Part shown: positions 1 through 64,000 of the stretch, in pieces | Position numbering within the stretch: the stretch's first letter is position 1 | How the letters are laid out: each line of letters starts with the position of its first letter | Source of the DNA: Aureimonas altamirensis | Lineage (GTDB): Bacteria; Pseudomonadota; Alphaproteobacteria; Rhizobiales; Rhizobiaceae | Direction of reading: 5' to 3' | Assembly: GCF_023702225.1 (NCBI RefSeq) | Contig: NZ_JAMQCO010000007.1 | Coordinates: 62,001 to 126,000 of the forward strand | Length of the DNA: 64,000 nucleotides | Notes under the pieces: generated by a model | The model's database searches: none | Told to the model about the DNA's origin: nothing | Seen by the model: the letters and a program-made list of their open reading frames with translations, nothing else | Made by a program: the position numbers and the translations under genes

Positions 1-66
1 CATGGTTGCACGATAATATTGCTTGAGTAGTGGTAATTGAGTTGCCTGCTTTCTGACGAGAGACCG

Positions 67-696
67 ATGCTATCGAACGACGAATGGTGGGCGGCCATAG
101 ACCGTCTGGCCGAGACGCGCGGTCTCACTCCATCCGCGCTGGCGCGGCAGGCTGGGCTGGACGCGACCTCCTTCAACAAGTCCAAGCGCCGGTCCGGCGA
201 CGGCCGCCCACGGTGGCCTTCGACCGAATCCGTCGCCAAGGTGCTGGTGGCGACCGGGACGAGCATGGAGGATTTCCTGGGCATAAAGCGCCCGACCTCC
301 GTGAAGGTGTCCTTGCCCCTGGCCACCGGCGCACAGCTTACCGATGCCCGCCAGTTCGGCTCCGACGGGCCGGTCGCCGGGTCGGGAGCGATGTCGCTGG
401 ACATCAAGATCGACGGATCTTCCTTCGGCACCTATGCGCTGGAGGTCGGTAACGAGCGGCAATTCGCGCCCCGCTATGCGGAGGGCGATATCCTGCTTCT
501 GACGCCCGACACCTCGGCTCGGCCCGGCGACCGCGTTCTTGCGGTCCTGTACGGCGACGATTTCGTCATCGGCACGGTCAGGCGCAACGCCCCCGGCCGG
601 GTCGAAATCGCCCCGCTCGATCCGGCGCTGCCGGTGGTTCGCTATGCACGCAAGGCCATCCGCCATATGGCCCGGATCGTCTGGGCGAGCCAGTAG
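67..696 (+). CDS. HTH / S24 (LexA-like) family transcriptional regulator
   Basis: A 209-residue protein. Residues about 10-60 look like a Cro/C1-type helix-turn-helix (LTPSALARQAGLDATSFN), and the C-terminal 90 residues look like an S24/LexA-type fold (PRYAEGDILLL followed by PGDRVLAV). The Ser and Lys of the self-cleavage dyad are not evident: the usual DSMEP stretch reads RQFAP, and the Lys position lies in VIGTV. It therefore probably binds DNA without autoproteolysis. I chose ATG 67 over the upstream TTG 37 because the HTH begins directly after it. It lies just upstream of the nuclease-like gene on the same strand. Family assignment is good; the target genes are unknown. Confidence 0.8.
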   Translation: MLSNDEWWAAIDRLAETRGLTPSALARQAGLDATSFNKSKRRSGDGRPRWPSTESVAKVLVATGTSMEDFLGIKRPTSVKVSLPLATGAQLTDARQFGSDGPVAGSGAMSLDIKIDGSSFGTYALEVGNERQFAPRYAEGDILLLTPDTSARPGDRVLAVLYGDDFVIGTVRRNAPGRVEIAPLDPALPVVRYARKAIRHMARIVWASQ

Positions 697-715
697 ACGT
701 TCGGGGATACTGCGC

Positions 716-1384
716 ATGCGTTCGATAAGCCAGGCAATCAAGATCGCCGCGTCGCTTCTGGTGATGTGCCTCGTACTGCTGCTGATCCTGCCCGACGTCT
801 CGAGCTTTCCCAAATGGCCGGATCGCCCAAGCCGGGCCGAGCGGCTGGCCGAGCGGCAGAGCCAGGCAGCGCCTCCCGCACCGGCGCCCGCGCGCCAGGA
901 AGAGCCGCCTGCACAGACGGACGACGCGCCGCCGGAGCCCGAGCCCGAGCCGCAAGCCCCCCCGGAGCCCCAGCCGGCCCCCGAGCAGCCGGCAGGCGAT
1001 CCGGAGCGGATCTTCCACCGCGCGGTGGCGGTGACGGCCACGGACTTCGAGGCCGACGGCCTGCGGATTTCGCTCGCGGGCGTCGAAAGCCTGCCCTTCG
1101 AGGAAACATGCCGGCTCGGCACGCTGTCCGCGCCATGCGGAGCACAGGCGCGCACGGCGCTGCGCGGTTGGCTGCGCGGCCGCAGCCTGTCCTGTGATGT
1201 GCCTGCGGACGCGCGCGAAGGCGGCGTCGAAGCCACCTGCCATGTGGGTGGCGAGGATGTGGCCCGCTGGGTGGTGATGCAGGGCTGGGCACGGCCCACA
1301 CCCGGAAGCGCCTATGAAAGCGCGGCAGAGTCCGCGCGCCGGGACGAGCGCGGCCTCTGGCGCTACGATGGCGAGGGCGGCTAG
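716..1384 (+). CDS. Membrane-anchored thermonuclease-like protein
   Basis: A 222-residue protein with an N-terminal transmembrane anchor (residues about 7-26, [13 protein letters not shown]), a Pro/Glu/Ala-rich linker (about 40-95), and a C-terminal domain resembling the staphylococcal nuclease fold ([12 protein letters not shown], then [12 protein letters not shown]). The Arg/Asp/Glu set of active nucleases is not obvious, so catalysis is uncertain. It is probably periplasmic and tethered to the inner membrane. ATG 716 was preferred because it gives a clean signal anchor. It starts 20 bp after the regulator. Its TAG stop shares the CTAG tetranucleotide with the convergent lysK stop. Confidence 0.6.
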
Positions 1385-3009
1385 CGCAGGGTACCGTCCA
1401 GCGCCGCTCGGATGAGCGCGCGTGTCTCGTCGATGCCGTACAGCGCCGCGAACGATCCGAAACGCGGGCCGCGCTCCTGCCCAAGCAGGATCTGGTACAG
1501 AGCCTGGAACCATTCCACGGAAACGCCCGGGCCGCCGTCCGGCCCTTTCTTCGAAGCGTCCTGATACCGCTCGATGGGCCGGGCCACATCCAGGACGGCG
1601 TCCTGGATGGCGGCGGCATCCGCCTCGGCCGGCAGCGCGGCCAGCCTGGCGTCCAACGTCGCCAACGCCTGCCGTTCGATGTCGTCGGGCGCGCGGAACA
1701 CCTTGGCCGGCCTGACGAAATCCTCGAAATAGGCGAGCGCATAGCCGACGAGTTCGTCCAGTTCGGGCGCGCTTTGCGGCGTCACGCCGGGCGCATAACG
1801 CGAGATGAAGCCCCACAATGTCTGCTTGTCGCCGGCATTGGAGGCCGAGACGAGGTTCAGCAGCATCGCAAAGGGAACGTCCACGCCCTTCTCGGGCACC
1901 GAACCCGAATGGACATGCCAGACAGGGTTCTGCAGTCGCTGGCGCGTGTCCTGCCGCCGATAGGCATCGACGAAGGCATAGTAGTCGTCGACGGCCTTGG
2001 GAATGACGTCGAAATACAGCTTCTTGGCCGCCTTCGGCTTGTTGAACATGTAGAAGGACAGGCTCTTCGGCGAGGCATAGGTGAGCCATTCGTCGATGGT
2101 CAGCCCGTTTCCCTTGGACTTGGAAATCTTGCCGCCCTTGTCGTCGAGGAAGAGTTCGTAGTTGAAACCCTCCGGCGGCGTCTGCCCCAGCGCACGGCAG
2201 ATCCGCGACGACAGCGCGACGCTATCGATCAGGTCCTTGCCGGCCATTTCGTAATCCACCTTCAGCGCCGCCCACCGAAGGGCCCAATCGGCTTTCCACT
2301 GGCACTTCACCGCGCCGCCGGTAACGGTCGTCTCGACGCGTTCGCCGGTGTCCGGGTCCATATAGGCGATCATGCCGCGTTCGGCGTCGCGGTCGACCAT
2401 GGGAACCTGCAACACGTTGCCGCTGCGCGGGCTGATGGGCAGGAAAGGCGAATAGGTGGCCCGGCGGTCGGGCCCGAGCGTCGGCAGGATGATGTCCATG
2501 ACCTCGTCATAGACGGCCAGCATCTTCAGCAGCATCGCGTCGAACCGGCCGGACGTATAGTAATCGGTCGCGGAAGCGAACTCGTAATCGAAGCCGAACC
2601 GGTCCAGGAACTGGCGCAGGCGCGCATTGTTGGCGGCACCGAACGATGGGTAGGCATCGGAAAACGGGTCCGGTACGCGGCTGAGCGGCTTGCCGAGGAA
2701 GCTGGCCATGCGCTCGCGGTTCGGGACGTTGTCCGGAATCTTGCGCAGACCATCGAGATCGTCCGAAAAGCAGATGAGGCGCGTCTTGATCTTGTCTTCG
2801 GTCAGCACGCGGAACGCATGGCGCACCATCGTGGTTCGGGCGACTTCGCCGAAGGTGCCGATATGCGGCAGGCCCGATGGCCCGTAGCCGGTCTCGAACA
2901 GGATCTCAGGTCTGGCGTCCGGACCCTCGACCTTGGGCAGCAGCTTGCGGGCTTCCTCGAAAGGCCAGGCGTTCGACTTCAGGGCCTCGTTCAGAAGTTC
3001 CGTATCCAT
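1381..3009 (-). CDS. lysK: Lysyl-tRNA synthetase, class I
   Basis: A 542-residue class I lysyl-tRNA synthetase, which charges tRNA-Lys in the cytoplasm. The Rossmann-type signature is [12 protein letters not shown] (HIG at residues 49-51), and the KMSKS-like loop is KISKSKGNG near residue 295. The length is normal for the alphaproteobacterial/archaeal class I enzyme, which replaces the class II LysRS in most Rhizobiales. It is the last gene of a minus-strand run starting at the L,D-transpeptidase. A tRNA-Lys(CUU) gene lies about 15 kb away at 18347. Confidence 0.96.
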
Positions 3010-3070
3010 ACCTTCAACTCGCCATGCTCGTCATTGACTGTGCGGCATCGTTTAAAGGCAAATGGCCCGG

Positions 3071-3913
3071 TCAGAAAGCGCTGACCGGAAAATAACGAAG
3101 CATCAGCTCCGAGAACCGGCCGCTGGCCACGACCCGCCGCAACGCCTCGTCGAAGCGTGCGGCAAGCTTGGCGTCGTCCGGCGCCAGCGCGAAAGCGAGC
3201 CCCTCGCCGAGATACCGGTCGGAAAGATAGGGGCCGCCGATGAACCGGCAGCAATCGGCTGCCGCCTCGCTGGCCAGCCAGAAGGACAGGCTGATGCCAT
3301 CGCCGAAATAGGCTGCCGCATCCCCCCGGCGCATCGCCGACAGGCCCTGTGCGGCATTCTGCACGGGAACGGCAACCGCCGCCGGAAAGAAAGCGGCCAG
3401 CATCGCGGCGTGCGCCGTACCGGCGACGACTGCCACGCGCTGCCCGTCCAGCGAACCGGGAAGATCGTCGCCGAGCGCCGAAGCGGATGGAGCTGCGAAT
3501 CGCGCCGGAAAGTGAAGATAGGTGCGGGTGAAGGCGAGACGCGCGCGCGATGCCTCGTCGATCCCGACGCCGGCGATGATCGCCTCCCCCTCCCCGGCCA
3601 GGAGGGCCGGCTCCAGTTCGGCGAAGGGCCGCGCCTCGATCTGGCAGACGTCCGTTATCGCCATGTCCTCGCAGACGGCGCGCGCCAGGTCGACGTTGAA
3701 ACCGGTGATCAGCCCGCGTGAATCCAGAAAGCTGAAAGGCGGGAAATCCACGCTCGTCAGGAACCGTATCCGTACGGGCGGAGCAAGCGTCTGCGAGGCT
3801 CCGCCACGCTGTGCCTGGTCGATGAAGTTCGGCGTGGCGACCTGCGCCCCCGAACCTCCGGAAAGGGCCAGAAGCGCCGCGATGCTGAGCAGGAATGCCG
3901 GAACGCGGCGCAT
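3071..3913 (-). CDS. Extracellular solute-binding protein, family 3
   Basis: A 280-residue periplasmic binding protein of the polar amino-acid type (SBP_bac_3). A signal peptide covers residues 1-24 (RRVPAFLLSIAALLALSGG...). Then come the opening strand with FPPFSF, the GFNVDLARAV helix typical of this family, and the hinge motif GQRVAVVAGTAHA. ATG 3913 is chosen because it starts the signal peptide; the reading frame continues upstream without a plausible start. No permease or ATPase gene is adjacent, so it may serve a transporter encoded elsewhere or have another sensing role. Confidence 0.85.
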   Translation of the reverse strand: MRRVPAFLLSIAALLALSGGSGAQVATPNFIDQAQRGGASQTLAPPVRIRFLTSVDFPPFSFLDSRGLITGFNVDLARAVCEDMAITDVCQIEARPFAELEPALLAGEGEAIIAGVGIDEASRARLAFTRTYLHFPARFAAPSASALGDDLPGSLDGQRVAVVAGTAHAAMLAAFFPAAVAVPVQNAAQGLSAMRRGDAAAYFGDGISLSFWLASEAAADCCRFIGGPYLSDRYLGEGLAFALAPDDAKLAARFDEALRRVVASGRFSELMLRYFPVSAF

Positions 3914-3927
3914 CGAACCCCTCCCGG

Positions 3928-4194
3928 TCAGCGCCCGGTGCCTTCGGCCACGTCCTCGTCCTCGACGTCGGCCTGCGGACGATCGTCCCCGCGCGAGACC
4001 TCGCTGTGCCATTTGCCGTCGGCCGTCTGAAACACGATGCCTTCGGTCTCGCCGCTCAGCGCCTGCCGCGCGGCCGCGTCCTTTGCCGCAGCCAGCGCAT
4101 CGTCATGCGTCGAGAAGGTTTCCGAAAAGACGTCGTTGACCTTGTAGGCCCATCCGCCGTCATGCTCGACGATCTTGTAGTGTATCTGAGCCAC
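3928..4194 (-). CDS. DUF2188 domain-containing protein
   Basis: An 88-residue protein. Residues 1-65 match the small DUF2188 pattern: YKIVEHDGGWAYKV, then a helix DALAAAKDAAARQA, then GIVFQTADGKWHSE. The C-terminal 20 residues are acidic. Function is unknown; proteins of this type are small, soluble and widespread in Rhizobiales. It lies between the L,D-transpeptidase and the binding-protein gene, 14 bp upstream of the latter, so it is probably cotranscribed. Confidence 0.75.
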   Translation of the reverse strand: MAQIHYKIVEHDGGWAYKVNDVFSETFSTHDDALAAAKDAAARQALSGETEGIVFQTADGKWHSEVSRGDDRPQADVEDEDVAEGTGR

Positions 4195-4218
4195 CGTACC
4201 CTCCTTGATGAACCGTGG

Positions 4219-4926
4219 CTAAACCGCGGCTGGGGTTGCCGGGTTCCCCGATCGGTCCGCCGAGCCCGGCTGCAGCACGACGACACGTGCGCCGGTCGGA
4301 ACCCGTCCATAGAGATCCATGATATCCTGATTGAACAGGCGGATACAGCCGCTCGATACCGAGCGCCCGATGCTCCAGGCCTCGTTGGTTCCGTGAATGC
4401 GATACAGCGTATCCACCCCGCCCCGGTACAAATAAAGCGCCCGCGCCCCAAGCGGGTTGGCCGGTCCACCCGGCACGCCGCCCGCAAAGGGGCCGTTGCG
4501 CTCCGGGTCGAGGCGGATCATGTTCGGCGTCGGCGTCCAGCGCGGCCATTGCGCCTTGCGCTGGATGACGGCATCCCCCTTGAACCCGAAGCCGGCGCGC
4601 CCGACGCCGCAACCATAACGCACGCATTCGCCGTCTTCGAGTACCAGGTAGACGAAGCGCCGCTCCGGATCCACGACCACCGTGCCGGGCGTTTCGGGCC
4701 CGTAATACCGCACCACGCGGCGCCAGTACTGCGGATCGACCCCAGTCAGGTCGATCGCCGGAAGCGCGAATTCACCGTCCTGCACCGCGGCGTACATCGA
4801 CAGATACTGTTGTGGAATCGCCCGACGCGCCGGCTGGACCGGGCTGCCGGTCTGCGCCGTCGCGCACCCGGCAAGGAAGAGCGGCGCGGCAACCATGAAG
4901 CCGCGGCGGCTGAGGTGATGTGACAT
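4219..4926 (-). CDS. L,D-transpeptidase (YkuD domain) lipoprotein
   Basis: A 235-residue enzyme expected to act on peptidoglycan in the periplasm, forming 3-3 crosslinks or attaching proteins to the stem peptide. The N-terminus carries a twin-Arg-like SRRGF and a lipobox, FLAGC, so it is probably a Tat- or Sec-exported lipoprotein. The YkuD active-site region is present: HGTNEA, then SVSSGCIRL with the nucleophilic Cys. ATG 4926 was chosen because it starts the signal sequence; an upstream in-frame extension to about 5034 is unlikely. First gene of the minus-strand run leading to lysK. Confidence 0.93.
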   Translation of the reverse strand: MSHHLSRRGFMVAAPLFLAGCATAQTGSPVQPARRAIPQQYLSMYAAVQDGEFALPAIDLTGVDPQYWRRVVRYYGPETPGTVVVDPERRFVYLVLEDGECVRYGCGVGRAGFGFKGDAVIQRKAQWPRWTPTPNMIRLDPERNGPFAGGVPGGPANPLGARALYLYRGGVDTLYRIHGTNEAWSIGRSVSSGCIRLFNQDIMDLYGRVPTGARVVVLQPGSADRSGNPATPAAV

Positions 4927-5165
4927 GCTGAACCTTGATATGTCTGACTGACTGCAAATTGGAGTGCTCATGCTTGCAGGACAACGCGCCGCTTTGAGGG
5001 CGGGCTGCAAGTTCGCAACACCCTGTTGCAGCAATGCAACTTCCAGTTGTTCATGCCGTCGCGTCGATGGAAGGCGCCAACACCGTCAAACGTCCGATCC
5101 GGCAGGGCTTAGACCGTCATGACGGCCGTCGAGGCCACAGTCTGCACGGTCAACGCAACCGGCCA

Positions 5166-5306
5166 TCACACCTGCGTCAGGAACAGCCAGACATAGTAGC
5201 CGAGTGCCGAGATCATGAAGACGCAAGCGGCGCAGAAAAGGGTGATGCCCGCGCGCGATGCACGTTTCGCCTGCCGTTCACGCCGCGATACCGGTGCGTT
5301 CCCCAT
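5166..5306 (-). CDS. Small single-pass membrane protein, unknown
   Basis: A 46-residue predicted protein: a basic N-terminus (SRRERQAKRASRAG) followed by one hydrophobic segment (ITLFCAACVFMISALGYYV). Charge distribution and codon use are compatible with a real small inner-membrane protein. The start at 5306 begins the compact domain; the upstream extension to 5348 is less convincing. It is an orphan between the L,D-transpeptidase and the EamA gene. Function unknown. Confidence 0.5.
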   Translation of the reverse strand: MGNAPVSRRERQAKRASRAGITLFCAACVFMISALGYYVWLFLTQV

Positions 5307-5408
5307 CGTCGTCCTCTCGTCCAGTTGCCATGGAAATAGGGCCTGCATGGCGGTGCGGAAGGTGCTACGTCAGGAGCGTCGGGTCGGGAGGGCCGTTTCG
5401 GAATCGCC

Positions 5409-6353
5409 ATGTCTAGCAAGTCTTCTTCGGCGCCGGCCGCCAATTCCCTGGCGGGCATCGGGCTGATGCTGTTCGGCGTGTTCATGTTCGCATCGAACGA
5501 CGCGCTCGGGAAATTCCTCATCGCCACTTTCTCGATCGGGCAGATCCTGCTGATCCGCAGCGCGGCGGCGCTTTTCATGCTGACGCCCTTCATCTGGCGC
5601 GAGCGCGCCACGATCCTGAAACCCGAGCGCAAGCGCATCCACCTGTTGCGCATGGTGTGCTCGACAGCCGAGGTCGCGCTGTTCTACGCAGCCTTGTTCT
5701 ATCTGCCGCTCGCCGATGTCATGACCTTCTATCTGGCCGGGCCGATCTATGTGACGGCGCTGTCGGCGCTCATCCTGCGCGAGCCTGTGGGATGGCGGCG
5801 CTGGTCTGCCGTTCTCGTGGGCTTTCTCGGCGTCGTCATAGCCCTCGGACCCAGCTTCCAGGAAGCATCCACCGGCGCCCTGCTGGCGATCGCGGGCAGC
5901 CTTGCCTATGCGTTGCTGATCATCTCCACGCGCTCGCTGTCCGGTGCCAGCGGCACGACGCTGATCAGTTGGCAGACGGCCGGCGCCCTCCTTTTCGGGC
6001 TGGCGGCGGCTCCGTTCGACTGGGCGCCCATCGACCTGACAGGTTTCGCGCTTCTCGTCCTGCTCGGCCTGATCGCGATGCTGGCCCATGTATGCGTAAA
6101 CCAGTCGCTGCGGCTGGCCGAGGCTTCGGTGGTCGTGCCGTATCAATATACGCTGATCGTGTGGGCCATCGTCTACGGAACGCTGTTCTTCGGCGACGAG
6201 CCGAAGCCGGCACTTCTGGCCGGTGCGGTGCTCATTATCGGATCCGGCCTGTTCATCTTTCTGCGCGAGCAGAAGAAAGGGCATACGCCGACAGCCACGA
6301 TCGCACCGGACATCGCGACCGTCATCGAGGAAGATCGGCCGCCGCGGCCATGA
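5409..6353 (+). CDS. EamA/RhaT (DMT) family transporter
   Basis: A 314-residue inner-membrane protein with about ten hydrophobic segments in two EamA halves. The first half starts SLAGIGLMLFGVFMFASNDA. The second has the typical ending of VVPYQYTLIVWAIVYG followed by GAVLIIGSGLFIFLREQKK. DMT transporters export or import small metabolites; the substrate cannot be read from sequence. It is a single-gene unit, convergent with nothing nearby. The short cytoplasmic tail after residue 290 is variable in the family. Confidence 0.9.
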   Translation: MSSKSSSAPAANSLAGIGLMLFGVFMFASNDALGKFLIATFSIGQILLIRSAAALFMLTPFIWRERATILKPERKRIHLLRMVCSTAEVALFYAALFYLPLADVMTFYLAGPIYVTALSALILREPVGWRRWSAVLVGFLGVVIALGPSFQEASTGALLAIAGSLAYALLIISTRSLSGASGTTLISWQTAGALLFGLAAAPFDWAPIDLTGFALLVLLGLIAMLAHVCVNQSLRLAEASVVVPYQYTLIVWAIVYGTLFFGDEPKPALLAGAVLIIGSGLFIFLREQKKGHTPTATIAPDIATVIEEDRPPRP

Positions 6354-6552
6354 TCCGGCCGCGAAAACGGCACAATCTCCAATCAGAGGTCAGCCCTCCG
6401 CTATCGCCCCAAAACTCCTGATTTACAAGCGTTCCGCATTCGTTCAGGTGAGTCGGAATTGCAACGCGCGTTAACCATTTGTGGCGAGGCTATGGCAAAA
6501 TTATCCACAGACTCTACCCTTGTTTTCCACATGCGAATCGGGGGATTTCCAC

Positions 6553-6702
6553 ATGCCGCTTACCGTTATCCTTGCCGATTATCTCTCGGGGGTCATCTCG
6601 GCGCGCGAAGCGCTCAAGCGTTCCAAGATGCAGGCGATCGAAGACCTGATCCGCGCGGTGCAGACCGAGCCACCAACCCTTCACAAAATCGTCAAGCAAT
6701 GA
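6553..6702 (+). CDS. Small hypothetical protein (49 aa)
   Basis: A short reading frame with a good ribosome-binding site (GGGGGA, 8-9 bases before ATG 6553). It encodes an amphipathic, mostly helical peptide (MPLTVILADYLSG... then ALKRSKMQAIEDLIRAV). It is slightly AT-richer upstream. I do not recognise a family. It could be an authentic small protein or noise; the RBS and helix pattern favour the former. Confidence 0.4.
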   Translation: MPLTVILADYLSGVISAREALKRSKMQAIEDLIRAVQTEPPTLHKIVKQ

Positions 6703-6799
6703 CCATCCCGGCTGCCTGTTCTCGCCATACCCGGTGACGAGGCTCCGTCTGCCGCATCGAACGATGCCGGCAAACAGGAACCGAACACGGAGTAAGCCA

Positions 6800-7096
6800 G
6801 TGAAGCCTTGGATACTGGTGGGCGCGCTTGCCGCCCTGGCAGCAGCACCCGCACTCGCCCAGGACGCCACGGCGCCGCAGGCGTCACCCCCAACCTGCGC
6901 GGAAGCCCTCCCGCAGATCAACCAGCTCGTCGGCCAGGCCGAATCGAGCGGACTGGAGACCGCACAGGCCAAGACGCATGTCGGCGAAGCGGAGGCCGCA
7001 CAGGCCCGTTCCGACGAGAACGGCTGCATCCAGGCCCTCGTGCTGGCGCAGAACACCATCCTGGACCAGGTCCGCGACCAGCAGCCACCTTCCTGA
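6800..7096 (+). CDS. Periplasmic small protein with signal peptide, unknown
   Basis: A 98-residue protein starting at GTG 6800, which has a CGGAG ribosome-binding site upstream. The signal peptide is KPWILVGALAALAAAPALAQ, with cleavage after ALA. The mature part is Ala/Gln-rich, helical and carries two Cys (about residues 34 and 75) that could form a disulfide. No enzyme motif is visible. Probably a periplasmic structural or chaperone-like protein; function unknown. Confidence 0.55.
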   Translation: MKPWILVGALAALAAAPALAQDATAPQASPPTCAEALPQINQLVGQAESSGLETAQAKTHVGEAEAAQARSDENGCIQALVLAQNTILDQVRDQQPPS

Positions 7097-7136
7097 TGGC
7101 CTTCCCTTCGGGCGCCCTTTTCGGGCGTCCGGAGCT

Positions 7137-7484
7137 TTACAGGAACAGCCGCTCGTATTGCGCCGGGCTGAAGCCGGCCAGAAGGGCGCCGTCGGCCTCC
7201 AGCATCGGGCGCTTGATCATCGAAGGCTGCTCCAGCATCAAGGCCTTGGCCCGCTCCGCATCCAGCCCCGACTTCGCCTCGTCCGGCAGTTTGCGGAACG
7301 TCGTGCCGGCGCGGCTCAGCACCGCCTCCCAGCCGAGATCGTCGATCCAGCCCTGCAGGCGCGCCGGCTCCGGGGGCTCGATCTTGTAGTCGTGGAAGAC
7401 ATGGGACACCCCATGCGAGTCGAGCCAGGCTCGCGCCTTCTTCATGGTGTCGCAATTCTTGATTCCGTAGATGGATACAGTCAC
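7137..7484 (-). CDS. ArsC/Spx-family reductase-like protein (YffB type)
   Basis: A 115-residue thioredoxin-fold protein of the ArsC/Spx superfamily. The N-terminal YGIKNCDTMKKA has one active-site Cys (residue 11), and the conserved IKRPML segment is near residue 90, as in YffB/ArsC-like proteins. The length is typical. It is probably a glutathione-dependent thiol reductase; no ars operon is near, so arsenate resistance is not implied. It is divergent from the DUF72 gene. Confidence 0.88.
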   Translation of the reverse strand: MTVSIYGIKNCDTMKKARAWLDSHGVSHVFHDYKIEPPEPARLQGWIDDLGWEAVLSRAGTTFRKLPDEAKSGLDAERAKALMLEQPSMIKRPMLEADGALLAGFSPAQYERLFL

Positions 7485-7529
7485 TGTGCGCTCCGATCGA
7501 AAACGGTGTTCGGTGAAAGGGTAAAGTTC

Positions 7530-8336
7530 ATGTCAGTCAACCCCTCGATCCGGGTCGGCGTCGGCGGCTGGACCTTCGAGCCGTGGCGCGGCAGTTTCTA
7601 CGACAAGGGCCTCACCCATTCCCGCGAGCTTGCCTTCGCAAGCCGCAGGCTGACGACGATCGAGGTCAACGGAACATTCTACCGTTCCCAGAGCCCCGAT
7701 ACGTTTCGCAAATGGCGGGACGAGACGCCGGATGGCTTCATCTTCGCGCTCAAGGCGCCGCGCTATGCCACCAACCGGCGCAACCTTGCGGAAGCGGGCG
7801 AATCGATAAGCCGGTTCACCGAGGGCGGCATCGCGGAACTGGGCGACAGGCTGGGCCCGATCAACTGGCAATTTGCCGGGACCAAGCGCTTCGACCCCGA
7901 GGAGTTCCAGTCGTTTCTACGCCTGCTCCCCGAGGCAGCCGGCGCCCACCCGCTTCGCCACGCCGTGGAGGTGCGCCATGAAAGCTTCCGCGACGAGCGC
8001 TTCGTCGATCTGTGCGCCGCGTGCGGAGTTGCGATCGTGACCGCCGCGGATTCCGAATACCCGCTCATCGGCGACCAGACTGCCGATTTCTCATACCTGC
8101 GCATCATGGGCACCGTCGACGGCGAGGCACTCGGCTACCCGGACGAGCGCCTTGCCGCCTGGGCCGATACGGCGCGCGCGCTGGCGGACGGGAAAACCCC
8201 TGCCGAGCTTGCGCCCGTCCGCCCTGCCCGCAAGAAGGCAGCCGCCCGCGACGTGTTCCTCTACGTCATCAGCGGCGCCAAGGAAAAGAACCCGCACGCG
8301 GCCATGGCGCTGATCGACCATCTGGGCCGGCACTGA
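7530..8336 (+). CDS. DUF72 domain-containing protein
   Basis: A 268-residue protein with the DUF72 TIM-barrel-like pattern: RVGVGGWTFEPWRGSFY at the N-terminus, EVNGTFYR near residue 46, GFIFALKAPRYATN near 70, and NWQFAG near 112. The ribosome-binding site is GAAAGG before ATG 7530. Members occur in most bacteria with no settled reaction; a nucleic-acid or sugar metabolism role has been suggested. It is followed after 13 bp by the YbaK-like gene, so the two probably form one operon. Confidence 0.88.
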   Translation: MSVNPSIRVGVGGWTFEPWRGSFYDKGLTHSRELAFASRRLTTIEVNGTFYRSQSPDTFRKWRDETPDGFIFALKAPRYATNRRNLAEAGESISRFTEGGIAELGDRLGPINWQFAGTKRFDPEEFQSFLRLLPEAAGAHPLRHAVEVRHESFRDERFVDLCAACGVAIVTAADSEYPLIGDQTADFSYLRIMGTVDGEALGYPDERLAAWADTARALADGKTPAELAPVRPARKKAAARDVFLYVISGAKEKNPHAAMALIDHLGRH

Positions 8337-8349
8337 AAGAACCATCCCG

Positions 8350-8820
8350 ATGAGCCTGCAGTCCGTACGCGCGTTCCTGAAGGAGCACGCCCCCGAAATC
8401 GTCGTCATGGAACTCGAGGTCAGCACCGCCACGGTTGCCGAGGCTGCGGCCGGCCATGGCGTCGAGCCCGGACAGATCGCCAAGACGCTGTCCCTGCGTG
8501 TCGGCGACAGGGTCGTCCTCGTCGTTGCGGCCGGCGATGCGCGGCTCGACAACCGCAAGGTGAAGCAGCTCCTGGGCGGAAAGCCCCGCATGCTGGACGC
8601 CGAGGAGGTGGAGCGGCTGACGAGCCATCCCGTCGGCGGGGTATGCCCTTTCGGCCTGCGCGCTCCCTTGCCGGTCTACTGCGACGTATCCTTGCGCGCG
8701 TGGGACATCGTGGTGCCCGCGGCCGGCTCGCGCAACAGCGCGGTGCGTATCGCGCCGGAGCGGCTCGCGGAGATCGCCGACGGCCGATGGGTGGATGTCT
8801 GCCAGTCCGCCGTCCCTTGA
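8350..8820 (+). CDS. YbaK/EbsC-family aminoacyl-tRNA deacylase-like protein
   Basis: A 156-residue YbaK/ProX-type protein. Family members hydrolyse mischarged tRNA (for example Cys-tRNA-Pro). The fold markers are QIAKTLSLRVGDRVVLVV with the conserved Lys, the KVKQLLGGKPRMLDAEEV helix, and the substrate-site loop HPVGGVCPFGL with the GGVCPFG signature. Length is standard. It is translationally close to the DUF72 gene. Specificity cannot be assigned from the sequence. Confidence 0.9.
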   Translation: MSLQSVRAFLKEHAPEIVVMELEVSTATVAEAAAGHGVEPGQIAKTLSLRVGDRVVLVVAAGDARLDNRKVKQLLGGKPRMLDAEEVERLTSHPVGGVCPFGLRAPLPVYCDVSLRAWDIVVPAAGSRNSAVRIAPERLAEIADGRWVDVCQSAVP

Positions 8821-8986
8821 ATACCGGCGGTTTCATTCTTTGCAAAATGGCAGGCGAGACCTTATAGCTTGCGCGCAAAGCCGCGCGGCATTAGGTGCTG
8901 CACGACATCATTCGTGGCCCGAACCGTCATAAAATCGCTGCCGTCCTTGCGCATCGATCGGGCAGCCAGCATCAGGAGATGGAACC

Positions 8987-9268
8987 TTGTCCAACACCTT
9001 CGACCGGGTCGCCGACATCATCGCCGAAACCAGCGAGATCGACCGTTCCAAGATCACGCCGGAAAGCCACACGATCGACGATCTGGGCATCGACTCGCTC
9101 GATTTCCTGGACGTCGTCTTCGCGATCGACAAGGAATTCGGCATCAAGATCCCGCTGGAAAAGTGGACGCAGGAGGTCAATGACGGCCAGGTCGACACGG
9201 AAGAGTATTTCGTCATGAAAAACCTCTGCGCCAAGATCGACGAATTGCGCGCCGCCAAGGCAGCCTGA
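8987..9268 (+). CDS. acpXL: Acyl carrier protein for lipid A very-long-chain fatty acid
   Basis: A 93-residue acyl carrier protein. The 4'-phosphopantetheine attachment site is Ser37 in GIDSLDF. It is longer at the C-terminus than AcpP and ends [17 protein letters not shown], as in AcpXL, which carries the C26-C28 hydroxylated fatty acid to lipid A in Rhizobiales. The start is TTG 8987, fixed by a strong CAGGAGA ribosome-binding site; no ATG is available. It begins the operon that runs to lpxXL, with 14 bp to the next gene. Confidence 0.93.
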
Positions 9269-9282
9269 GGCGCAAGCCCGCC

Positions 9283-10473
9283 ATGGCCAAGCAATCCGTC
9301 GTCGTCACCGGCATCGGGCTGGTTTCCTCGCTGGGCGAGGGCGTGGAGTCGCATCTGCGCCAGCTTGCCGGCGCCAGCGCGCCGCAGCCCATCATCGAGG
9401 CCGGCGCATACACGCCGGCGCTCGTCCATCCGCTTCCCTCCATAGACTGGTCGACACAGATCGAGCGCAAGGGCGACCTGCGCCAGATGGAGACCTGGCA
9501 GAAGCTCGGCACGTATACGGCCGGGCTGGCGCTGGACGATGCCGCCATCCCCAAGGACGAAGCCTTTCGCGCAACGATGGACATGATCGTCGCGGCCGGC
9601 GGCGGCGAGCGGGACGAGACCGTCGACGCGCTGGTGATGGCGCGCGCGCGCGGCGTGGAAGACCCACGCGCCGACATCAACGAACTCTTGATGAGCGAAT
9701 TGCGGCCGACGCTGTTTCTGGCGCAATTGTCCAATCTGATGGCGGGCAACATCTCGATCGTCCATAAGGTGACCGGCTCGTCCCGCACCTTCATGGGCGA
9801 GGAAAGCGCCGGCATATCGGCCTTCCATGTGGCGGCGTCCCGCATCGCGGCGGGCCAGAGCCGCATCTGCCTCGTCGGCGGGGCGTTTTCGGCGCAACGC
9901 AAGGATATCCTCGTCAATTACGAGTTGGGCGACTACCTGCTGCACGCGCCCTGGCAGCCGGTCTTCTCGCGCAGCGGCAAGGGCGGCTTCACGCCCGGCG
10001 GAATGGGCGCCTTCCTGGTTCTGGAATCGGCCGAGTCGGCTGCGGAGCGCAACGTTCCGGCCTATGCGAAGCTGGGCTACGTCGCCGGAGATCGCGGTCC
10101 GCGCGACGAAGAAGCGCTCGCTGCCCGCCTGTCGCGCCTGTTGGCCGATAGCGGCGCCGAGGCCCGCGATCTGATGATCCTGTCGGGAGCCACCGGGCTG
10201 CAGCCCATCACGGACGTCGAGCGCCGCACGGTTGCCGCCCGCTATCCGGATGCCGCGCTGCGCGCCTACGGCAATGCCATCGGCCACGGCATGGAAGCGC
10301 AGTTCGGCATGGGGCTGGCACTGGCCGCGGCGGCGCTGTCGCGCGGGGCGATGCCGGCGCCTGCCGATGGCGGTGAAGAGCGCCCGGCAGGTTTCACGCC
10401 CCGGCAGGCCCTCGTGACCACGGTCGGGCATGTTCGCGGCGAAGGTGTCGGCCTTCTCGAGGCGGTAGGTTAA
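9283..10473 (+). CDS. fabF2XL: Ketosynthase-like protein, VLCFA cluster, no active-site Cys (FabF2XL)
   Basis: A 396-residue thiolase-fold protein homologous to FabF ketosynthases by position and by its ends (VVVTGIGLVSSLGEGVE; RGEGVGLLEAVG). The nucleophile-elbow region reads TFMGEESAGISAF, so the catalytic Cys aligns with Glu174. The first catalytic His motif (NAHGT in the partner) is replaced by SGATGLQP. Only the second His region is kept (NAIGHGMEAQ). It therefore resembles a chain-length-factor-type partner more than an active condensing enzyme. It is 3 bp from the active ketosynthase gene, which suggests coupled translation and a heterodimer. Confidence 0.85.
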   Translation: MAKQSVVVTGIGLVSSLGEGVESHLRQLAGASAPQPIIEAGAYTPALVHPLPSIDWSTQIERKGDLRQMETWQKLGTYTAGLALDDAAIPKDEAFRATMDMIVAAGGGERDETVDALVMARARGVEDPRADINELLMSELRPTLFLAQLSNLMAGNISIVHKVTGSSRTFMGEESAGISAFHVAASRIAAGQSRICLVGGAFSAQRKDILVNYELGDYLLHAPWQPVFSRSGKGGFTPGGMGAFLVLESAESAAERNVPAYAKLGYVAGDRGPRDEEALAARLSRLLADSGAEARDLMILSGATGLQPITDVERRTVAARYPDAALRAYGNAIGHGMEAQFGMGLALAAAALSRGAMPAPADGGEERPAGFTPRQALVTTVGHVRGEGVGLLEAVG

Positions 10474-10476
10474 GCC

Positions 10477-11763
10477 ATGAGCGCAGATCTTCTGGACACA
10501 TTCGGACGGCCTGTCGTCGCCATCACCGGCGTCGGCGTCGTCACCTCGCTCGGCCGCGGCGTCGAAGAGAACTGGGCCGCGCTCACAGAGGGGCGTTCCG
10601 GCATTCACCGGATCACCCGCTTTCCCACCGACAATCTGCGCACTACCATCGCAGGCACCGTGGACTTCATGGATGTCGAGCCCTGGAGCGGCATCGACCT
10701 GTCCTACGCGCTGGCCGAGGCGGCCGGAACGGAGGCCATCGAGGGCGCCGGCCTGGACGCGCGCCGCTTCGACGCGCCACTGTTCCTTGCGGCGCCTCCG
10801 ATCGAGCTCGAATGGTCGCAGCGGCTCTATCTCGACAGCCTGCCCGACGCCGTCCTGGAAGAGGCCGGCTACGATCGGCTGATGTTGCTGGCCGCCCGGC
10901 GGCATGCACCGGACATCTACCGTCTCACGCTTTTCGGCGGCATCTCCGAACGCCTGGCCGACAGTTTCGGCACACGCGGACTGCCGGTCACCCTGTCCAC
11001 CGCCTGCGCCTCCGGCGCGACGGCGATCCAGCTCGGCATAGAGGCGATCCGGCGCGGAGAGACCCCGCGCGCGATCGCCATCGGCACGGACGGCTCCGTC
11101 GGCGCGGAAGCGCTGATCCGCTTCTCGCTGCTGTCGGCCCTGACCACGGCGAACGACGCACCCGAAAAGGCGTCCCGCCCCTTCTCGAAAGACAGGAACG
11201 GCTTCGTCATGGCGGAGGGCGCCGGCGCCGTGGTGCTGGAATCGCTGGAAGCGGCCCGTGCCCGCGGCGCCGATATTCTCGGCATCATGCTGGGCCACGG
11301 GGAATCGGCGGACGATTTCCATCGCACCCGGTCCAAGCCCGACGCCACGCCCATCGTAGCCTCCATCCAGCGCGCGCTGGCCGATGCGGGCCTTCGGCCC
11401 GAAGATATCGGCTACATCAACGCGCACGGCACCTCGACGCCGGAAAACGACCGCATGGAATATACGGGCCTGTCGAAGGTATTCGGCGATGCGGTGGCCG
11501 AGACGCCCATCTCTTCCAACAAATCGATGATCGGCCATACGCTGACGGCGGCCGGCGCGATCGAGGCGGTGTTCTCCACGCTGACGCTCGCACGCGGCGT
11601 GCTGCCCCCCACGATCAATTACGACACGCCCGACCCGGCCATTCCGCTCGATACGGTGCCCAATACGGCGCGTACGGCAGAGGCGGCGACCGCCCTTTCC
11701 AACTCGTTCGGGTTCGGCGGCCAGAACGTCAGCCTGGTCGTCGGCCGCGCGCCGCGCGACTGA
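10477..11763 (+). CDS. fabF1XL: Beta-ketoacyl-ACP synthase, VLCFA cluster (FabF1XL)
   Basis: A 428-residue condensing enzyme that elongates the AcpXL-bound acyl chain in the cytoplasm. The Cys-His-His triad is intact: TACASG with Cys177, INAHGTSTP, and SMIGHTLTAAG. The C-terminal NSFGFGGQN loop is also present. It is slightly longer than FabF at the N-terminus. It sits directly after the Cys-less homologue and before the dehydrogenase, all on one transcript. Confidence 0.93.
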   Translation: MSADLLDTFGRPVVAITGVGVVTSLGRGVEENWAALTEGRSGIHRITRFPTDNLRTTIAGTVDFMDVEPWSGIDLSYALAEAAGTEAIEGAGLDARRFDAPLFLAAPPIELEWSQRLYLDSLPDAVLEEAGYDRLMLLAARRHAPDIYRLTLFGGISERLADSFGTRGLPVTLSTACASGATAIQLGIEAIRRGETPRAIAIGTDGSVGAEALIRFSLLSALTTANDAPEKASRPFSKDRNGFVMAEGAGAVVLESLEAARARGADILGIMLGHGESADDFHRTRSKPDATPIVASIQRALADAGLRPEDIGYINAHGTSTPENDRMEYTGLSKVFGDAVAETPISSNKSMIGHTLTAAGAIEAVFSTLTLARGVLPPTINYDTPDPAIPLDTVPNTARTAEAATALSNSFGFGGQNVSLVVGRAPRD

Positions 11764-11797
11764 CCCGCACGACAGCCCCCTGGACGAAGAGATCAAG

Positions 11798-12841
11798 ATG
11801 CGCGCCTTGCAACTCGTCGCGGACCGCGACCTCAAACTGGTCGACCTGCCGCCGCCGCCGCCGCCCGGCCCGGGGGAGGTCACCGTGGCCATCCGCGTCG
11901 TCGCGCTCAATCATATCGATGTCTGGGGCTGGCGCGGCATGGCCTTCGCCAGGCGCAAGCTGCCGCTGACGATCGGCGCCGAGGCCTCCGGCGTCGTGGA
12001 ACGCCTTGGCGAGGGCACGTCCGGGCTCGTTCCCGGCCAGCTTGTATCGATCTATGGCGCGCGCACCTGCGGCCTGTGCCGCCCTTGCCGGGAAGGGCGC
12101 GACAATCTCTGCGAGCATGTCTCCGGCGTCCACGGCTTTCATCTCGACGGGTTCGCGCAGGAGCGCATCAACCTGCCGGCCCGCCTTCTGGTGCCTGCGC
12201 CGCCCCGCTGCGACGCGGTCGGGGCGGCGCTCGCCCCCGTCACCTTCGGCACCGTCGAGCACATGCTCTTCGACAATGCCCGGCTTCAACCCGGCGAGAC
12301 CATCCTGGTTCATGCCGGTGGCTCGGGCATCGGCACAGCCGCCATCCAGCTTGCCAAGCGGCACGGCGCCACGGTCATCACCACGGTGGGCTCGGACGAC
12401 AAGATCGAAAAGGCGCGCGCGCTCGGCGCCGATCACGTGATCAATTATCGCACCGACCGGTTCGAAGGCGTCGTGCGCAAGCTCACGCGGAAGCGCGGCG
12501 TCGACGTGGTCTTCGAACATGTCGGCGCCGACACATGGGCCGGCTCCATGCTGTGCATGAAGCGCGGTGGCCGGCTGGTCACCTGCGGTTCGACTTCGGG
12601 CGTCTCGACGCAGATGAACCTGATGCAGCTATTCCAGCAACAATTGAAGCTGCTGGGCTCTTTCGGCTGCCGGATGGAAAACATGGCCGACGCCATGCAG
12701 AAGATGGCTGAAGGCCGCGTGCATCCGGTAATCGACATGGAAGTCGGCCTCGACGATATCGACCCTGCCCTGAAACGGATGGAGGGGCGGCAGGTCTTCG
12801 GAAAGATCATCCTGCGCATGTCGGACGAGCAGGCCGGATGA
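11798..12841 (+). CDS. Zinc-binding MDR alcohol dehydrogenase-like protein of the VLCFA cluster
   Basis: A 347-residue medium-chain dehydrogenase/reductase. The structural-zinc cysteines are in TCGLCRPCREGRDNLCEHV (residues about 91-109). The Rossmann dinucleotide motif is HAGGSGIGTAAIQLAK (about 170-185). In related clusters this gene is called adh2XL, and its precise step is not established. Its stop overlaps the lpxXL start as ATGA, so translation is coupled. Confidence 0.88.
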   Translation: MRALQLVADRDLKLVDLPPPPPPGPGEVTVAIRVVALNHIDVWGWRGMAFARRKLPLTIGAEASGVVERLGEGTSGLVPGQLVSIYGARTCGLCRPCREGRDNLCEHVSGVHGFHLDGFAQERINLPARLLVPAPPRCDAVGAALAPVTFGTVEHMLFDNARLQPGETILVHAGGSGIGTAAIQLAKRHGATVITTVGSDDKIEKARALGADHVINYRTDRFEGVVRKLTRKRGVDVVFEHVGADTWAGSMLCMKRGGRLVTCGSTSGVSTQMNLMQLFQQQLKLLGSFGCRMENMADAMQKMAEGRVHPVIDMEVGLDDIDPALKRMEGRQVFGKIILRMSDEQAG

Positions 12842-13770
12842 AGCAGGGGTTGCGCCGCCTGCGCCACCGCCTCGGCCTCATCGTCGACTGGGTCGTGGCG
12901 CAGATCGCCTTTTCGCTTCTCGCGGTGCTGAAACGGCTGCCGCCTCACAAGGCGCTGAACTTCGCCGATCGGCTGGCGCGAACGCTTGGCCCGCTGACGC
13001 CCCGCCACAAGCTGGCACTCGACAATCTGAGGCAGGCCTATCCCGAAAAGGATGCGGCCTGGGCGGACCGGACGGCCCGCGCGAACTGGGGGCAGATGGG
13101 GCGGATCGCCGCCGAATATGTCTTCCTGGACCGCCTTTTCGACTATGTGCCCGGCCGGCCCGACGGCGAAGGCCTGATCGACGTGGAAGGGGTTGCGCTC
13201 TTCGAGGAACTGCGGGACCGCAAGGGCCCCTTCATCTTCTTCACGGCGCATATCGGCTGCTTCGAACTGCTGCCCGTCTGCGCGGCAACCTTTGGGCTTG
13301 AGGTCACCGCCCTGTTCCGCCAGCCCAACAACCCCTTCATCGCTGCGCGTGTCCTGAATGCGCGGCGCACCGATGGCGGTCACCTGGTGCCATCCAAGGC
13401 CGGGGCTGCCCGCAACCTTGCCGCCAGGCTGGACGAAGGCCGGGCCGTTGGCATGCTGGTGGACCAGAAGTTTCAGAAAGGAACGCCGGGCCTGTTCTTC
13501 GGCCGACCGTGCCTGACCAACCCGCTTCTGCCCAAATTGGCGCGCCAGTTCGACGCCGAGATTTATCCGGCGCGCTGCATTCGCCTGCCGGAAGGACGCT
13601 ACCGGTTGGAACTCGAGCCGAGGCTGGATCTGCCTCGCACGGAGGACGGCGACGTCGACGTCGCCGCAAGCACGCAATTGCTGAACGACGTCGTCGAGCG
13701 CTGGGTGCGCGAAACTCCGGAACAGTGGATGTGGTTCCACCGGCGCTGGCAGATCGTTAACCGTTCATAG
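12838..13770 (+). CDS. lpxXL: Lipid A very-long-chain acyltransferase LpxXL
   Basis: A 310-residue lysophospholipid-acyltransferase-like protein of the LpxL/HtrB family. It has one N-terminal membrane helix and the catalytic HX4E motif HIGCFE (about residues 138-143). The later motif DQKFQKGTPGLFFGRP is typical of the family. In Rhizobiales the enzyme transfers the C26-C28 acyl chain from AcpXL to lipid A at the inner membrane. It is the last gene of the operon and overlaps the dehydrogenase by 4 bp. Confidence 0.93.
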   Translation: MKQGLRRLRHRLGLIVDWVVAQIAFSLLAVLKRLPPHKALNFADRLARTLGPLTPRHKLALDNLRQAYPEKDAAWADRTARANWGQMGRIAAEYVFLDRLFDYVPGRPDGEGLIDVEGVALFEELRDRKGPFIFFTAHIGCFELLPVCAATFGLEVTALFRQPNNPFIAARVLNARRTDGGHLVPSKAGAARNLAARLDEGRAVGMLVDQKFQKGTPGLFFGRPCLTNPLLPKLARQFDAEIYPARCIRLPEGRYRLELEPRLDLPRTEDGDVDVAASTQLLNDVVERWVRETPEQWMWFHRRWQIVNRS

Positions 13771-13902
13771 AGCATGTCGAAACAGAATCGTCATGCGGGG
13801 CAACCGTCGTTGACCGACGGTGTTTCCCTGCCAGGCGGATTCGGCTCCGCCTCGGGTTCCGGCAATCTCGCGCCGGTTTGCTTTCAGGCAGGAGGCCGTA
13901 CG

Positions 13903-14316
13903 ATGCGTATCCTGATCGTCGAAGATGATGCACTTATCGCCATGGATCTGGAAGATATCGTGCAGGCCCGCACCGGCGCCGAATGCCTGTTCGCCGCGAC
14001 CGTCGACCAGGCGCTGGCACACCTGTCGCGCGGCGTCGACTTTGCCTTGCTGGATGTCAACCTGCGGCCGGCCGGCACCACCTCGCAACCGATCGCCGAG
14101 CGTCTCCAGGCGATGGGAGTGCGGTTTGTCTTCGTAACGGCAAATCCCGATGAGATACCGGCGCACCTGCGGTCGGTGCCGCATGTGCACAAGCCGTTCC
14201 ATCACAGCGAGATCGAAAGGACCCTGCCCCGGACATCGGGTGGGAATGGCGGTCTGCCCCGGTACGCAAGACCTGAAGCCGGGGCATTGGCGACGTTGCC
14301 GCGTCATCAGGCTTAA
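13903..14316 (+). CDS. Single-domain response regulator
   Basis: A 137-residue receiver-domain protein with the full phosphorylation set: acidic pair in ILIVEDD (residues about 7-9), phospho-acceptor Asp in FALLDVN, Thr in VFVTAN, and Lys in HVHKPF. There is no output domain. The C-terminal 30 residues are low complexity. ATG 13903 follows GGAGG and removes an implausible N-terminal extension. No histidine kinase is adjacent. Such proteins often act through protein contacts, for example in the general stress response of Alphaproteobacteria, but no direct link is visible here. Confidence 0.88.
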   Translation: MRILIVEDDALIAMDLEDIVQARTGAECLFAATVDQALAHLSRGVDFALLDVNLRPAGTTSQPIAERLQAMGVRFVFVTANPDEIPAHLRSVPHVHKPFHHSEIERTLPRTSGGNGGLPRYARPEAGALATLPRHQA

Positions 14317-14369
14317 GGCCTAATCACTAAGGTTCGCCTAACGCGCCCGCCCTCTCACTGTAGGCACGC

Positions 14370-14406
14370 AAAATACCTGCGAGCGGCAACCGCTCGCAGG
14401 TATTTT
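14370..14406. terminator. Bidirectional Rho-independent terminator
   Basis: A perfect inverted repeat with 17-bp arms (14370-14386 and 14390-14406) and a 3-nt loop (CAA). The arms are GC-rich inside and have AAAA/TTTT at the outer ends, which gives a U-tract on both strands. It lies between the converging receiver-domain gene and the entericidin-like gene. Confidence 0.85.
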
Positions 14407-14444
14407 CATCAGGCTCGAATATCCGCGCCGTCCGCCAGGGCGGA

Positions 14445-14594
14445 CTAGCGGCGTGCCACGTCGTTAACGGCACCCTCGGTTGCGGAAACGGTATTGCCGA
14501 CATCGCGGCCGACGCCACGCACGGTATTGGCACATGCCGAAAGCGCCATGACAGCGACGAGGCCGAGGGCGATGGTTGCGGTACGACGGGGCAT
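14445..14594 (-). CDS. Entericidin-like small lipoprotein
   Basis: A 49-residue peptide not obvious by length alone. It has a basic start MPRRT, a hydrophobic stretch IALGLVAVMAL, and a lipobox LSAC (Cys20), then a short tail (NTVRGVGRDVGNTVSATEGA) with the Gly/Asn/Thr spacing seen in entericidin EcnA/B-type proteins. Expected to be lipidated and membrane-located. Entericidins are linked to cell-envelope stress or cell death in enterobacteria; that role is not shown for this one. It is a single gene ending at the bidirectional terminator. Confidence 0.75.
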   Translation of the reverse strand: MPRRTATIALGLVAVMALSACANTVRGVGRDVGNTVSATEGAVNDVARR

Positions 14595-14828
14595 CGTGGC
14601 TACTCCAGGTTAAACTGCCTATGCGTGAAAAACGCCGCATGTGGCAATTCGTTCCACCCGTCTTCAAAATTCGATGACAGCGTCTTGAGGCCGAGCCGGC
14701 CTTTGCCGGGAGCGGTCAATTAATCGCCTGCCGGCCTTTCTTCGCATCCGGGCAGACGATAAGACAGGGCGCGCCTTGCCGCGCCGCGGGATAGGACCAA
14801 CCCGAAAACTGGAGGTAGCGAGGAGCCG

Positions 14829-15776
14829 ATGAAGCTTAAGGACTACATCTGGCCGGTCATCGGTCTTGCGGCGGTGATCTTTTCCGGCTGGATCCTGTTT
14901 CATGAAGTGCGGGAACTCTCGCTCGATGCGATCCTCACCAGCTTCCAGGCCATCTCGGCCCGGCAGTGGACGCTCAGCGCCATTGCCGCCATCGTGGCGT
15001 ACACGATGCTTGCCCTGTACGATCAGTTGGCGTTGCGCCATCTGAAGCGCTGGATACCTTTCCGCTTCGTTTTCGCCACCTCGTTCACCACCTATGCGCT
15101 GTCTCACAATATCGGAGCGTCCGTCTTTTCCGGCGCGGTGGTGCGATACAGGGCCTACACGTCCAAGGGGCTCAGCGTTTCCGACGTCGCGCTGCTGATC
15201 GCGTTCTGCTCCTTCACCTTCGCTCTCGGCGTCCTCATCGTCTCGGCGGTGTCGCTGCTTGTCTATCCCGAAGCGGTGAACGGCTATTTCGATGTGTCGC
15301 CCATCGTGCCGCGCAGCATCGCAACTGCGATCCTGCTTCTCGTCGCGCTTTACGTCTTCGGCAGCTTCGCGGGGCTGCGGCCCCTGCGCATCGGCAAGTT
15401 CGAGCTGCATTATCCTGCGCGCGACGTCGTCATGCGCCAGCTGGCCATCGCGCCGGCCGAGATTCTCGCTGCGGCCGCCATCATCTATTTCGCGCTGCCG
15501 CCGGAAAACCATCCCGGCTACATGATGGTCGTCGCCGTCTTCGTGATCTCGTTCTCGCTGGCGCTCATATCCCATGCGCCGGGCGGGCTCGGCGTCCTGG
15601 AAGTGGCTTTCCTGGCCGGCTTCCCCTTCCTGCCGGAAACGGATGTCCTGGCGGCACTGCTGGTATTCCGCATCCTGTATCTGCTCATCCCCTTCGCGAT
15701 GGCGATCGTCATCGTGCTGGGTTTCGAGCAGAGTTCGATCTGGCGTCGCCACAGGCAGGGCACGCCGCGGCGCTGA
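14829..15776 (+). CDS. YbhN/UPF0104-like membrane protein (LPG synthase TM-domain type)
   Basis: A 315-residue protein with about eight membrane segments, matching the lysylphosphatidylglycerol synthase transmembrane family. Markers are YALSHNIGASVFSGAVVRYR and the SHAPGGLGVLEVAFL motif near residue 245. It lacks the C-terminal catalytic domain of MprF, so a lipid-transport or envelope role is more likely than aminoacylation. Its TGA stop directly abuts the stop of the convergent DUF1194 gene. Confidence 0.85.
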   Translation: MKLKDYIWPVIGLAAVIFSGWILFHEVRELSLDAILTSFQAISARQWTLSAIAAIVAYTMLALYDQLALRHLKRWIPFRFVFATSFTTYALSHNIGASVFSGAVVRYRAYTSKGLSVSDVALLIAFCSFTFALGVLIVSAVSLLVYPEAVNGYFDVSPIVPRSIATAILLLVALYVFGSFAGLRPLRIGKFELHYPARDVVMRQLAIAPAEILAAAAIIYFALPPENHPGYMMVVAVFVISFSLALISHAPGGLGVLEVAFLAGFPFLPETDVLAALLVFRILYLLIPFAMAIVIVLGFEQSSIWRRHRQGTPRR

Positions 15777-16619
15777 TCAATTGGGGATGTTCCAGCGCTC
15801 CTGGCGCTGCTGCCACATGCGTTCGCCGATGCGGCAATCGACCGGGGCCTCGCCCGCCTGGACTTGTATGACCGCCTCGCCGCCGGCAGTCTTCGGCCAT
15901 GTGCCCGCAAGCTCCAGGATCAGTTTGCGCCGTATGGCCTCCGGAAACTGCGACCAGTCGTTGACCGGAATCACGAAGGCTCCGGCGCCGCCCGTCACGC
16001 AGGCCGTATAATAGGCATCGAGATCGGCGATCCCGCCCCACGAGAATGCGCCGCCTTCCTCTCCAGACGTCATCAGCGGTAGGCCGTTGATCGTCGCCCC
16101 GCGGGCCACTGCCGCATCCCGCGCCTCGTCGACTGGACGGCCCTGGTTGTTGGGGCCATCGCCCGAGAGGTCGATAACCCGGCGCAATCCGGCAAAGCCA
16201 TTGTCATCGAACAGGGATACGGAAAAATCCAGCGCGGCCGAGATGGATGTGCGTCTTTCGCGGTTCGGTTCTTCCTGCGACAGCCGATAGGCGAACCCGT
16301 CGGCCGCCTCGCGAGAGTCGATCAGCGTCCACGGCACCACGACGGACTGGGTGAAGCTGCCGGCCCATTCGACATAAGTCACCGCGACCCGGCCCCACCC
16401 CCCTTCCAGGATGGCCTTCTGGACCTCCGGGCTTCGAAAGGCGGCGATGTACCCGTCACGCTGGATCGCCTGCTCCGACAGATCCATCGACCAGGACACG
16501 TCCACTGCCAGCACCAGTTCCACGTCGACCTCGACGTCCTGCGCCGCCGCCGGCGCAGCAAGGGAAGCAGCGGCAGCACATAATGCGATGGCAGCGGGAC
16601 TGAACGGTCGGCAGCGCAT
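15777..16619 (-). CDS. DUF1194 (von Willebrand factor A-like) periplasmic protein
   Basis: A 280-residue exported protein with a signal peptide ending APAAAQ, then a vWA-like domain starting VELVLAVDVSWSMD (MIDAS-type DxSxS near residue 35). The DUF1194 landmark VIDLSGDGPNNQGRPV is near residue 140. A metal-dependent protein-binding role is likely from the fold. It precedes the dehydrogenase on another transcript (65-bp gap). Confidence 0.85.
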   Translation of the reverse strand: MRCRPFSPAAIALCAAAASLAAPAAAQDVEVDVELVLAVDVSWSMDLSEQAIQRDGYIAAFRSPEVQKAILEGGWGRVAVTYVEWAGSFTQSVVVPWTLIDSREAADGFAYRLSQEEPNRERRTSISAALDFSVSLFDDNGFAGLRRVIDLSGDGPNNQGRPVDEARDAAVARGATINGLPLMTSGEEGGAFSWGGIADLDAYYTACVTGGAGAFVIPVNDWSQFPEAIRRKLILELAGTWPKTAGGEAVIQVQAGEAPVDCRIGERMWQQRQERWNIPN

Positions 16620-16684
16620 GCACGAAGCGTCCCCCCGCCCGAGGCGGGGGGCAATTCACGAATGCGTGAAAGACGGGCTCGCCC

Positions 16685-18121
16685 TCAGTAGAGGGCGTTG
16701 TGCGTCACGAACTTGGTGGTCAGGTAGGCGTCCATGGATTCCGCCCCGCCTTCCGACCCGTAGCCGGAATCCTTCATGCCGCCGAACGGCGTTTCGGGAA
16801 GCGCGAGGCCCAGATGATTGACCGTCATCATGCCCGCTTCGACGGAATCGGCCAGCATTTCCACCGTCCGCGCAGACCGCGTGAAGGCATAGCTCGCAAG
16901 ACCGAACGGCAGGCGATTGGCTTCCTCGATCACCTCATCCACCCTGGCGAATGGAGTCATCAGCGCCACCGGGCCGAATGGCTCTTCGTTCATGATGCGC
17001 ATCGTCCTGTCGACATTGCGCAGGACGGACGGCTTGTAGAACGACCCCTTGTTGCCGATCCGCTCGCCGCCCAGCGCCAGGTCGGCCCCGTCACGTACCG
17101 CATCGGCAATCAGCTCGTCTACCGCCTGGACCCGCTTCTCGTTGACGAGGGGCCCCATCTGGGTCCCGTCCTCGAGCCCGCTGGCAACCTTCAGTGCCGA
17201 TGCCTTCTCCACGAAGCGGCTGACGAAATCGTCGTAGATCGATTCCTGGATCAGGAAGCGCGTCGGCGATACGCAGACCTGCCCGGCATTGCGATATTTG
17301 GAGCCCACCAGCGTCGCGGCGGCACTGTCCACATCGACATCCTCGAACACCATGACCGGCGCATGGCCGCCCAGTTCCATCGTGGCGCGCTTCATGTGCT
17401 GTCCGGCCAGTGCGGCGAGATGCTTGCCGACCGGCACCGACCCGGTAAAGGACACCTTGCGGATAACCGGGTGGGGCACGAGGTGGCCGGAAATCTCGGC
17501 GGGCGATCCGTAGACGAGTTGCACGACGCCGGCCGGAATACCGGCATCGACGATCGCGCGGATCAGCAGCGCCGGAGAAGCCGGTGTCTCCTCGGCCGCC
17601 TTGACGATGATGCTGCAGCCGGCGGCAAGGGCGGGAGCCACTTTCTTGACGACCTGGCTGACCGGAAAGTTCCACGGGGTAAAGGCGGCCACGGGGCCGA
17701 CCGGCTCGCGCAGGACACGCTGGTTCACGCCATCGGCGCGCGGCGGGATGAGCCGCCCATAGATGCGGCGCGCTTCCTCCGCAGACCATTCCAGCACGTC
17801 GGCGCAGGACAGCACCTCGCCCTGCGCTTCGGCAAGCGGCTTGCCCTGTTCCGTCGTGACGATGCGGGCGATGTCGCCGGCGCGCTCGCGGACGATCTCC
17901 GCTGCACGCCGCAACAGCCGCGAGCGTTCGACGGCAGGCACCTTGCGCCAGGCCCGGAAGGCCGAATCGGCGGTCTCGAGAGCCCTGTCCAGATCGGATG
18001 TCGAGGCCTTGGCCACCGTGCCGACGACTTCGCCGGTTGCAGGGTTGACGACGTCGATCGAGTCGCCACCCTCGCCGTTGACCCATTCGCCGGCGATCAG
18101 AAGCTGCGTATGCGGATACAT
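16685..18121 (-). CDS. NAD(P)-dependent aldehyde dehydrogenase, succinate-semialdehyde type
   Basis: A 478-residue aldehyde dehydrogenase. Catalytic residues are visible: Asn151 in TPWNF, Glu249 in MELGGHAP, Cys283 in [11 protein letters not shown]. The [13 protein letters not shown] segment (91-103) and overall length match the GabD/succinate-semialdehyde dehydrogenase group, which oxidises succinate semialdehyde to succinate. No gabT or transporter gene is adjacent, so the substrate is only inferred from family resemblance; other 4-5 carbon semialdehydes are possible. Confidence 0.88.
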
Positions 18122-18346
18122 CTGGAAACCCCATCAATCTGGCCTGTCGTCAGGCCGTGTCTGGCAGCTTCCATATAGGCACGCACCGCCTCGCATCACA
18201 CCCTTTTCGGCTTCGAACCCGCTATTTCGACGAGGCCCGGGCTGCTTCGTGAAAAAAGTGCGGCGAAGCTCTGGACACCGCCGCCCGCAGCCACTAGAAA
18301 GCCGCTCGTGAGCACGGGCCAACCGGTTCACAGCGCCAAGGCGCTC

Positions 18347-18422
<76 letters not shown>

Positions 18423-18491
18423 AATACCTTCCATGCGATGCTGCATTCTACGCCCGTAAGGGGAGCACTGTTCGCGCGTTCGAACAAAAAA

Positions 18492-18517
18492 AAGCGAACC
18501 GGAGTTCCGGCTCGCTT
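18492..18517. terminator. Terminator at the 3' end of the giant GH18 gene
   Basis: The hairpin pairs AAGCGA-CCGGA with TCCGG-TCGCTT (one opposed A/C mismatch) around a GT loop. On the minus strand it is followed by a run of eight or nine T residues, an excellent intrinsic terminator for the gene ending at 18586. On the plus strand it may also end the tRNA-Lys transcript. Confidence 0.75.
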
Positions 18518-18585
18518 CTTGTCTTTGTCACGGTCTTCGATAGCCGTCGCCCGGCATGCGCTTGGCATGCCGGGCGCCGATCCGC

Positions 18586-21500
18586 CTATAGCCCGTTGAA
18601 TATGTTCGAGTAGTTGTAGTTCGTTTCCTGGTACGGGTTGAGCAACCCGATGCCGGAGATATGCGGATTCTCTTTCGCGAACGCGTATATCTGCTGCGCA
18701 TCGTCGAGCGAGAACGTCCCCCCGCCACCGTTTGCACCGGCGCGCACGAAGATGCCCACCTTGGTGTCGGTATAGCCGGCGGCATCGAGCTTCTGGATCG
18801 CATCCAGCGCGACATCGATGGCCGTACGGCCCAGATCGATTCCGCTGCCGGAACCCCAGTAGTCCGCAGCCAGGATGTTCAGCACGTCCAGCTTCACACC
18901 GTTCGCATGGGCGCTCTGCAACATCTGTATCGCGCCGGCAGTGAGGCCGGTCGTCGACGTTTCGACCGTATAGGATATGTGCAGCGCATCTCCCTTTTGG
19001 GTGTCGAGATTCCGAAGGGCGACATCGCGGACTGTATGCTTGCTTGCATTCGCCGAGTATGAGCTGAGATCCGAATTCCAGAAAGTGAAATCGACGTAGT
19101 TGGTGTTATATTGACTCGTCAAGCTTGACAGCTGGGGCAGCAAGTCCGACGCGGTTGGATATCCGAGGGCCAGATCGCTGGTGCTATCCGAGGTATCCCG
19201 TGCGAACGACAGGATAACCGGCGCCCCTGCGCCGCTGCGGTATTCGCTGATCTGATCCCGCCCGATGGTATTTCCGGTACCGGACGCACCGTAGTTCATC
19301 CATCTATCCTGACCGCCAGTGCTGACCAATGAGGAGTTGCCTCCGGCCCAGACGATCGAGTTGCTCAAGTTCTCAACATGGTTGTGGATGTAACTTGTGG
19401 ACATCGACGACGAATGACCAATGAAGTTTGTGACGTCGGTATCGACGCGGCTTACATCGGCCACCATTGTGTAGGTTTGGGCAATGTCGGGCGCCGGCGT
19501 TGACCGTGTGACCACTGACAACGGGGTGGATGCGACTGACGACCCGGTCGCGTCCTTGGCCACGACTGTCACGGCATAAGTATGCGCTGCCGTGAGGCCG
19601 GTGAGCGAGAATTGCGTATCGGTCGAGCTGCCGACCTTCGATCCGTCGACGAAGATGTCGTACCCCGAAACCGTTCCGGTGCCTGGTATGAGCGCCTTGT
19701 CCCACATGACGAAGGCGCCGGTCTGGCTTATGCCCGTCGCATAAAGGCGTTTCGGCGCGTTGGGCACTGCCGGATCGGAATACAGGGGCCCGACGAGCGT
19801 CCACTCCGAACTGGCCGAAGGGGGCGTGTAGTCGCTCGGATACCACTTCGTCTTGTAAACTTGGCCCTCATAGCTCGCGTACAGACCCCCGCTCGTATAA
19901 GCGCCGACCGCATCCGACCAGGGCTTCACGAAGGCGAATTTCTGGACGATGACCGATTCCGTGGCGGAGGTCGCGCCGATATTGCCGGCAAGATCGCGCA
20001 CCTTGGCGGTCAGGCCTATCGTCGTGTTGGATTCCGTCGCCAGGGCAAGGTCGCCTGCGGACAGGCTTACCGACGTCTGTGTCGTCCCCGCAAGCATCGT
20101 CACCGTGCGGATCAGCGTGCCGTCCTTGTAGATGTCGAGCTTCGATCCGGCCGACGCCGCGCCATGCGAGAAGGAAACGGGAATACCATCTGCACCCTCA
20201 CCTCCGACGACCTTGTGGTCGCTGCTGACCGCGGCGATGACCGGGGCAGCCGGAGCGCTCGTATCGATCTGCACGTGGCGGAGGGTGCTTCTGGTTCCTT
20301 CGACACCGTTGGAAACGAGCGACGCGGCGAAGGTATAGTCACCGTCGATCGAGCCGAAGTCTGTTCCGCTGAGGCTGACCGTCGTCTGGTTCGATCCGGC
20401 CGATGCCGAGACCGTCTTTATCAGGACGCCATCCCGATAGACCTTGACGGTCGAACCGGCCACCGCCGCGGCATGGTTGACCGTAAAGGATACGCCTCCG
20501 GACTTCTCTGCGGCGTTGACGATGTTGTCCGACGACAGGGGATTGACGATCGACAGGCCGGATCGCGTGTCATAGCCCGCCCCGATATCGGTGATGCCTT
20601 CGAAGATCGTGGTGAACCCGTACGGGTCCTGCGTGATCCCGCTTCCACCCACGGTGAGCTGACCTGCAGTACCCGTTTCGTCCCGGCCAAGCGACCATAT
20701 GCCGAGCGAGGCGATATCGGGATTATCCTTGGCAAACGCCAGGAGTTCCTGCGCATCCTGCAGGGTGAAGATTTCGGTCTGGACGTCGTTGATGCCGATC
20801 ATCGGCGTGACGCCGACCTTGGAACTGAGGCCGATCTGCCGCAACTGCGCGATGGTATTGCGCGCGGCATCGATCGCGTTGCGTCCCTGGTCGCCGCGAT
20901 GACCCCAATCGCCGGCCCCATAATCCATGGCCATGATGTTGACGACATCCAGATCGAGGCCGTGATCCTTGACCATCTGCATCAGTGCAACCGCGTTCGG
21001 CAGCATGCCGTCCGGCGTGATCGGGATCGTGTAGGAGATCGTCACGTCGGGGTTGGCGGCCTTGATGGCTTTCAGCGCCTCGATCCGGTTCAGGTGGGTC
21101 TGGTTCAGGTAGGCCTGGTGGTAGAAGCCGTGATACCCGCCGGACTCGAGAGAGTTCAGCGACGCGCCTTCGATGTCGATGTCGAGATGCTTGACCCCGT
21201 AGGTATCGAGCACGGACTGATACATTGCGGTGAGCGCCTGCACGTTCGTCACGAACAGGGCCGGCTCGCTGCCGGAGAAACCGCCCAGCCCGATCGTGAC
21301 TTCGATGCCCCTGCCCTGCAACTGCTGGATCAGCGCCTTGATCGTGGTGCTGCCGTTCGCCGTCTTGTCGTCCGGGAAGAACGACGTATTGCCTTCACCC
21401 CACCGCAGACCATGGGTGACGCCCGTCGGGTTTCCATTTGCATCGACGGCTGCCGGCGTGTCGGAATCCACCCATCCGTCCGGCTTGAGCACCAGGAAGG

Positions 21501-24500
21501 CTAGGGTCACGTGCTTGGCGTTGCTCGTGGTCAGCGCTTCCAACTGGGCCTGGGACTTTCCGAGGCCCATGTCGATGTAGGGGGAATAGTATTGCGCGAT
21601 ATCCCACAGTGGGTAGGCGGCCGTTTGAACCGAAACGGTTTCGGCGACTTGCGTCTCCGCCCCGTTCTCGACGACATGGACCGAGAACTGGTAGGCCGTT
21701 GCAGCGGTCAGGCCGGTGACCTTGTAGGAAAGGCTCGAAGTCGTCGTGAGCAGATCGCTGCCGTTGTAGATCTTGTAGGCAACCGCCGCGCCGCTGCTGC
21801 TTGCCGTTTGCGCATCCCACATGAGCATGACCGATGTATCGGCCAATGCCGTCGGCAGGACTCGCAACGCTCCGTCTTGCGGTTCAGGCTCGGTAGGCAG
21901 AATTTCGATTACTTCCCATGGATCCGACAACGGATCGCTGATCGTACCTGGTTCCTCGCCGAGCGAAGCGTACCACTTCGTGCGATAGACGACCCCCTCG
22001 TGCAGGACATAGATCGGCTGGCTGCCTTCGACAGTCGAATTGTACGGATAGTTCTTGCCGACATCCCAGTTCTGCAACGTCGCGTATTTGGAGACCGCGA
22101 CGGTATGCCCCGCGCTCATCGCCGAGGCATTGCCGGCGGCATCGATGAGCTGGACCGTGAAGGACGGCGTGGCGGCAGCGCCCACCGTTCCCCAGTCGCT
22201 ACCGTAGAGCATGACTTCCGACTGTGTAGAATCCGTCGCCAGCGTCACCGTCTTGACCAGAACCCCGTCACGGAAGATCCGTGCCTTGGTTCCGGCATCA
22301 GCGACGGCGTGCGTGAAGGTGAAGGCAAGGCCACCGGTCGCCTCCTGCAGGCCCACCGCATCGTCCCCGGCCTGCTGGCCGATCACCGGCGCGGCAGGGG
22401 CGGTCTTGTCCACGGTCACTGCGCGCGGCACGCTGGTGGAGAGGGTCGCTCCACTGCCGTTGACCACGCGGACGGAGAACATGTGGACGCCCTCCGCACC
22501 CCAGTCCGCACCGCTCAACGCCACCTCGCGCGATGTGCTGCCGGCGGTAAGTGCGAGAGTCTTGATGACGATACCGTCGCGAATTACCTGCAGTTGGGAA
22601 CCGGCTACGGCTGCCGGGAAGTTGGCCGTCACCTGGGTCGTCGCGGTACTTTCGGCTGAACCGACGATATCATTGCCGGAGACCACCCCCAGAAGGGTCA
22701 CCCCGCTGGCCGGATCGTAACCCGCGCCCGCATTGGAGAGCTGGTTGAATATGTTCGAGAACTCGTAGCGCGTCTGGTCGACGATCGCGCTGCCGTTGGG
22801 CTTGACGTCGTCCTGCGTGAAGCCGTTGGAGCCGGGATCGCTTGGAAGGTCGCGGCCGAGCGACCAGATGCCGAGCGAGGCGATATCCGGATTGTCCTTG
22901 GCGAATTCCAGCAACTCGCGCGCATCCTCCAGCGTGAACACCTCGCTGATCACGTCGTTGATGCCGATCATCGGCGTGACGCCGACCTTTGTGGCCAACC
23001 CGACTCCGCGCAACTGGGCAATGGTGTTCCGGGCGGCCTCGACAGCGTTGCGCCCCTGATCCGGATCGCCCGTCCCGTAATCCATGGCCATGATGTTCAG
23101 GACGTCGAGGCTGAATCCCTCGTCCTTCACCATCTGCATCAGGGCGACGGCGTTCGGGAGCAATCCTGTCGGCAGGACCGGCAGGGTGAAGGAGATCGAC
23201 ACGCCCGGGTTCGCATCCTTGATGGCCTTGAGCGCCTCGATCCGGTTGAGATGCGTCTGATCCAGATAGGATTGCGGATAGAAGCCGTGATAGGCACCGG
23301 ATTCCAGCGAATTCAGCGACGCGCCCTCGATATCGATGTCGAGGTGCTTGATGCCGTATTCGTCGATGATCGACTGGTAGATCGCCGTAAGCTTGGCGAC
23401 ATCCGTTTCGTAAAGGGCGGGCTCGCTGCCCGAGAAGCCGCCGAGCGCGATGGTGACATCGATGTTCTTGCTCTGCAGCTCGGCGATCATCGCCTTCACG
23501 GAGACGGTCTCCGTGATCATGTCCGATGGGAAGACGGACGTGTTGGACTCACCCCACATGAGACCTTTGGTGTTGCCGGTCGGAAGTCCCGCGCCGTCTA
23601 CCTGGGAAGCGTGGTCGGCGTCGATCCAGCCCTCGGGCTTCAGTACGAGGAAGCCGAGTGTGACGGCTTTCAGCCCGGACTGTTCTATGATCTTGAGATG
23701 GTTGTTGTAGGTGACCGGCCCGATCCCGACGTCGATGTAGGGAGAGTAGACCTGCGGGATATCCCACCAGTCGGATGCCGTCGTATGGAATGCGATCTGC
23801 TCGCCGAGATTGGTTTCGACACCCTGCTCGACCACCTTCACCGACAGCACGTAATTGGTCGCGGCATTCAGCCCTTCGACCTTGAAGGCGAGGTCGGTCG
23901 TTTCCCCCATCAGGGTAGATCCATTGTAGATCCGGTAGGCGACGGAATGCCCCGACTGCGTCGGTGTGTAACGATCCCAGACGAGCAGCGCCGAATCGTC
24001 GCGCACGGCCGCTGCCGCGATATCGAGAAGCGCCGCTGCGGGATTGACCACGACGGTTCGAGCCGCGCTGTGTACGCTGACGTTGCCTGCTGCATCCATC
24101 AACCCGACCGTGAAGGCGTGCGAGCCATCGCTGCCCCAGTCCGATTCCGCGAAGGAGAGCGCCGTGGAAGTGGAGCCGGCGGCAACCGCAATGCTTTTCA
24201 CCAGGACGCCGTCCCGGTAAAGGTTGAGGCGTTCTCCGGTTTCTGCCGCGGCATGCGTTACGATGGCGTCCGTCGATTGCTGCCGCTCGACCGATGTGAC
24301 CGTATCGTCTCCTGCAATTATGCCCAGGGCGAGGGACGTCGCGTTCGGAGCGGTGTAATCGACCAGCACCTGATGGGCGGCGGTCGTCCGGCTTACCGAG
24401 GCCGGGCTGACGAGACGCGCGGTAAAGCTGTGCGTGCCCTCCACGCCCCAATCGGAGTTCGTCACCGGGATTGCCGTCGATGTCGCCCCGGAAGTCACCG

Positions 24501-27500
24501 AAACGGTCTTGACCAAGGTCGAGTCCCGATAGAGTTCGACCGTCCAGCCGGTTCCCAGCGCGGTGTGCGAAACGGTCGCAACCGTCGTTTGCATGCGTTC
24601 CGTGCCGTTGACGACCCCGTCGGAGAGAGCGGAAAGGGCGGTCGGCAGGGCGACCGTCACGGTCTTGGCGAAGCTGAAGGCGCCGATATTGCCGGCGGCA
24701 TCGACCACGCGCGCCTTGAATGTATAGACACCGTCGGGCCCCCACTCGGCCGGATTTATGTCGACCGTCGTCTGCGTGGAGCCGACCGTCAGATCGATGC
24801 GCTTGAACAGCGTATCACCGCTGTAGAGCTCCAGCTTGGAGCCAGCGGACGCCGCATCGTGCCTCACGGTCGCATGCGAAACCGCGCTCAGCTCCGCTGC
24901 ACCGACGGAACCGCCGTTCGCGATCGACAGGATGGACGATGCTGCCGGCGCCACGCTGTCGACCAGAACGGAGCGATCCTCGCTCCAGGCGCCCGCATTC
25001 CCGTTACCGTCGACCATGCGCGCCTTGAAAACATGCGCGCCTTCACTGCCCCAGTCGCCGGCGGCCAGAGACACCATCGTGCTCGTGGCGCCCTGTTCGA
25101 GAGCGGCCGTCTTGACGAGTCGATCATCCCTGTAGATTTCCAGACGTGCACCGGTTTGCGCTGCGCCATGCCCGATCGCGACCTCGACCCCGGCCGCCTT
25201 CTCTACCGCGTTCACCAATCCGTCCGTCGCGAGCGTACCCCAGGTAACCGCCGGCGGTGCGGCCGATGCCACGGTAACCGTCTGCACATCGCTCCATGCG
25301 CCGATATTGCCGGCGCCATCGATGAGGCGCGCCTTGAACGCGTGCGGACCCTCGCTTCCCCAGTCGCTGCCGGTCAGCGTGATTGCGGTAGCCCTGACGC
25401 CGGCGGAAACCGAAACCGCACGAACCAGATCGTCACCCCTCCAGAGCTGGACGACCGAGCCGGCAGTCGCCGCCTCGTGCGAAATCCTGACGATGGTGGC
25501 GCCCTGCTTTTCGGTTGCGTTCACGTAGCCGTCGCCGACAGCCGCCAGGACGGCTGCCACAGGCGCGATCGTATCGACGGAGATCCTCTGCTCGGTCGAG
25601 AACTGGCTGACGTTTCCGGCAACGTCCACGATGCGGACCTTGAAGCCGTGGAACCCGTCGGTTCCCCAGTCGGAGCCGCTCATCGCAAGATCCGTCGACG
25701 TGGCGCCCTCGGCGACCTGGACGGTCTTCACGCGGACGCCATCGCGATAGAGCTCCAGCGTCGCCCCGTCGCTCATTGCCCCGTGCGTGACGGAAACCGT
25801 AGACGAGGCCGCCTTCTCGGTCGCGCTGATGATCGCGTCGGCGCCGAGAACCGGAAGAGTCGGTGCAGTCGGGGTGCCGGTCATCACGGTGACGTGACGC
25901 TCGACGCTGAGGTCGCTTTGGTTGCCGGCGGCATCGACCAGCCTTGCCGTGAACTCGTGCGCGCCGTCGGCGCCCCATTCGGCTGCGCTCATGGCGATCT
26001 TGGTCGAGGTGGCCGCATAGGCCGGCATCACCGTCTTCAGAAGGACGCCGTCCCGGTAGAGGGCCATCGTCGTTCCGGTCGCGGCTGCACCGTGGCTGAC
26101 CGTGATCAGCCGGACATTCGTCTTTTCGAGAGCGCTGATGAAATCGTCGCCGGCCACCGTTTCGATGACGGGTGCGGCATCGGCCACCGTATCCACGAGG
26201 ACACGGCGCTCCGAGCTCCAGGCTCCGATATTGCCGGCGCCATCTACCAGGCGGAACTTGAAGGCATGGACACCGTCAGCTCCAAGGTCGGCATCGAGCA
26301 ACGTTACCGTCGTGGCCACGGACGCGTCCGACAGGGTCACGGTCCGCAAGGCCGCGCCATCGCGGTAGATCTGAAGCACGCTTCCCGGCTGTGCCGCCTC
26401 GTGCGGTATGACGACCTGGACGCCGTCCGCCTTCTCGGCAGCGTTGACACGATCGTCCCCTGCAATGACGGGCACGACGACCGCTGCAGGCGCGCTCGTA
26501 TCGACGCGGACGTCGGATACGAGGCTCCATTCACCCGCGCCGCCGGTCGGATCGACCAAGCGTGCCTTGAACTGATGCTGGCCGTCCATGCCCCATTCCG
26601 CTCCGGCCATGGAGATCGCGGTCGATGTCGCGCCGGTGATCGCGGTGACGGACTTCAACAGGACGTTGTCCCGGTACAGCTGGATGACGCTTCCGGGCAG
26701 GGCGGCCTCATGGCTTGCCTGCCACAGGGTGACGGAACGCCGCTCCTCGGCGTTGACGATTCCGTCGGTGGCAACCGTCGCCAAAGTCACCGCCGCCGGA
26801 AGGGCGCCGGCGACGGAAACCCGCTGCTCCACGCTCCATGCGCCCTCGTTGCCTGCCGTATCGACAAGCCTTGCCTTGAGTTGCAGCGTTCCTGGTGCGC
26901 CCCAATCGGCAGGCGCCACGATGACGGCAGTGGACGTCGTACCGGCCACCGGTTCGACCGTCTTCCACAGGGTGCCGTCGCGATAGAGTTGCAGGACCGA
27001 ACCGGCCGAGGCGGCTTCGTGGCCGATCGCGATGGTTACGTCCGCCTGCTTCTCGCCGAGTGTGATCTTGTTATCACCGGTGATGGAGGGCAGCGTGACG
27101 GCGAGAGGGCTGCGCGTGTCCACCAGCACGGTGGAAACGGCACTCGACGCGCTCGCGTTGCCGTACACATCCACGATCCGCGCCGTAAAGGATGCCTGGC
27201 CATCGGCACCCCAGTCCATACCGGCAAGCTGCATTTCCGTGGCTGTCGATCCCGCCGCCATGGTTACGCGACGCACAAGCGTCGATCCACGATACAGCTC
27301 GAGCTGCGCCCCGTCGGAAGCCGCGTCGTGCGCAATGGAAAGCGTCGACCCCGCGATGCGCTCGGCCGCGTTCACCATTCCGTCGCCTGCGAAGATACCG
27401 AGCACGGGCGCGCCCGGGAGCGTCGACGCAACCGTAACCGAACGGACCGCACTCCATTCGCCTTCGTTGCCGGCGGCATCGATCAGGCGCGCCTTGAACT

Positions 27501-28956
27501 CATGGGCCCCATCATCCCCCCAGTCGGCGCCGGTGAGACTGATGGATGTCGAGGAAGCGGCAGTGGCCAGGGTAACCGTCTTCAGCACCACGTCATCGCG
27601 CATCAATTCGACCCGCGATCCGCTCATGGCCAGACCGTGGCGGACGACAACCGCCGTCGCTTGCGCCTTCTCTGCCGCGCTCACCTGGTCGTCGCGGGCG
27701 ATGATCAGCAGCTCGGCGGCAGCAGGCGTGGCGGTATCGGCGCTGTAGGAGGCATTCGCGCTCCACGCACCGACATTCCCGCCGGCGTCGACTACGCGTG
27801 CGCGGAGCGTATGCGCACCTTCGGTACCCCACTCGGCCCCCAGCAGGCTGACGGATGTCGACGAGGATCCGACATCGAGATCGATGGTCTTGATCAGGAC
27901 GCGATCACGATAGAGTTCCAGTCTGTCGCCGGCGCCGGCGACTTCGTGATCGATAGAGAAGCTCGCACCCTGGGCAGACTCGACGGCGTTGACGAACCCG
28001 TCGCCTGCGATCGCGGAAAAGACGGGCGCCTGCGGCGCGGCCGTATCGACCCTGACGGTCTGGGAACCGCCGAAATCGCCGGGATTGCCCGCGCTGTCGA
28101 CGATACGGGCCTGGAAGGTATGGCTTCCATCGGCCCCCCAGTCCGCGCCGCTGAAGCGCACGGCGGTGGAGGTCGCGTTTGCGGCGATGGCGATCGACTT
28201 GAGCAACACGCCGTCGCGCCAGATTTCCAGTTTGCCGCCGCCCAGATTGCTCGCATGTTCAACGGAAACGGTCGTGACCGTGGCGCGCTCCGCCGCGGAG
28301 ACGATATTGTCCCCGGCCATGACGGGCATGGCGACGCCCGCCGGCGTCTGCGTGATCACCTGAACCGAACGCTCGGAACTCACAGGGCTCGAATTCGCGG
28401 CACTGTCGATCAGACGAGCGGAAATGGTGAAGGACGTGACCTCGTGGAAAAGCGCCGCCAACAGATCGACCGTCGTGCTGCGGGCGCCGGCTTCCAGCGT
28501 CACGGTCTTGACCAGCATCCCGTTCATCAGGATGTCCATGGTAGTTCCGCTGACAGCCGCCTCGTGCGAGACAACGACGGGGATGTCGGCGGACCGCTCG
28601 CTGGCGTTGACCTTGTTGTCGCCGGATACGGACAGAATCGTCGGACGTGACGGCGGACGCGTATCCACCAGGACCGATTCTTCTGCGCTCCAGGCCCCTG
28701 CAGCACCCGTGCCGGGGGCGATCGTCCTGACCTTGAACGACCTCGTGCCGTCGGCGCCCCAATCGGCACCGGACAGGCTGAACGTCGTAGAGACTGCGTT
28801 GTTGCCCACGACCACACTGCGCACGCGGACATTGTCGCGCCACAACTCGAGTCGGGTGCCGGCGGCAAGCGCGCCATGCTCCGCCGTAACGAGGGAGACG
28901 CTCTGCTTCCGTTGCAGATTGACGACGTCGTCGAGTGTCAAGCTTATATCAGTCAT
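18586..28956 (-). CDS. Giant multidomain GH18-like protein with 20 Ig-like repeats
   Basis: A 3456-residue protein. Residues 1 to about 1645 hold 16 tandem repeats of about 102 residues, each with a GD.(V/I)(N/S)A.E start, an (L/I)YRDGVL.KTV strand, a DWG.(D/E)G(A/S)H turn and a DAAGN(V/I)G.(W/F)S end. Then follow Fn3 (about 1650-1725), GH18-a (about 1725-2090), repeats 17-18, a CBM5/12-like module (about 2297-2360), Fn3, GH18-b (about 2450-2815), repeats 19-20, a second CBM5/12-like module (about 3010-3065), Fn3 and GH18-c to the end. GH18-a and GH18-b keep the acid motif HLDIDIEG (about 1874 and 2592) and NIMAMDYG, so they could cleave a GlcNAc-type polymer. GH18-c reads VDFTFWN at that place and is probably inactive. 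No signal peptide is visible, so secretion (perhaps type I) is unexplained. It is probably an extracellular chitin-binding adhesin or enzyme. Confidence 0.85.
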   Translation of the reverse strand: MTDISLTLDDVVNLQRKQSVSLVTAEHGALAAGTRLELWRDNVRVRSVVVGNNAVSTTFSLSGADWGADGTRSFKVRTIAPGTGAAGAWSAEESVLVDTRPPSRPTILSVSGDNKVNASERSADIPVVVSHEAAVSGTTMDILMNGMLVKTVTLEAGARSTTVDLLAALFHEVTSFTISARLIDSAANSSPVSSERSVQVITQTPAGVAMPVMAGDNIVSAAERATVTTVSVEHASNLGGGKLEIWRDGVLLKSIAIAANATSTAVRFSGADWGADGSHTFQARIVDSAGNPGDFGGSQTVRVDTAAPQAPVFSAIAGDGFVNAVESAQGASFSIDHEVAGAGDRLELYRDRVLIKTIDLDVGSSSTSVSLLGAEWGTEGAHTLRARVVDAGGNVGAWSANASYSADTATPAAAELLIIARDDQVSAAEKAQATAVVVRHGLAMSGSRVELMRDDVVLKTVTLATAASSTSISLTGADWGDDGAHEFKARLIDAAGNEGEWSAVRSVTVASTLPGAPVLGIFAGDGMVNAAERIAGSTLSIAHDAASDGAQLELYRGSTLVRRVTMAAGSTATEMQLAGMDWGADGQASFTARIVDVYGNASASSAVSTVLVDTRSPLAVTLPSITGDNKITLGEKQADVTIAIGHEAASAGSVLQLYRDGTLWKTVEPVAGTTSTAVIVAPADWGAPGTLQLKARLVDTAGNEGAWSVEQRVSVAGALPAAVTLATVATDGIVNAEERRSVTLWQASHEAALPGSVIQLYRDNVLLKSVTAITGATSTAISMAGAEWGMDGQHQFKARLVDPTGGAGEWSLVSDVRVDTSAPAAVVVPVIAGDDRVNAAEKADGVQVVIPHEAAQPGSVLQIYRDGAALRTVTLSDASVATTVTLLDADLGADGVHAFKFRLVDGAGNIGAWSSERRVLVDTVADAAPVIETVAGDDFISALEKTNVRLITVSHGAAATGTTMALYRDGVLLKTVMPAYAATSTKIAMSAAEWGADGAHEFTARLVDAAGNQSDLSVERHVTVMTGTPTAPTLPVLGADAIISATEKAASSTVSVTHGAMSDGATLELYRDGVRVKTVQVAEGATSTDLAMSGSDWGTDGFHGFKVRIVDVAGNVSQFSTEQRISVDTIAPVAAVLAAVGDGYVNATEKQGATIVRISHEAATAGSVVQLWRGDDLVRAVSVSAGVRATAITLTGSDWGSEGPHAFKARLIDGAGNIGAWSDVQTVTVASAAPPAVTWGTLATDGLVNAVEKAAGVEVAIGHGAAQTGARLEIYRDDRLVKTAALEQGATSTMVSLAAGDWGSEGAHVFKARMVDGNGNAGAWSEDRSVLVDSVAPAASSILSIANGGSVGAAELSAVSHATVRHDAASAGSKLELYSGDTLFKRIDLTVGSTQTTVDINPAEWGPDGVYTFKARVVDAAGNIGAFSFAKTVTVALPTALSALSDGVVNGTERMQTTVATVSHTALGTGWTVELYRDSTLVKTVSVTSGATSTAIPVTNSDWGVEGTHSFTARLVSPASVSRTTAAHQVLVDYTAPNATSLALGIIAGDDTVTSVERQQSTDAIVTHAAAETGERLNLYRDGVLVKSIAVAAGSTSTALSFAESDWGSDGSHAFTVGLMDAAGNVSVHSAARTVVVNPAAALLDIAAAAVRDDSALLVWDRYTPTQSGHSVAYRIYNGSTLMGETTDLAFKVEGLNAATNYVLSVKVVEQGVETNLGEQIAFHTTASDWWDIPQVYSPYIDVGIGPVTYNNHLKIIEQSGLKAVTLGFLVLKPEGWIDADHASQVDGAGLPTGNTKGLMWGESNTSVFPSDMITETVSVKAMIAELQSKNIDVTIALGGFSGSEPALYETDVAKLTAIYQSIIDEYGIKHLDIDIEGASLNSLESGAYHGFYPQSYLDQTHLNRIEALKAIKDANPGVSISFTLPVLPTGLLPNAVALMQMVKDEGFSLDVLNIMAMDYGTGDPDQGRNAVEAARNTIAQLRGVGLATKVGVTPMIGINDVISEVFTLEDARELLEFAKDNPDIASLGIWSLGRDLPSDPGSNGFTQDDVKPNGSAIVDQTRYEFSNIFNQLSNAGAGYDPASGVTLLGVVSGNDIVGSAESTATTQVTANFPAAVAGSQLQVIRDGIVIKTLALTAGSTSREVALSGADWGAEGVHMFSVRVVNGSGATLSTSVPRAVTVDKTAPAAPVIGQQAGDDAVGLQEATGGLAFTFTHAVADAGTKARIFRDGVLVKTVTLATDSTQSEVMLYGSDWGTVGAAATPSFTVQLIDAAGNASAMSAGHTVAVSKYATLQNWDVGKNYPYNSTVEGSQPIYVLHEGVVYRTKWYASLGEEPGTISDPLSDPWEVIEILPTEPEPQDGALRVLPTALADTSVMLMWDAQTASSSGAAVAYKIYNGSDLLTTTSSLSYKVTGLTAATAYQFSVHVVENGAETQVAETVSVQTAAYPLWDIAQYYSPYIDMGLGKSQAQLEALTTSNAKHVTLAFLVLKPDGWVDSDTPAAVDANGNPTGVTHGLRWGEGNTSFFPDDKTANGSTTIKALIQQLQGRGIEVTIGLGGFSGSEPALFVTNVQALTAMYQSVLDTYGVKHLDIDIEGASLNSLESGGYHGFYHQAYLNQTHLNRIEALKAIKAANPDVTISYTIPITPDGMLPNAVALMQMVKDHGLDLDVVNIMAMDYGAGDWGHRGDQGRNAIDAARNTIAQLRQIGLSSKVGVTPMIGINDVQTEIFTLQDAQELLAFAKDNPDIASLGIWSLGRDETGTAGQLTVGGSGITQDPYGFTTIFEGITDIGAGYDTRSGLSIVNPLSSDNIVNAAEKSGGVSFTVNHAAAVAGSTVKVYRDGVLIKTVSASAGSNQTTVSLSGTDFGSIDGDYTFAASLVSNGVEGTRSTLRHVQIDTSAPAAPVIAAVSSDHKVVGGEGADGIPVSFSHGAASAGSKLDIYKDGTLIRTVTMLAGTTQTSVSLSAGDLALATESNTTIGLTAKVRDLAGNIGATSATESVIVQKFAFVKPWSDAVGAYTSGGLYASYEGQVYKTKWYPSDYTPPSASSEWTLVGPLYSDPAVPNAPKRLYATGISQTGAFVMWDKALIPGTGTVSGYDIFVDGSKVGSSTDTQFSLTGLTAAHTYAVTVVAKDATGSSVASTPLSVVTRSTPAPDIAQTYTMVADVSRVDTDVTNFIGHSSSMSTSYIHNHVENLSNSIVWAGGNSSLVSTGGQDRWMNYGASGTGNTIGRDQISEYRSGAGAPVILSFARDTSDSTSDLALGYPTASDLLPQLSSLTSQYNTNYVDFTFWNSDLSSYSANASKHTVRDVALRNLDTQKGDALHISYTVETSTTGLTAGAIQMLQSAHANGVKLDVLNILAADYWGSGSGIDLGRTAIDVALDAIQKLDAAGYTDTKVGIFVRAGANGGGGTFSLDDAQQIYAFAKENPHISGIGLLNPYQETNYNYSNIFNGL

Positions 28957-28995
28957 GGCCGCCGCCTTAAAATAAAAACTTATAGTTGTATTTAA

Positions 28996-29024
28996 TTTAT
29001 ACTACATGATATCCTATACATCAA
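28996..29024 (-). promoter_or_regulatory. Sigma-70-like promoter of the giant gene
   Basis: On the minus strand, TTGATG (29019-29024) and TATAAA (28996-29001) are separated by 17 bp, which is close to consensus. They sit in a conspicuously AT-rich stretch (about 28970-29050). The predicted start would leave a leader of about 30 nt with AAGG upstream of ATG 28956. Confidence 0.55.
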
Positions 29025-29050
29025 GTTATACTGTTCACGCAAACAATAAT

Positions 29051-29077
29051 GCCGCCCGGCGCGGTGCGCCGGGCGGC
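29051..29077. terminator. Strong GC hairpin downstream of ilvC
   Basis: A perfect 12-bp stem (29051-29062 with 29066-29077) and a GGT loop, 57 bp past the ilvC stop. The U-rich tail on the minus strand is weak (ATTATTGTTT), but the stem is very stable, so it probably ends ilvC transcription and separates it from the giant gene promoter. Confidence 0.6.
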
Positions 29078-29133
29078 ATCGAACAAAGACGGTAAAGCGG
29101 GATGGCGCCCGGGCCGGGCCCGGGGCGCTCAGG

Positions 29134-30856
<1,723 letters not shown>

Positions 30857-30876
30857 ACCGTAACCTTGGTTACGGT
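30857..30876. promoter_or_regulatory. Palindromic operator abutting the tetR start codon
   Basis: ACCGTAACC-TT-GGTTACGGT, 9-bp perfect arms, ending exactly one base before ATG 30856. This is the usual form of a TetR-family binding site. Its position would block the ribosome-binding region as well as transcription initiation. Confidence 0.75.
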
Positions 30877-30922
30877 CAGAGGCTCTACAGCACTTGCCGG
30901 GCGGCTGCAAGTACCCCGAAGG

Positions 30923-31666
30923 TCAGCCGTGCGGCCGGGTGGCCTGGATGAAGCGGCCGACGGCGCCGGCCATCCCGAATTCCAGCGCGTCCGCCGTCAG
31001 GCCATGGCCGATGGAAACCTCGGCGATGGCGGGCAGCCGGTGCAACAGCGGCGGCAGGTTGGCAATGGTCAGGTCGTGGCCGGCATTGAGCGCAAGACCG
31101 AGCGCCGTTGCGCGATTTCCGGCAACCTCCAGCCGGTCCAACTCCCGGCCTGCCGCGGCACTGTCGCCATGGGTGGCGCCATAGGGCCCGGTATAGAGCT
31201 CCAGCCTGTCCGCGCCGATCTCGACGGCCTGTTCGTATCCCGCCGGATCCGGGTCCGCAAAGAGCGAAACGCGAATGCCCTCGCCTTTCAGGCGCTCGAC
31301 GACGGGCTTCAGGAACTCGGCCCTGCCGGCAAAATCCCAACCATGATCCGATGTCGCCTGCGACGGATCGTCGGGCACCAGCGTCACCTGGTCCGGACGG
31401 CCCATCCGCACGAGGGCCAGGAATTCGGGCGTCGGATAGCCCTCGATGTTGAATTCGGCGTCGGGAAACTCGGCATCCAGCAGCGCGCGCAGGTCCGGCA
31501 CGTCGGAAAAGCGGATATGTCGCTGGTCGGGCCTCGGATGCACGGTGATTCCGGCCGCGCCGGCCGCCAGCGCGATGCGCGACAGGCCCGTCACGCTCGG
31601 CCAGGGCAGGTTGCGCCGATTGCGCAGCATGGCCACCGCATTCACGTTCACCGACAGACTGGTCAT
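30923..31666 (-). CDS. pdxJ: Pyridoxine 5'-phosphate synthase
   Basis: A 247-residue TIM-barrel enzyme that condenses 1-deoxyxylulose 5-phosphate with 3-amino-2-oxopropyl phosphate in vitamin B6 synthesis. Signatures are [14 protein letters not shown] at the N-terminus, [16 protein letters not shown] near residue 37, and [10 protein letters not shown] and [10 protein letters not shown] near the C-terminus. It follows the RecD-like helicase gene by 12 bp. Confidence 0.95.
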
Positions 31667-31678
31667 CGAACCTTCCCC

Positions 31679-32806
31679 CTACCGAACGACGGTCAACCGT
31701 TCCGCCGCCCGCGTGATCGCCGTATACAACCACCGCTCCCGCGTGTCGCGGAAGGCGAAGCTTTCGTCGAACAGCATCACGTCGTTCCATTGCGAGCCCT
31801 GCGCCTTGTGCACGGTGAGGGCATAGCCGAAATCGAAATCGTCGTAGCGCTTGCGCGTCTGCCACGGAATTTCCGTATCCGGCTCCTCGAACACGGATTT
31901 CAACAGCTTTATCTTGGCAGCGCCCCGGTCCAGATCGTCGTCCTCCGGGCGGACGATCAGGTTGACGCCGGGCTTCACCGTCTCGCGCGAGGCGGTCATG
32001 ACCTGCCACAGGGAGCCGTTCAGCAGCCCCTTGGCCGGGTCGTTGCGCAGGCAGACCAGCTTGTCCCCGGAAATGGGCGTGGCGCCTTGGAAGCCCTTCA
32101 ATTCCCGCAGGCGGGTATTGTAGCGACGCCGCGTGCGGTTGGTGCCCACCAGCACCTGGTCGGCCGCAAGGACGGCATCCCTGTCCACTTCGTGACGCGA
32201 GATGACGCGCGCCGCTCCATAATTCCCATAGGCGATCTCTTCCCCCTCGCGCACCTTCAGCGCCAGGTCGATGATCGGATTGTCGCGCGCCTGCCGGTGG
32301 ATCTCGGTCAGCAGGAAATCGGGTTCCGCCTCGGTAAAGAAGCCTCCGCCCGATACCGGCGGCAACTGCCCCGGATCGCCCAGCACCAGGACCGGCGTTC
32401 CGAAGCTGAGGAGGTCGCGGCCCAGCGCCTCGTCGACCATGGAGCACTCGTCGACGATGATGAGCTTGGCCTTGGCGACCGGGCTTTGCCGGTTCAGCGA
32501 GAAGGCCGGCGACACGCGGGAGGTGCCCGTCTCGGCGTCCTCGACCGTTTCTTCGCCGCGCGGGCGGTAGATCAGCGAATGGATGGTGCGGGCGTTGCGC
32601 GCGCCCTTGCTGCGCAGCACCTGTGCCGCCTTGCCGGTAAAGGCGGCGAACTGCACCTGCCCGTCCAGCCCCTCGGCAAAGTAGCGGGCCAGCGTCGTCT
32701 TGCCGGTGCCGGCATATCCGAACAGCCGGAAAACCGGCTGGTTGCGGCTCTTCAACCATTCTGCGACGCGGTCGAGCGCATCTTCCTGCTGTGACGATAG
32801 CTTCAT
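31679..32806 (-). CDS. ATP-dependent RecD-like DNA helicase
   Basis: A 375-residue SF1 helicase of the RecD2/Dda type. Walker A is GYAGTGKTT (residues about 30-38), Walker B region IIVDECSMV, motif III-like LGDPGQLPPV, and the C-terminal UvrD-like motif TVHKAQGSQW. It lacks the RecBCD-associated N-terminal domain. ATG 32806 begins the domain (MKLSSQQ). Its role is probably DNA repair or recombination; it is conserved next to pdxJ in some Rhizobiales, but that is from memory and not checked. Confidence 0.88.
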   Translation of the reverse strand: MKLSSQQEDALDRVAEWLKSRNQPVFRLFGYAGTGKTTLARYFAEGLDGQVQFAAFTGKAAQVLRSKGARNARTIHSLIYRPRGEETVEDAETGTSRVSPAFSLNRQSPVAKAKLIIVDECSMVDEALGRDLLSFGTPVLVLGDPGQLPPVSGGGFFTEAEPDFLLTEIHRQARDNPIIDLALKVREGEEIAYGNYGAARVISRHEVDRDAVLAADQVLVGTNRTRRRYNTRLRELKGFQGATPISGDKLVCLRNDPAKGLLNGSLWQVMTASRETVKPGVNLIVRPEDDDLDRGAAKIKLLKSVFEEPDTEIPWQTRKRYDDFDFGYALTVHKAQGSQWNDVMLFDESFAFRDTRERWLYTAITRAAERLTVVR

Positions 32807-32843
32807 GCCAATCGCCTCGCAGAAAAACACCGCCGCCGCAAGC

Positions 32844-33437
32844 TCATCGCAGCATCGGCCACAGTGTAGCGACCAGCAGGAGCCCCATCGCGATATTGAA
32901 GAGGCGCAGGCGGGTGCGGTTGGCCAGGAAGCCGCGCAGGGCGATCCCGAATCCGGTCCAGACCGACACGCTCGGCAGGTTGACGAGGGTGAAGACGACC
33001 GCGACCAGGATCACCGACAGCCAGGGCCGTTCCATGTTGACGTAGGCCCCCATCCCGACAAGGGCCATGGCCCAGGCCTTGGGATTGACCCACTGGAACA
33101 TCGCCGCCTGCAGGAATGTCAGGGGCTCGGCAGCGGATTGGCCGGATCCGACGCTGCGCGAAAAGGCGATCCGCCACGCCAGATAGATGAGATAGGCCGC
33201 GCTGGCGAACTTCATGGCCAGCGACAGGCCGGGATAGGCGTGGATGACGACGCCCAGCCCCATGCCGACGGCCAGGAGCAGAAGGGCGAACCCGCCCGAG
33301 ATGCCGAGCATGTGAGGGATGGAACGACGAAAGCCGAAATTGACGCCCGACGCCATCAGCATGAGGTTGTTGGGCCCCGGCGTGATGGAGGACACGAACG
33401 CGAAGACCACCAGGCCGACCAGGAGTTCATAGGTCAT
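32844..33437 (-). CDS. LysE family translocator
   Basis: A 197-residue inner-membrane exporter with six hydrophobic segments. The LysE/RhtB signature is SSITPGPNNLMLMASG near residue 16. Substrates of the family are amino acids or homoserine lactones. It is placed between ilvN and the helicase, so it might export a branched-chain amino acid, but this is only contextual. Confidence 0.9.
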   Translation of the reverse strand: MTYELLVGLVVFAFVSSITPGPNNLMLMASGVNFGFRRSIPHMLGISGGFALLLLAVGMGLGVVIHAYPGLSLAMKFASAAYLIYLAWRIAFSRSVGSGQSAAEPLTFLQAAMFQWVNPKAWAMALVGMGAYVNMERPWLSVILVAVVFTLVNLPSVSVWTGFGIALRGFLANRTRLRLFNIAMGLLLVATLWPMLR

Positions 33438-33458
33438 GCATCAGAGCCTTAGTCGGAG

Positions 33459-34049
33459 CTACTCCTGCTCGATAACGATCATCGGCTCGCGGCCCCGACT
33501 CATGGCCGAAACGCCAGTGCGGCACACTTCGGCCAGGCCTATGGGGCTCATCAGCTGGATGAATTTCTCGATCTTGGTGCTGCGGCCGGTAATTTCGAAC
33601 ACGAAATGAGCGGTACTGGAATCCACCACCTTGGCGCGGAACACGTCCGCCAGCCGCAGCGCCTCCACGCGGTCATCCCCCTCGCCGGCAACCTTCACCA
33701 GCGCAAGTTCGCGCTCGATGGGGCCGTCCTCGCCATTGCCGGCGGCAGCGTTGGTCAGGTCCACGACGCTATGCACCGGCACGATCCGGTCGAGCTGGCT
33801 CTTGATCTGCTCGATGACGTGCGGCGCACCGCGCGTCACCACCGTAATGCGCGACAGATGGCGCGCATGCTCCGTTTCCGACACGGTCAGGCTCTCGATA
33901 TTGTAGCCACGGCCCGAAAACAGGCCGATCACCCGGGCCAGCACGCCCGGCTCGTTGTCCACGATGACGGCGAGCGTATGCGATTCCGCCCTCTCCTTCT
34001 CCTCGGTAATGAAATAGGCGGATGCGGGCGGCTGTAGCGGACTGTTCAT
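33459..34049 (-). CDS. ilvN: Acetolactate synthase small (regulatory) subunit
   Basis: A 196-residue regulatory subunit (IlvN/IlvH). The N-terminal ACT domain starts HTLAVIVDNEPGVLARVIGLF (written here as HTLAVIVDNEPG then VLARVIGLF), with the GYNIESLTV motif; the C-terminal domain has FEITGRSTKIEKFI. It confers valine feedback inhibition on IlvB. It lies 46 bp after ilvB in the same operon. Confidence 0.95.
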   Translation of the reverse strand: MNSPLQPPASAYFITEEKERAESHTLAVIVDNEPGVLARVIGLFSGRGYNIESLTVSETEHARHLSRITVVTRGAPHVIEQIKSQLDRIVPVHSVVDLTNAAAGNGEDGPIERELALVKVAGEGDDRVEALRLADVFRAKVVDSSTAHFVFEITGRSTKIEKFIQLMSPIGLAEVCRTGVSAMSRGREPMIVIEQE

Positions 34050-34095
34050 GGATCTCGGACTCTGGAAAACGGTTGGATCGAAGGGCGGGACCGGT

Positions 34096-35889
34096 CTAGA
34101 CCAGCGCCTTGCCCTTGGCGTCGATGGCGTTGGCGACGGCCTCGTCGGTCGCCTCGTCCGGCAGCAGCATCTCGTTGTGGGCGCGGCCCGAGGGAATCAT
34201 CGGGAAGCAGTTGGCGAGGTTCGCCACGCAGCAATCGAAGATGACGGGGCGGCGGATGTCGATCATCTCGCGGATGGCCCCATCGAGATCGCCCGCCTTC
34301 TCGACCCGCAGCCCGACGCCCCCGAAGGCTTCCGCCATCTTGACGAAGTCGGGCAACGCCTCGCTGTAGGAATGCGACAGCCGGTTGCCGTGCAGCAATT
34401 GCTGCCACTGGCGCACCATGCCCATGTACTGGTTGTTGAGGATGAAGATCTTGATCGGCGCCTCGTACTGCACCGCCGCCGACATCTCCTGCATCGTCAT
34501 CTGCACGGAAGCGTCGCCGGCGATGTCTATGACGAGCGCGTCCGGATGGGCGATCTGCACGCCCAGCGCAGCCGGCAGGCCGTAGCCCATGGTGCCGAGC
34601 CCGCCCGACGTCATCCAGCGGTTCGGCTCCTCGAAGCCATAGAACTGCGCCGCCCACATCTGGTGCTGGCCGACTTCGGTGGTGATGTAGGTCTTGCGGT
34701 CCTTCGTCAGTTCGTACAGGCGCTTGACCGCGTGCTGCGGCATGATGATGTCGCCGTCCTGCCGGTAGGCGAGGCAGTTGCGCGCCTTCCACCGTGCGAT
34801 CTGGCCCTTCCACTCGGCCAGAGCGGCCGTGTCCGTCTTGAGCCCCAGCTCGCGCCAAGCCTCCAGCATGGCCTTCAGCACATGGCCGACATCGCCGATG
34901 ATCGGCAGGTCGACGCGGACGTTCTTGTTGATCGACGACGGGTCGATATCCACGTGGATCTTGCGTGAATTGGGCGAGAAGGCATCCAGGCGGCCGGTGA
35001 TCCGGTCGTCGAAGCGCGCGCCCAGGCACAGCATGACGTCGCAGTCATGCATTGCGAGGTTGGCCTCGTAGGTACCGTGCATGCCGAGCATGCCCAGCCA
35101 GTTCTCGCCCGATGCCGGATAGGCGCCGAGCCCCATCAGCGTCGAGGTGACGGGTATGCCCGTCTCGGCCGCGAATTCGCGCAGCAGGCGGCTTGCCTCC
35201 GGCCCGGAATTGATGACGCCGCCGCCCGTATAGAAGACCGGCCGCTTCGCCGAGGCCAGCAGTTCGACGGCCGCGCGCACGCGCCCCCGATCCGCGTCGA
35301 CGCGCGGGTGATAGCGGCTGGCGGCGCGGCTCAATTGCGGCGGGGTATAGGTGCCGGTGGCGAACTGGACGTCCTTCGGGATATCGACCACGACGGGCCC
35401 GGGCCGTCCGGATGTCGCGACATGGAATGCCTCGTGCAGGATCTCGGCGAGGTCTTCGACGCTCTTCACCAGCCAGTTGTGCTTGGTGCAGGGCCGCGTG
35501 ATGCCCACCGTATCGCATTCCTGGAAGGCGTCGGAGCCGATCAGCAAGGTCGGAACCTGCCCGGTGATGCAGACCAGCGGGATCGAGTCCATCAGCGCGT
35601 CCTGCAACGGCGTCACCGCATTGGTTGCGCCGGGTCCGGAGGTGACCAGCATCACGCCGACCTTGCCGGTCGAGCGGGCATAACCTTCGGCCGCATGGCC
35701 GGCGCCCTGTTCGTGGCGGACGAGGATGTGCTGCACGGCATCCTGCTGGAACAGCGCGTCGTAGATCGGCAGCACCGCCCCGCCCGGATATCCGAAGAGG
35801 TGCTCGACACCGTGATCCTTCATGGCCTGTACCACCATTTCGGCGCCGGTCATCCTGCGGATCTCCGGATTGGTCGTCATGTCGTCCAT
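34096..35889 (-). CDS. ilvB: Acetolactate synthase large subunit
   Basis: A 597-residue thiamine-diphosphate enzyme catalysing the first shared step of isoleucine/valine synthesis. Catalytic Glu is in RHEQGAGHAAEGYA (about residue 53), FAD-site region near the middle, and the TPP/Mg motif GDASVQMTM ending NNQYMG near residue 460. ATG 35889 has a CAGGAA ribosome-binding site. A leader peptide and attenuator precede it. ilvN follows. Confidence 0.95.
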   Translation of the reverse strand: MDDMTTNPEIRRMTGAEMVVQAMKDHGVEHLFGYPGGAVLPIYDALFQQDAVQHILVRHEQGAGHAAEGYARSTGKVGVMLVTSGPGATNAVTPLQDALMDSIPLVCITGQVPTLLIGSDAFQECDTVGITRPCTKHNWLVKSVEDLAEILHEAFHVATSGRPGPVVVDIPKDVQFATGTYTPPQLSRAASRYHPRVDADRGRVRAAVELLASAKRPVFYTGGGVINSGPEASRLLREFAAETGIPVTSTLMGLGAYPASGENWLGMLGMHGTYEANLAMHDCDVMLCLGARFDDRITGRLDAFSPNSRKIHVDIDPSSINKNVRVDLPIIGDVGHVLKAMLEAWRELGLKTDTAALAEWKGQIARWKARNCLAYRQDGDIIMPQHAVKRLYELTKDRKTYITTEVGQHQMWAAQFYGFEEPNRWMTSGGLGTMGYGLPAALGVQIAHPDALVIDIAGDASVQMTMQEMSAAVQYEAPIKIFILNNQYMGMVRQWQQLLHGNRLSHSYSEALPDFVKMAEAFGGVGLRVEKAGDLDGAIREMIDIRRPVIFDCCVANLANCFPMIPSGRAHNEMLLPDEATDEAVANAIDAKGKALV

Positions 35890-35964
35890 GGCTGCTGTTC
35901 CTGCTGGGCGCCTCCCGTCAAGCGGTGCGCGTCGTTTCCCTTGGTTTCTTTCAGGCAATAAAAA

Positions 35965-35982
35965 AGGCCCTTCGAGGGGCCT
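35965..35982 (-). terminator. Attenuator terminator of the ilvBN leader
   Basis: On the minus strand an AGGCCCC/GGGCCT stem with loop TCGAA is followed by TTTTTTA, about 75 bp upstream of the ilvB start and downstream of the leader peptide. A second pair of complementary 9-mers (36032-36040 and 35990-35998) lies between the leader codons and this terminator and could form the pause or antiterminator hairpin. Confidence 0.75.
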
Positions 35983-36018
35983 GTCTTTCGCGCACACGTG
36001 GCATTCGCCGGACGGTCT

Positions 36019-36072
36019 CTAAACCGCCTCGCGTGTGCGCCTGCCTACGAGAATGAGCGTGATGTTCTTCAT
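36019..36072 (-). CDS. ilvB leader peptide (attenuation control)
   Basis: A 17-residue peptide, MKNITLILVGRRTREAV. Residues 4-9 are Ile-Thr-Leu-Ile-Leu-Val, a run of branched-chain codons as expected for a translation-coupled attenuator of ilv genes. It ends 37 bp before the attenuator stem and is followed by ilvB. Translation stalling at these codons when branched-chain aminoacyl-tRNA is scarce would favour readthrough. Confidence 0.75.
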   Translation of the reverse strand: MKNITLILVGRRTREAV

Positions 36073-36120
36073 GGGGCGGGACGATACTTCCATAGACTTC
36101 GCACGTCAACGCAATTTCGC

Positions 36121-37023
36121 TCAGGTCTCGAGGCGCTCCCAATCCGGGCCGAACTGGTTGCGGAACCACGTCTCCTGCCGCTTCGCATATTGTCGCGTCC
36201 GCACCACCGCCCGTTCCACGGCATCGCGAAGCGTCATGTCTCCGCGCTCCGCCGCAAGCAGCTCCGCCACGCCGATCGCCTGCCCCGCCGAATGGTCCAG
36301 AGCGCCCGGACGCTGCGCGAAGCGCAGCGCCTCTTGCGCCGCTCCCTCGGCCATCATGGCATCGAACCGCCGGGCGATCCGCGCCCGCAGGACGGCCCGG
36401 TCCGGCGCGAGAACGATCCGGCGAATGCCCGCGCCCGTTACGAGCGGCCGCCCCTTGCCCTCCTGAAGCGACGCCAGCGGCCGGCCCGTCGTCATCACCA
36501 GTTCGAGCGCCCGCAGGATACGCTGGCTGTCCGTTGGGCGCAGCCTTGCCGCAGCCTGCGGATCGAGGCCGGAGAGAACCTCGTGCATCCGCCCCGGCCC
36601 TTCCTGTGCGTGGCGCGCGCGCAGCGCCGCGCGCAGCTCCGGCGCAACCGCCGGCATATCGTCCAGCCCCTGCGTCAGGGCACGGAAATACAGCCCCGTG
36701 CCGCCCACGAAGATCGGTACCGCGCCCGCCCCGCGTATCGCGCGGAGCACGCGTTCCGCCTCGGTCAGCCACAAGCCCGTCGAATAGGGCGCGGCCGGGT
36801 CCGCATAGCCGTACAGATGGTGGGGAATGCCGTCCATGTCCGCCTCGGACGGGCGCGCCGTCAGGATGCGCAGCCCGTCATAGATCTGCATCGAGTCGGC
36901 ATTCACCACGACGCCGCCCAGGCTCCGCGCCAGGTCCACGGCCAGCTTCGACTTGCCGCTCGCGGTGGGGCCCGCTATCAAAATCGCGTTCAACCGGTCC
37001 AAGCCTGCCAGGTCCCCTGCCAA
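36121..37023 (-). CDS. miaA: tRNA dimethylallyltransferase
   Basis: An about 300-residue enzyme adding a dimethylallyl group to A37 of UNN-decoding tRNAs. The P-loop is AGPTASGKSK, followed by NADSMQIYDGL, and the C-terminal Arg-rich motif RQYAKRQETWFRNQ. No ATG is available near the N-terminus: TTG 37023 is the longest start, and TTG 36993 (MNAILIAG-like start) is the more typical length, so the true start is uncertain. It is divergent from serB, and the longest start codon overlaps the serB start. Confidence 0.95.
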   Translation of the reverse strand: MAGDLAGLDRLNAILIAGPTASGKSKLAVDLARSLGGVVVNADSMQIYDGLRILTARPSEADMDGIPHHLYGYADPAAPYSTGLWLTEAERVLRAIRGAGAVPIFVGGTGLYFRALTQGLDDMPAVAPELRAALRARHAQEGPGRMHEVLSGLDPQAAARLRPTDSQRILRALELVMTTGRPLASLQEGKGRPLVTGAGIRRIVLAPDRAVLRARIARRFDAMMAEGAAQEALRFAQRPGALDHSAGQAIGVAELLAAERGDMTLRDAVERAVVRTRQYAKRQETWFRNQFGPDWERLET

Positions 37024-37907
37024 TGCACGTCGTTACCCTGATATCCGCCCGGAACGATCCGCGCGTCAGCCGCTCCCTCGCAGAGCAGGCGCAGTATATC
37101 ATCGGCGAGGCCGAGATCTTCTGGCTCGAGCGGGATACAGCCTGCGACCTCGTGACGGAAGAGACCCCCGACGCCGCCACGCGCGAGGCCCTGTCACGGC
37201 TCGCCCTATCCGCCGCGGTGGACTGCACGGTCCAGCCGGTCGAAGGCCGCCGGAAATCCATTCTGCTGGCCGACATGGATTCCACCATGATCGACCAGGA
37301 GTGCATCGACGAGCTGGCCGCCGAAATCGGAATCAAGGACAAGGTCGCCGCCATCACCGCCCGCGCCATGAACGGCGAAATCGCGTTCGAGCCGGCCTTG
37401 CGCGAACGGGTGGCCCTGCTGCGGGACCTGCCCGTCGCCCGCGTGAAGGACGTTTTGGCCAGGCGCATCCAGCTTGCCACGGGTGGTGCGACCCTGGTCG
37501 CCACCATGCGTGGCCATGGCGCCTACGCGGCCCTCGTTTCCGGCGGCTTCACCCTGTTCACGCAGGAGGTGGCGCGGCAGCTCGGCTTCGACGAAAACCG
37601 CGCCAACAAGCTGGATATCGCGGACGGCGCGCTGACGGGCACGGTCGCCGAGCCGATTCTCGGCGCCGACGCCAAGCTGGCTGCCCTGCACGAGATCGCC
37701 GCGGCGCGCGGCGTCGGCGCGGGCGACGTGCTGGCGGTTGGAGACGGAGCCAACGATCTGCCGATGATCCTTGCCGCCGGCACCGGCGTCGCCCTGCACG
37801 CCAAGCCGGCCGTCGCCGCGAAGGCGCCATTCCGGATCGACCATGCCGACCTGACCGGTCTTCTGTTCCTGCAGGGCTACAAGGCGGAGCAGTTCATCGC
37901 TGCATAG
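37023..37907 (+). CDS. serB: Phosphoserine phosphatase
   Basis: A 294-residue HAD-superfamily enzyme producing L-serine from phosphoserine. The catalytic motif I is LADMDSTMI (about residue 82-90), motif II is in ALVSGGF, and motif III GDGANDLPMI is near residue 240. An N-terminal regulatory domain of about 75 residues precedes the catalytic core. The ATG at 37023 is on the opposite strand to the miaA start. Confidence 0.95.
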   Translation: MHVVTLISARNDPRVSRSLAEQAQYIIGEAEIFWLERDTACDLVTEETPDAATREALSRLALSAAVDCTVQPVEGRRKSILLADMDSTMIDQECIDELAAEIGIKDKVAAITARAMNGEIAFEPALRERVALLRDLPVARVKDVLARRIQLATGGATLVATMRGHGAYAALVSGGFTLFTQEVARQLGFDENRANKLDIADGALTGTVAEPILGADAKLAALHEIAAARGVGAGDVLAVGDGANDLPMILAAGTGVALHAKPAVAAKAPFRIDHADLTGLLFLQGYKAEQFIAA

Positions 37908-37919
37908 GCGCCGCCTGCC

Positions 37920-39506
37920 TCAATCGAGCGGCAGCACCACGAAACGCAGATCGCCTCCAGGCGAGGCGACGAGCAGCAGGGCGTTGCGGCGGCCGTCTGT
38001 GCGCAGCGCAGCGAGGCTCTTGCGGAATTCCGCCGCCGTGCCCACCGACTCCTGTCCGATCTCGGTAATGACCGAGCCGGGCTCGATGCCCTTGTCCGCC
38101 GCCGGCGATTCGGCGGCGACCTCGGTCACGACCACGCCTTCCAGTTCCTCATCGATGCCGAACTGCGTCTTCAACGCGTCGGACATGTCGGCAAGCGTCA
38201 TGCCCAGCGTTTCGGCGGTGGCCTCGGCAGCGGGTTCTTCTCCGCCCTCTTCGCCGGTTGCGCCCTCCTGCTGCTCCATCATGGCTTCGCCATCCTCGAG
38301 CCGGCCCAGCGTCACCTCCACGTCGATGGAGCGCGGCTCCGCATCCTGGCTTTCCTTGCGCATCAGCGTCAGCGTGACGCGTTTCCCGACTTCCGTCTCG
38401 GCCACCATGCGCGGCAGGTCGCGCGAGGTCGGCACCGGCCGGCCATCGAAGCGGGTAATCACGTCGCCGATCTCGATCTCATCGGTATCCGAAGGCCCGT
38501 TCGGCACCACGCCCATGACGATGGCGCCCGAATTGTCCGACAGCCCGAGGCCTTCGGCAATTTCGTCGGTCACCTCCTGCAGGCGGATGCCAAGCCAGCC
38601 GCGGCGCGTTTCGCCGAACGCGCGCAGCTGGTCCACCACGTTTTCGGCCAGCAGCGAGGGAATGGCGAAGCCGATGCCGATGGAGCCGCCCGTTGGCGAG
38701 ATGATCGCCGTGTTGATGCCGATGACGCGCCCATACATGTCGAAGAGCGGGCCGCCGCTGTTGCCGCGATTGATGGCGGCGTCGGTCTGGATGAAGTTGT
38801 CGTAGGGGCCGGCGTTGATGTTGCGCCCGCGCGCGGAAACGATGCCGACCGTCACGGAGCCGCCAAGGCCGAACGGGTTGCCGATGGCCATGACCCAGTC
38901 GCCGATGCGCACCTCCTCGCTGTCGCCGAAGGAAACAGCGGTCAGGGGCTCCTCGGGCTCCACCTTCAGGACGGCAAGATCCGTTTTCGTGTCGGTGCCG
39001 AGAAGCGTCGCCTTGAGCGACGAGCCGTCCGCGAAATTGACGGTGATCTCGTCGGCGTCCGCGATGACGTGGTTGTTGGTGACGACGATGCCCGCCGGGT
39101 CGATAACGAAGCCCGATCCGAGCGACTGCACGCGCTGCGCGTTCGTCCCCTCGTTTCCCTGCAGCAGCTCGTCGAAGAACTCCTGCAGCGGAGAGCCCTC
39201 CGGCGCGGACAGAGGCGGCACCGCCGACCCGCCGGCCACGCGCTGTGAGGTGGAGATGTTCACCACCGCGTCGAGCAGGCCTTCGGCGAGCCCGGCAACG
39301 GAAGCCGGCCCCTGCATGCGCGGCTGGGCCGATGCAGGCGGAACGCCGGGGGCCGATGGGTCCTGGGTTTCGGATGGCGGCCGCTGCGGCGCGATCTGCT
39401 GGCCCTCGGCCGGCGGCGGGATGACGCCTTGCGCCAGCGCGCCGCCCGTCATCGCGGCCAGGAGTGCCGCTGCGATCGCATTGCGGGCCTGCGGTAGCTG
39501 CGTCAT
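37920..39506 (-). CDS. degP: Periplasmic serine protease, Do/DegP family
   Basis: A 528-residue periplasmic protease/chaperone. Signal peptide at residues 1-25 (ends GGALAQ), then the trypsin-like domain with His in NNHVIADAD, Asp in KTDLAVLKV, and Ser in GNSGGPLFD. Two PDZ domains follow (GWLGIRLQEV... and GVVVTEVAAES...), separated by an unusually acidic Glu/Gly-rich linker (about 390-425). ATG 39506 has an AAAGGG site. It is separated from hflC by a terminator and has its own transcript. Confidence 0.94.
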   Translation of the reverse strand: MTQLPQARNAIAAALLAAMTGGALAQGVIPPPAEGQQIAPQRPPSETQDPSAPGVPPASAQPRMQGPASVAGLAEGLLDAVVNISTSQRVAGGSAVPPLSAPEGSPLQEFFDELLQGNEGTNAQRVQSLGSGFVIDPAGIVVTNNHVIADADEITVNFADGSSLKATLLGTDTKTDLAVLKVEPEEPLTAVSFGDSEEVRIGDWVMAIGNPFGLGGSVTVGIVSARGRNINAGPYDNFIQTDAAINRGNSGGPLFDMYGRVIGINTAIISPTGGSIGIGFAIPSLLAENVVDQLRAFGETRRGWLGIRLQEVTDEIAEGLGLSDNSGAIVMGVVPNGPSDTDEIEIGDVITRFDGRPVPTSRDLPRMVAETEVGKRVTLTLMRKESQDAEPRSIDVEVTLGRLEDGEAMMEQQEGATGEEGGEEPAAEATAETLGMTLADMSDALKTQFGIDEELEGVVVTEVAAESPAADKGIEPGSVITEIGQESVGTAAEFRKSLAALRTDGRRNALLLVASPGGDLRFVVLPLD

Positions 39507-39595
39507 CACTGCCCTTTCCATCCCTGACGGCTTCAGCCGTCGAGGCAAGCCGATAAAAGCGACTGAATCAAGAACGCACCCGTGGCTGCCAGCAA

Positions 39596-39621
39596 AAAGC
39601 CCGGGACGATGCCCGGGCTTT
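39596..39621 (-). terminator. Rho-independent terminator of hflKC
   Basis: On the minus strand AAAGCCCGGG and CCCGGGCTTT form a 10-bp perfect stem followed by TTTTT, immediately downstream of the hflC stop at 39627. It separates hflKC from degP. Confidence 0.9.
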
Positions 39622-39626
39622 CCACA

Positions 39627-40601
39627 TCAGTTGCCGATCGCGGCGGAGGATGGCGTCGCCGCCGCCGCTGGCCCGGTCGCGGGCGGCGTGTCGCGCGGCG
39701 GCGTCAGGTTGCCGTCGATGTCGGAGCCATCCGTGCCGAAATACCGGAAGAACTCCGAATCGGGCGACAGCACCATCGTCGTACCGGTGTCCTGCAGCGC
39801 CGTTCGGTAAGCCTGCATCGAGCGGTAGAACTCGAAGAACTGCGGATTGCGGCTGAACACTTCGGCAAAGGTTGCGTTGCGCTCGGCCTCGCCCAGGCCC
39901 TGGAGCACCGCCGCGTCGCGGCGGGCGCCGGCGACCGTCTCGGACGCCTCGCGGTCGGTGTTGGCGCGCAGGGTTCGGGCGCGCACCTGGCCTTCCGCGC
40001 GCAGGCGCTCGGCTTCGGCAAGGCGCTCGGCGGCCATGCGCTCATAGGTGCGTTCCGAGATCTCGGGCGTCAGATCCGTGCGGCCGATACGGACGTCGAC
40101 CAGGTCGATTCCCAGGCGTTGCGCTTCCGGGCGCACCTGATCGCGGACCTCGACCATCATCGAGGCGCGCTCGTCCGACAGCGCGGCCGAGAAGCTGCGG
40201 CGGCCGTAAGTGGCGCGGATGGCCGAGTCGAAGCGCGTCAGAAGCAGGCGCTCCGCCTCGTCCAGCTGACCGCCGCGAACGCCGCGGCGGAACAGCGCCG
40301 GATCTTCGATGCGATAGACCATGAAGGCGTCGACGTCGTAGAAGGCGCCGCCCGACACCTGCACCCGCAAATTGTTCAGGTCGGAGCGGAGAAGACGCTT
40401 TGGCAGCAACTGCACATTATCGGCCTGTGCGAAGCTGAAGGGCAGCTTGAAATATAGGCCCGGTTGCTGGATCACGCGCTGGATCTCGCCGAAACGAAGC
40501 ACCAGCGCCTGCTGGCGTTCCGAAACGATGAAGGCCGAGTTCCAGACGAAGAGCATCGCGACAGCGACCGTCGCCAGCACGGCATAGAAACGGTTGCTCA
40601 T
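39627..40601 (-). CDS. hflC: FtsH protease modulator HflC
   Basis: A 324-residue SPFH/prohibitin-family membrane protein: N-terminal transmembrane anchor (about 7-24), ALVLRFGEI, and SPFH domain, then a long coiled-coil-like helix (RAEGQVRARTLRANTDRE). It forms a large complex with HflK around FtsH, controlling access of membrane substrates. The start overlaps the hflK stop by one base (TGATG), which indicates coupled translation. Confidence 0.95.
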   Translation of the reverse strand: MSNRFYAVLATVAVAMLFVWNSAFIVSERQQALVLRFGEIQRVIQQPGLYFKLPFSFAQADNVQLLPKRLLRSDLNNLRVQVSGGAFYDVDAFMVYRIEDPALFRRGVRGGQLDEAERLLLTRFDSAIRATYGRRSFSAALSDERASMMVEVRDQVRPEAQRLGIDLVDVRIGRTDLTPEISERTYERMAAERLAEAERLRAEGQVRARTLRANTDREASETVAGARRDAAVLQGLGEAERNATFAEVFSRNPQFFEFYRSMQAYRTALQDTGTTMVLSPDSEFFRYFGTDGSDIDGNLTPPRDTPPATGPAAAATPSSAAIGN

Positions 40602-41818
40602 CAGTTGCGCCCCTGCGTGTTCGCGGATGGTCCGGACGGCGGTATCGATGCAGCCGCGGCGCCGTTCCCGCTGCCGGTTCCGCCCTGATTGGCGTTGCCG
40701 GTATTATTGGTGTTGCGCAGCCTGTCCAGTTCGGTCAGCGGCAGATAGGGCACGACGCCGCTGGCATCGCCATTGCTGTCCATGATGACCTTGTTGGAGT
40801 CGCGCAGTACGCCTTCCATCGTTTCCAGATAGAGGCGGCGGCGCGTGACTTCCGGCGCCTGCTCGTAGGCCTCCAGGATGGAAGCGAAGCGCTGCGATTC
40901 ACCGATCGCCTCCTGCACCACGCGGTTGCGATAGGCCAGCGCATCCTCGTTGATCTGCGCCGCCTCGCCCCGGGCGCGGCCAAGCTGCTGGTTTCGGTAG
41001 ATATTCGCCTCGTCGACGAAGCGATCCTGGTCCTGCGTGGCGCGCTGCACCTCCTCGAAGGCGCTGGCGACCTGCGTCGGCGGTGCGGTTTCCTCGATTG
41101 ACACGGCGTTGATGGTGATGCCGGCGCCGTAATTGTCGAGTGTCTGCTGCGTGATGGCGCGCACCATTTCGGCGATGGCGGCACGGTCGTCGCGGAAGAG
41201 GTCGTCCACCGGGTTGCGGCCGACCACTTCGCGCATGGCGCTTTCGGACACTTGGCGCAGCATGCCCGGCGCGTCGTCGACATTGAACAGATAGGCCTGC
41301 GGATCGGACACGAAGGAGAGAACCGAGAATTTGACGTCGACGAGGTTCTGGTCGCCGGAGAGCATCAGGCCCGACGTATCGCTGCCGCCCGTTCCGCCGA
41401 TCTGAAGACGATTCTCGACGGCGGGTACGGTCTCGAAGGTTTCCAGGGGCCAAAGCGTCATGTGCAGGCCCGGCGGAGACAGTTCCTCGCGCGGCTGGCC
41501 GAGCAGAATCTTCACGCCGTTCTCGCCCGGCTCCACGACATGGATGGCGTTGAGCGCCCAGATGACGGCCAGGCCGACCACCACGAGACCGCCGAAGGCC
41601 AGTCCGCTGCCGCGGCCGCCGCCGCCCGATCCGCCGCCGCCGCCCGGCATCGCGCGGCGCAGCCTGTCCTGGCCCCGACGCAGGATTTCCTCGAGGTCGG
41701 GCGATCCGCCGCCGCCGCCGCCAGGGCGAGGGTTCTGCGGCCCCTGCCCCCATGGGCCGCCATTGTTACCGCCGCCGCCTTTCCAGCCGCCGTTCCCGCT
41801 CTGATTGCTCCAGGGCAT
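40601..41818 (-). CDS. hflK: FtsH protease modulator HflK
   Basis: A 405-residue partner of HflC. A Gly/Pro/Asn-rich cytoplasmic N-terminus (residues 1-70) is followed by a transmembrane helix (SGLAFGGLVVVGLAVIWAL), then VVEPGENGVKILLGQ and the SPFH domain with coiled-coil part. The C-terminal 30 residues are low-complexity Asn/Gly. It precedes hflC in a two-gene operon. Confidence 0.95.
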   Translation of the reverse strand: MPWSNQSGNGGWKGGGGNNGGPWGQGPQNPRPGGGGGGSPDLEEILRRGQDRLRRAMPGGGGGSGGGGRGSGLAFGGLVVVGLAVIWALNAIHVVEPGENGVKILLGQPREELSPPGLHMTLWPLETFETVPAVENRLQIGGTGGSDTSGLMLSGDQNLVDVKFSVLSFVSDPQAYLFNVDDAPGMLRQVSESAMREVVGRNPVDDLFRDDRAAIAEMVRAITQQTLDNYGAGITINAVSIEETAPPTQVASAFEEVQRATQDQDRFVDEANIYRNQQLGRARGEAAQINEDALAYRNRVVQEAIGESQRFASILEAYEQAPEVTRRRLYLETMEGVLRDSNKVIMDSNGDASGVVPYLPLTELDRLRNTNNTGNANQGGTGSGNGAAAASIPPSGPSANTQGRN

Positions 41819-41954
41819 CTATGTCCTCTCACACAAGGGCACGCGCACCACGGACATGGCGGCGACCTGACGTTTCAGGCCCTTATAGGAACTGCCAATT
41901 CTGCATTCAATGACGGCCGGCTAATTCCGCCAAGCACAAATCCGAGATTTGAGC

Positions 41955-42491
41955 CTAAATCGCAACTCGCCGCCGTTCGAGGGACAAAAAGCGGGCGTCC
42001 GCATCATCCCTTTCGATGCGCTTCATCGGCTCGTCCAGAACCACGCGCCATTCCTCGTCGCCGAGTTCGGGAAAGAAGGCATCGCCTTCCGGCTCGGTTT
42101 CGACCACCGTCATTTCTATGCGGTTCGCCATCGGCATGAACTGCCGGAAGATTTCCTCGCCGCCCACCACCATGATGGCGTCGGCGCCCCGCTTGCCGGC
42201 GCTGGCGCGCGCCAGCCGGAGGGCGGCTTCCAGGCTGTTCGCGTGCAGGGCCCCGTCGCGCACTCGCCCCGGATCGTGGGACAGCACGATCGAATCGCGG
42301 CCGTCGAGCACGCGCCCGATGGCGTCCAGCGTGCGACGTCCCATGATCATCGGGCGCCCCATCGTCAGGCGCCGATAGCGGGCAAGATCCGTTGGAAGCG
42401 TCCAGGGCATGCCGCCATCCGCGCCGATCACGCGGTTGCGGGCCATGGCGACGACGAGGACGATGGGTGTTTCGGTCATGACCGGCATCAT
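41955..42491 (-). CDS. folA: Dihydrofolate reductase
   Basis: A 178-residue enzyme reducing dihydrofolate to tetrahydrofolate with NADPH. The N-terminal motif is VVAMARNRVIGADGGMPW, catalytic acid in the following helix (LPTDLARYRRLTMG), and NADPH-binding loops GRRTLDAIGR and VVGGEEIF. Length is slightly over the bacterial norm (about 160). It lies 136 bp upstream of hflK on the same strand. Confidence 0.95.
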   Translation of the reverse strand: MMPVMTETPIVLVVAMARNRVIGADGGMPWTLPTDLARYRRLTMGRPMIMGRRTLDAIGRVLDGRDSIVLSHDPGRVRDGALHANSLEAALRLARASAGKRGADAIMVVGGEEIFRQFMPMANRIEMTVVETEPEGDAFFPELGDEEWRVVLDEPMKRIERDDADARFLSLERRRVAI

Positions 42492-42525
42492 GGCCCGTCG
42501 CAGGATAAAACGATAGGGCCTGGCC

Positions 42526-42918
42526 CTAGGAGCGCTGAAGGGCGTCCAGTTCCGGGAACGGCTCCCACCGAAGGCCGGCTCTGGCGCAGAGCGGATCGTT
42601 CAGGGAGGTGGCCACCGGCCGCCCGTCTCGAACGAAGACGGCCATGGCCTTGCGCCCCAGATCGTTGCCTCTCGCATCTGCGGCATCGGCCCGGACGCAA
42701 ACGTAGTGGCGGTTGCGCAGGGCATCGAACGGCATGGTGGAAATTTCGGCAGCCCGCAGGATATAGGGCTCTTCCATATAGCTACGCGCACCCTCGACGA
42801 TGGCCGTCTTGACCGCCGGGGAAGCGGCTCCGGCTTCCAGTTCCGCCTTGCCCAGCTCGCTCGTGGCGACGCAGCCGCCGAGGCACAATGCGGCGACCGG
42901 CAGAACGAGTTTATGCAC
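42526..42918 (-). CDS. Small lipoprotein of unknown function, GTG start
   Basis: A 130-residue protein starting at GTG 42918. The start is fixed by a strong GGAGG site with 7-bp spacing. The N-terminus VHKLVLPVAALCLGGC is a lipoprotein signal with lipobox (Cys at about 16). The mature part contains Cys in HYVCVRAD and a C-terminal aromatic/charged segment. I do not recognise a family. In the same frame an upstream read-through leads into the truncated IS256 transposase, so the long frame is an artefact of the fusion. Confidence 0.65.
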   Translation of the reverse strand: MHKLVLPVAALCLGGCVATSELGKAELEAGAASPAVKTAIVEGARSYMEEPYILRAAEISTMPFDALRNRHYVCVRADAADARGNDLGRKAMAVFVRDGRPVATSLNDPLCARAGLRWEPFPELDALQRS

Positions 42919-42924
42919 GGGCGA

Positions 42925-43826
42925 TCCTCCGAACTGCGTCTTGGCCTGGATCCACTCGCGCGGAGGACGTTTCCAATCCTGGGCCGCGTGGTTGAGGACG
43001 AGGTATAGCAGCTTCATGGCGGCCTCGTCATTGGGGAAGTGGCCTCGCGTCCGGACGGCACGCCGCAGCTTGGAGTTCAGCGCCTCGATGGCGTTCGTGG
43101 TGTAGATGATCCGGCACACGCCTTCGGGATAGGCGAAGAAGGGCACGATTTGGGCCCAGTTGCGCCGCCAGCTCAAGCCGATCGCGGGGTATCGCTGGAC
43201 CCATTCGCCGGCCTCGAACGCTTCCACGGCTTTCATCCCAGCCTCCGCGTCCCGAGCCCGGCAGAATGCCGAGCGCGATGTAGACCGCCTTGTTGCGCAC
43301 GAAGCCCTCGTCGCGGATCTTCACGCGAATGGCATCGAAGAAGACACGCGGATAGCAGGCATCCGGCGGACGGTTCTGCCATTCGGCGACCTCGTCGAGC
43401 ACCGCGTCGGTGACCGTCGAGATCAGGTCGGGCGAGACGTCGATCCCGTAGAGGTTCTCCAGGTGACCGCGGATCTCGCGCACCGTCATGCCGCGGGCGT
43501 ACATCGAGACGATATTGGCGTCGAAGTCCGGGAAACGGCGCTGATAGCGGGCGATGAGCTGCGGATCGAGGGTGCCGGCCCGGTCCCGAGGGATCGCCAG
43601 GTCGATCTTCGATGTCCCCGTCAGCATCGTCTTCTTCGACGAGCCGTTGCGCCGGTTTGGTTTGGCGTCGGCCTGCTCCCCTTCGAGACGCTCGTCGAGT
43701 TCGGCGTTCAGAATGCGCTCCGACAGCGCCTTCTTCAGATCGTCGAGCAGCCCGTCACGGGCGAAGACATCCTGCGGATCGCGTCCCGCCAGAAAGCCGG
43801 TCCAAAAGCTCTTTGTCGATAGCCAT
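42925..43826 (-). pseudogene. Degenerate IS256-family transposase
   Basis: The 5' end (MAIDKELLDRL) is followed by a one-base frameshift (an extra T about 30 bases in), then GRDPQDVF, KKTMLTGTSKIDLAIPRD and RVFFDAIRVKIRDE (first catalytic Asp). After GILPGSG a large internal part is deleted with a change of frame; it includes the second Asp region. The C-terminal part resumes at GMKAVEAFEAGEW and includes IIYTTNAIEALNSKLRRA with the catalytic Glu. The last 20 or so residues and the right end are lost at the lipoprotein boundary. It cannot encode an active transposase. Confidence 0.9.
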
Positions 43827-43850
43827 GCGATGGTCCTTTCCTTTCAATCA

Positions 43851-44060
43851 TCATGACCACCCGCACAGAATTCCTGACAGTCCAGCGAGGAACGGATCGA
43901 TTTCCCGTTCGAGAACCTCGCGTCCCTGCGTGAACGCATGGCCACGCTCGAGCAAGACTGCCCGGAGTTGGTTCTCGAGTGGCTTGCGCGCCGCCACCAG
44001 CCGAGAGCGTGCCCGGTGCAAAGTCTGCAGGTCTAGTCGATCCTGGCTCTTCATCGGGAC
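43851..44060 (-). pseudogene. IS110/IS1111-type transposase fragment
   Basis: About 70 codons with the VPMKSQDRLDLQTLHRAR and RLVAARKPLENQLRAVLLER pattern typical of the IS110-family transposase middle region. There are no flanking transposase parts. It lies directly next to the IS701 fragment on the opposite strand; the junction is near 44060, so it is a nested or deletion remnant. Confidence 0.7.
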
Positions 44061-44690
44061 TGTCAGGAAATCGCCGGTGATCTCGATCCAAGTGCCTGGC
44101 AACGTCTTTCCGCCGGTAATGGCACCAACGGTGCGCGGCTTCATGACTGGGCCTACTGCGAACTCGCTGATCTTGATGCCGACGAATACAACGAGACGAA
44201 ATCGGTGCTTTGGACCCGTGGCCTCCTGATCCGGCGCAATATCAGTGACGGTGATCTTGCATTCTTCATCACATGGTGCCCGGCCGGGACCGGTATCCAG
44301 ACGCTCGTTTCCGTTGAAGGCCATCGCTGGGCGATCGAAGACAGCTTCGAGACTGCCAAGAACGAGCTCGGCCTCGATCACAACGAAACCCAATCATGGC
44401 ATGGCTGGCATCGCCACGTCTCCCTCGTCATGCTCGCCTTCGCCATGATGGTGGTGATCCGGTCCCGCGCCAATGACGCGACGCCCCCAAAAAGACCGCG
44501 GATGCCGACCATCAGGATTTGATCCGCTGGTCTATCCAAGAAGTGCGGCGCATCGCTATCAGATTCAATCAGCGTCGCATGAACCCCGCCTACGTCATCG
44601 CATGGTCATGCTGAAGACGTGCCCATCAGGCGGCCGCTCGACGAGCCTATCTCAAAACAAAAAATGCAACTGTAATGTTGGGCCACGACC
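44061..44690 (+). pseudogene. Degenerate IS701-family transposase (C-terminal part)
   Basis: Starts in mid-protein (QEIAGDLDPSAWQRLSAG) and continues through ARLHDWAYCELADLDADEYN and GHRWAIEDSFETAKNELGLDHNE, including the second half of the DDE domain. A frameshift near 44500 is followed in another frame by LIRWSIQEVRRIAIR and RRMNPAYVIAWSC, then an in-frame TGA where related elements have Trp. No N-terminal half is present. Confidence 0.85.
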
Positions 44691-44706
44691 AGACGATCCT
44701 TCCAAC

Positions 44707-46656
44707 TCACGAACCCTCGGCTTTGAGATAGCGGAGGCCGAACCCGCGTAGCGTCAAAGGGCCCGATTCCGCAGTGAACCAGACCCGCACTTCGAAAAGC
44801 GAGACTTCGCTCGGGATATCGATGACGACACGCTGGCTGTTATATCCCGGATCGAGGATCCCAGACGCGAAGATTATGTTCCCAGCGTTGCCAGTGACCT
44901 CCCACCGGTGGCCGAACTCCTCGGCCGTGTAGTCTATCCAGATCTCGTAGCGTCCGCGCGGCAGATCGATATGCGGGCCGAACAGCGCGAAGCCCTCGAG
45001 CGATCCATCCTCTACGCGTCGATCCGACCCCTCCACGGTGCCGACATGGCCCGGCAGACGGTCGGCGCGATAGTACATATCGTAAGGGGCGAGGACATCG
45101 TCGTAGAGCCAGACTTCGCTACCGCTACATGTTCGGATTTCGGTGGGATCGCCATATTTATGCCGGATCGATTCCCCATCAAGCCGGTCGAGCCAAACGG
45201 CGGTCGGTTCGGGGACGCCAGTCTCTCCGCCGGGAAAGAACCATCGCCCGTTGTAGTTGAAGGCGTACGGGCTTCCATCGGGGCGGACCTGCAAAACATG
45301 GAACCGCCGATCCGAAAGGAAGATGTTCCGCTTGGCGGTCCAGTAGTCTCCGACGATCCCATAAGGACCGGACGGAAGACAGTTTGCCAGCTCCGATGAG
45401 ATCGCGAGGCGATGACCCTCAGTGGGAATTTGTCTAAGGAGCACCAAACAGAGCGCGCTGACCACAGCGACTTGAACGAAAGACACGATGCGCCGGTCCG
45501 CCCATCCGGATGCCGCGACGGCAAGCGAGGCGAACACCAAAGGCAGAACGGGGAGAACGATGCTGTACCGCCAACTCGTGGCATCGAGAAAGCGCCCGCT
45601 GATCACCGGAGCCAACAGTGCCGTGCCAAAGGCGCCTGCGAGAATCAGAACCGCAACCCCATCCTGACCGAACCGGAGTTTTCGAATCCTCGCCACGAGC
45701 TGCGCAGCTCGGAAGGCAAGGATGAAACCGGCGATAAGGACGATCATTAAAGCGATGTCGCGCTCCGCCGGGAGTTGCGCGAGCGAGGCGAGGAACCGTT
45801 CCAACGAGACGCTCGGCGAAGATGCCGTGGCCTCGAAATACGCCTTGTTATACGGAAGGGCAAAGTGCGCGAGCAGCGCTCCGGCCCCCGACGCAGCGAG
45901 AATGAGGGCTGCAATTCGCGCCGGCCAGATGCTGCCACGGTTGGCGGCGAGCAGGAGGAGTGTCATCAACGCAGGGGCCACGAACCAGACCGCGTAAAGA
46001 GTGTCCGACAACGTCGAGAGGAGCGCGACCACGCCGAGCAGGACGCCTGCGCGGCGGCTTCCCGAGAGAGTGCGCAGCAACAGAGCGACCGAGACGAGAA
46101 AGAACAGAACTGCTCCGGAATGAATGAATGGAGCGAGAAGGTAGGCGCTGATGTCGGGCACGTCGCCGCGCGTGAAGCCGGATAGAGCGAAGAGAACCGC
46201 ATATCCGGCGCAGGACGTCCAGAGACACGTTACCCAGGCGGCGCCGGACGCGGATCGCGCGATCGATGCGGTGGCGGCGACGTAGCCGAGCGACAGGCTG
46301 GCAGCATAGGCAACCGGCAGAGCCGCCGCGCTCAAAGGCAGCGTGACGAGCATCGCCGCCACGACGACGTCCGGGAAGATGTAGGGTGCGGGCGGGTGGG
46401 TCCAGGCCGTCCAGGACGACGGATCGGCCAGGAGATCCTGGGCCAGCAGGAAGGGATGGACGAGATCGCTACCGTAATAGGTCCAACCGTGTCCGCGCCC
46501 CGACTGCCACAGGAAGACGATCGCTCCCATGAGGCCGGACAGCGCAAGAGGCGTCACGACGCGGAAAAGACGCTGGGTGGACAATGGCCGCAGACTCCGA
46601 TTGATCTCATGGAGCAATGCCGTCGCGCTTAGCCCGACGGACGCGTGCGTGTCCAC
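44707..46656 (-). CDS. Polytopic membrane protein, putative Gtr-type glycosyltransferase
   Basis: About 649 residues with some 10-11 transmembrane segments in the first 430 residues and a soluble C-terminal half (periplasmic if topology follows the Gtr type), ending with a beta-rich region (DLPRGRYEIWIDY, LYDDVLAPYD). It resembles GT-C-type serotype-conversion proteins (GtrC/GtrIV class) by topology and context rather than by a signature I can name. No ATG fits: GTG 46656 is the most likely start, with an upstream TTG 46887 possible, which would leave almost no promoter space to the divergent gtrA. It would add a sugar residue to O-antigen using the undecaprenyl-linked donor from GtrA/GtrB. 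Flanked by IS remnants. Confidence 0.6.
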   Translation of the reverse strand: MDTHASVGLSATALLHEINRSLRPLSTQRLFRVVTPLALSGLMGAIVFLWQSGRGHGWTYYGSDLVHPFLLAQDLLADPSSWTAWTHPPAPYIFPDVVVAAMLVTLPLSAAALPVAYAASLSLGYVAATASIARSASGAAWVTCLWTSCAGYAVLFALSGFTRGDVPDISAYLLAPFIHSGAVLFFLVSVALLLRTLSGSRRAGVLLGVVALLSTLSDTLYAVWFVAPALMTLLLLAANRGSIWPARIAALILAASGAGALLAHFALPYNKAYFEATASSPSVSLERFLASLAQLPAERDIALMIVLIAGFILAFRAAQLVARIRKLRFGQDGVAVLILAGAFGTALLAPVISGRFLDATSWRYSIVLPVLPLVFASLAVAASGWADRRIVSFVQVAVVSALCLVLLRQIPTEGHRLAISSELANCLPSGPYGIVGDYWTAKRNIFLSDRRFHVLQVRPDGSPYAFNYNGRWFFPGGETGVPEPTAVWLDRLDGESIRHKYGDPTEIRTCSGSEVWLYDDVLAPYDMYYRADRLPGHVGTVEGSDRRVEDGSLEGFALFGPHIDLPRGRYEIWIDYTAEEFGHRWEVTGNAGNIIFASGILDPGYNSQRVVIDIPSEVSLFEVRVWFTAESGPLTLRGFGLRYLKAEGS

Positions 46657-46892
46657 CCTGCCGGTCGCCCGTAGGCCGCGAATGGCGCCTCGGTCTCGAA
46701 TAATGCAAAGATTCGCGTCGGCTGCTTCTGGCGCCGAGATAGGGACCGGCTCGTCGCATGGCCCAACGCCGAGGCGTTCCGCCCCCGCCAGAAATGCTAT
46801 AAGAACGCCGCGGCCGGGGCGTCCACCGGCCGAAACCGACGAGCGCAACCTTATCGACCCTGTCGAGAACAACGATCGATGCCCCAACAGAG

Positions 46893-47294
46893 ATGCCCAT
46901 GACGATCGACGACAATCGCTCCGCGCCGAGAACGGGGCTGTGGCTCATGGCGCGATATGCGCTCGTGGGTGTGCTGAACACGATAATCCACTGGGCGATC
47001 TTCGGCGCTCTTGTCGCCTTGGGCACGTCGCAGGCGGAAGCCAACGTCCTCGCCTTTTGCGCTGCCGTCACCGTCTCCTTCTTCGCCAACGCCCGCCTGA
47101 CGTTCAGACGATCCGCGACTGCCGGTCGCTATGTCCTCTTCGTCGCGTTCATGGGTACGGTCGCGTTCGGCACCGGCTGGGCCGGCGACCGCAGCGGACT
47201 TAATCCTCTTCTCACGCTCGCGACCTTTAGCTTCTTCAGCCTTTTTGCCGGGTTCGCCTATTCCCGGTTCATCGTGTTCGGGATCAAGCCGTGA
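46893..47294 (+). CDS. GtrA family flippase-like membrane protein
   Basis: A 133-residue protein with four membrane segments and the GtrA pattern ([20 protein letters not shown] at the start; [11 protein letters not shown] in the loop; [15 protein letters not shown] at the end). GtrA is thought to flip undecaprenyl-phosphate-linked sugars across the inner membrane. Its stop overlaps the start of the GtrB-like gene. The start could be ATG 46893 or 46899. Confidence 0.9.
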
Positions 47295-48250
47295 GACTGT
47301 CCCTGGTCGTCCCCGTTCACAATGAGGAGGAGGCGATACCCCTTTTCTATACCCGCGTCCGCTCAGTCCTGCAGTTCGCCGAGGGCGAGGTAGAGATCGT
47401 CTTCGTGGACGACGGGAGCACCGACAGCACTGCGGGGCTCATCGAGGCGCTGGCGATCGCAGATCCGCTTGTCACGGCCCTTTCGCTCACACGCAATTTC
47501 GGCAAAGAGTCCGCCCTCCTCGCTGGCATCGAGAACGCGACCGGAGACGCTGTCGTCCCGATCGACGTCGATCTCCAAGATCCGGTCGAGATCGTCCCGT
47601 CGATGGTGGAAAAGTGGCAGACAGGAGCCGACATGGTCCTAGCGAAGCGGATCGACCGCTCCTCGGATACGAGGATGAAGAGGCGGGCTGCCGGGATGTT
47701 CTATAAGGTCCACAATTTGATCAGCCGTCCGAAGATCGAGGAGAATGTCGGCGACTTCCGCCTGATGTCGCGGGAGGTGGTCGACAGGATCCTTCTCATG
47801 GGAGAGCGGAACCTCTTCATGAAAGGTCTTCTCAGTTGGGTAGGCGGACACATCGAGATCGTGGAATACGTCCGTCCAAAGCGTTCAGTCGGCGCCTCAA
47901 AATTCGATGGGTGGCGGCTCTGGAACCTCGCCTTGGAAGGCGTCACGTCCTTCTCGACGGTGCCTCTCCGCATTTGGACCTATCTCGGCTTCGGCGTCGC
48001 GACGGCGGCCCTGATAGTCGCCCTCTACATGCTGATCGAGAAGATCGTCTGGGGGAACCCTATTCCGGGCTACCCGTCCCTGATCGTGTCCATCCTATTC
48101 CTAGGCGGAGTCCAACTCATCGGCATCGGCGTCCTGGGCGAGTATGTCGGCCGAATCTATTTGGAGACAAAGAGGCGGCCACGGTATCTTATCGCCCGCC
48201 GCAACGGTAAAATCGCGCGCTTTCAGGATGCGAAGCGTACGGAACTCTAG
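47291..48250 (+). CDS. GtrB-type undecaprenyl-phosphate glycosyltransferase (GT2)
   Basis: A 319-residue GT2 enzyme with GT-A fold: [13 protein letters not shown] start, [10 protein letters not shown], and DxD-like DVDLQDP (about residue 97), then two C-terminal membrane segments ([21 protein letters not shown] and [20 protein letters not shown], each shown in part). It transfers a sugar from a nucleotide donor to undecaprenyl phosphate. GTG start at 47291, overlapping the gtrA stop. Confidence 0.93.
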
Positions 48251-48270
48251 GTAGGGGAATCCCCGACGCC

Positions 48271-48442
48271 ATGATGAAGCCGAAGTTGTTGGAGAGTGAC
48301 CGGCTGCGCAAGGAAGTGGCGAAGCTGAAAGCGGACCGCGACATTCGACTACATCGAGCGCTTCTACAATCCTCGACGACTGCACTCGACATTGGGCTAT
48401 CTGAGCCCTGTCGAGTTCGAGGAAATAGCTATGCTAGCTTAA
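48271..48442 (+). pseudogene. IS3-family transposase remnant
   Basis: Two fused scraps in the same direction. An orfA tail ([20 protein letters not shown]...) runs to about 48343 and is followed directly by the orfB C-terminus [20 protein letters not shown] and [11 protein letters not shown], with a TAA at 48440. Most of orfB is missing. An IS-end-like sequence (TGTCCGAAAAACCGGC) follows the stop. Remnant of an IS3-type insertion next to the gtr cassette. Confidence 0.85.
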
Positions 48443-48752
48443 CCTGGTGTCCGAAAAACCGGCAGCGGCTCACAGTTACGACACGGACCTACCGGGACGC
48501 AGCACCCTCTAAAGCTCCTCGCCAACTGGCTTTTCGGCACCCATTAAATACCTAAACCGTTGTATCGATAACTGTAAGCATCGCATCAATCGTGACAACT
48601 ACCGAATTCGGCGGAAGGCGCGCGTATGTCTCGCAATAGCGAGACCTGCGGGTCGATTCGATTGTCTATCAAGCGTGGAGCGTCACATGGATGTAACACA
48701 TGAGCCGAAGGCGGATCGCCTAAGACACTGATATCATCAATAAAAATGAGCA
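48443..48752. other. Intergenic region without a recognisable gene
   Basis: About 310 bp between the IS3 remnant and tRNA-Gln. The only structure seen is a short perfect hairpin at 48628-48645 (GTCTCGC-AATA-GCGAGAC) with no U-tract. Base composition is lower in GC than the flanks. No supportable coding frame or RNA was found. Confidence 0.5.
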
Positions 48753-48827
48753 TGGCTGGGGCGCCTGGATTCGAACCAGGGAATGGCGGTACCAAAAACC
48801 GCTGCCTTACCGCTTGGCTACGCCCCA
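48753..48827 (-). tRNA. tRNA-Gln (TTG anticodon)
   Basis: A complete cloverleaf on the minus strand. The acceptor TGGGGCG pairs with CGCCCCA, the anticodon loop TTTTGGT carries TTG, and the T-arm is CCTGGTTCGAATCCAGG. The CCA is encoded at 48753-48755. The first base is U, as in standard tRNA-Gln. Confidence 0.96.
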
Positions 48828-48956
48828 CCGGCCGCTGTCGCAGCGCTGGCTCTATACCCCCTCCGGCGCGCACTGGCAATCAGCGCACGGAGCCAAAATT
48901 TTGCCGAAAGAACCGCTTGCACCGCACTCGCCCCGCCGCTATACGGACGGCGGTTT

Positions 48957-49033
48957 CGGAGTGTAGCGCAGCCTGGTAGCGCACCTCGTTCGGGACGAGG
49001 GGGTCGCAGGTTCGAATCCTGCCACTCCGACCA
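48957..49033 (+). tRNA. tRNA-Pro (CGG anticodon), attachment site of the element
   Basis: A complete cloverleaf: acceptor CGGAGTG pairs with CACTCCG, anticodon stem CTCGT/ACGAG around loop TCGGG, T-arm GCAGG-TTCGAAT-CCTGC, CCA encoded. Its 3' 48 bases form the left attachment site of the element, so integration regenerates an intact tRNA. Confidence 0.96.
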
Positions 49034-49034
49034 A
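48986..49034 (+). repeat. attL: 49-bp direct repeat, tRNA-Pro 3' end
   Basis: Identical over 49 bp to 59623-59671 and consisting of the anticodon-to-CCA part of tRNA-Pro plus one base. It marks the left end of the integrated element. The integrase gene starts about 60 bp inside, ending toward this site. Confidence 0.93.
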
Positions 49035-49092
49035 TCTTCTCAGTACTTTACTGAGGCCCTCCCGACTATACGGCAACGATAACGGCAACGAC

Positions 49093-50199
49093 TCACAGTC
49101 GGCCGGCCTTGCCGCGCGTGAACGCATCCCCGACCGCTGATTGATGGTCTGGGTGGTGATGCCCGTAAGTTTGCTCAAGCGTTTCGCGCGTCATGCCGAG
49201 ATAGCCAGACGCCTGCCACATATCGACGCCTGACTGCATAAGCCAAGTCGCCGCCGTATGGCGGAGCGTATGCCGCACGACGCCGACTCCCTCCTCCCCC
49301 AGCACGTCGCGGACAAGGTTCCGATACGCCCGTTTTGGGTCGGCTGGCCTGCCCTGATACTCGACGACATATTGCGCGCCGTTCCTGTGCCACCGTCGCA
49401 TGTGCGAAAGCAGGCGCTTAGGAAGGCGAATGGGCGGAGCCTTCTTGTTCGCAGCCACCCGCTCATCTGGGGCAGCTCGATAGAAAACGCCGGCCTTTAG
49501 GTCGACGTACGGCCGATTAGCCTCTGGCACGAACGATGCCTGCCAGACGCGTGCCGACCGGCTCCCGGTATAGGTGGCGGCAAGCAGAAAGCGCGCAACG
49601 TGCAGGGTGGCCCTCTTCTTGGTTGGGGCTCCCCTCTGCACTTCACGCTTGCGGTATGCAGCCCATATCAAACGCGCCAACGCGTCCCGTTCCAGGTGGG
49701 CAACGCGCCCCTTTGGTTTCGGCGGTAATGTCACGGTGACGGCCTGTCGCGTCACGTTGTCAGCGATTGCCATCCGGCAAGCGGCTCTCAGATCCTCGAG
49801 CTCGCGCCGCGCCATGCTCTGAGATTTCCTGGATGCGACATAAGCCTTGCACGTCGCGGTTGTGATGTCGTCCAGGGTCTTGTCGCCCCAGAAGGCAAGC
49901 AATGCCTCTGCACGTGCTGCAAGCTCTGTCGGACGGCGCGCTGCGTCCGCCTTGACTGAAAGATAGTGGGCAATCACCTCGGCAACCTGGACCTCCTTAG
50001 CTGCCCTTCCCGTCTGCTTTGGAGCGACGATGAACTGGCGGGCTATGTGTTCGGAGAGCGCTTCCTGAGCGCCTTGCACATCAGCAGCGCTGCATCCCGT
50101 GCCGTATTGCTTGCCGCCGTCGAGGATGATCCAGACAGCGTCTCGGTCTTTGCCAGCGGGTCTGAGCCAGAGGCGTGCTGGTTTGCGGGCACGAGGCAT
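49093..50199 (-). CDS. Tyrosine recombinase integrase
   Basis: A 368-residue site-specific recombinase. The catalytic residues are visible: Arg in YTGSRSARVW, His-x-x-Arg in HTLRHTAATWL, and the nucleophile Tyr in ETLEQTYGHHH. It lies at the attL end and reads toward it. It mediates integration and excision at tRNA-Pro. The start ATG 50199 is inside the excisionase-like gene, an overlap of 157 bp. Confidence 0.94.
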   Translation of the reverse strand: MPRARKPARLWLRPAGKDRDAVWIILDGGKQYGTGCSAADVQGAQEALSEHIARQFIVAPKQTGRAAKEVQVAEVIAHYLSVKADAARRPTELAARAEALLAFWGDKTLDDITTATCKAYVASRKSQSMARRELEDLRAACRMAIADNVTRQAVTVTLPPKPKGRVAHLERDALARLIWAAYRKREVQRGAPTKKRATLHVARFLLAATYTGSRSARVWQASFVPEANRPYVDLKAGVFYRAAPDERVAANKKAPPIRLPKRLLSHMRRWHRNGAQYVVEYQGRPADPKRAYRNLVRDVLGEEGVGVVRHTLRHTAATWLMQSGVDMWQASGYLGMTRETLEQTYGHHHPDHQSAVGDAFTRGKAGRL

Positions 50200-50381
50200 T
50201 TTGCTTTCATCTCCTCGATTGCGGAAAGGGTCGTAAAGTCCTTGCCTGCAATCCTCATAAGGGTAAGTCGCCCTCGCCTGGCCTCTCGACGTAGGCCGGC
50301 TGCGGTAATTCCCCCGAGGGGGAAGGCTATCGGGATAATGTCCGTCAGGCGGACAGGGGTATTGTCGTTTGCCGCCTGCAT
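50043..50381 (-). CDS. Excisionase-like small DNA-binding protein
   Basis: A 112-residue protein. ATG 50381 has an AGGGAGA site. The N-terminal 55 residues (LTDIIPIAFPLGG, then GLRREARRGRLTLMRIAGKD) resemble the winged-helix excisionase-like proteins found upstream of integrases in Rhizobiales. The C-terminal part overlaps the integrase gene by 157 bp, and the tail is of low complexity. Probably a recombination directionality factor. Confidence 0.65.
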   Translation of the reverse strand: MQAANDNTPVRLTDIIPIAFPLGGITAAGLRREARRGRLTLMRIAGKDFTTLSAIEEMKAKCLVPANQHASGSDPLAKTETLSGSSSTAASNTARDAALLMCKALRKRSPNT

Positions 50382-50439
50382 GGAATCTCCCTGGTGATGA
50401 TCGTTGGAGTATTCATTGAAGGGCGAATGCCCACTTCGA

Positions 50440-50790
50440 TCAAGCCGCACCGAGATAGTAGTCAAAGCCGCACTTATGGCGGTCCACTCCAGTGACGCCT
50501 TCGAGATAGCGAGCGATCGATTGAGTCAGGCGGTCATGCTGAGCCTGCAGCGCGGCGCGGACGTCCGGCGCGCAGGCTCGAGACAACCGGTCGCCCACCT
50601 GGCAGAGCAGGCCGACGTGAAAGAGCGCGGCTTCCTTGCTCTTGGCTTCCTGAAATGTTGCAACGGTCTCGAGGGCGGACAACCGGCGTGGGTCAACTGC
50701 GCCGGCCTTGATAGCGTCTTCAGCTCGAGCGGCAGTGACGGCTGCGAAATTGTCGCCGCGAAGGGTAAAGGGCTTGGTCTTCCGGGTCAT
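50440..50790 (-). CDS. Hypothetical element protein (116 aa)
   Basis: A helical, Ala-rich protein (VRAALQAQHDRLTQSIARYL) with no motif I can name. It lies upstream of the excisionase-like gene on the same strand and is the first gene of the leftward early transcript, just behind the divergent control region. Start ATG 50790 lacks a strong ribosome-binding site. Confidence 0.5.
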   Translation of the reverse strand: MTRKTKPFTLRGDNFAAVTAARAEDAIKAGAVDPRRLSALETVATFQEAKSKEAALFHVGLLCQVGDRLSRACAPDVRAALQAQHDRLTQSIARYLEGVTGVDRHKCGFDYYLGAA

Positions 50791-50807
50791 AACACTTGCT
50801 CGCGTTT

Positions 50808-50876
50808 GTTAGCAGATTGCTAACCTATGCCGGGGCAGATTGGACTTGTCAACCATCATTTGCTAACAAATGCGAA
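50808..50876. promoter_or_regulatory. Divergent control region with paired operators
   Basis: Between the leftward gene at 50790 and the rightward gene at 50901. A perfect palindrome GTTAGCA-GAT-TGCTAAC lies at 50808-50824. A second site at about 50857-50870 contains the same TTTGTTAGCA-type sequence in inverse orientation (TGCTAACAAA). Between them on the minus strand is a consensus -35 TTGACA (50847-50852), with a -10-like CATAGG near 50824-50829 overlapping the first palindrome. The layout is that of a lysogeny-type switch. Confidence 0.6.
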
Positions 50877-50900
50877 CGAACCTGAAGGGCTTGGAAAAGA

Positions 50901-51071
50901 ATGTCCGCGACTAGAACCGCCAGCATCGGAATCCGTGTTGTGCCGCAAGTTAAAGAGGCTCTCGAGAAAGCTGCTAAAGCCGATCGTCGGTCGGTCGCCA
51001 GCTACATCGAGACGCTTATCGTCAGCGATCTTGAGGCAAAGGGCTTTCTTCATCCAGGCGCCGCCGAGTGA
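50901..51071 (+). CDS. Ribbon-helix-helix (CopG/Arc-like) DNA-binding protein
   Basis: A 56-residue protein. The pattern ASIGIRVVPQVKEALEKAA followed by DRRSVASYIETLIVSDLE is typical of ribbon-helix-helix repressors: a beta-strand then two helices. It is preceded by TTGGAA and its stop codon overlaps the next start (GTGA). A likely candidate to bind the paired operators just upstream. Confidence 0.7.
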   Translation: MSATRTASIGIRVVPQVKEALEKAAKADRRSVASYIETLIVSDLEAKGFLHPGAAE

Positions 51072-51313
51072 CCGACGACGGCCCTCGCCTCCTGTCGCGC
51101 CACGAGGCTGCTGCCTACTGTGGATGCAGCCCGTCGACCTTCTCAAGGTGGGTGACAGAGGGATATTTGCCCCGCCCGCTCTTCGGGTCCAAGCGGTGGG
51201 ACAAGCGCGCAATCGATGCAGCTATTGACCGGGCGTCTGGCATCGATACCGCGAAGACGGAAGAGGTAGATCCGATGGAGAAATGGCTGAAGGGGATCGG
51301 CGTGAGTCGCTAG
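51068..51313 (+). CDS. AlpA/MerR-like helix-turn-helix protein
   Basis: An 81-residue protein, GTG start at 51068, overlapping the previous stop by 4 bp. The HTH is LLSRHEAAAYCGCSPSTFSR followed by WVTEGYLPRPLF, as in AlpA-like and excisionase-type regulators of prophages and satellites. In PICI-type islands such AlpA-like proteins activate early genes. Confidence 0.7.
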   Translation: MTDDGPRLLSRHEAAAYCGCSPSTFSRWVTEGYLPRPLFGSKRWDKRAIDAAIDRASGIDTAKTEEVDPMEKWLKGIGVSR

Positions 51314-51408
51314 ATCTAGCCCCAGTGTGTGGATATCGCCCACTACATGTTGCGTTAAATCGGATGTTCTGCCATTGTTCTCGCATTGCAACTGATGCGG
51401 AGGCAGCC

Positions 51409-51738
51409 ATGCGCGCCTACATGATAACTTACGACAAGCGGCCCGGTGTCAATTACGACGGACTGCATGATTACCTTCGGATGCTGAACGGCAGATCGCC
51501 TGCGCAATCTGTTTGGTTCGTCAGCTCGCCGTACAGCGCGGAGTACTTGAGAGATTCGATCCGAACATTCCTCGGGGTAGCCGACCGGTTGATCGTTATC
51601 GAAATGAAGGTCGGTGCCGACTGGGCTACCCGAAACGCAGATGAGAACGCTGCAGAATGGCTGAGCGTAAACGTTGCTCCGTCAGGACCGCCGTCTAACG
51701 GTCAAGTACTCGGCCCTCTCTCAAGCCTATACCGGTAG
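51409..51738 (+). CDS. SinR/Cas2-fold small protein
   Basis: A 109-residue protein with the start ATG 51409 and a GGAGG site 6 bp before. The N-terminus MRAYMITYDKRPGVNYDGLH, then SVWFVSSPYSAEYLRDSI and RLIVIEMKVGADWAT, give the ferredoxin-like beta-alpha-beta order and sequence style of SinR-family proteins, which are Cas2-like in fold. No CRISPR array or cas1 gene is near. Function may be an RNase or toxin-like activity or anti-phage accessory; unproven. Confidence 0.55.
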   Translation: MRAYMITYDKRPGVNYDGLHDYLRMLNGRSPAQSVWFVSSPYSAEYLRDSIRTFLGVADRLIVIEMKVGADWATRNADENAAEWLSVNVAPSGPPSNGQVLGPLSSLYR

Positions 51739-51742
51739 GAAC

Positions 51743-51766
51743 AGGGCCAGCCTTCCCGCTGGCCCT
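51743..51766. terminator. Bidirectional terminator after the Cas2-fold gene
   Basis: AGGGCCAGC-CTTCCC-GCTGGCCCT, a 9-bp stem with short U-tract, just past the stop at 51738 and just before the tape-measure gene end at 51774 on the opposite strand. It separates converging transcripts. Confidence 0.8.
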
Positions 51767-51773
51767 TCTTCAA

Positions 51774-53836
51774 TCACGAGCGTCGCAATTGCTGGTCGCG
51801 CTGCTGGGCAGGCCAGGCACGTTGCGCTTGGCTCATACCTGCACCGACATTGGCTCTGGATATCTCGTCCGCACGGCGATCGACGAAGGCTTGCAGGTTG
51901 CCGTTCTGATCGACTGCCACACGCACGTTGACTGGCGCGCTCTGCTGTCTCCCTGCCCTCGCTGTCGGAGTCTTCAGGTCAACCGGTATGCGGCGACCAT
52001 CGGGCAACGGAACAGCTGCCTCCGGTCCAGCTTCACCGAAGATCGAAGCGGACTTGGCGATGCCGCCTCGGGCGAATGTCCGGGGTCGACCATGAGCGGC
52101 AACACCGCCGTCCTTGAACCCGAACACCTTGCCGAGAAGACCCAAAGGACCGCCACCGCCACCCTTGCTATCGAAGATGTCGTTCAAGCTGATCTCGATC
52201 AGTCGATCGACCACCTTGCTCAAGGCATTCGACAGGGCTTCGGACGCGCTGACGCCGTTGCGCATATCCTGAATGAAGCCGCCGATGGCCTCTTTCTGGA
52301 TGCTGCGGAAATCCTCGGCAGATTGTCGTACCCGGTCCTGACTTTCCGACAGCTTTGCGGCCTCGGCGGACGCACTGCCATAGCCATCGGCCAGAGCATC
52401 GATCTGCGCCTGCAACTCGGGCGTGATCGCAATCCCGGCTTCTTTCGCTGCGGTTAGCAAATCCTGCTGAGTGCGGGCACGCTCCAGCGCATAGCCATAG
52501 TCGTCGATCAGCGGATTGAGCTGCGCCATGGCAGCCGTCTCCGCGCGCATGGCGTCGATCTGCCCCTGCGTGCGCTCCAACTCGCGGCCAAAGCGATCCT
52601 CGCTTGAGCGACCGCCTCCGCCTCTTCCGCCGCCGCGTCCCTTGCGACCACCGGACCCACCGCCCGAACTTCTGGGAGGTGGCGCATAATCTGCCAAGGT
52701 GATCGGGGTGATGCCACCACCAGGGACGTCAACGACGGTCCCAGACGGCGTTAGGCCTGACCCAGCGGTGTCGTCGAACGCATTGTCGATGCGGCTTTGG
52801 ATCTTCTTGTTTTCGGCGTCGACCTTCGCACGCTCAGCCCTCAGCCCCCGTACGTAGTCTCCGAAACTGCTTGCGCCGGTCAGGTTACCAAGCGCGCACC
52901 CGCCATCTCTTGGATTTTGCCGATAACCCCAATCAGGGCACCTGCGAAATCCATCGCTCCCTGGATCAAAGGAGAGAAGTCGGTCTCGGCAATCACCTTC
53001 GACAAAGCCGACAGCGCTTCCGAGACCCGATCGCTGGCGTCGGTGCCTTCGTCCAGTTTGCGCGCGGTGTCGACCAGCACGTTCTGAAGCCGAACAAACG
53101 ATCCGGAGATAGTAGTCTCGGCGCCCGAAAGCTGTTGCTCCAGGATGGCCGCGCCTGCCTGTCCGGCACGGAAAAATGCCTCGGACGACACCTGGCCGCT
53201 TTTGACCAATTGCGTCAGTGTCGCAACTGATCCCCCGGCCTCTTTCATCCCTGCCGCAACCGCCTGTAGAAGCGGGCGCGCGCCGTCGAGAAGCGAATTG
53301 TATTCTTCGGCCTGGATGACACCGCCCCCAAGCGCCTGGCTAAGCTGCAAGAGCGCCCCTTGCGCCTCGGTTGCAGACTGCCCCGATGCACGAAGGGACA
53401 TGCCCACGAGATCCGTGAACTGCACGATCTCCTGATTGGAGACGTTGAGTTCCTTCTGCGCGACGGTCAGGCGGCTGTAGAGCGTGACTAGGCTCTCGAT
53501 CGGCACCGCGTTGCGCTGCGCGCTCTCAAAAAGCTGGTTGTAGACCGAAGTCAGTGCCTCGCCTTCGAGACCAGCAACGCGAAGTGAGTTCGTGATGCGA
53601 GTGGCAGCATCCAGAAGCTGTTGCGCGCCACGAGCCGATGCAATGCCCGCGAATGCTCCTGCCAGCCCACCCAGACCACTGAACTGAGACTGCAGTTTTT
53701 TGTTCATCGATGCAAAACGGCTTTCAACACGCCTCGCACTACGGTCCGCAGACGATGAAATGGCAGCCATTTGCCGCTCGAACTTGTTCTGCGAGACCTC
53801 TAGCCTGACTAGCAGGCGCTCAACCTCACTCGCCAT
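51774..53836 (-). pseudogene. Phage tape measure protein, frameshifted
   Basis: The N-terminal part (53836 down to about 52885) has ASEVERLLVRLEVSQNKFERQ, LGGLAGAFAGIASARGAQ and TLYSRLTVAQKELNV, typical of tape-measure proteins. Frame 1 stops at 52880 (EMAGARLVT). A second frame begins at the same place with GNLTGASSFGDYVRGLRAE and continues through a Gly-rich linker to GPLGLLGKVFGFKDGGVA and the end at 51774. A one-base loss near 52885 (TTGGT for TTGGGT) would restore one 687-residue frame. The protein is short for a tape measure. ATG 53836 has a GGAGGAGC site. Either a true mutation or a sequencing error. Confidence 0.8.
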
Positions 53837-54071
53837 TGATCCGCTCCTCCATAATTCCGGGCGCCGCCGCGAAAAGTTCAACCCAACGCCCGACATCGTC
53901 GTCAGCGAGCGCGACGGTCATCGCAAGCGCAAGCAAGGCCTCGATTTTCTCGTGAGTGGTGCACCCGGCCGTCGTCATAGCCGCGACGGCTCGCTCAGTG
54001 ATCCGCTGTGCAATGTCCGCCTCATCGAGCGAGCGGACAACAGCTAGTTGCAAAGGCGTCATCGCGACCAT
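53826..54071 (-). CDS. Small hypothetical phage protein upstream of tape measure
   Basis: An 82-residue helical protein (PLQLAVVRSLDEADIAQRIT). ATG 54071 has a GAGGAA site. It overlaps the tape-measure start by 11 bp. In siphoviruses this position usually holds tail-assembly chaperone genes, so that role is possible; no signature confirms it. Confidence 0.5.
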   Translation of the reverse strand: MVAMTPLQLAVVRSLDEADIAQRITERAVAAMTTAGCTTHEKIEALLALAMTVALADDDVGRWVELFAAAPGIMEERINGE

Positions 54072-54130
54072 GGTTTTCCTCGTACATGGAATGAAGGTGG
54101 CGGCGATCACTACGATCGCCGCCCGTAGGC

Positions 54131-55201
54131 TCAGAATTCGCCGAAGATGATGCTTTCCGGCCGCTTCACGGCGAGCGCAAGGCGTCCCTCGGCGCGTATC
54201 GTCACCATGTTCCGGATGAAGTTGTCGCGGTCCTCGGTCGATACCTGGACCGTCGCGTCTTGGCGCGTGTACACGGTCGCAGCATCAGCGAAGTTGCCCA
54301 CCAGGAAGGTGCCGGGCGCCATATTGAGCGACGTTGCCACCGGTAGAGTCCATACACGCTTGACGGTGGCCTCGAAGGCGCCGCCGGACAAGTAGGAGCC
54401 GTCCGTCTTCTTCAGAAGCAGCATCGTCCACCAGTCAGTTGGATGCAGGATGATGCCGGTCGCGGGCAGCTTCGCGAGCTCTGACTGCAGGATGGCCCAA
54501 GCGAGCGTGTCGACGTTCGTTGCACCCGCGGGAATGCCAGCCGGGTCGTAATCGGTCGCGTTGGGGATAAGCCCGTGCAGGTTCTCGCCGATGCCGGAGC
54601 CGTTCAGCAACTGCTGCTCGACTTCATCTTCGAAACCATACCGGAGGTCCGAGTCTATCATGTCAGCAAGAGCCGGCGCGTCATCCAGAACTTGGAGGGA
54701 CGCCGGAATCCAGTGCGCGATCGTTTTTACGTCAGCTTTCGCTGCGGTGAACGCGATGCTCGACTCCGGCTTGAGCTGTCCTTCCGCCACCGGAGCAGCC
54801 GCATTTGTGAAGCCCGTTTGCCGGGTGTACTCGACGCTCTTCGCCGTGGTGTTCGCGCCGCTAAGGAGCTGCCGAACCATCAGCGGCTTGCGGGCAAGCG
54901 CCTGAATGTCGCTTTCACGATCGACGCGAACCGCGTTGCCGACATCGGCCGTTGTGATGAGCGCCTTAGACTCGAGCGTAATGCGCGCCGTGCCGTGTTT
55001 TTCACGCGCCAGGGTCTCGAACTGCTCGGACTTCACGGCAAGCTGGCCGGCGGTCTTCGTCTCGACGGGCGCACCACCGAAGCGGTTGGCCTTCCTCTCG
55101 ATGTCGTCGAGGCGGGCGTGCGTCGCCTTCAGGCTATCGGCCAGCCCCTTGATCTCGCCGTGATAGGTTTCGAACTGCTTCGTCAGCGTCTCAATGCTCA
55201 T
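54131..55201 (-). CDS. Phage major capsid protein, HK97 family
   Basis: A 356-residue protein with the HK97 capsid pattern: an N-terminal coiled-coil scaffold-like delta domain (residues about 10-55, SIETLTKQFETYHGEIK), then the mature chain with LMVRQLLSGANTTAKSVEYTR, IPASLQVLDDAP and the C-terminal NMVTIRAEGRLALAVKRPES. ATG 55201 overlaps the protease stop as ATGA. It forms the procapsid with the protease just upstream. Confidence 0.93.
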   Translation of the reverse strand: MSIETLTKQFETYHGEIKGLADSLKATHARLDDIERKANRFGGAPVETKTAGQLAVKSEQFETLAREKHGTARITLESKALITTADVGNAVRVDRESDIQALARKPLMVRQLLSGANTTAKSVEYTRQTGFTNAAAPVAEGQLKPESSIAFTAAKADVKTIAHWIPASLQVLDDAPALADMIDSDLRYGFEDEVEQQLLNGSGIGENLHGLIPNATDYDPAGIPAGATNVDTLAWAILQSELAKLPATGIILHPTDWWTMLLLKKTDGSYLSGGAFEATVKRVWTLPVATSLNMAPGTFLVGNFADAATVYTRQDATVQVSTEDRDNFIRNMVTIRAEGRLALAVKRPESIIFGEF

Positions 55202-55848
55202 ATCTTCATTCCCTTCAGTTCGGCAGCCGCAGCCTTCACGAGGCCGGCCAGATGGTTGAATTCTTCGGTTTCGGGGTCGATCTGGAGCGCATCCCATCCG
55301 CGTGCGGCGACACGTTCTGCATCGCGCTCGGAGAGGCCGGCCTGTGCGAGGAAGTGAGCGAATTCGTCGCCACTCAACGCGCTCTTGAGCATGATGCGGC
55401 TCGAGGGGTTGGCCGGGATAGCGACGATTGACACCTCTTTGAGGTCGATCTCGGAAATCTGGTAGACGCCTGGCTGAGCCGACTTCCTGCCCCCTGGCGG
55501 CGTTCTGAAGCCGATTGAAAGGCCCGTGACGTCGCCGGCCCGCACGTACGCAAGCGCCTCTCGGCCGGCAGTCGTATCCAGATTGAACTTGCCTTCGACC
55601 AGCAGCCCGCGGCTGTCCTCGCGGACTGCATGCCAAGAGCCGCAGGGCCGCGCCTGGTCGTGCGCCCACAGCATGGGCACCCGGCCAGATGAGCTGGCAA
55701 GGCTCTTCGTAAAGGCGCCAGGCAGTATGACGTCGCCATACGAGTCAGGAACGTCGTTGAAAGTTGAGCCATAGCCAGAAACGGCGCCGGCGTCGGCGTC
55801 CTGTAGCTTCAGCTCGAGCGGCGCGCCGGCTTTAAAAAGCTCAGACAT
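55198..55848 (-). CDS. Prohead protease, HK97 family
   Basis: A 216-residue serine protease of the herpesvirus-assemblin type. Catalytic His is in LWAHDQARPCG and Ser in GLSIGF, with SGYGSTFNDVPDSYGDVI at the start of the domain. ATG 55848 follows GGGAGG. It processes the capsid delta domain and is translationally coupled to the capsid gene. Confidence 0.93.
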   Translation of the reverse strand: MSELFKAGAPLELKLQDADAGAVSGYGSTFNDVPDSYGDVILPGAFTKSLASSSGRVPMLWAHDQARPCGSWHAVREDSRGLLVEGKFNLDTTAGREALAYVRAGDVTGLSIGFRTPPGGRKSAQPGVYQISEIDLKEVSIVAIPANPSSRIMLKSALSGDEFAHFLAQAGLSERDAERVAARGWDALQIDPETEEFNHLAGLVKAAAAELKGMKI

Positions 55849-55964
55849 TGATGCCTCCCTTGCGCGCACGCGCGCGCATGAATCGAAAAATCTGTATTAG
55901 CGATAAAAGAAGATTGCCCGCCGGTGTCCCTGTGGGATGCCCCAGAGATCGAGGTGCCCCCCGG

Positions 55965-56234
55965 TCACAGTGGCCATCCGTCTGTCCCGATGGGTCGTCG
56001 CCGTCGACGATGGCCGAACTGCTGCGCCGTGCGTTCGAGGTGGCAGTCGCGGCATAGGCTGCGGCAGTTGTCGTCCTCATCCTTGCCGCCTTGCGACAGC
56101 GGGATGATGTGATCGACCTCGGTAGCCTCACGCGTCCGACCTGCATCATGGCAGTCACGACAGAGCGGCTCCTGTGCCAACCTGCGGCGTCTCTGTGCCA
56201 TCCCAGCGCGCCCTCGCCTGCGCACTATCATCAC
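55965..56234 (-). CDS. HNH endonuclease
   Basis: An 89-residue nuclease with the HNH pattern: C-x2-C-H in CRDCH, EVDHIIPLSQGGKDE with catalytic His, then NCRSLCRDCH. In HK97-like phages an HNH nuclease assists terminase in DNA packaging. No terminase gene is adjacent here. ATG 56234 overlaps the previous stop. Confidence 0.9.
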   Translation of the reverse strand: MMIVRRRGRAGMAQRRRRLAQEPLCRDCHDAGRTREATEVDHIIPLSQGGKDEDDNCRSLCRDCHLERTAQQFGHRRRRRPIGTDGWPL

Positions 56235-56680
56235 GCCGGCACAGGCTCTGATTTTGCGAACTCATGGGTGCAGGCAGCGATGCGAGCCGCGATGAGGCCG
56301 GCTGGCGACGCGAACGCGCCAGGCTGCGCCATTAGAGCGCTTGCCTTGCCCAGCATCACGAGCTTTGCCTCGTTCTGCTGCGGCAGGCCGACGAGCATCA
56401 TGTAGCCGGGCTGCTCCGCTGGATCGGCTGTGCCGCGCTTGGTCTCTAGGTGAGCCAGGCAGTAGGCATGGTCGATCCGATAGCCGTGCCGGATGAGTTC
56501 ATTCGCCAAGGCAACGACATAAAGGTCAGCCGCAGAGAAGAAGCGATTGCCCTTTGTCTTTCCAGACACCAGGTCGACGGCACCTTTGTGCAGATGGGTC
56601 CGTATGGTGGCTTCGGGAATGCCGGTAATTTCTGCGGCTTCAACGGACGTGAAGACGCGGTCGGTCGGTCGCAGTGTCAC
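56231..56680 (-). CDS. MerR-like helix-turn-helix regulator
   Basis: A 149-residue protein starting at GTG 56680 with a GGAGGAGC ribosome-binding site. The N-terminal HTH (FTSVEAAEITGIPEATIRTH) is MerR-like; the rest has a hydrophobic helix ADLYVVALANELIRHGYRI. Likely a regulator of the structural block. It overlaps the HNH start by 4 bp. Confidence 0.7.
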   Translation of the reverse strand: MTLRPTDRVFTSVEAAEITGIPEATIRTHLHKGAVDLVSGKTKGNRFFSAADLYVVALANELIRHGYRIDHAYCLAHLETKRGTADPAEQPGYMMLVGLPQQNEAKLVMLGKASALMAQPGAFASPAGLIAARIAACTHEFAKSEPVPA

Positions 56681-56920
56681 GTCCGCTCCTCCGTTTTGTG
56701 GGGAATATTTGTCGATGGATAAAAAGAGCGACGCCCGGCCGAAGCCGAGGCGCCATGCATCGCCGGTACTTCCGCGGTCGATGCGAAATAGGGTGCAGCC
56801 CTTCCCCAGTTTGGGGACGCGAGAAGGGCTGCGGCTCTTGCAATCCGCACTACAAGAGGTCGCCGCAATGGTGACAGCCATCACGGCGCATGGCCTGAGG
56901 AGCGCTCAGGACAATGAAAA

Positions 56921-56940
56921 GGCCCGCGCGATGGCGGGCC
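56921..56940 (-). terminator. Terminator after the hypothetical gene at 56980
   Basis: GGCCCGC/GCGGGCC 7-bp stem followed on the minus strand by TTTTC, about 40 bp downstream of the stop at 56980. The remaining stretch 56681-56979 holds no supportable gene. Separates the rightmost block from the MerR-like/HNH/structural block. Confidence 0.7.
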
Positions 56941-56979
56941 AAACTGTAATTCCTACTATGTAGATCCGCGGAGAGGCTT

Positions 56980-57741
56980 CTAGGTGCACCCGGCCTGATC
57001 ATACTCGGCGAACAGGCCAACGAGGCGAGACAGGCCGCAAACGACACGGTCCTTACCGACCGCCTCGGCCTGCTTGCCCTTATACCCCGACGCCTCGCCT
57101 ATCGCGCCGAAGCCAAGCCCGGCAGTGGCGTCGTAGATTGCTTCAAAATGCTCGGGCGACATTCTGAATTTCAGCCAGGATATCGTACTGCGAGCGTCGA
57201 AGGTGTCGCGGGCAGTAGTAGCCTGGGAATGCCCACCGGAGGCGTACCGAGGTGTCGCGACATTGTCGGGGAACTTCGGATGGCTCGACGATACCCATAC
57301 GTCTCCGCCCGCCTTCGATTCCTTGTTCAGGCGGTAGCCAATGACGATACCGGCTTGGTTGAACTTGTATCGCCCGGCCCGGCTTGGCGACGTCGTAACC
57401 GCGTCGAGAGCGTCGAAATTGTCATTGGCAGGTACGTGCAACCGCACTGGCTCGTGCAGCTCCAGTGGCCCGTCGTCGTAGTCCGCGATAACGCGCTCCG
57501 CAGACCTTCCCTGAACCTCACGCGATGGCGTTTGGCCTGAGTAGTCCTCAGTGTCGGCCGCGCCCTCAAGCCATCGCGGGTAACAGCTCTCGGCTTCCGC
57601 CTCGCCGATCGTAGCATCGAACCGCAGGAAGGCCCGCAGCGCGGCGAGACTGGCCTCTGGCGTAGGGAATAGCCGCCCGGCCTTCAATCGATCGAGGACT
57701 GGAGTTGAATGGCTGCGAGCGGCAGCGTTTGCATTCGTCAT
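56980..57741 (-). CDS. Hypothetical element protein (253 aa)
   Basis: A protein of unknown function starting at ATG 57741 with an AAGGAGC site. Patterns: STPVLDRLKAGRLFPTPEAS at the N-terminus, HVPANDNFDAL in the middle, and HFEAIYDATAGLGFGAIGEA near the C-terminus. No catalytic motif is evident. It may be a phage-type replication or packaging accessory. The palindrome cluster lies upstream of it. Confidence 0.6.
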   Translation of the reverse strand: MTNANAAARSHSTPVLDRLKAGRLFPTPEASLAALRAFLRFDATIGEAEAESCYPRWLEGAADTEDYSGQTPSREVQGRSAERVIADYDDGPLELHEPVRLHVPANDNFDALDAVTTSPSRAGRYKFNQAGIVIGYRLNKESKAGGDVWVSSSHPKFPDNVATPRYASGGHSQATTARDTFDARSTISWLKFRMSPEHFEAIYDATAGLGFGAIGEASGYKGKQAEAVGKDRVVCGLSRLVGLFAEYDQAGCT

Positions 57742-57927
57742 GATTGCGCTCCTTGATGCGGCTCTGTCCAGCCGGAGCGCCCATGCGGCACTCTTAGATA
57801 TATAGTGTTCGGCGAAGATTTTGAGGAGGTCGGCAGCGAATTTATGCTGCGCTGAGAAAGGCCGATATCGGCGGCGGTGGCATTTCCAGTGCGGAAACGC
57901 TACGCCCCGTGTTGGCCCGCTTCGGTC

Positions 57928-58038
57928 GTCACTGTGTTCAGAACACAGTGACCCGGAACCTCTATCTTGTGATCGATCACAAGATGCGCCGCGCACCGTT
58001 GAACAGCCCGGTCGTCACTATCCAATTTGGATAGTGAC
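57928..58038. repeat. Cluster of three perfect palindromes, two with shared arms and different cores
   Basis: In the 380-bp gap 57742-58121, with no gene. Palindrome 1, 57928-57952: 12-bp arms GTCACTGTGTTC / GAACACAGTGAC around A. Palindrome 2, 57964-57985: 22-bp perfect, ATCTTGTGATC-GATCACAAGAT. Palindrome 3, 58014-58038: GTCACTATCCAA / TTGGATAGTGAC around T. Palindromes 1 and 3 share the flank CGGTC, outer arm GTCACT and AGTGACCCGGA, but their inner 6-bp stems differ completely and still pair, so they covary. Function unknown. Confidence 0.8.
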
Positions 58039-58121
58039 CCGGAGCCCCGCACTTACACCACCAAACACGGCACCGAAGCCACGATGAACACAGCAAACAT
58101 TGGTCGCATCGTGGTGCGGGC

Positions 58122-59249
58122 TCAAGCTGCCCTGAGATCCCCGTCAGCCAGGATGGTGAAGCGCCGACCGTGCAGTTCGCCAGTATCATCGATAGCGTCT
58201 AGCCCGGCAGCTGTAGCAAGCTCCCCAAGACGTCGCTGCCCCCTAGCCTGCTCAGACGCATCGTTGCTTTCGATATCGATCGACATGGTTTCTAAGGCGC
58301 CATCGTCTCGGCGAAGGGAAAGCCTCAAGACCGTCGCGCGCCCTTCATCTGCAACCTCGCTCGCGACAACTTCCACTACGCGGGATGGATGGAAGGGAAG
58401 CCGCGTCGCAGGCGCCAGTATGGCGGGCGCAGCGGGACGATTACTGTTAGCGGCTGGAACTCGCGCCTTCGGAGCCTTCGCCTTGTAGCCTGCCGGAGGG
58501 TCGCACTCGAACTCTTCACGCTCGAGCCATTTCGCCAAGGTGTAGCGAGCAGCCTGTGGATTGCCCTGCTCTTCCCATCGCATCCGCCATGCGGTTGCCG
58601 CTTCGACGAGACGGGCCTGCATCTCGGCGTCTGGATTCAGGCTCTTGTAGGCTGCGCGTGCCTCGGCTTTCTTCTGCCGGTGGCCGTAGGCGATCCACAA
58701 CGACTCAAAACCTCCAGCCGAAACCGCGACCTCCGCCCCCACAGGGAAGGAGGGAAGCGGCGCCGTCGGCGCGGCTGGATCAAGATCTCTTTCCGTAAAC
58801 ACGGTTATTGTAACCGGTTTACGTAAGAGGGATTCGGTATCGTCAGCGATACCGCTAGAGCCCTTAGAGGTATTGCCTGCAATACCTCCTGCGGTATCGT
58901 CAGCAATACCGCTAGCTTCCACCGCCTCAGCGGTATCGTGGGCGATACCGCTAGACGTGAATGCGAAGTTTAGGCCGTACTCGGTTGGCCTGGTGCCAAG
59001 CCCTTCACGCACGATGAGGATGGCCTGTCTGTCCAGGAGGCGGCGCAGTGCCGCAATGATATTCGGCCGGGTTGCTTTGGTCGCGCGCTCGAGAAACCGC
59101 AGGCTCACGCGAGCGTTGCCATGCGCCTCCATGTATCGCTCGACGATTTCCGCGAAGATCTTATGGTCAAGCCGGGTGGACCACTCTGAGCGGATGAGCT
59201 CGACGACCAGGATGTGACGTGCGAGCAGACCGCCAGATTTAGCGGTCAT
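58122..59249 (-). CDS. Putative replication protein with N-terminal winged helix
   Basis: A 375-residue protein. The N-terminal 100 residues (LVVELIRSEWSTRLDHKIFAEIV, shown in part as LIRSEWSTRLDHKIF; ATKATRPNIIAALRRLLDR; ILIVREGLGTRPTEYGLN) resemble a replication-initiator-type winged helix. A middle stretch has four GIA(D/H/G)(D/N)T motifs, encoded by a DNA palindrome cluster at 58835-58952, and the C-terminal half may contact other replication proteins. The layout (DNA-binding N-terminus, palindromic repeats in the coding sequence, C-terminal partner domain) recalls phage lambda O. ATG 59249 has a GAGG site. Confidence 0.6.
   Translation of the reverse strand: MTAKSGGLLARHILVVELIRSEWSTRLDHKIFAEIVERYMEAHGNARVSLRFLERATKATRPNIIAALRRLLDRQAILIVREGLGTRPTEYGLNFAFTSSGIAHDTAEAVEASGIADDTAGGIAGNTSKGSSGIADDTESLLRKPVTITVFTERDLDPAAPTAPLPSFPVGAEVAVSAGGFESLWIAYGHRQKKAEARAAYKSLNPDAEMQARLVEAATAWRMRWEEQGNPQAARYTLAKWLEREEFECDPPAGYKAKAPKARVPAANSNRPAAPAILAPATRLPFHPSRVVEVVASEVADEGRATVLRLSLRRDDGALETMSIDIESNDASEQARGQRRLGELATAAGLDAIDDTGELHGRRFTILADGDLRAA
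58835..58952. repeat. Four palindromic repeats (iteron-like), candidate replication origin
   Basis: Four inverted repeats inside the replication gene. The first, 58835-58854, is CGGTATCG-TCAG-CGATACCG; the second, 58867-58888, is GAGGTATTGC-CT-GCAATACCTC; the third, 58891-58912, is like the first with one mismatch; the fourth, 58929-58952, is AGCGGTATCG-TGGG-CGATACCGCT. Centres are about 33, 24 and 39 bp apart. A moderately AT-rich stretch lies beside them at about 58800-58835. Each encodes a GIADDT-like hexapeptide. Pattern of lambda-O-type iterons. Confidence 0.75.
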
Positions 59250-59490
59250 TGTCGGCCTCATAGGCGGCAAGCGCGAGGCTAGTGAGGTGCTTGGACATCG
59301 CGACAGAGAACGTCGCCGTGCGGCGCTTCCCGGCTTGCGGTGCGAACAAGAAGTGAGAGCCGTCCGACATGCGGAGGAGGCGCAAAGCGTAAAGCCTAAC
59401 GTGGTCGTTCAGCTCGATGTCGACAGATGCTAGGCAGGTGTTTCCGTCCCGCTGGATCTCGTCCAGCCGGTGCGCGTAGAGAACTCGCAT
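59239..59490 (-). CDS. Small hypothetical protein, SpoVG-like pattern
   Basis: An 83-residue protein with VDIELNDHVRLYALRLLRMS and LFAPQAGKRRTATFSVAMS. The order beta-strand, beta-strand, Arg-rich loop is reminiscent of SpoVG-like nucleic-acid-binding proteins; this is weak. ATG 59490 has an AAGGAA site and its stop overlaps the replication gene start by 11 bp, so it is the first gene of the minus-strand block read from attR. Confidence 0.55.
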   Translation of the reverse strand: MRVLYAHRLDEIQRDGNTCLASVDIELNDHVRLYALRLLRMSDGSHFLFAPQAGKRRTATFSVAMSKHLTSLALAAYEADNDR

Positions 59491-59622
59491 GGCAGTTTCC
59501 TTGGGTTAGGTTTGGCGTGCCACGGCAACGATTGGCAACGATACGACGGAACAAACCGCGTTTCGTTGACGCAAACGATACCGATAAGCTGTTGAATCTG
59601 CTAGAATTTTGAGAAGGAATGG

Positions 59623-59671
59623 TCGTTCGGGACGAGGGGGTCGCAGGTTCGAATCCTGCCACTCCGACCAA
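59623..59671 (+). repeat. attR: 49-bp direct repeat of the tRNA-Pro 3' end
   Basis: Identical to 48986-49034. It has the tRNA anticodon-side, T-arm and CCA, but not the 5' half, so it is not a functional tRNA gene. It marks the right end of the element. Normal chromosomal genes resume with the LysR regulator. Confidence 0.93.
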
Positions 59672-59762
59672 ATTTCCCGCTGATCTCGCTACTGCTTTGA
59701 AAACGCCCTTCGGGGCGCCGAAAACACGAATGGCGAGACGGGTTCGGCGAACGGCGATTGCG

Positions 59763-60722
59763 TCAATTGCCTTCTATCGGGCCGCGCCGCCGCATGCCTT
59801 CTCCCGTATCGAGATCATCCGGTGTGCCCGCCATTGCTCCGCCGCGCATAGCGGCGGCCATGGCGTCAAGGAAGACCCGCACCTTCCGGGGCTGGTTGTG
59901 GCGGCTGGCGTAGAGGGCGACCACCGGCGCCGCGTCTTCGCTCCAACCGGGCAGCACCCGTTCCAGCCGGCCGCTCGCGAGATCGTCCCGAAGGTCGACG
60001 ATCGACCTCAGCGTGATTCCGTATCCGCCGAGACACCAGTCATGCAGGACGTCGCCGCTGTCCGCGCGCAGCCGCGGCTGCGCGGCGATCGTTGCAGAAC
60101 GACCGTCCGGGCTCGACAAGGTCCACGGGGCGATGCCGTCACCGTACCGCAGGAGCGCGTGGGCGGAGAGGTCTGTCGGCATAGCAGGCCGCCCATGGCG
60201 GTCGAGGTAGGCGGGAGAGGCAGCCAGCACACGATGATTGTCGGCGAGCTTGAGCATCGTCGCGCTTGCGTCCGCCAGTCCCCCGATCCGGACGGCCACG
60301 TCGACGGAGCCACCCACCACATCGACAAGCCGGTCGTCCAGCGACAGCAGAACGGCAAGTTGCGGATGGCGCTCCGTCAGAGCGCCCAGGACCGGCGCGA
60401 CATGGCGGCGACCGAAAGAGACCGGTGCCGAAACCCGAAGCGTGCCGACCGGCTCGTCCCGCCCGGTCGCCAACAGCGCTTCGCCCTGCGCGATCGCTTC
60501 CAGGGCGCGGTCCACCTCGACCAGCAGCCGCTCGCCCTCCTCGGTCGGTGACAGGCTGCGCGTCGTGCGGTTCACCAACCGCACGCCGACGCGCCTCTCG
60601 AGCGTCGCAAGCCGCTTGCTGACGACGGCAAGGGTCACACCAAGCACACGAGCAGCGCCGGTGAGCGAGCCGCTGACGAGCACCTGGCGGAAGGTGCGCA
60701 GTTCGTTCAGATCGCTCAGCAT
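59763..60722 (-). CDS. LysR family transcriptional regulator
   Basis: A 319-residue LTTR. HTH at the N-terminus: ELRTFRQVLVSGSLTGAARV then LGVTLAVVSKRLATLERRVG, and a substrate-binding domain with VGTLRVSAPVSFGRRHV. It is divergent from the SDR gene with 138 bp between, so it probably regulates it. The ligand is unknown. Confidence 0.9.
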   Translation of the reverse strand: MLSDLNELRTFRQVLVSGSLTGAARVLGVTLAVVSKRLATLERRVGVRLVNRTTRSLSPTEEGERLLVEVDRALEAIAQGEALLATGRDEPVGTLRVSAPVSFGRRHVAPVLGALTERHPQLAVLLSLDDRLVDVVGGSVDVAVRIGGLADASATMLKLADNHRVLAASPAYLDRHGRPAMPTDLSAHALLRYGDGIAPWTLSSPDGRSATIAAQPRLRADSGDVLHDWCLGGYGITLRSIVDLRDDLASGRLERVLPGWSEDAAPVVALYASRHNQPRKVRVFLDAMAAAMRGGAMAGTPDDLDTGEGMRRRGPIEGN

Positions 60723-60860
60723 GTCGCCCCGAAGTTGAGACTGTATCGGCCGTGCGCTCGATTATCACGTTTGGTGGCAAGTCGTATATCGGCAACACGA
60801 CAGCCGCGTGCGGGGATGCAACCGCGGCTTCCGGGTCCGAACCATCGAGGAGACAAGACC

Positions 60861-61523
60861 ATGACCATCGATCTTTCCCACGCCCGCGTGCTGGTCGTCG
60901 GCGCGTCCGGCGGCATCGGGGGCGCCACCGCCGATGCCTTCGCGGCCGCCGGTGGCACGGTCGAGCGACCCGGCCGCGGCACACTCGACATCACCGATGA
61001 CGCCTCGGTCGAGCGTTACTTCACGGACGCTGACCCGTTCGACCATGTCGTGGTCGCCGCCGCCCAGACCAGGGCCGGCCCGGTCGCCGGCCTCGCTCTG
61101 GCGGATGCACGCGACGCGATGAACTCGAAGTTCTTCGGAGCCTATCGTGTGGCAAAGGCAGCGCGCATTTACGATGGCGGTTCGCTGACATTCGTGTCGG
61201 GTTTCCTGTCCACGCGGCCAAGCGCAACGTCCGTGCTGCAAGGCGCGATCAACGCGGCGCTGGAATCCCTGACGCGTGGCCTGGCGTTGGAGCGTGCGCC
61301 GGTGCGCGTCAACGCCGTTTCGCCCGGGCTCATCGACACGAGGCTGTGGAGCGGCATGGCGGCCGCCGACCGGAACGCGATGTTCGACAAGGTCGCAGCC
61401 CACCTGCCGGCCCGCCGCGTCGGCCAGCCGGCCGATATCGCGCAAGCCATCCTCTTCGTCGCCACCAACCCATTCGCAACCGGATCCACCGTCACGGTTG
61501 ACGGCGGCGGCACCATCGCCTGA
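60861..61523 (+). CDS. SDR-family protein lacking the catalytic Tyr and Lys
   Basis: A 220-residue short-chain dehydrogenase-like protein. The nucleotide-binding motif VVGASGGIGGATADAF is near residue 12. The usual YxxxK reads QGAIN in VLQGAINAALESLTRGL, so Tyr and Lys are replaced by Gln and Asn. The catalytic-Ser strand (LTFVSGFLS) and a PGLIDT motif are kept. It could bind NAD(P) without oxidoreductase activity or use another mechanism. RBS GAGGAG before ATG 60861. Likely regulated by the divergent LysR protein. Confidence 0.85.
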   Translation: MTIDLSHARVLVVGASGGIGGATADAFAAAGGTVERPGRGTLDITDDASVERYFTDADPFDHVVVAAAQTRAGPVAGLALADARDAMNSKFFGAYRVAKAARIYDGGSLTFVSGFLSTRPSATSVLQGAINAALESLTRGLALERAPVRVNAVSPGLIDTRLWSGMAAADRNAMFDKVAAHLPARRVGQPADIAQAILFVATNPFATGSTVTVDGGGTIA

Positions 61524-61547
61524 TGCGTCGCAGCAGCGCCGGCTACC

Positions 61548-63968
61548 CTATTGCGGAAGCGCGTAGACGATGAGTTCGTCCCCCGGGGTCGTCTCGAAGC
61601 GGGCATGGCCGGTGGCGACGATCGCGACGTACTGGCGGCCTTCATGCATGTACGTCATCGCACCGGCCTGCGCGCCGGCCGGCAGGCGCGCCGACCATAG
61701 CATCCGGCCGGTTCGCGTTTCGTATGCGCGCAGGAAGTCGTCCTGCGCGGCGGCGATGAACGCCAGGCCGGATGCGGTCAGCACCGCGCCCCCAAGGTTC
61801 GGCGTGCCCATGGCCACGCGCAGGAACGTAGGGATGCCCAACGGACCCATGTCGTAGCCCGTGCCGAGCGGCTCGCTCCACAACAGCGCGCCGCTCGCAA
61901 GGTCGACGGCCCAGAGGAAGCCCCAGGGCGGCGCGATGCACGGCACGCCGAGAGGTGACAGCCAGACGGGACGATCGACGCCCCACGGGGCGCCCGCCTG
62001 TGGCGCCACGGCCTGGTCCGGCCGTCGGCCGCCATCGCCGATCGGCACCTCGTCGAAATCTTCGTTCCGGATCATCTCGACCCGGTTGGCAAGCCGGCTA
62101 TGGTTGCCGATGGCGATGCCGCGGCGCTCGTCCACCGCGATGCCGCCCCAGTTCGGCCCGCCGACCGTGCCCGGAAAGAGAAGCGTTCCCAGGCCCTCTT
62201 CCTCAGGCGGCGTATAGATGCCTTCGTAGCGCATACGATGATATTGTATCCGGCAAAGGGCGGCGTCGATCGGCGTCAGGCCGAAGGCATGGCGGGCATC
62301 GATGACTTCCGGATCCGGCCCGGACAGTCCGGCGAGGTTAGGATAGAACACCGACTGCGGCTGAACCGGTGAGAGTTGCTCGCCCTCGAGCGCGACCGTC
62401 GGAACCGGCTTGTAGTCCACCGGCCGCAACGGCTCGCCGGTCTCTGCGTCCAGCACGAACAGCGAACCCGTCTTGGTTGCCTGGATGACGGCGCGTCTGC
62501 GCGTACCGTCAACGTCTATATCCGCAACCACGGGCTGTGCGCCGATATCGTAGTCGAAACGGTCGTTCAGAACGGTCCGGAAGTGCCACCTTGTCTCGCC
62601 GGAGGCAAGATCGACGGCGACGACCGCCGATGCGTATTCGTCGTCCTCCGGATCGCGGTTGCCGCCCCAATGGTCGTTACCGGGGTTGCCTGTGCCGAGA
62701 AACACGAGACCGAGCCCTTCGTCCCCGGATATGACGTTCCAGACGTTCGGCGTGCCTTGCGGCCAGATCTCGCCCTCGGCCAGCGGCTGCATCGGCCGGT
62801 CGATCCGCTTTGCGTCCCACGCCCAGACCAGCGCGCCCGTCATGGCGTCGAAAGCGCGGACGACGCCGGACGGTGCATCGCGACGCTGGTTGTCCGAGAC
62901 CTGCTGCCCGACCAGCACGAGGTTTCCGACGACGGCGGGGCCCGAATTCGAAGAGGCGTGGCCGGGTTCCCGGATGTCCATTCCCTCGGTCAAATCGACG
63001 ACGCCTTGTGTCCCGAAACCGGGGCAAAGACTGCCCGAGCCGGCGTCCAGGGCCACGAGCCGCCCATCGGCAACGGCGACCAAGATGCGTCGCTGGCACG
63101 GCGCATCGCCGGGTCCGTTTGCGGGCAGGCCGTCCGATTCGAAAAAGGCGACCGCACGACAGGCGGCGCTGAACATCGATTCCATCGCACGCGGCTCAAC
63201 CTGCGGGTCGAAGCGCCAGCGCTCCTCGCCCGTCCCGGGGTCCAGCGCGAACACCTTGTTGCCGGGCGAGCACAGGAACAGCGTGTCGCCGACCTTCAGA
63301 GGCGTATTCTGCGACGAGTAGAAGACCCGATCATTCGGTTGCACATCCCCCGTGCTGAACCGCCATGCCTCCGCCAGGCCAGAGATGTTCTGTGGAGTGA
63401 TCTGCGAAATGTCCTGGTAGCGCCGACCTTCCGGCGTGCCGCCGAACGCGACCCAATCCGTATCGGCGGGAAACGGTATCGTCGCCTCGGCCGGCTGCTG
63501 CGGATCCACCGGCCGCTCCCAGAAGACGGCGACGAGCGCGGCAGCCGCCACTATGCCGCCGGCAAGAACGGACAGCACGGCTACCCTCGCACGGCCGGTT
63601 CCGGGGCCGCGACGCTCCATGGCGAAGGCAAGGAGCGACAGCGCCGCAAGCAGGACGACGAGGCCGGATCGCGCGGCAAGATCGACGAGCCATGCCGGCA
63701 TCCAGCCCTTGAGGCCGATCTCGGCAAGCGACCAGAGGATGGTGGCGGCGGCAGCGCCCACCATGATCGCCGTCGGAAGCCGTCTATGCCCGAGAAACGA
63801 CAGCAGGCCGGCCAGCGACAGGGCGAATCCGAGAAGGGCATAGAACCAGTTTCCGCCGAGCGCGATCAGCCACAGCCCGAGCCCCAGCGTCGGCAGGCCG
63901 ACCAGGAGAGCCGACGCTGCCACGACGAGGTAGAACACGCCCCACGCGGTCCGTGAATTGCTGGTCAT
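61548..63968 (-). CDS. gcd: Membrane-bound PQQ-dependent dehydrogenase, glucose/quinate/shikimate type
   Basis: An 806-residue quinoprotein. Five N-terminal transmembrane segments (residues about 8-150) are followed by the eight-bladed PQQ domain, beginning DTDWVAFGGTPEGRRYQDISQ (shown in part) and including TPLKVGDTLFLCSPGNKVFALD-type strands, GTGNPGNDHWGGNRD and ASGETRWHF. It oxidises an aldose or quinate in the periplasm and passes electrons to ubiquinone. Substrate is not fixed by the motifs seen. ATG 63968 has an AGGAGAA site. The upstream end lies at the window edge. Confidence 0.92.
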   Translation of the reverse strand: MTSNSRTAWGVFYLVVAASALLVGLPTLGLGLWLIALGGNWFYALLGFALSLAGLLSFLGHRRLPTAIMVGAAAATILWSLAEIGLKGWMPAWLVDLAARSGLVVLLAALSLLAFAMERRGPGTGRARVAVLSVLAGGIVAAAALVAVFWERPVDPQQPAEATIPFPADTDWVAFGGTPEGRRYQDISQITPQNISGLAEAWRFSTGDVQPNDRVFYSSQNTPLKVGDTLFLCSPGNKVFALDPGTGEERWRFDPQVEPRAMESMFSAACRAVAFFESDGLPANGPGDAPCQRRILVAVADGRLVALDAGSGSLCPGFGTQGVVDLTEGMDIREPGHASSNSGPAVVGNLVLVGQQVSDNQRRDAPSGVVRAFDAMTGALVWAWDAKRIDRPMQPLAEGEIWPQGTPNVWNVISGDEGLGLVFLGTGNPGNDHWGGNRDPEDDEYASAVVAVDLASGETRWHFRTVLNDRFDYDIGAQPVVADIDVDGTRRRAVIQATKTGSLFVLDAETGEPLRPVDYKPVPTVALEGEQLSPVQPQSVFYPNLAGLSGPDPEVIDARHAFGLTPIDAALCRIQYHRMRYEGIYTPPEEEGLGTLLFPGTVGGPNWGGIAVDERRGIAIGNHSRLANRVEMIRNEDFDEVPIGDGGRRPDQAVAPQAGAPWGVDRPVWLSPLGVPCIAPPWGFLWAVDLASGALLWSEPLGTGYDMGPLGIPTFLRVAMGTPNLGGAVLTASGLAFIAAAQDDFLRAYETRTGRMLWSARLPAGAQAGAMTYMHEGRQYVAIVATGHARFETTPGDELIVYALPQ

Positions 63969-64000
63969 CGAGTTCTCCTGGCCGACGCGTCGATCATCCT

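Follow-up and report, generated by a model that had tools for sequence, protein, structure and literature searches.

The question raised by this locus is why two palindromes with the same outer arms and different cores should both have stayed perfectly symmetrical. In the window, i.e., the whole stretch of 64,000 nucleotides from Aureimonas altamirensis that was analysed, P1 (57928-57952; GTCACTGTGTTC-A-GAACACAGTGAC) and P2 (58014-58038; GTCACTATCCAA-T-TTGGATAGTGAC) are 25-bp palindromes with perfect 12-1-12 symmetry, to which no strand is assigned and which we regard as putative ParB-like sites. Each of them is enclosed in a 35-bp repeat unit of the form CGGTC[25]CCGGA on the + strand (57923-57957 around P1 and 58009-58043 around P2), which reads in the + frame as RSSLCSEHSDPEP and RSSLSNLDSDPEP, respectively. 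Their half-sites differ at five of 12 positions (7 and 9-12), and all five differences are Watson-Crick compensated. The earlier note, which had drawn attention to the identical outer arms and the compensated cores, was thus right about the perfection of both palindromes, but it counted six changed inner pairs where there are five, position 8 (T-A) being common to P1 and P2. The third perfect palindrome of 22 bp, which it had placed between them, was found as well: P3 (57964-57985, no strand assigned) has 11-bp arms, paired at 11/11 positions, and belongs to a second class of sites, the ATCT type. In the 4.33-Mb genome of the organism P1 and P2 are the only two matches to GTCACTN10-16AGTGAC, a motif that 100 dinucleotide shuffles of the window failed to produce even once; a dispersed rhizobial palindrome of the RIME type is ruled out by this occurrence at a single locus of the genome and not in several copies.

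According to the earlier note, a protein-site model could not account for a divergent core that stays palindromic, while a selected stem could: the palindromes would work as RNA hairpins or extruded cruciforms, and compensation would maintain the stem. P1-P3 do all fold strongly when single-stranded (z from -2.65 to -5.94 for + strand DNA, the RNA folds being also strong), and on the + strand, folded as DNA, each of P1 and P2 continues its stem beyond a 2-base bulge, with 3 additional pairs in P1 and 6 in P2, a feature absent from the earlier note. However, the sole terminator-like site in 57600-58300 lies at 57712-57726 and none at P1-P3, nor is there any Rfam match at the palindromes, two tRNAs being the only ones in 48500-60000 (E<=1). 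It also speaks against a selected stem that comparable sites are found between genes and within other genes.

A different origin is suggested by the 380-bp gap itself. Described as free of genes in the earlier note, it contains the remnant of a ParB-like gene (58006-58110, + strand), consisting of a linker and a RTYTTKHGTEATMNTANIG tail motif and matched by the family profile with E 2.8e-7 in a search of the whole genome. When the gap was used as the query of a DNA search in 297 family genomes, 22 besides our own gave matches with E <= 0.01. The clear ones (E < 1e-6), L266 (E 7.2e-8) and L267 (E 1.4e-7), fall within genes of ParB-like proteins, at the peptide RTYTTKHGTxATMNT, which is encoded in the window on the + strand directly after P2; the tail peptide of the window is 82% identical to that of L266 over 22 residues. 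Blastn in phages and plasmids returned short weak matches only. The half-site of P3 shares 11 of 12 bases with the linker site of another ParB-like gene, L309 (+ frame SCDRSQDAPRTVE in P3 and SCDRSQDSSRTV in L309). Neither the HTH of the remnant (negative by profile search) nor its N-terminal domain is detectable; a degenerate HTH upstream of P1, considered as a candidate, was ruled out by profile search. The only other match to the ParB-like family in the host genome is L379, a distant ParB-like protein, which has no CT/AG site and only an unrelated 10-of-12 palindrome. Two loci met by quite different routes, L197 (found solely via the palindrome motif) and L016 (found solely via the Rep gene), have their palindrome within a ParB-like gene, right after the HTH.

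The same arrangement turned out to be common in the ParB-like family. From 96 ParB-like loci confirmed in viral contigs, the 80 best were retained; 85 loci were mapped, which were reduced to 70 without identical 120-nt starts and to 68 without stops and identical windows. Arms of at least 8 bp are present in the 60-nt coding linker right after the HTH in 45 of these 68 genes, as compared with 3/340 control windows from the same genes, and arms of at least 10 bp in 25/68 vs 0/340. Most of the linker palindromes (36/45) begin 62-70 nt past the SDREIA anchor. Synonymous codon redraws produce arms of at least 8 bp in 1.5% and of at least 10 bp in 0.19% of the draws (per gene, p <= 0.01 in 35/68). 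Without the five loci first met by other routes, the proportions are 41/63 genes vs 2/315 windows. The compensated cores are, as the earlier note had maintained, no accident, and they recur throughout this gene family. Linker arms of at least 8 bp are missing in 23/68 genes, and 14/68 have fewer than 9/12 pairs at the best centre.

Among the 53 distinct palindromes, i.e., those with at least 9/12 pairs, CT/AG pairs occupy distances 8 and 7 from the centre in 51/53 cases each, while at distances 4, 5, and 6 every type of pair occurs and mismatches number 8, 1, and 4 (of 53), respectively; at distance 5 there are 14 CG, 11 TA, 19 GC, and 8 AT pairs and 1 mismatch. As these palindromes were chosen for pairing, the pair counts are biased towards it, and it is the comparison of linkers with control windows that serves as the control. 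An outer WCT/AGW is common to nearly all sites. P1 and P2 match the family pattern. The near-invariance of the CT/AG pairs is what would be expected if an operator without family specificity were involved, one repressor reading only the outer arms of P1 and P2; in that case, however, the cores should have drifted from symmetry, and they mostly stay paired, so that such an operator is hardly credible.

The proteins encoded by these genes are related to ParB. The PHROG profile of ParB-like partition proteins matches a family protein with E 6.9e-18, PDB profiles give matches to ParB (E 8.5e-6) and sulfiredoxin, and Pfam ParB_N is matched by one of three proteins only. A ParB/sulfiredoxin-type N-terminal domain is found in the family, and it is directly followed by an HTH, next to whose codons a palindromic site lies in 45 of the 68 genes. 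For the L287 protein, modelled from 28 sequences (mean pLDDT 73, pTM 0.44; low confidence outside the N-terminal half), the N-terminal domain is predicted with confidence and is followed by the HTH, with its helices at 113-120 and 124-133, a short linker and a beta hairpin; the linker between the HTH and the hairpin is the stretch encoded by the palindrome. Foldseek with this model retrieved Spo0J (E 4.9e-5), Noc, ParB, and KorB. No ParA name was returned by PHROGs for ten neighbouring ORFs at four loci (five loci were queried). Some of the homologues are annotated as streptomycin biosynthesis regulators (StrR-type); the site of StrR is an inverted repeat. Among the plasmid homologues, L405 and L409 are annotated as DNA methyltransferases, and L400 overlaps a RuvC-like gene, these annotations pointing to fusions of a DNA reader with effector domains.

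The position of the palindrome at what the model predicts to be a domain border (HTH / beta hairpin) might also be that of a recombination site: a crossover within the palindrome would join ParB-HTH halves to different C-terminal domains, and P1-P3-P2 would be the scar of several such events. The C-terminal parts do vary among homologues, including those annotated as methyltransferases, and the window holds three consecutive linker pieces of two classes in different frames. Nevertheless, similar sites stand alone in intergenic DNA, and no recombinase is needed for the coupling between protein residues and site bases described below, so that module swapping seems an improbable origin of the palindromes.

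This coupling bears most directly on the question of the cores. The set consisted of the 54 of 68 sequences with at least 9/12 pairs, 48 of which remained after thinning at 90% identity. In the latter, the first residue of the recognition helix (column 147) is coupled to base 5 with z 13.5, and the variable residue of SD[R] (column 137) to base 6 with z 10.7. Of 1010 residue-base tests with 50 sequences, these two came out on top (z 13.3 and 10.1), followed by column 149 and base 1 (z 7.0). In the code table, built on all 54 sequences, base 5 is G with H at column 147 (18/19), C with E or D (13/13), A with Q or L (7/8), and T with N, P, T, or V (8/9), R following no rule (G 2, T 2). Base 6, in its turn, is G with R at column 137 (31/32), T with S, N, T, or C (11/12), C with G or E (5/5), and A with Y (2/3). 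Concordance between residue and base was seen in 25 (base 5) and 23 (base 6) of 27 disjoint nearest pairs. When the set was thinned according to the N-terminal domain, 27 sequences remained, for which the z values were still 8.3 and 8.1, and none of 2000 shuffles was as high. Leave-one-out prediction was correct in 42/49 and 46/50 cases vs 20 and 33 by a majority guess, whereas two control columns predicted no better than such a guess.

In our alignment (GKS-R173 to VS-147), column 147 appears to correspond to R173 of Caulobacter ParB and Q173 of Noc; residue 173 was reported as a specificity residue of ParB and Noc, Q173 reading adenine (PMC7383237). Bases 4-6 from the centre are likely to carry the specificity, and the two-residue table comes close to being a recognition code. 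Recognition by a symmetric dimer predicts that core bases follow HTH residues, whereas a stem makes no such prediction, and we consider a selected stem very improbable. The statement that only a stem explains the symmetry is at variance with the covariation of core bases with two HTH residues, and a shared protein-binding motif that would explain both cores, named in the earlier note as evidence against its own reading, is what the sequence comparison points to. Read by this code, P1 should belong to a protein that has R in its SD[R]EIA motif and whose recognition helix opens with N, P, T, or V, and P2 to one with Y at SD[Y]EIA (a rule derived from two of three cases) and again N, P, T, or V at the helix start. 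To P3 the code was not applied, because the register of L309 is shifted by one base; its reader would be an L309-like protein. Since the predicted specificities of P1, P2, and P3 all differ, three readers are implied.

The rules were also applied to 12 held-out genes (eight from Cyanobacteria, two from Chloroflexota, one from an alphaproteobacterium, and one from a phage) out of the 51 listed phage and plasmid homologues. Seven of the 12 had at least 9/12 pairs, and six were left when L406 (a GC repeat without CT/AG) had been set aside. Base 5 was predicted correctly in five of the six, the exception being L398, and base 6 in 4/4, all of them representing R->G, the commonest case. No usable linker palindrome is present in 6/12 held-out genes. 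Sites outside the gene agree with the rules as well. In L349 the linker is without a palindrome, but about 200 bp before the gene, in a stretch separating reading frames, there is a palindrome that obeys both rules. At L399 there are three 10-of-12 palindromes, of which only that located 747 bp upstream of the anchor has CT/AG; this site obeys both rules too.

Sites outside the own gene are found in other records as well. One motif, compared with ten viral records, was present in nine of them, with a second site of the own type in two. In G795 the second site immediately precedes an HNH endonuclease gene (with an earlier start, it would fall within the opening codons), and in G796 it lies, where it is one base off, between the major-head/protease gene and the head-decoration gene; in the same search, the further motif match in G799 was not of the own type, and G797 had none. 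L328 has a second own-type site at about 140-270, in another reading frame and 1.6 kb upstream; two half-site repeats of GGTCACTGC stand before it. In L196, a terminase large subunit gene has as its opening codons a perfect site-like palindrome (8776-8800, GTCACTGTCAAC-C-GTTGACAGTGAC). In three cases (G795, G796, and L196) the out-of-gene sites are thus near head or packaging genes, like the array in the window, a vicinity whose meaning is suggestive only.

Taken together, these comparisons make it highly probable that P1-P3 are parS-like sites for dimeric ParB-like phage HTH proteins, orphaned here and differing in specificity. In view of its position in the linker, its compensation and the coupling of HTH residues with its bases, the dimeric protein very probably binds to the linker palindrome of the gene that encodes it. 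A homodimer of the ParB-like protein would read two identical half-sites, so that a change in the specificity of the HTH would alter both half-sites together and produce a compensated core for which no hairpin function is needed. Within its own gene, the site could serve for autoregulation or as a loading site. In the window element the ParB-like gene has shrunk to a linker and a tail, with three sites of different predicted specificity persisting between replication and structural genes. These orphan sites would remain of use to the element, the simplest way being the recruitment of ParB-like proteins from co-resident phages.

The element itself is phage-like, 10.6 kb long, and integrated at tRNA-Pro between 49-bp attachment repeats, both on the + strand (48986-49034, at the end of the tRNA-Pro gene, and 59623-59671; start-to-start distance 10,637 bp). 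Its genes encode an integrase, tape-measure pieces, a phage capsid, a prohead protease, an HNH protein, a MerR-like HTH protein, and a Rep-like protein. The P1-P3-P2 array sits between the Rep-like replication gene (58122-59270, - strand; matched weakly, with E 0.0011, to a replication initiation protein in PHROG) and the next gene of the element (56980-57741, - strand), which has no Pfam or PHROG match and beyond which come the MerR-like, HNH, protease, and capsid genes. The database searches brought up no close relative of this element. The loci of Rep relatives have a gene order partly common with the element, and their gaps are in nearly all cases devoid of palindromes of the P1, P2, or P3 type. 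Among 23 Rep-family loci (duplicates included), a 12-of-12 site is present at one place only (L016, identical to L161) and 10-of-12 sites in L013 and L014; the other viral loci, which amount to 1.32 Mb and were in part retrieved via the GTCACT motif, have 16.

Further features of the element were noted. The interior of the Rep-like gene (58835-58954) contains dyad repeats, CGGTATCG..CGATACCG three times and GAGGTATTGC..GCAATACCTC once, which code for SGIADDT-like repeats and whose variants are also compensated; in-gene palindromes of different sequence are present in several Rep relatives. The tape-measure gene (51774-53896) is split into two ORFs corresponding to positions 1-286 and 560-857 of a 900-position PHROG profile, as if its middle had been lost, the relative L012 having a single ORF of 730 aa. 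In L012 the region matching the gap (8940-9268) contains a small + strand ORF (MQNGLYKVEFHTPQGG...), whose product we take to resemble a GrlR-type moron, and the gap may be a cargo spot.

As to the role of P1-P3, which is less certain than their nature, capture of a ParB-like protein of another phage, control of late genes, or the state of mere relics may be considered. It is quite possible, although somewhat short of an even chance, that they are true ParB-like sites of a dead gene and functionless in the element: the gene is truncated and its frames are shifted, and the identity still retained by the tail peptide to L266 suggests that the decay may be recent. Yet P1 and P2 are paired at 12/12 positions, as only 12/68 ParB-like linkers are, and P3 at all of its 11. 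Furthermore, in L016 the ParB-like gene beside Rep is broken and the 12-of-12 site is nevertheless kept. A perfect site is retained also in another Rhizobiaceae genome, G304, although no protein of the family was found in it: here GTCACTGTCAACGTTGACAGTGAC (locus L154), which we read as a putative orphan ParB-like site, is located just past an unrelated AAA_25 replication gene, the closest homologue found of this gene (74% identity) being without this palindrome. By a rough estimate from the density of such palindromes, its chance occurrence in 394 genomes was put at about 0.2.

Alternatively, P1-P3-P2 could be a multi-specificity ParB trap, a reading that we advance as possible but doubtful. 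A candidate phage satellite without a ParB-like gene of its own would have kept or collected the cognate sites of three readers, and the ParB-like protein of a helper or competitor would load beside the replication gene, ahead of the structural genes. If so, late expression or replication could be timed, partition stolen, or immunity to a ParB-like exclusion protein acquired in an aba-like manner.

Several searches for further palindromes can be added. In the viral contigs the motif GTCACTGT had 16 matches, four of them fully paired inside, L189 and L196 of these looking like one sequence; the motif GTCACTAT had 0/13 fully paired, and the control arms 1/26. A wider motif scan had none fully paired among the matches listed. 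Covariance model R1 missed the known site of G304, and its matches in G271 (L250, inside a coding gene) and in G151 (a dispersed repeat) were set aside. The palindrome dispersed in G151 (L252, L256, L257, L259, L260, and L261), TTTCACTGTTTC..GAAACAGTGAAA, has outer flanks that vary and are compensated between copies.

If phage ParB-like genes hold their own cognate site in the reading frame, reader and site would be inherited together; such a unit, family-wide and in one gene, together with a two-residue code, would give rise to many ParB-site pairs of different specificity. The code would allow the targets of a widespread and little-studied family of phage proteins to be predicted for each genome, and orphan sites in phage-like elements would extend the SGI1-type hijacking of helpers from plasmids to phage satellites. 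In addition, compensated palindromes need not imply RNA structure, for coevolution of protein and DNA can mimic the covariation of a stem. Intragenic cognate sites of this kind were not found described in the literature searched, most subscription papers being outside its reach; the main text of PMC12704722 makes no mention of palindromes, intragenic sites or StrR.

Among the known systems, folded sites are represented by the attC of integrons, with RYYYAAC/GTTRRRY core sites and the integron integrase, and a site within the gene of its own protein by B. subtilis, in which parS is located inside spo0J. The closest to the family described here are ParB-parS and Noc-NBS, which, as reported in PMC7383237, share the ParB/Noc fold, the placing of two DNA-binding domains on one palindrome, and a residue, 173, that sets a base of the half-site. 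However, chromosomal parS is one conserved sequence of 16 bp, whereas the sites considered here are of about 24-25 bp, variable from gene to gene and located within the gene of their own probable reader. A ParB-type fold is found also in KorB of plasmid RK2 (8qa8, 8qa9), there in a transcriptional repressor. In the BstA prophage defence the locus contains the cognate DNA self-immunity element aba, which is similarly a short DNA element in the locus of its own gene, each variant being cognate to its own protein; it differs in being 63 bp long, with terminal direct repeats, and in its position at the gene start, and the defence role is that of the BstA locus (PMC8585504). Finally, SGI1 is, like the element studied here, a parasitic integrated element with parS-like sites, two in number, and it uses the ParB of its helper plasmid (PMC10954446); there capture was shown experimentally, while the array of the window is known from its sequence and comprises three sites of different predicted specificity.
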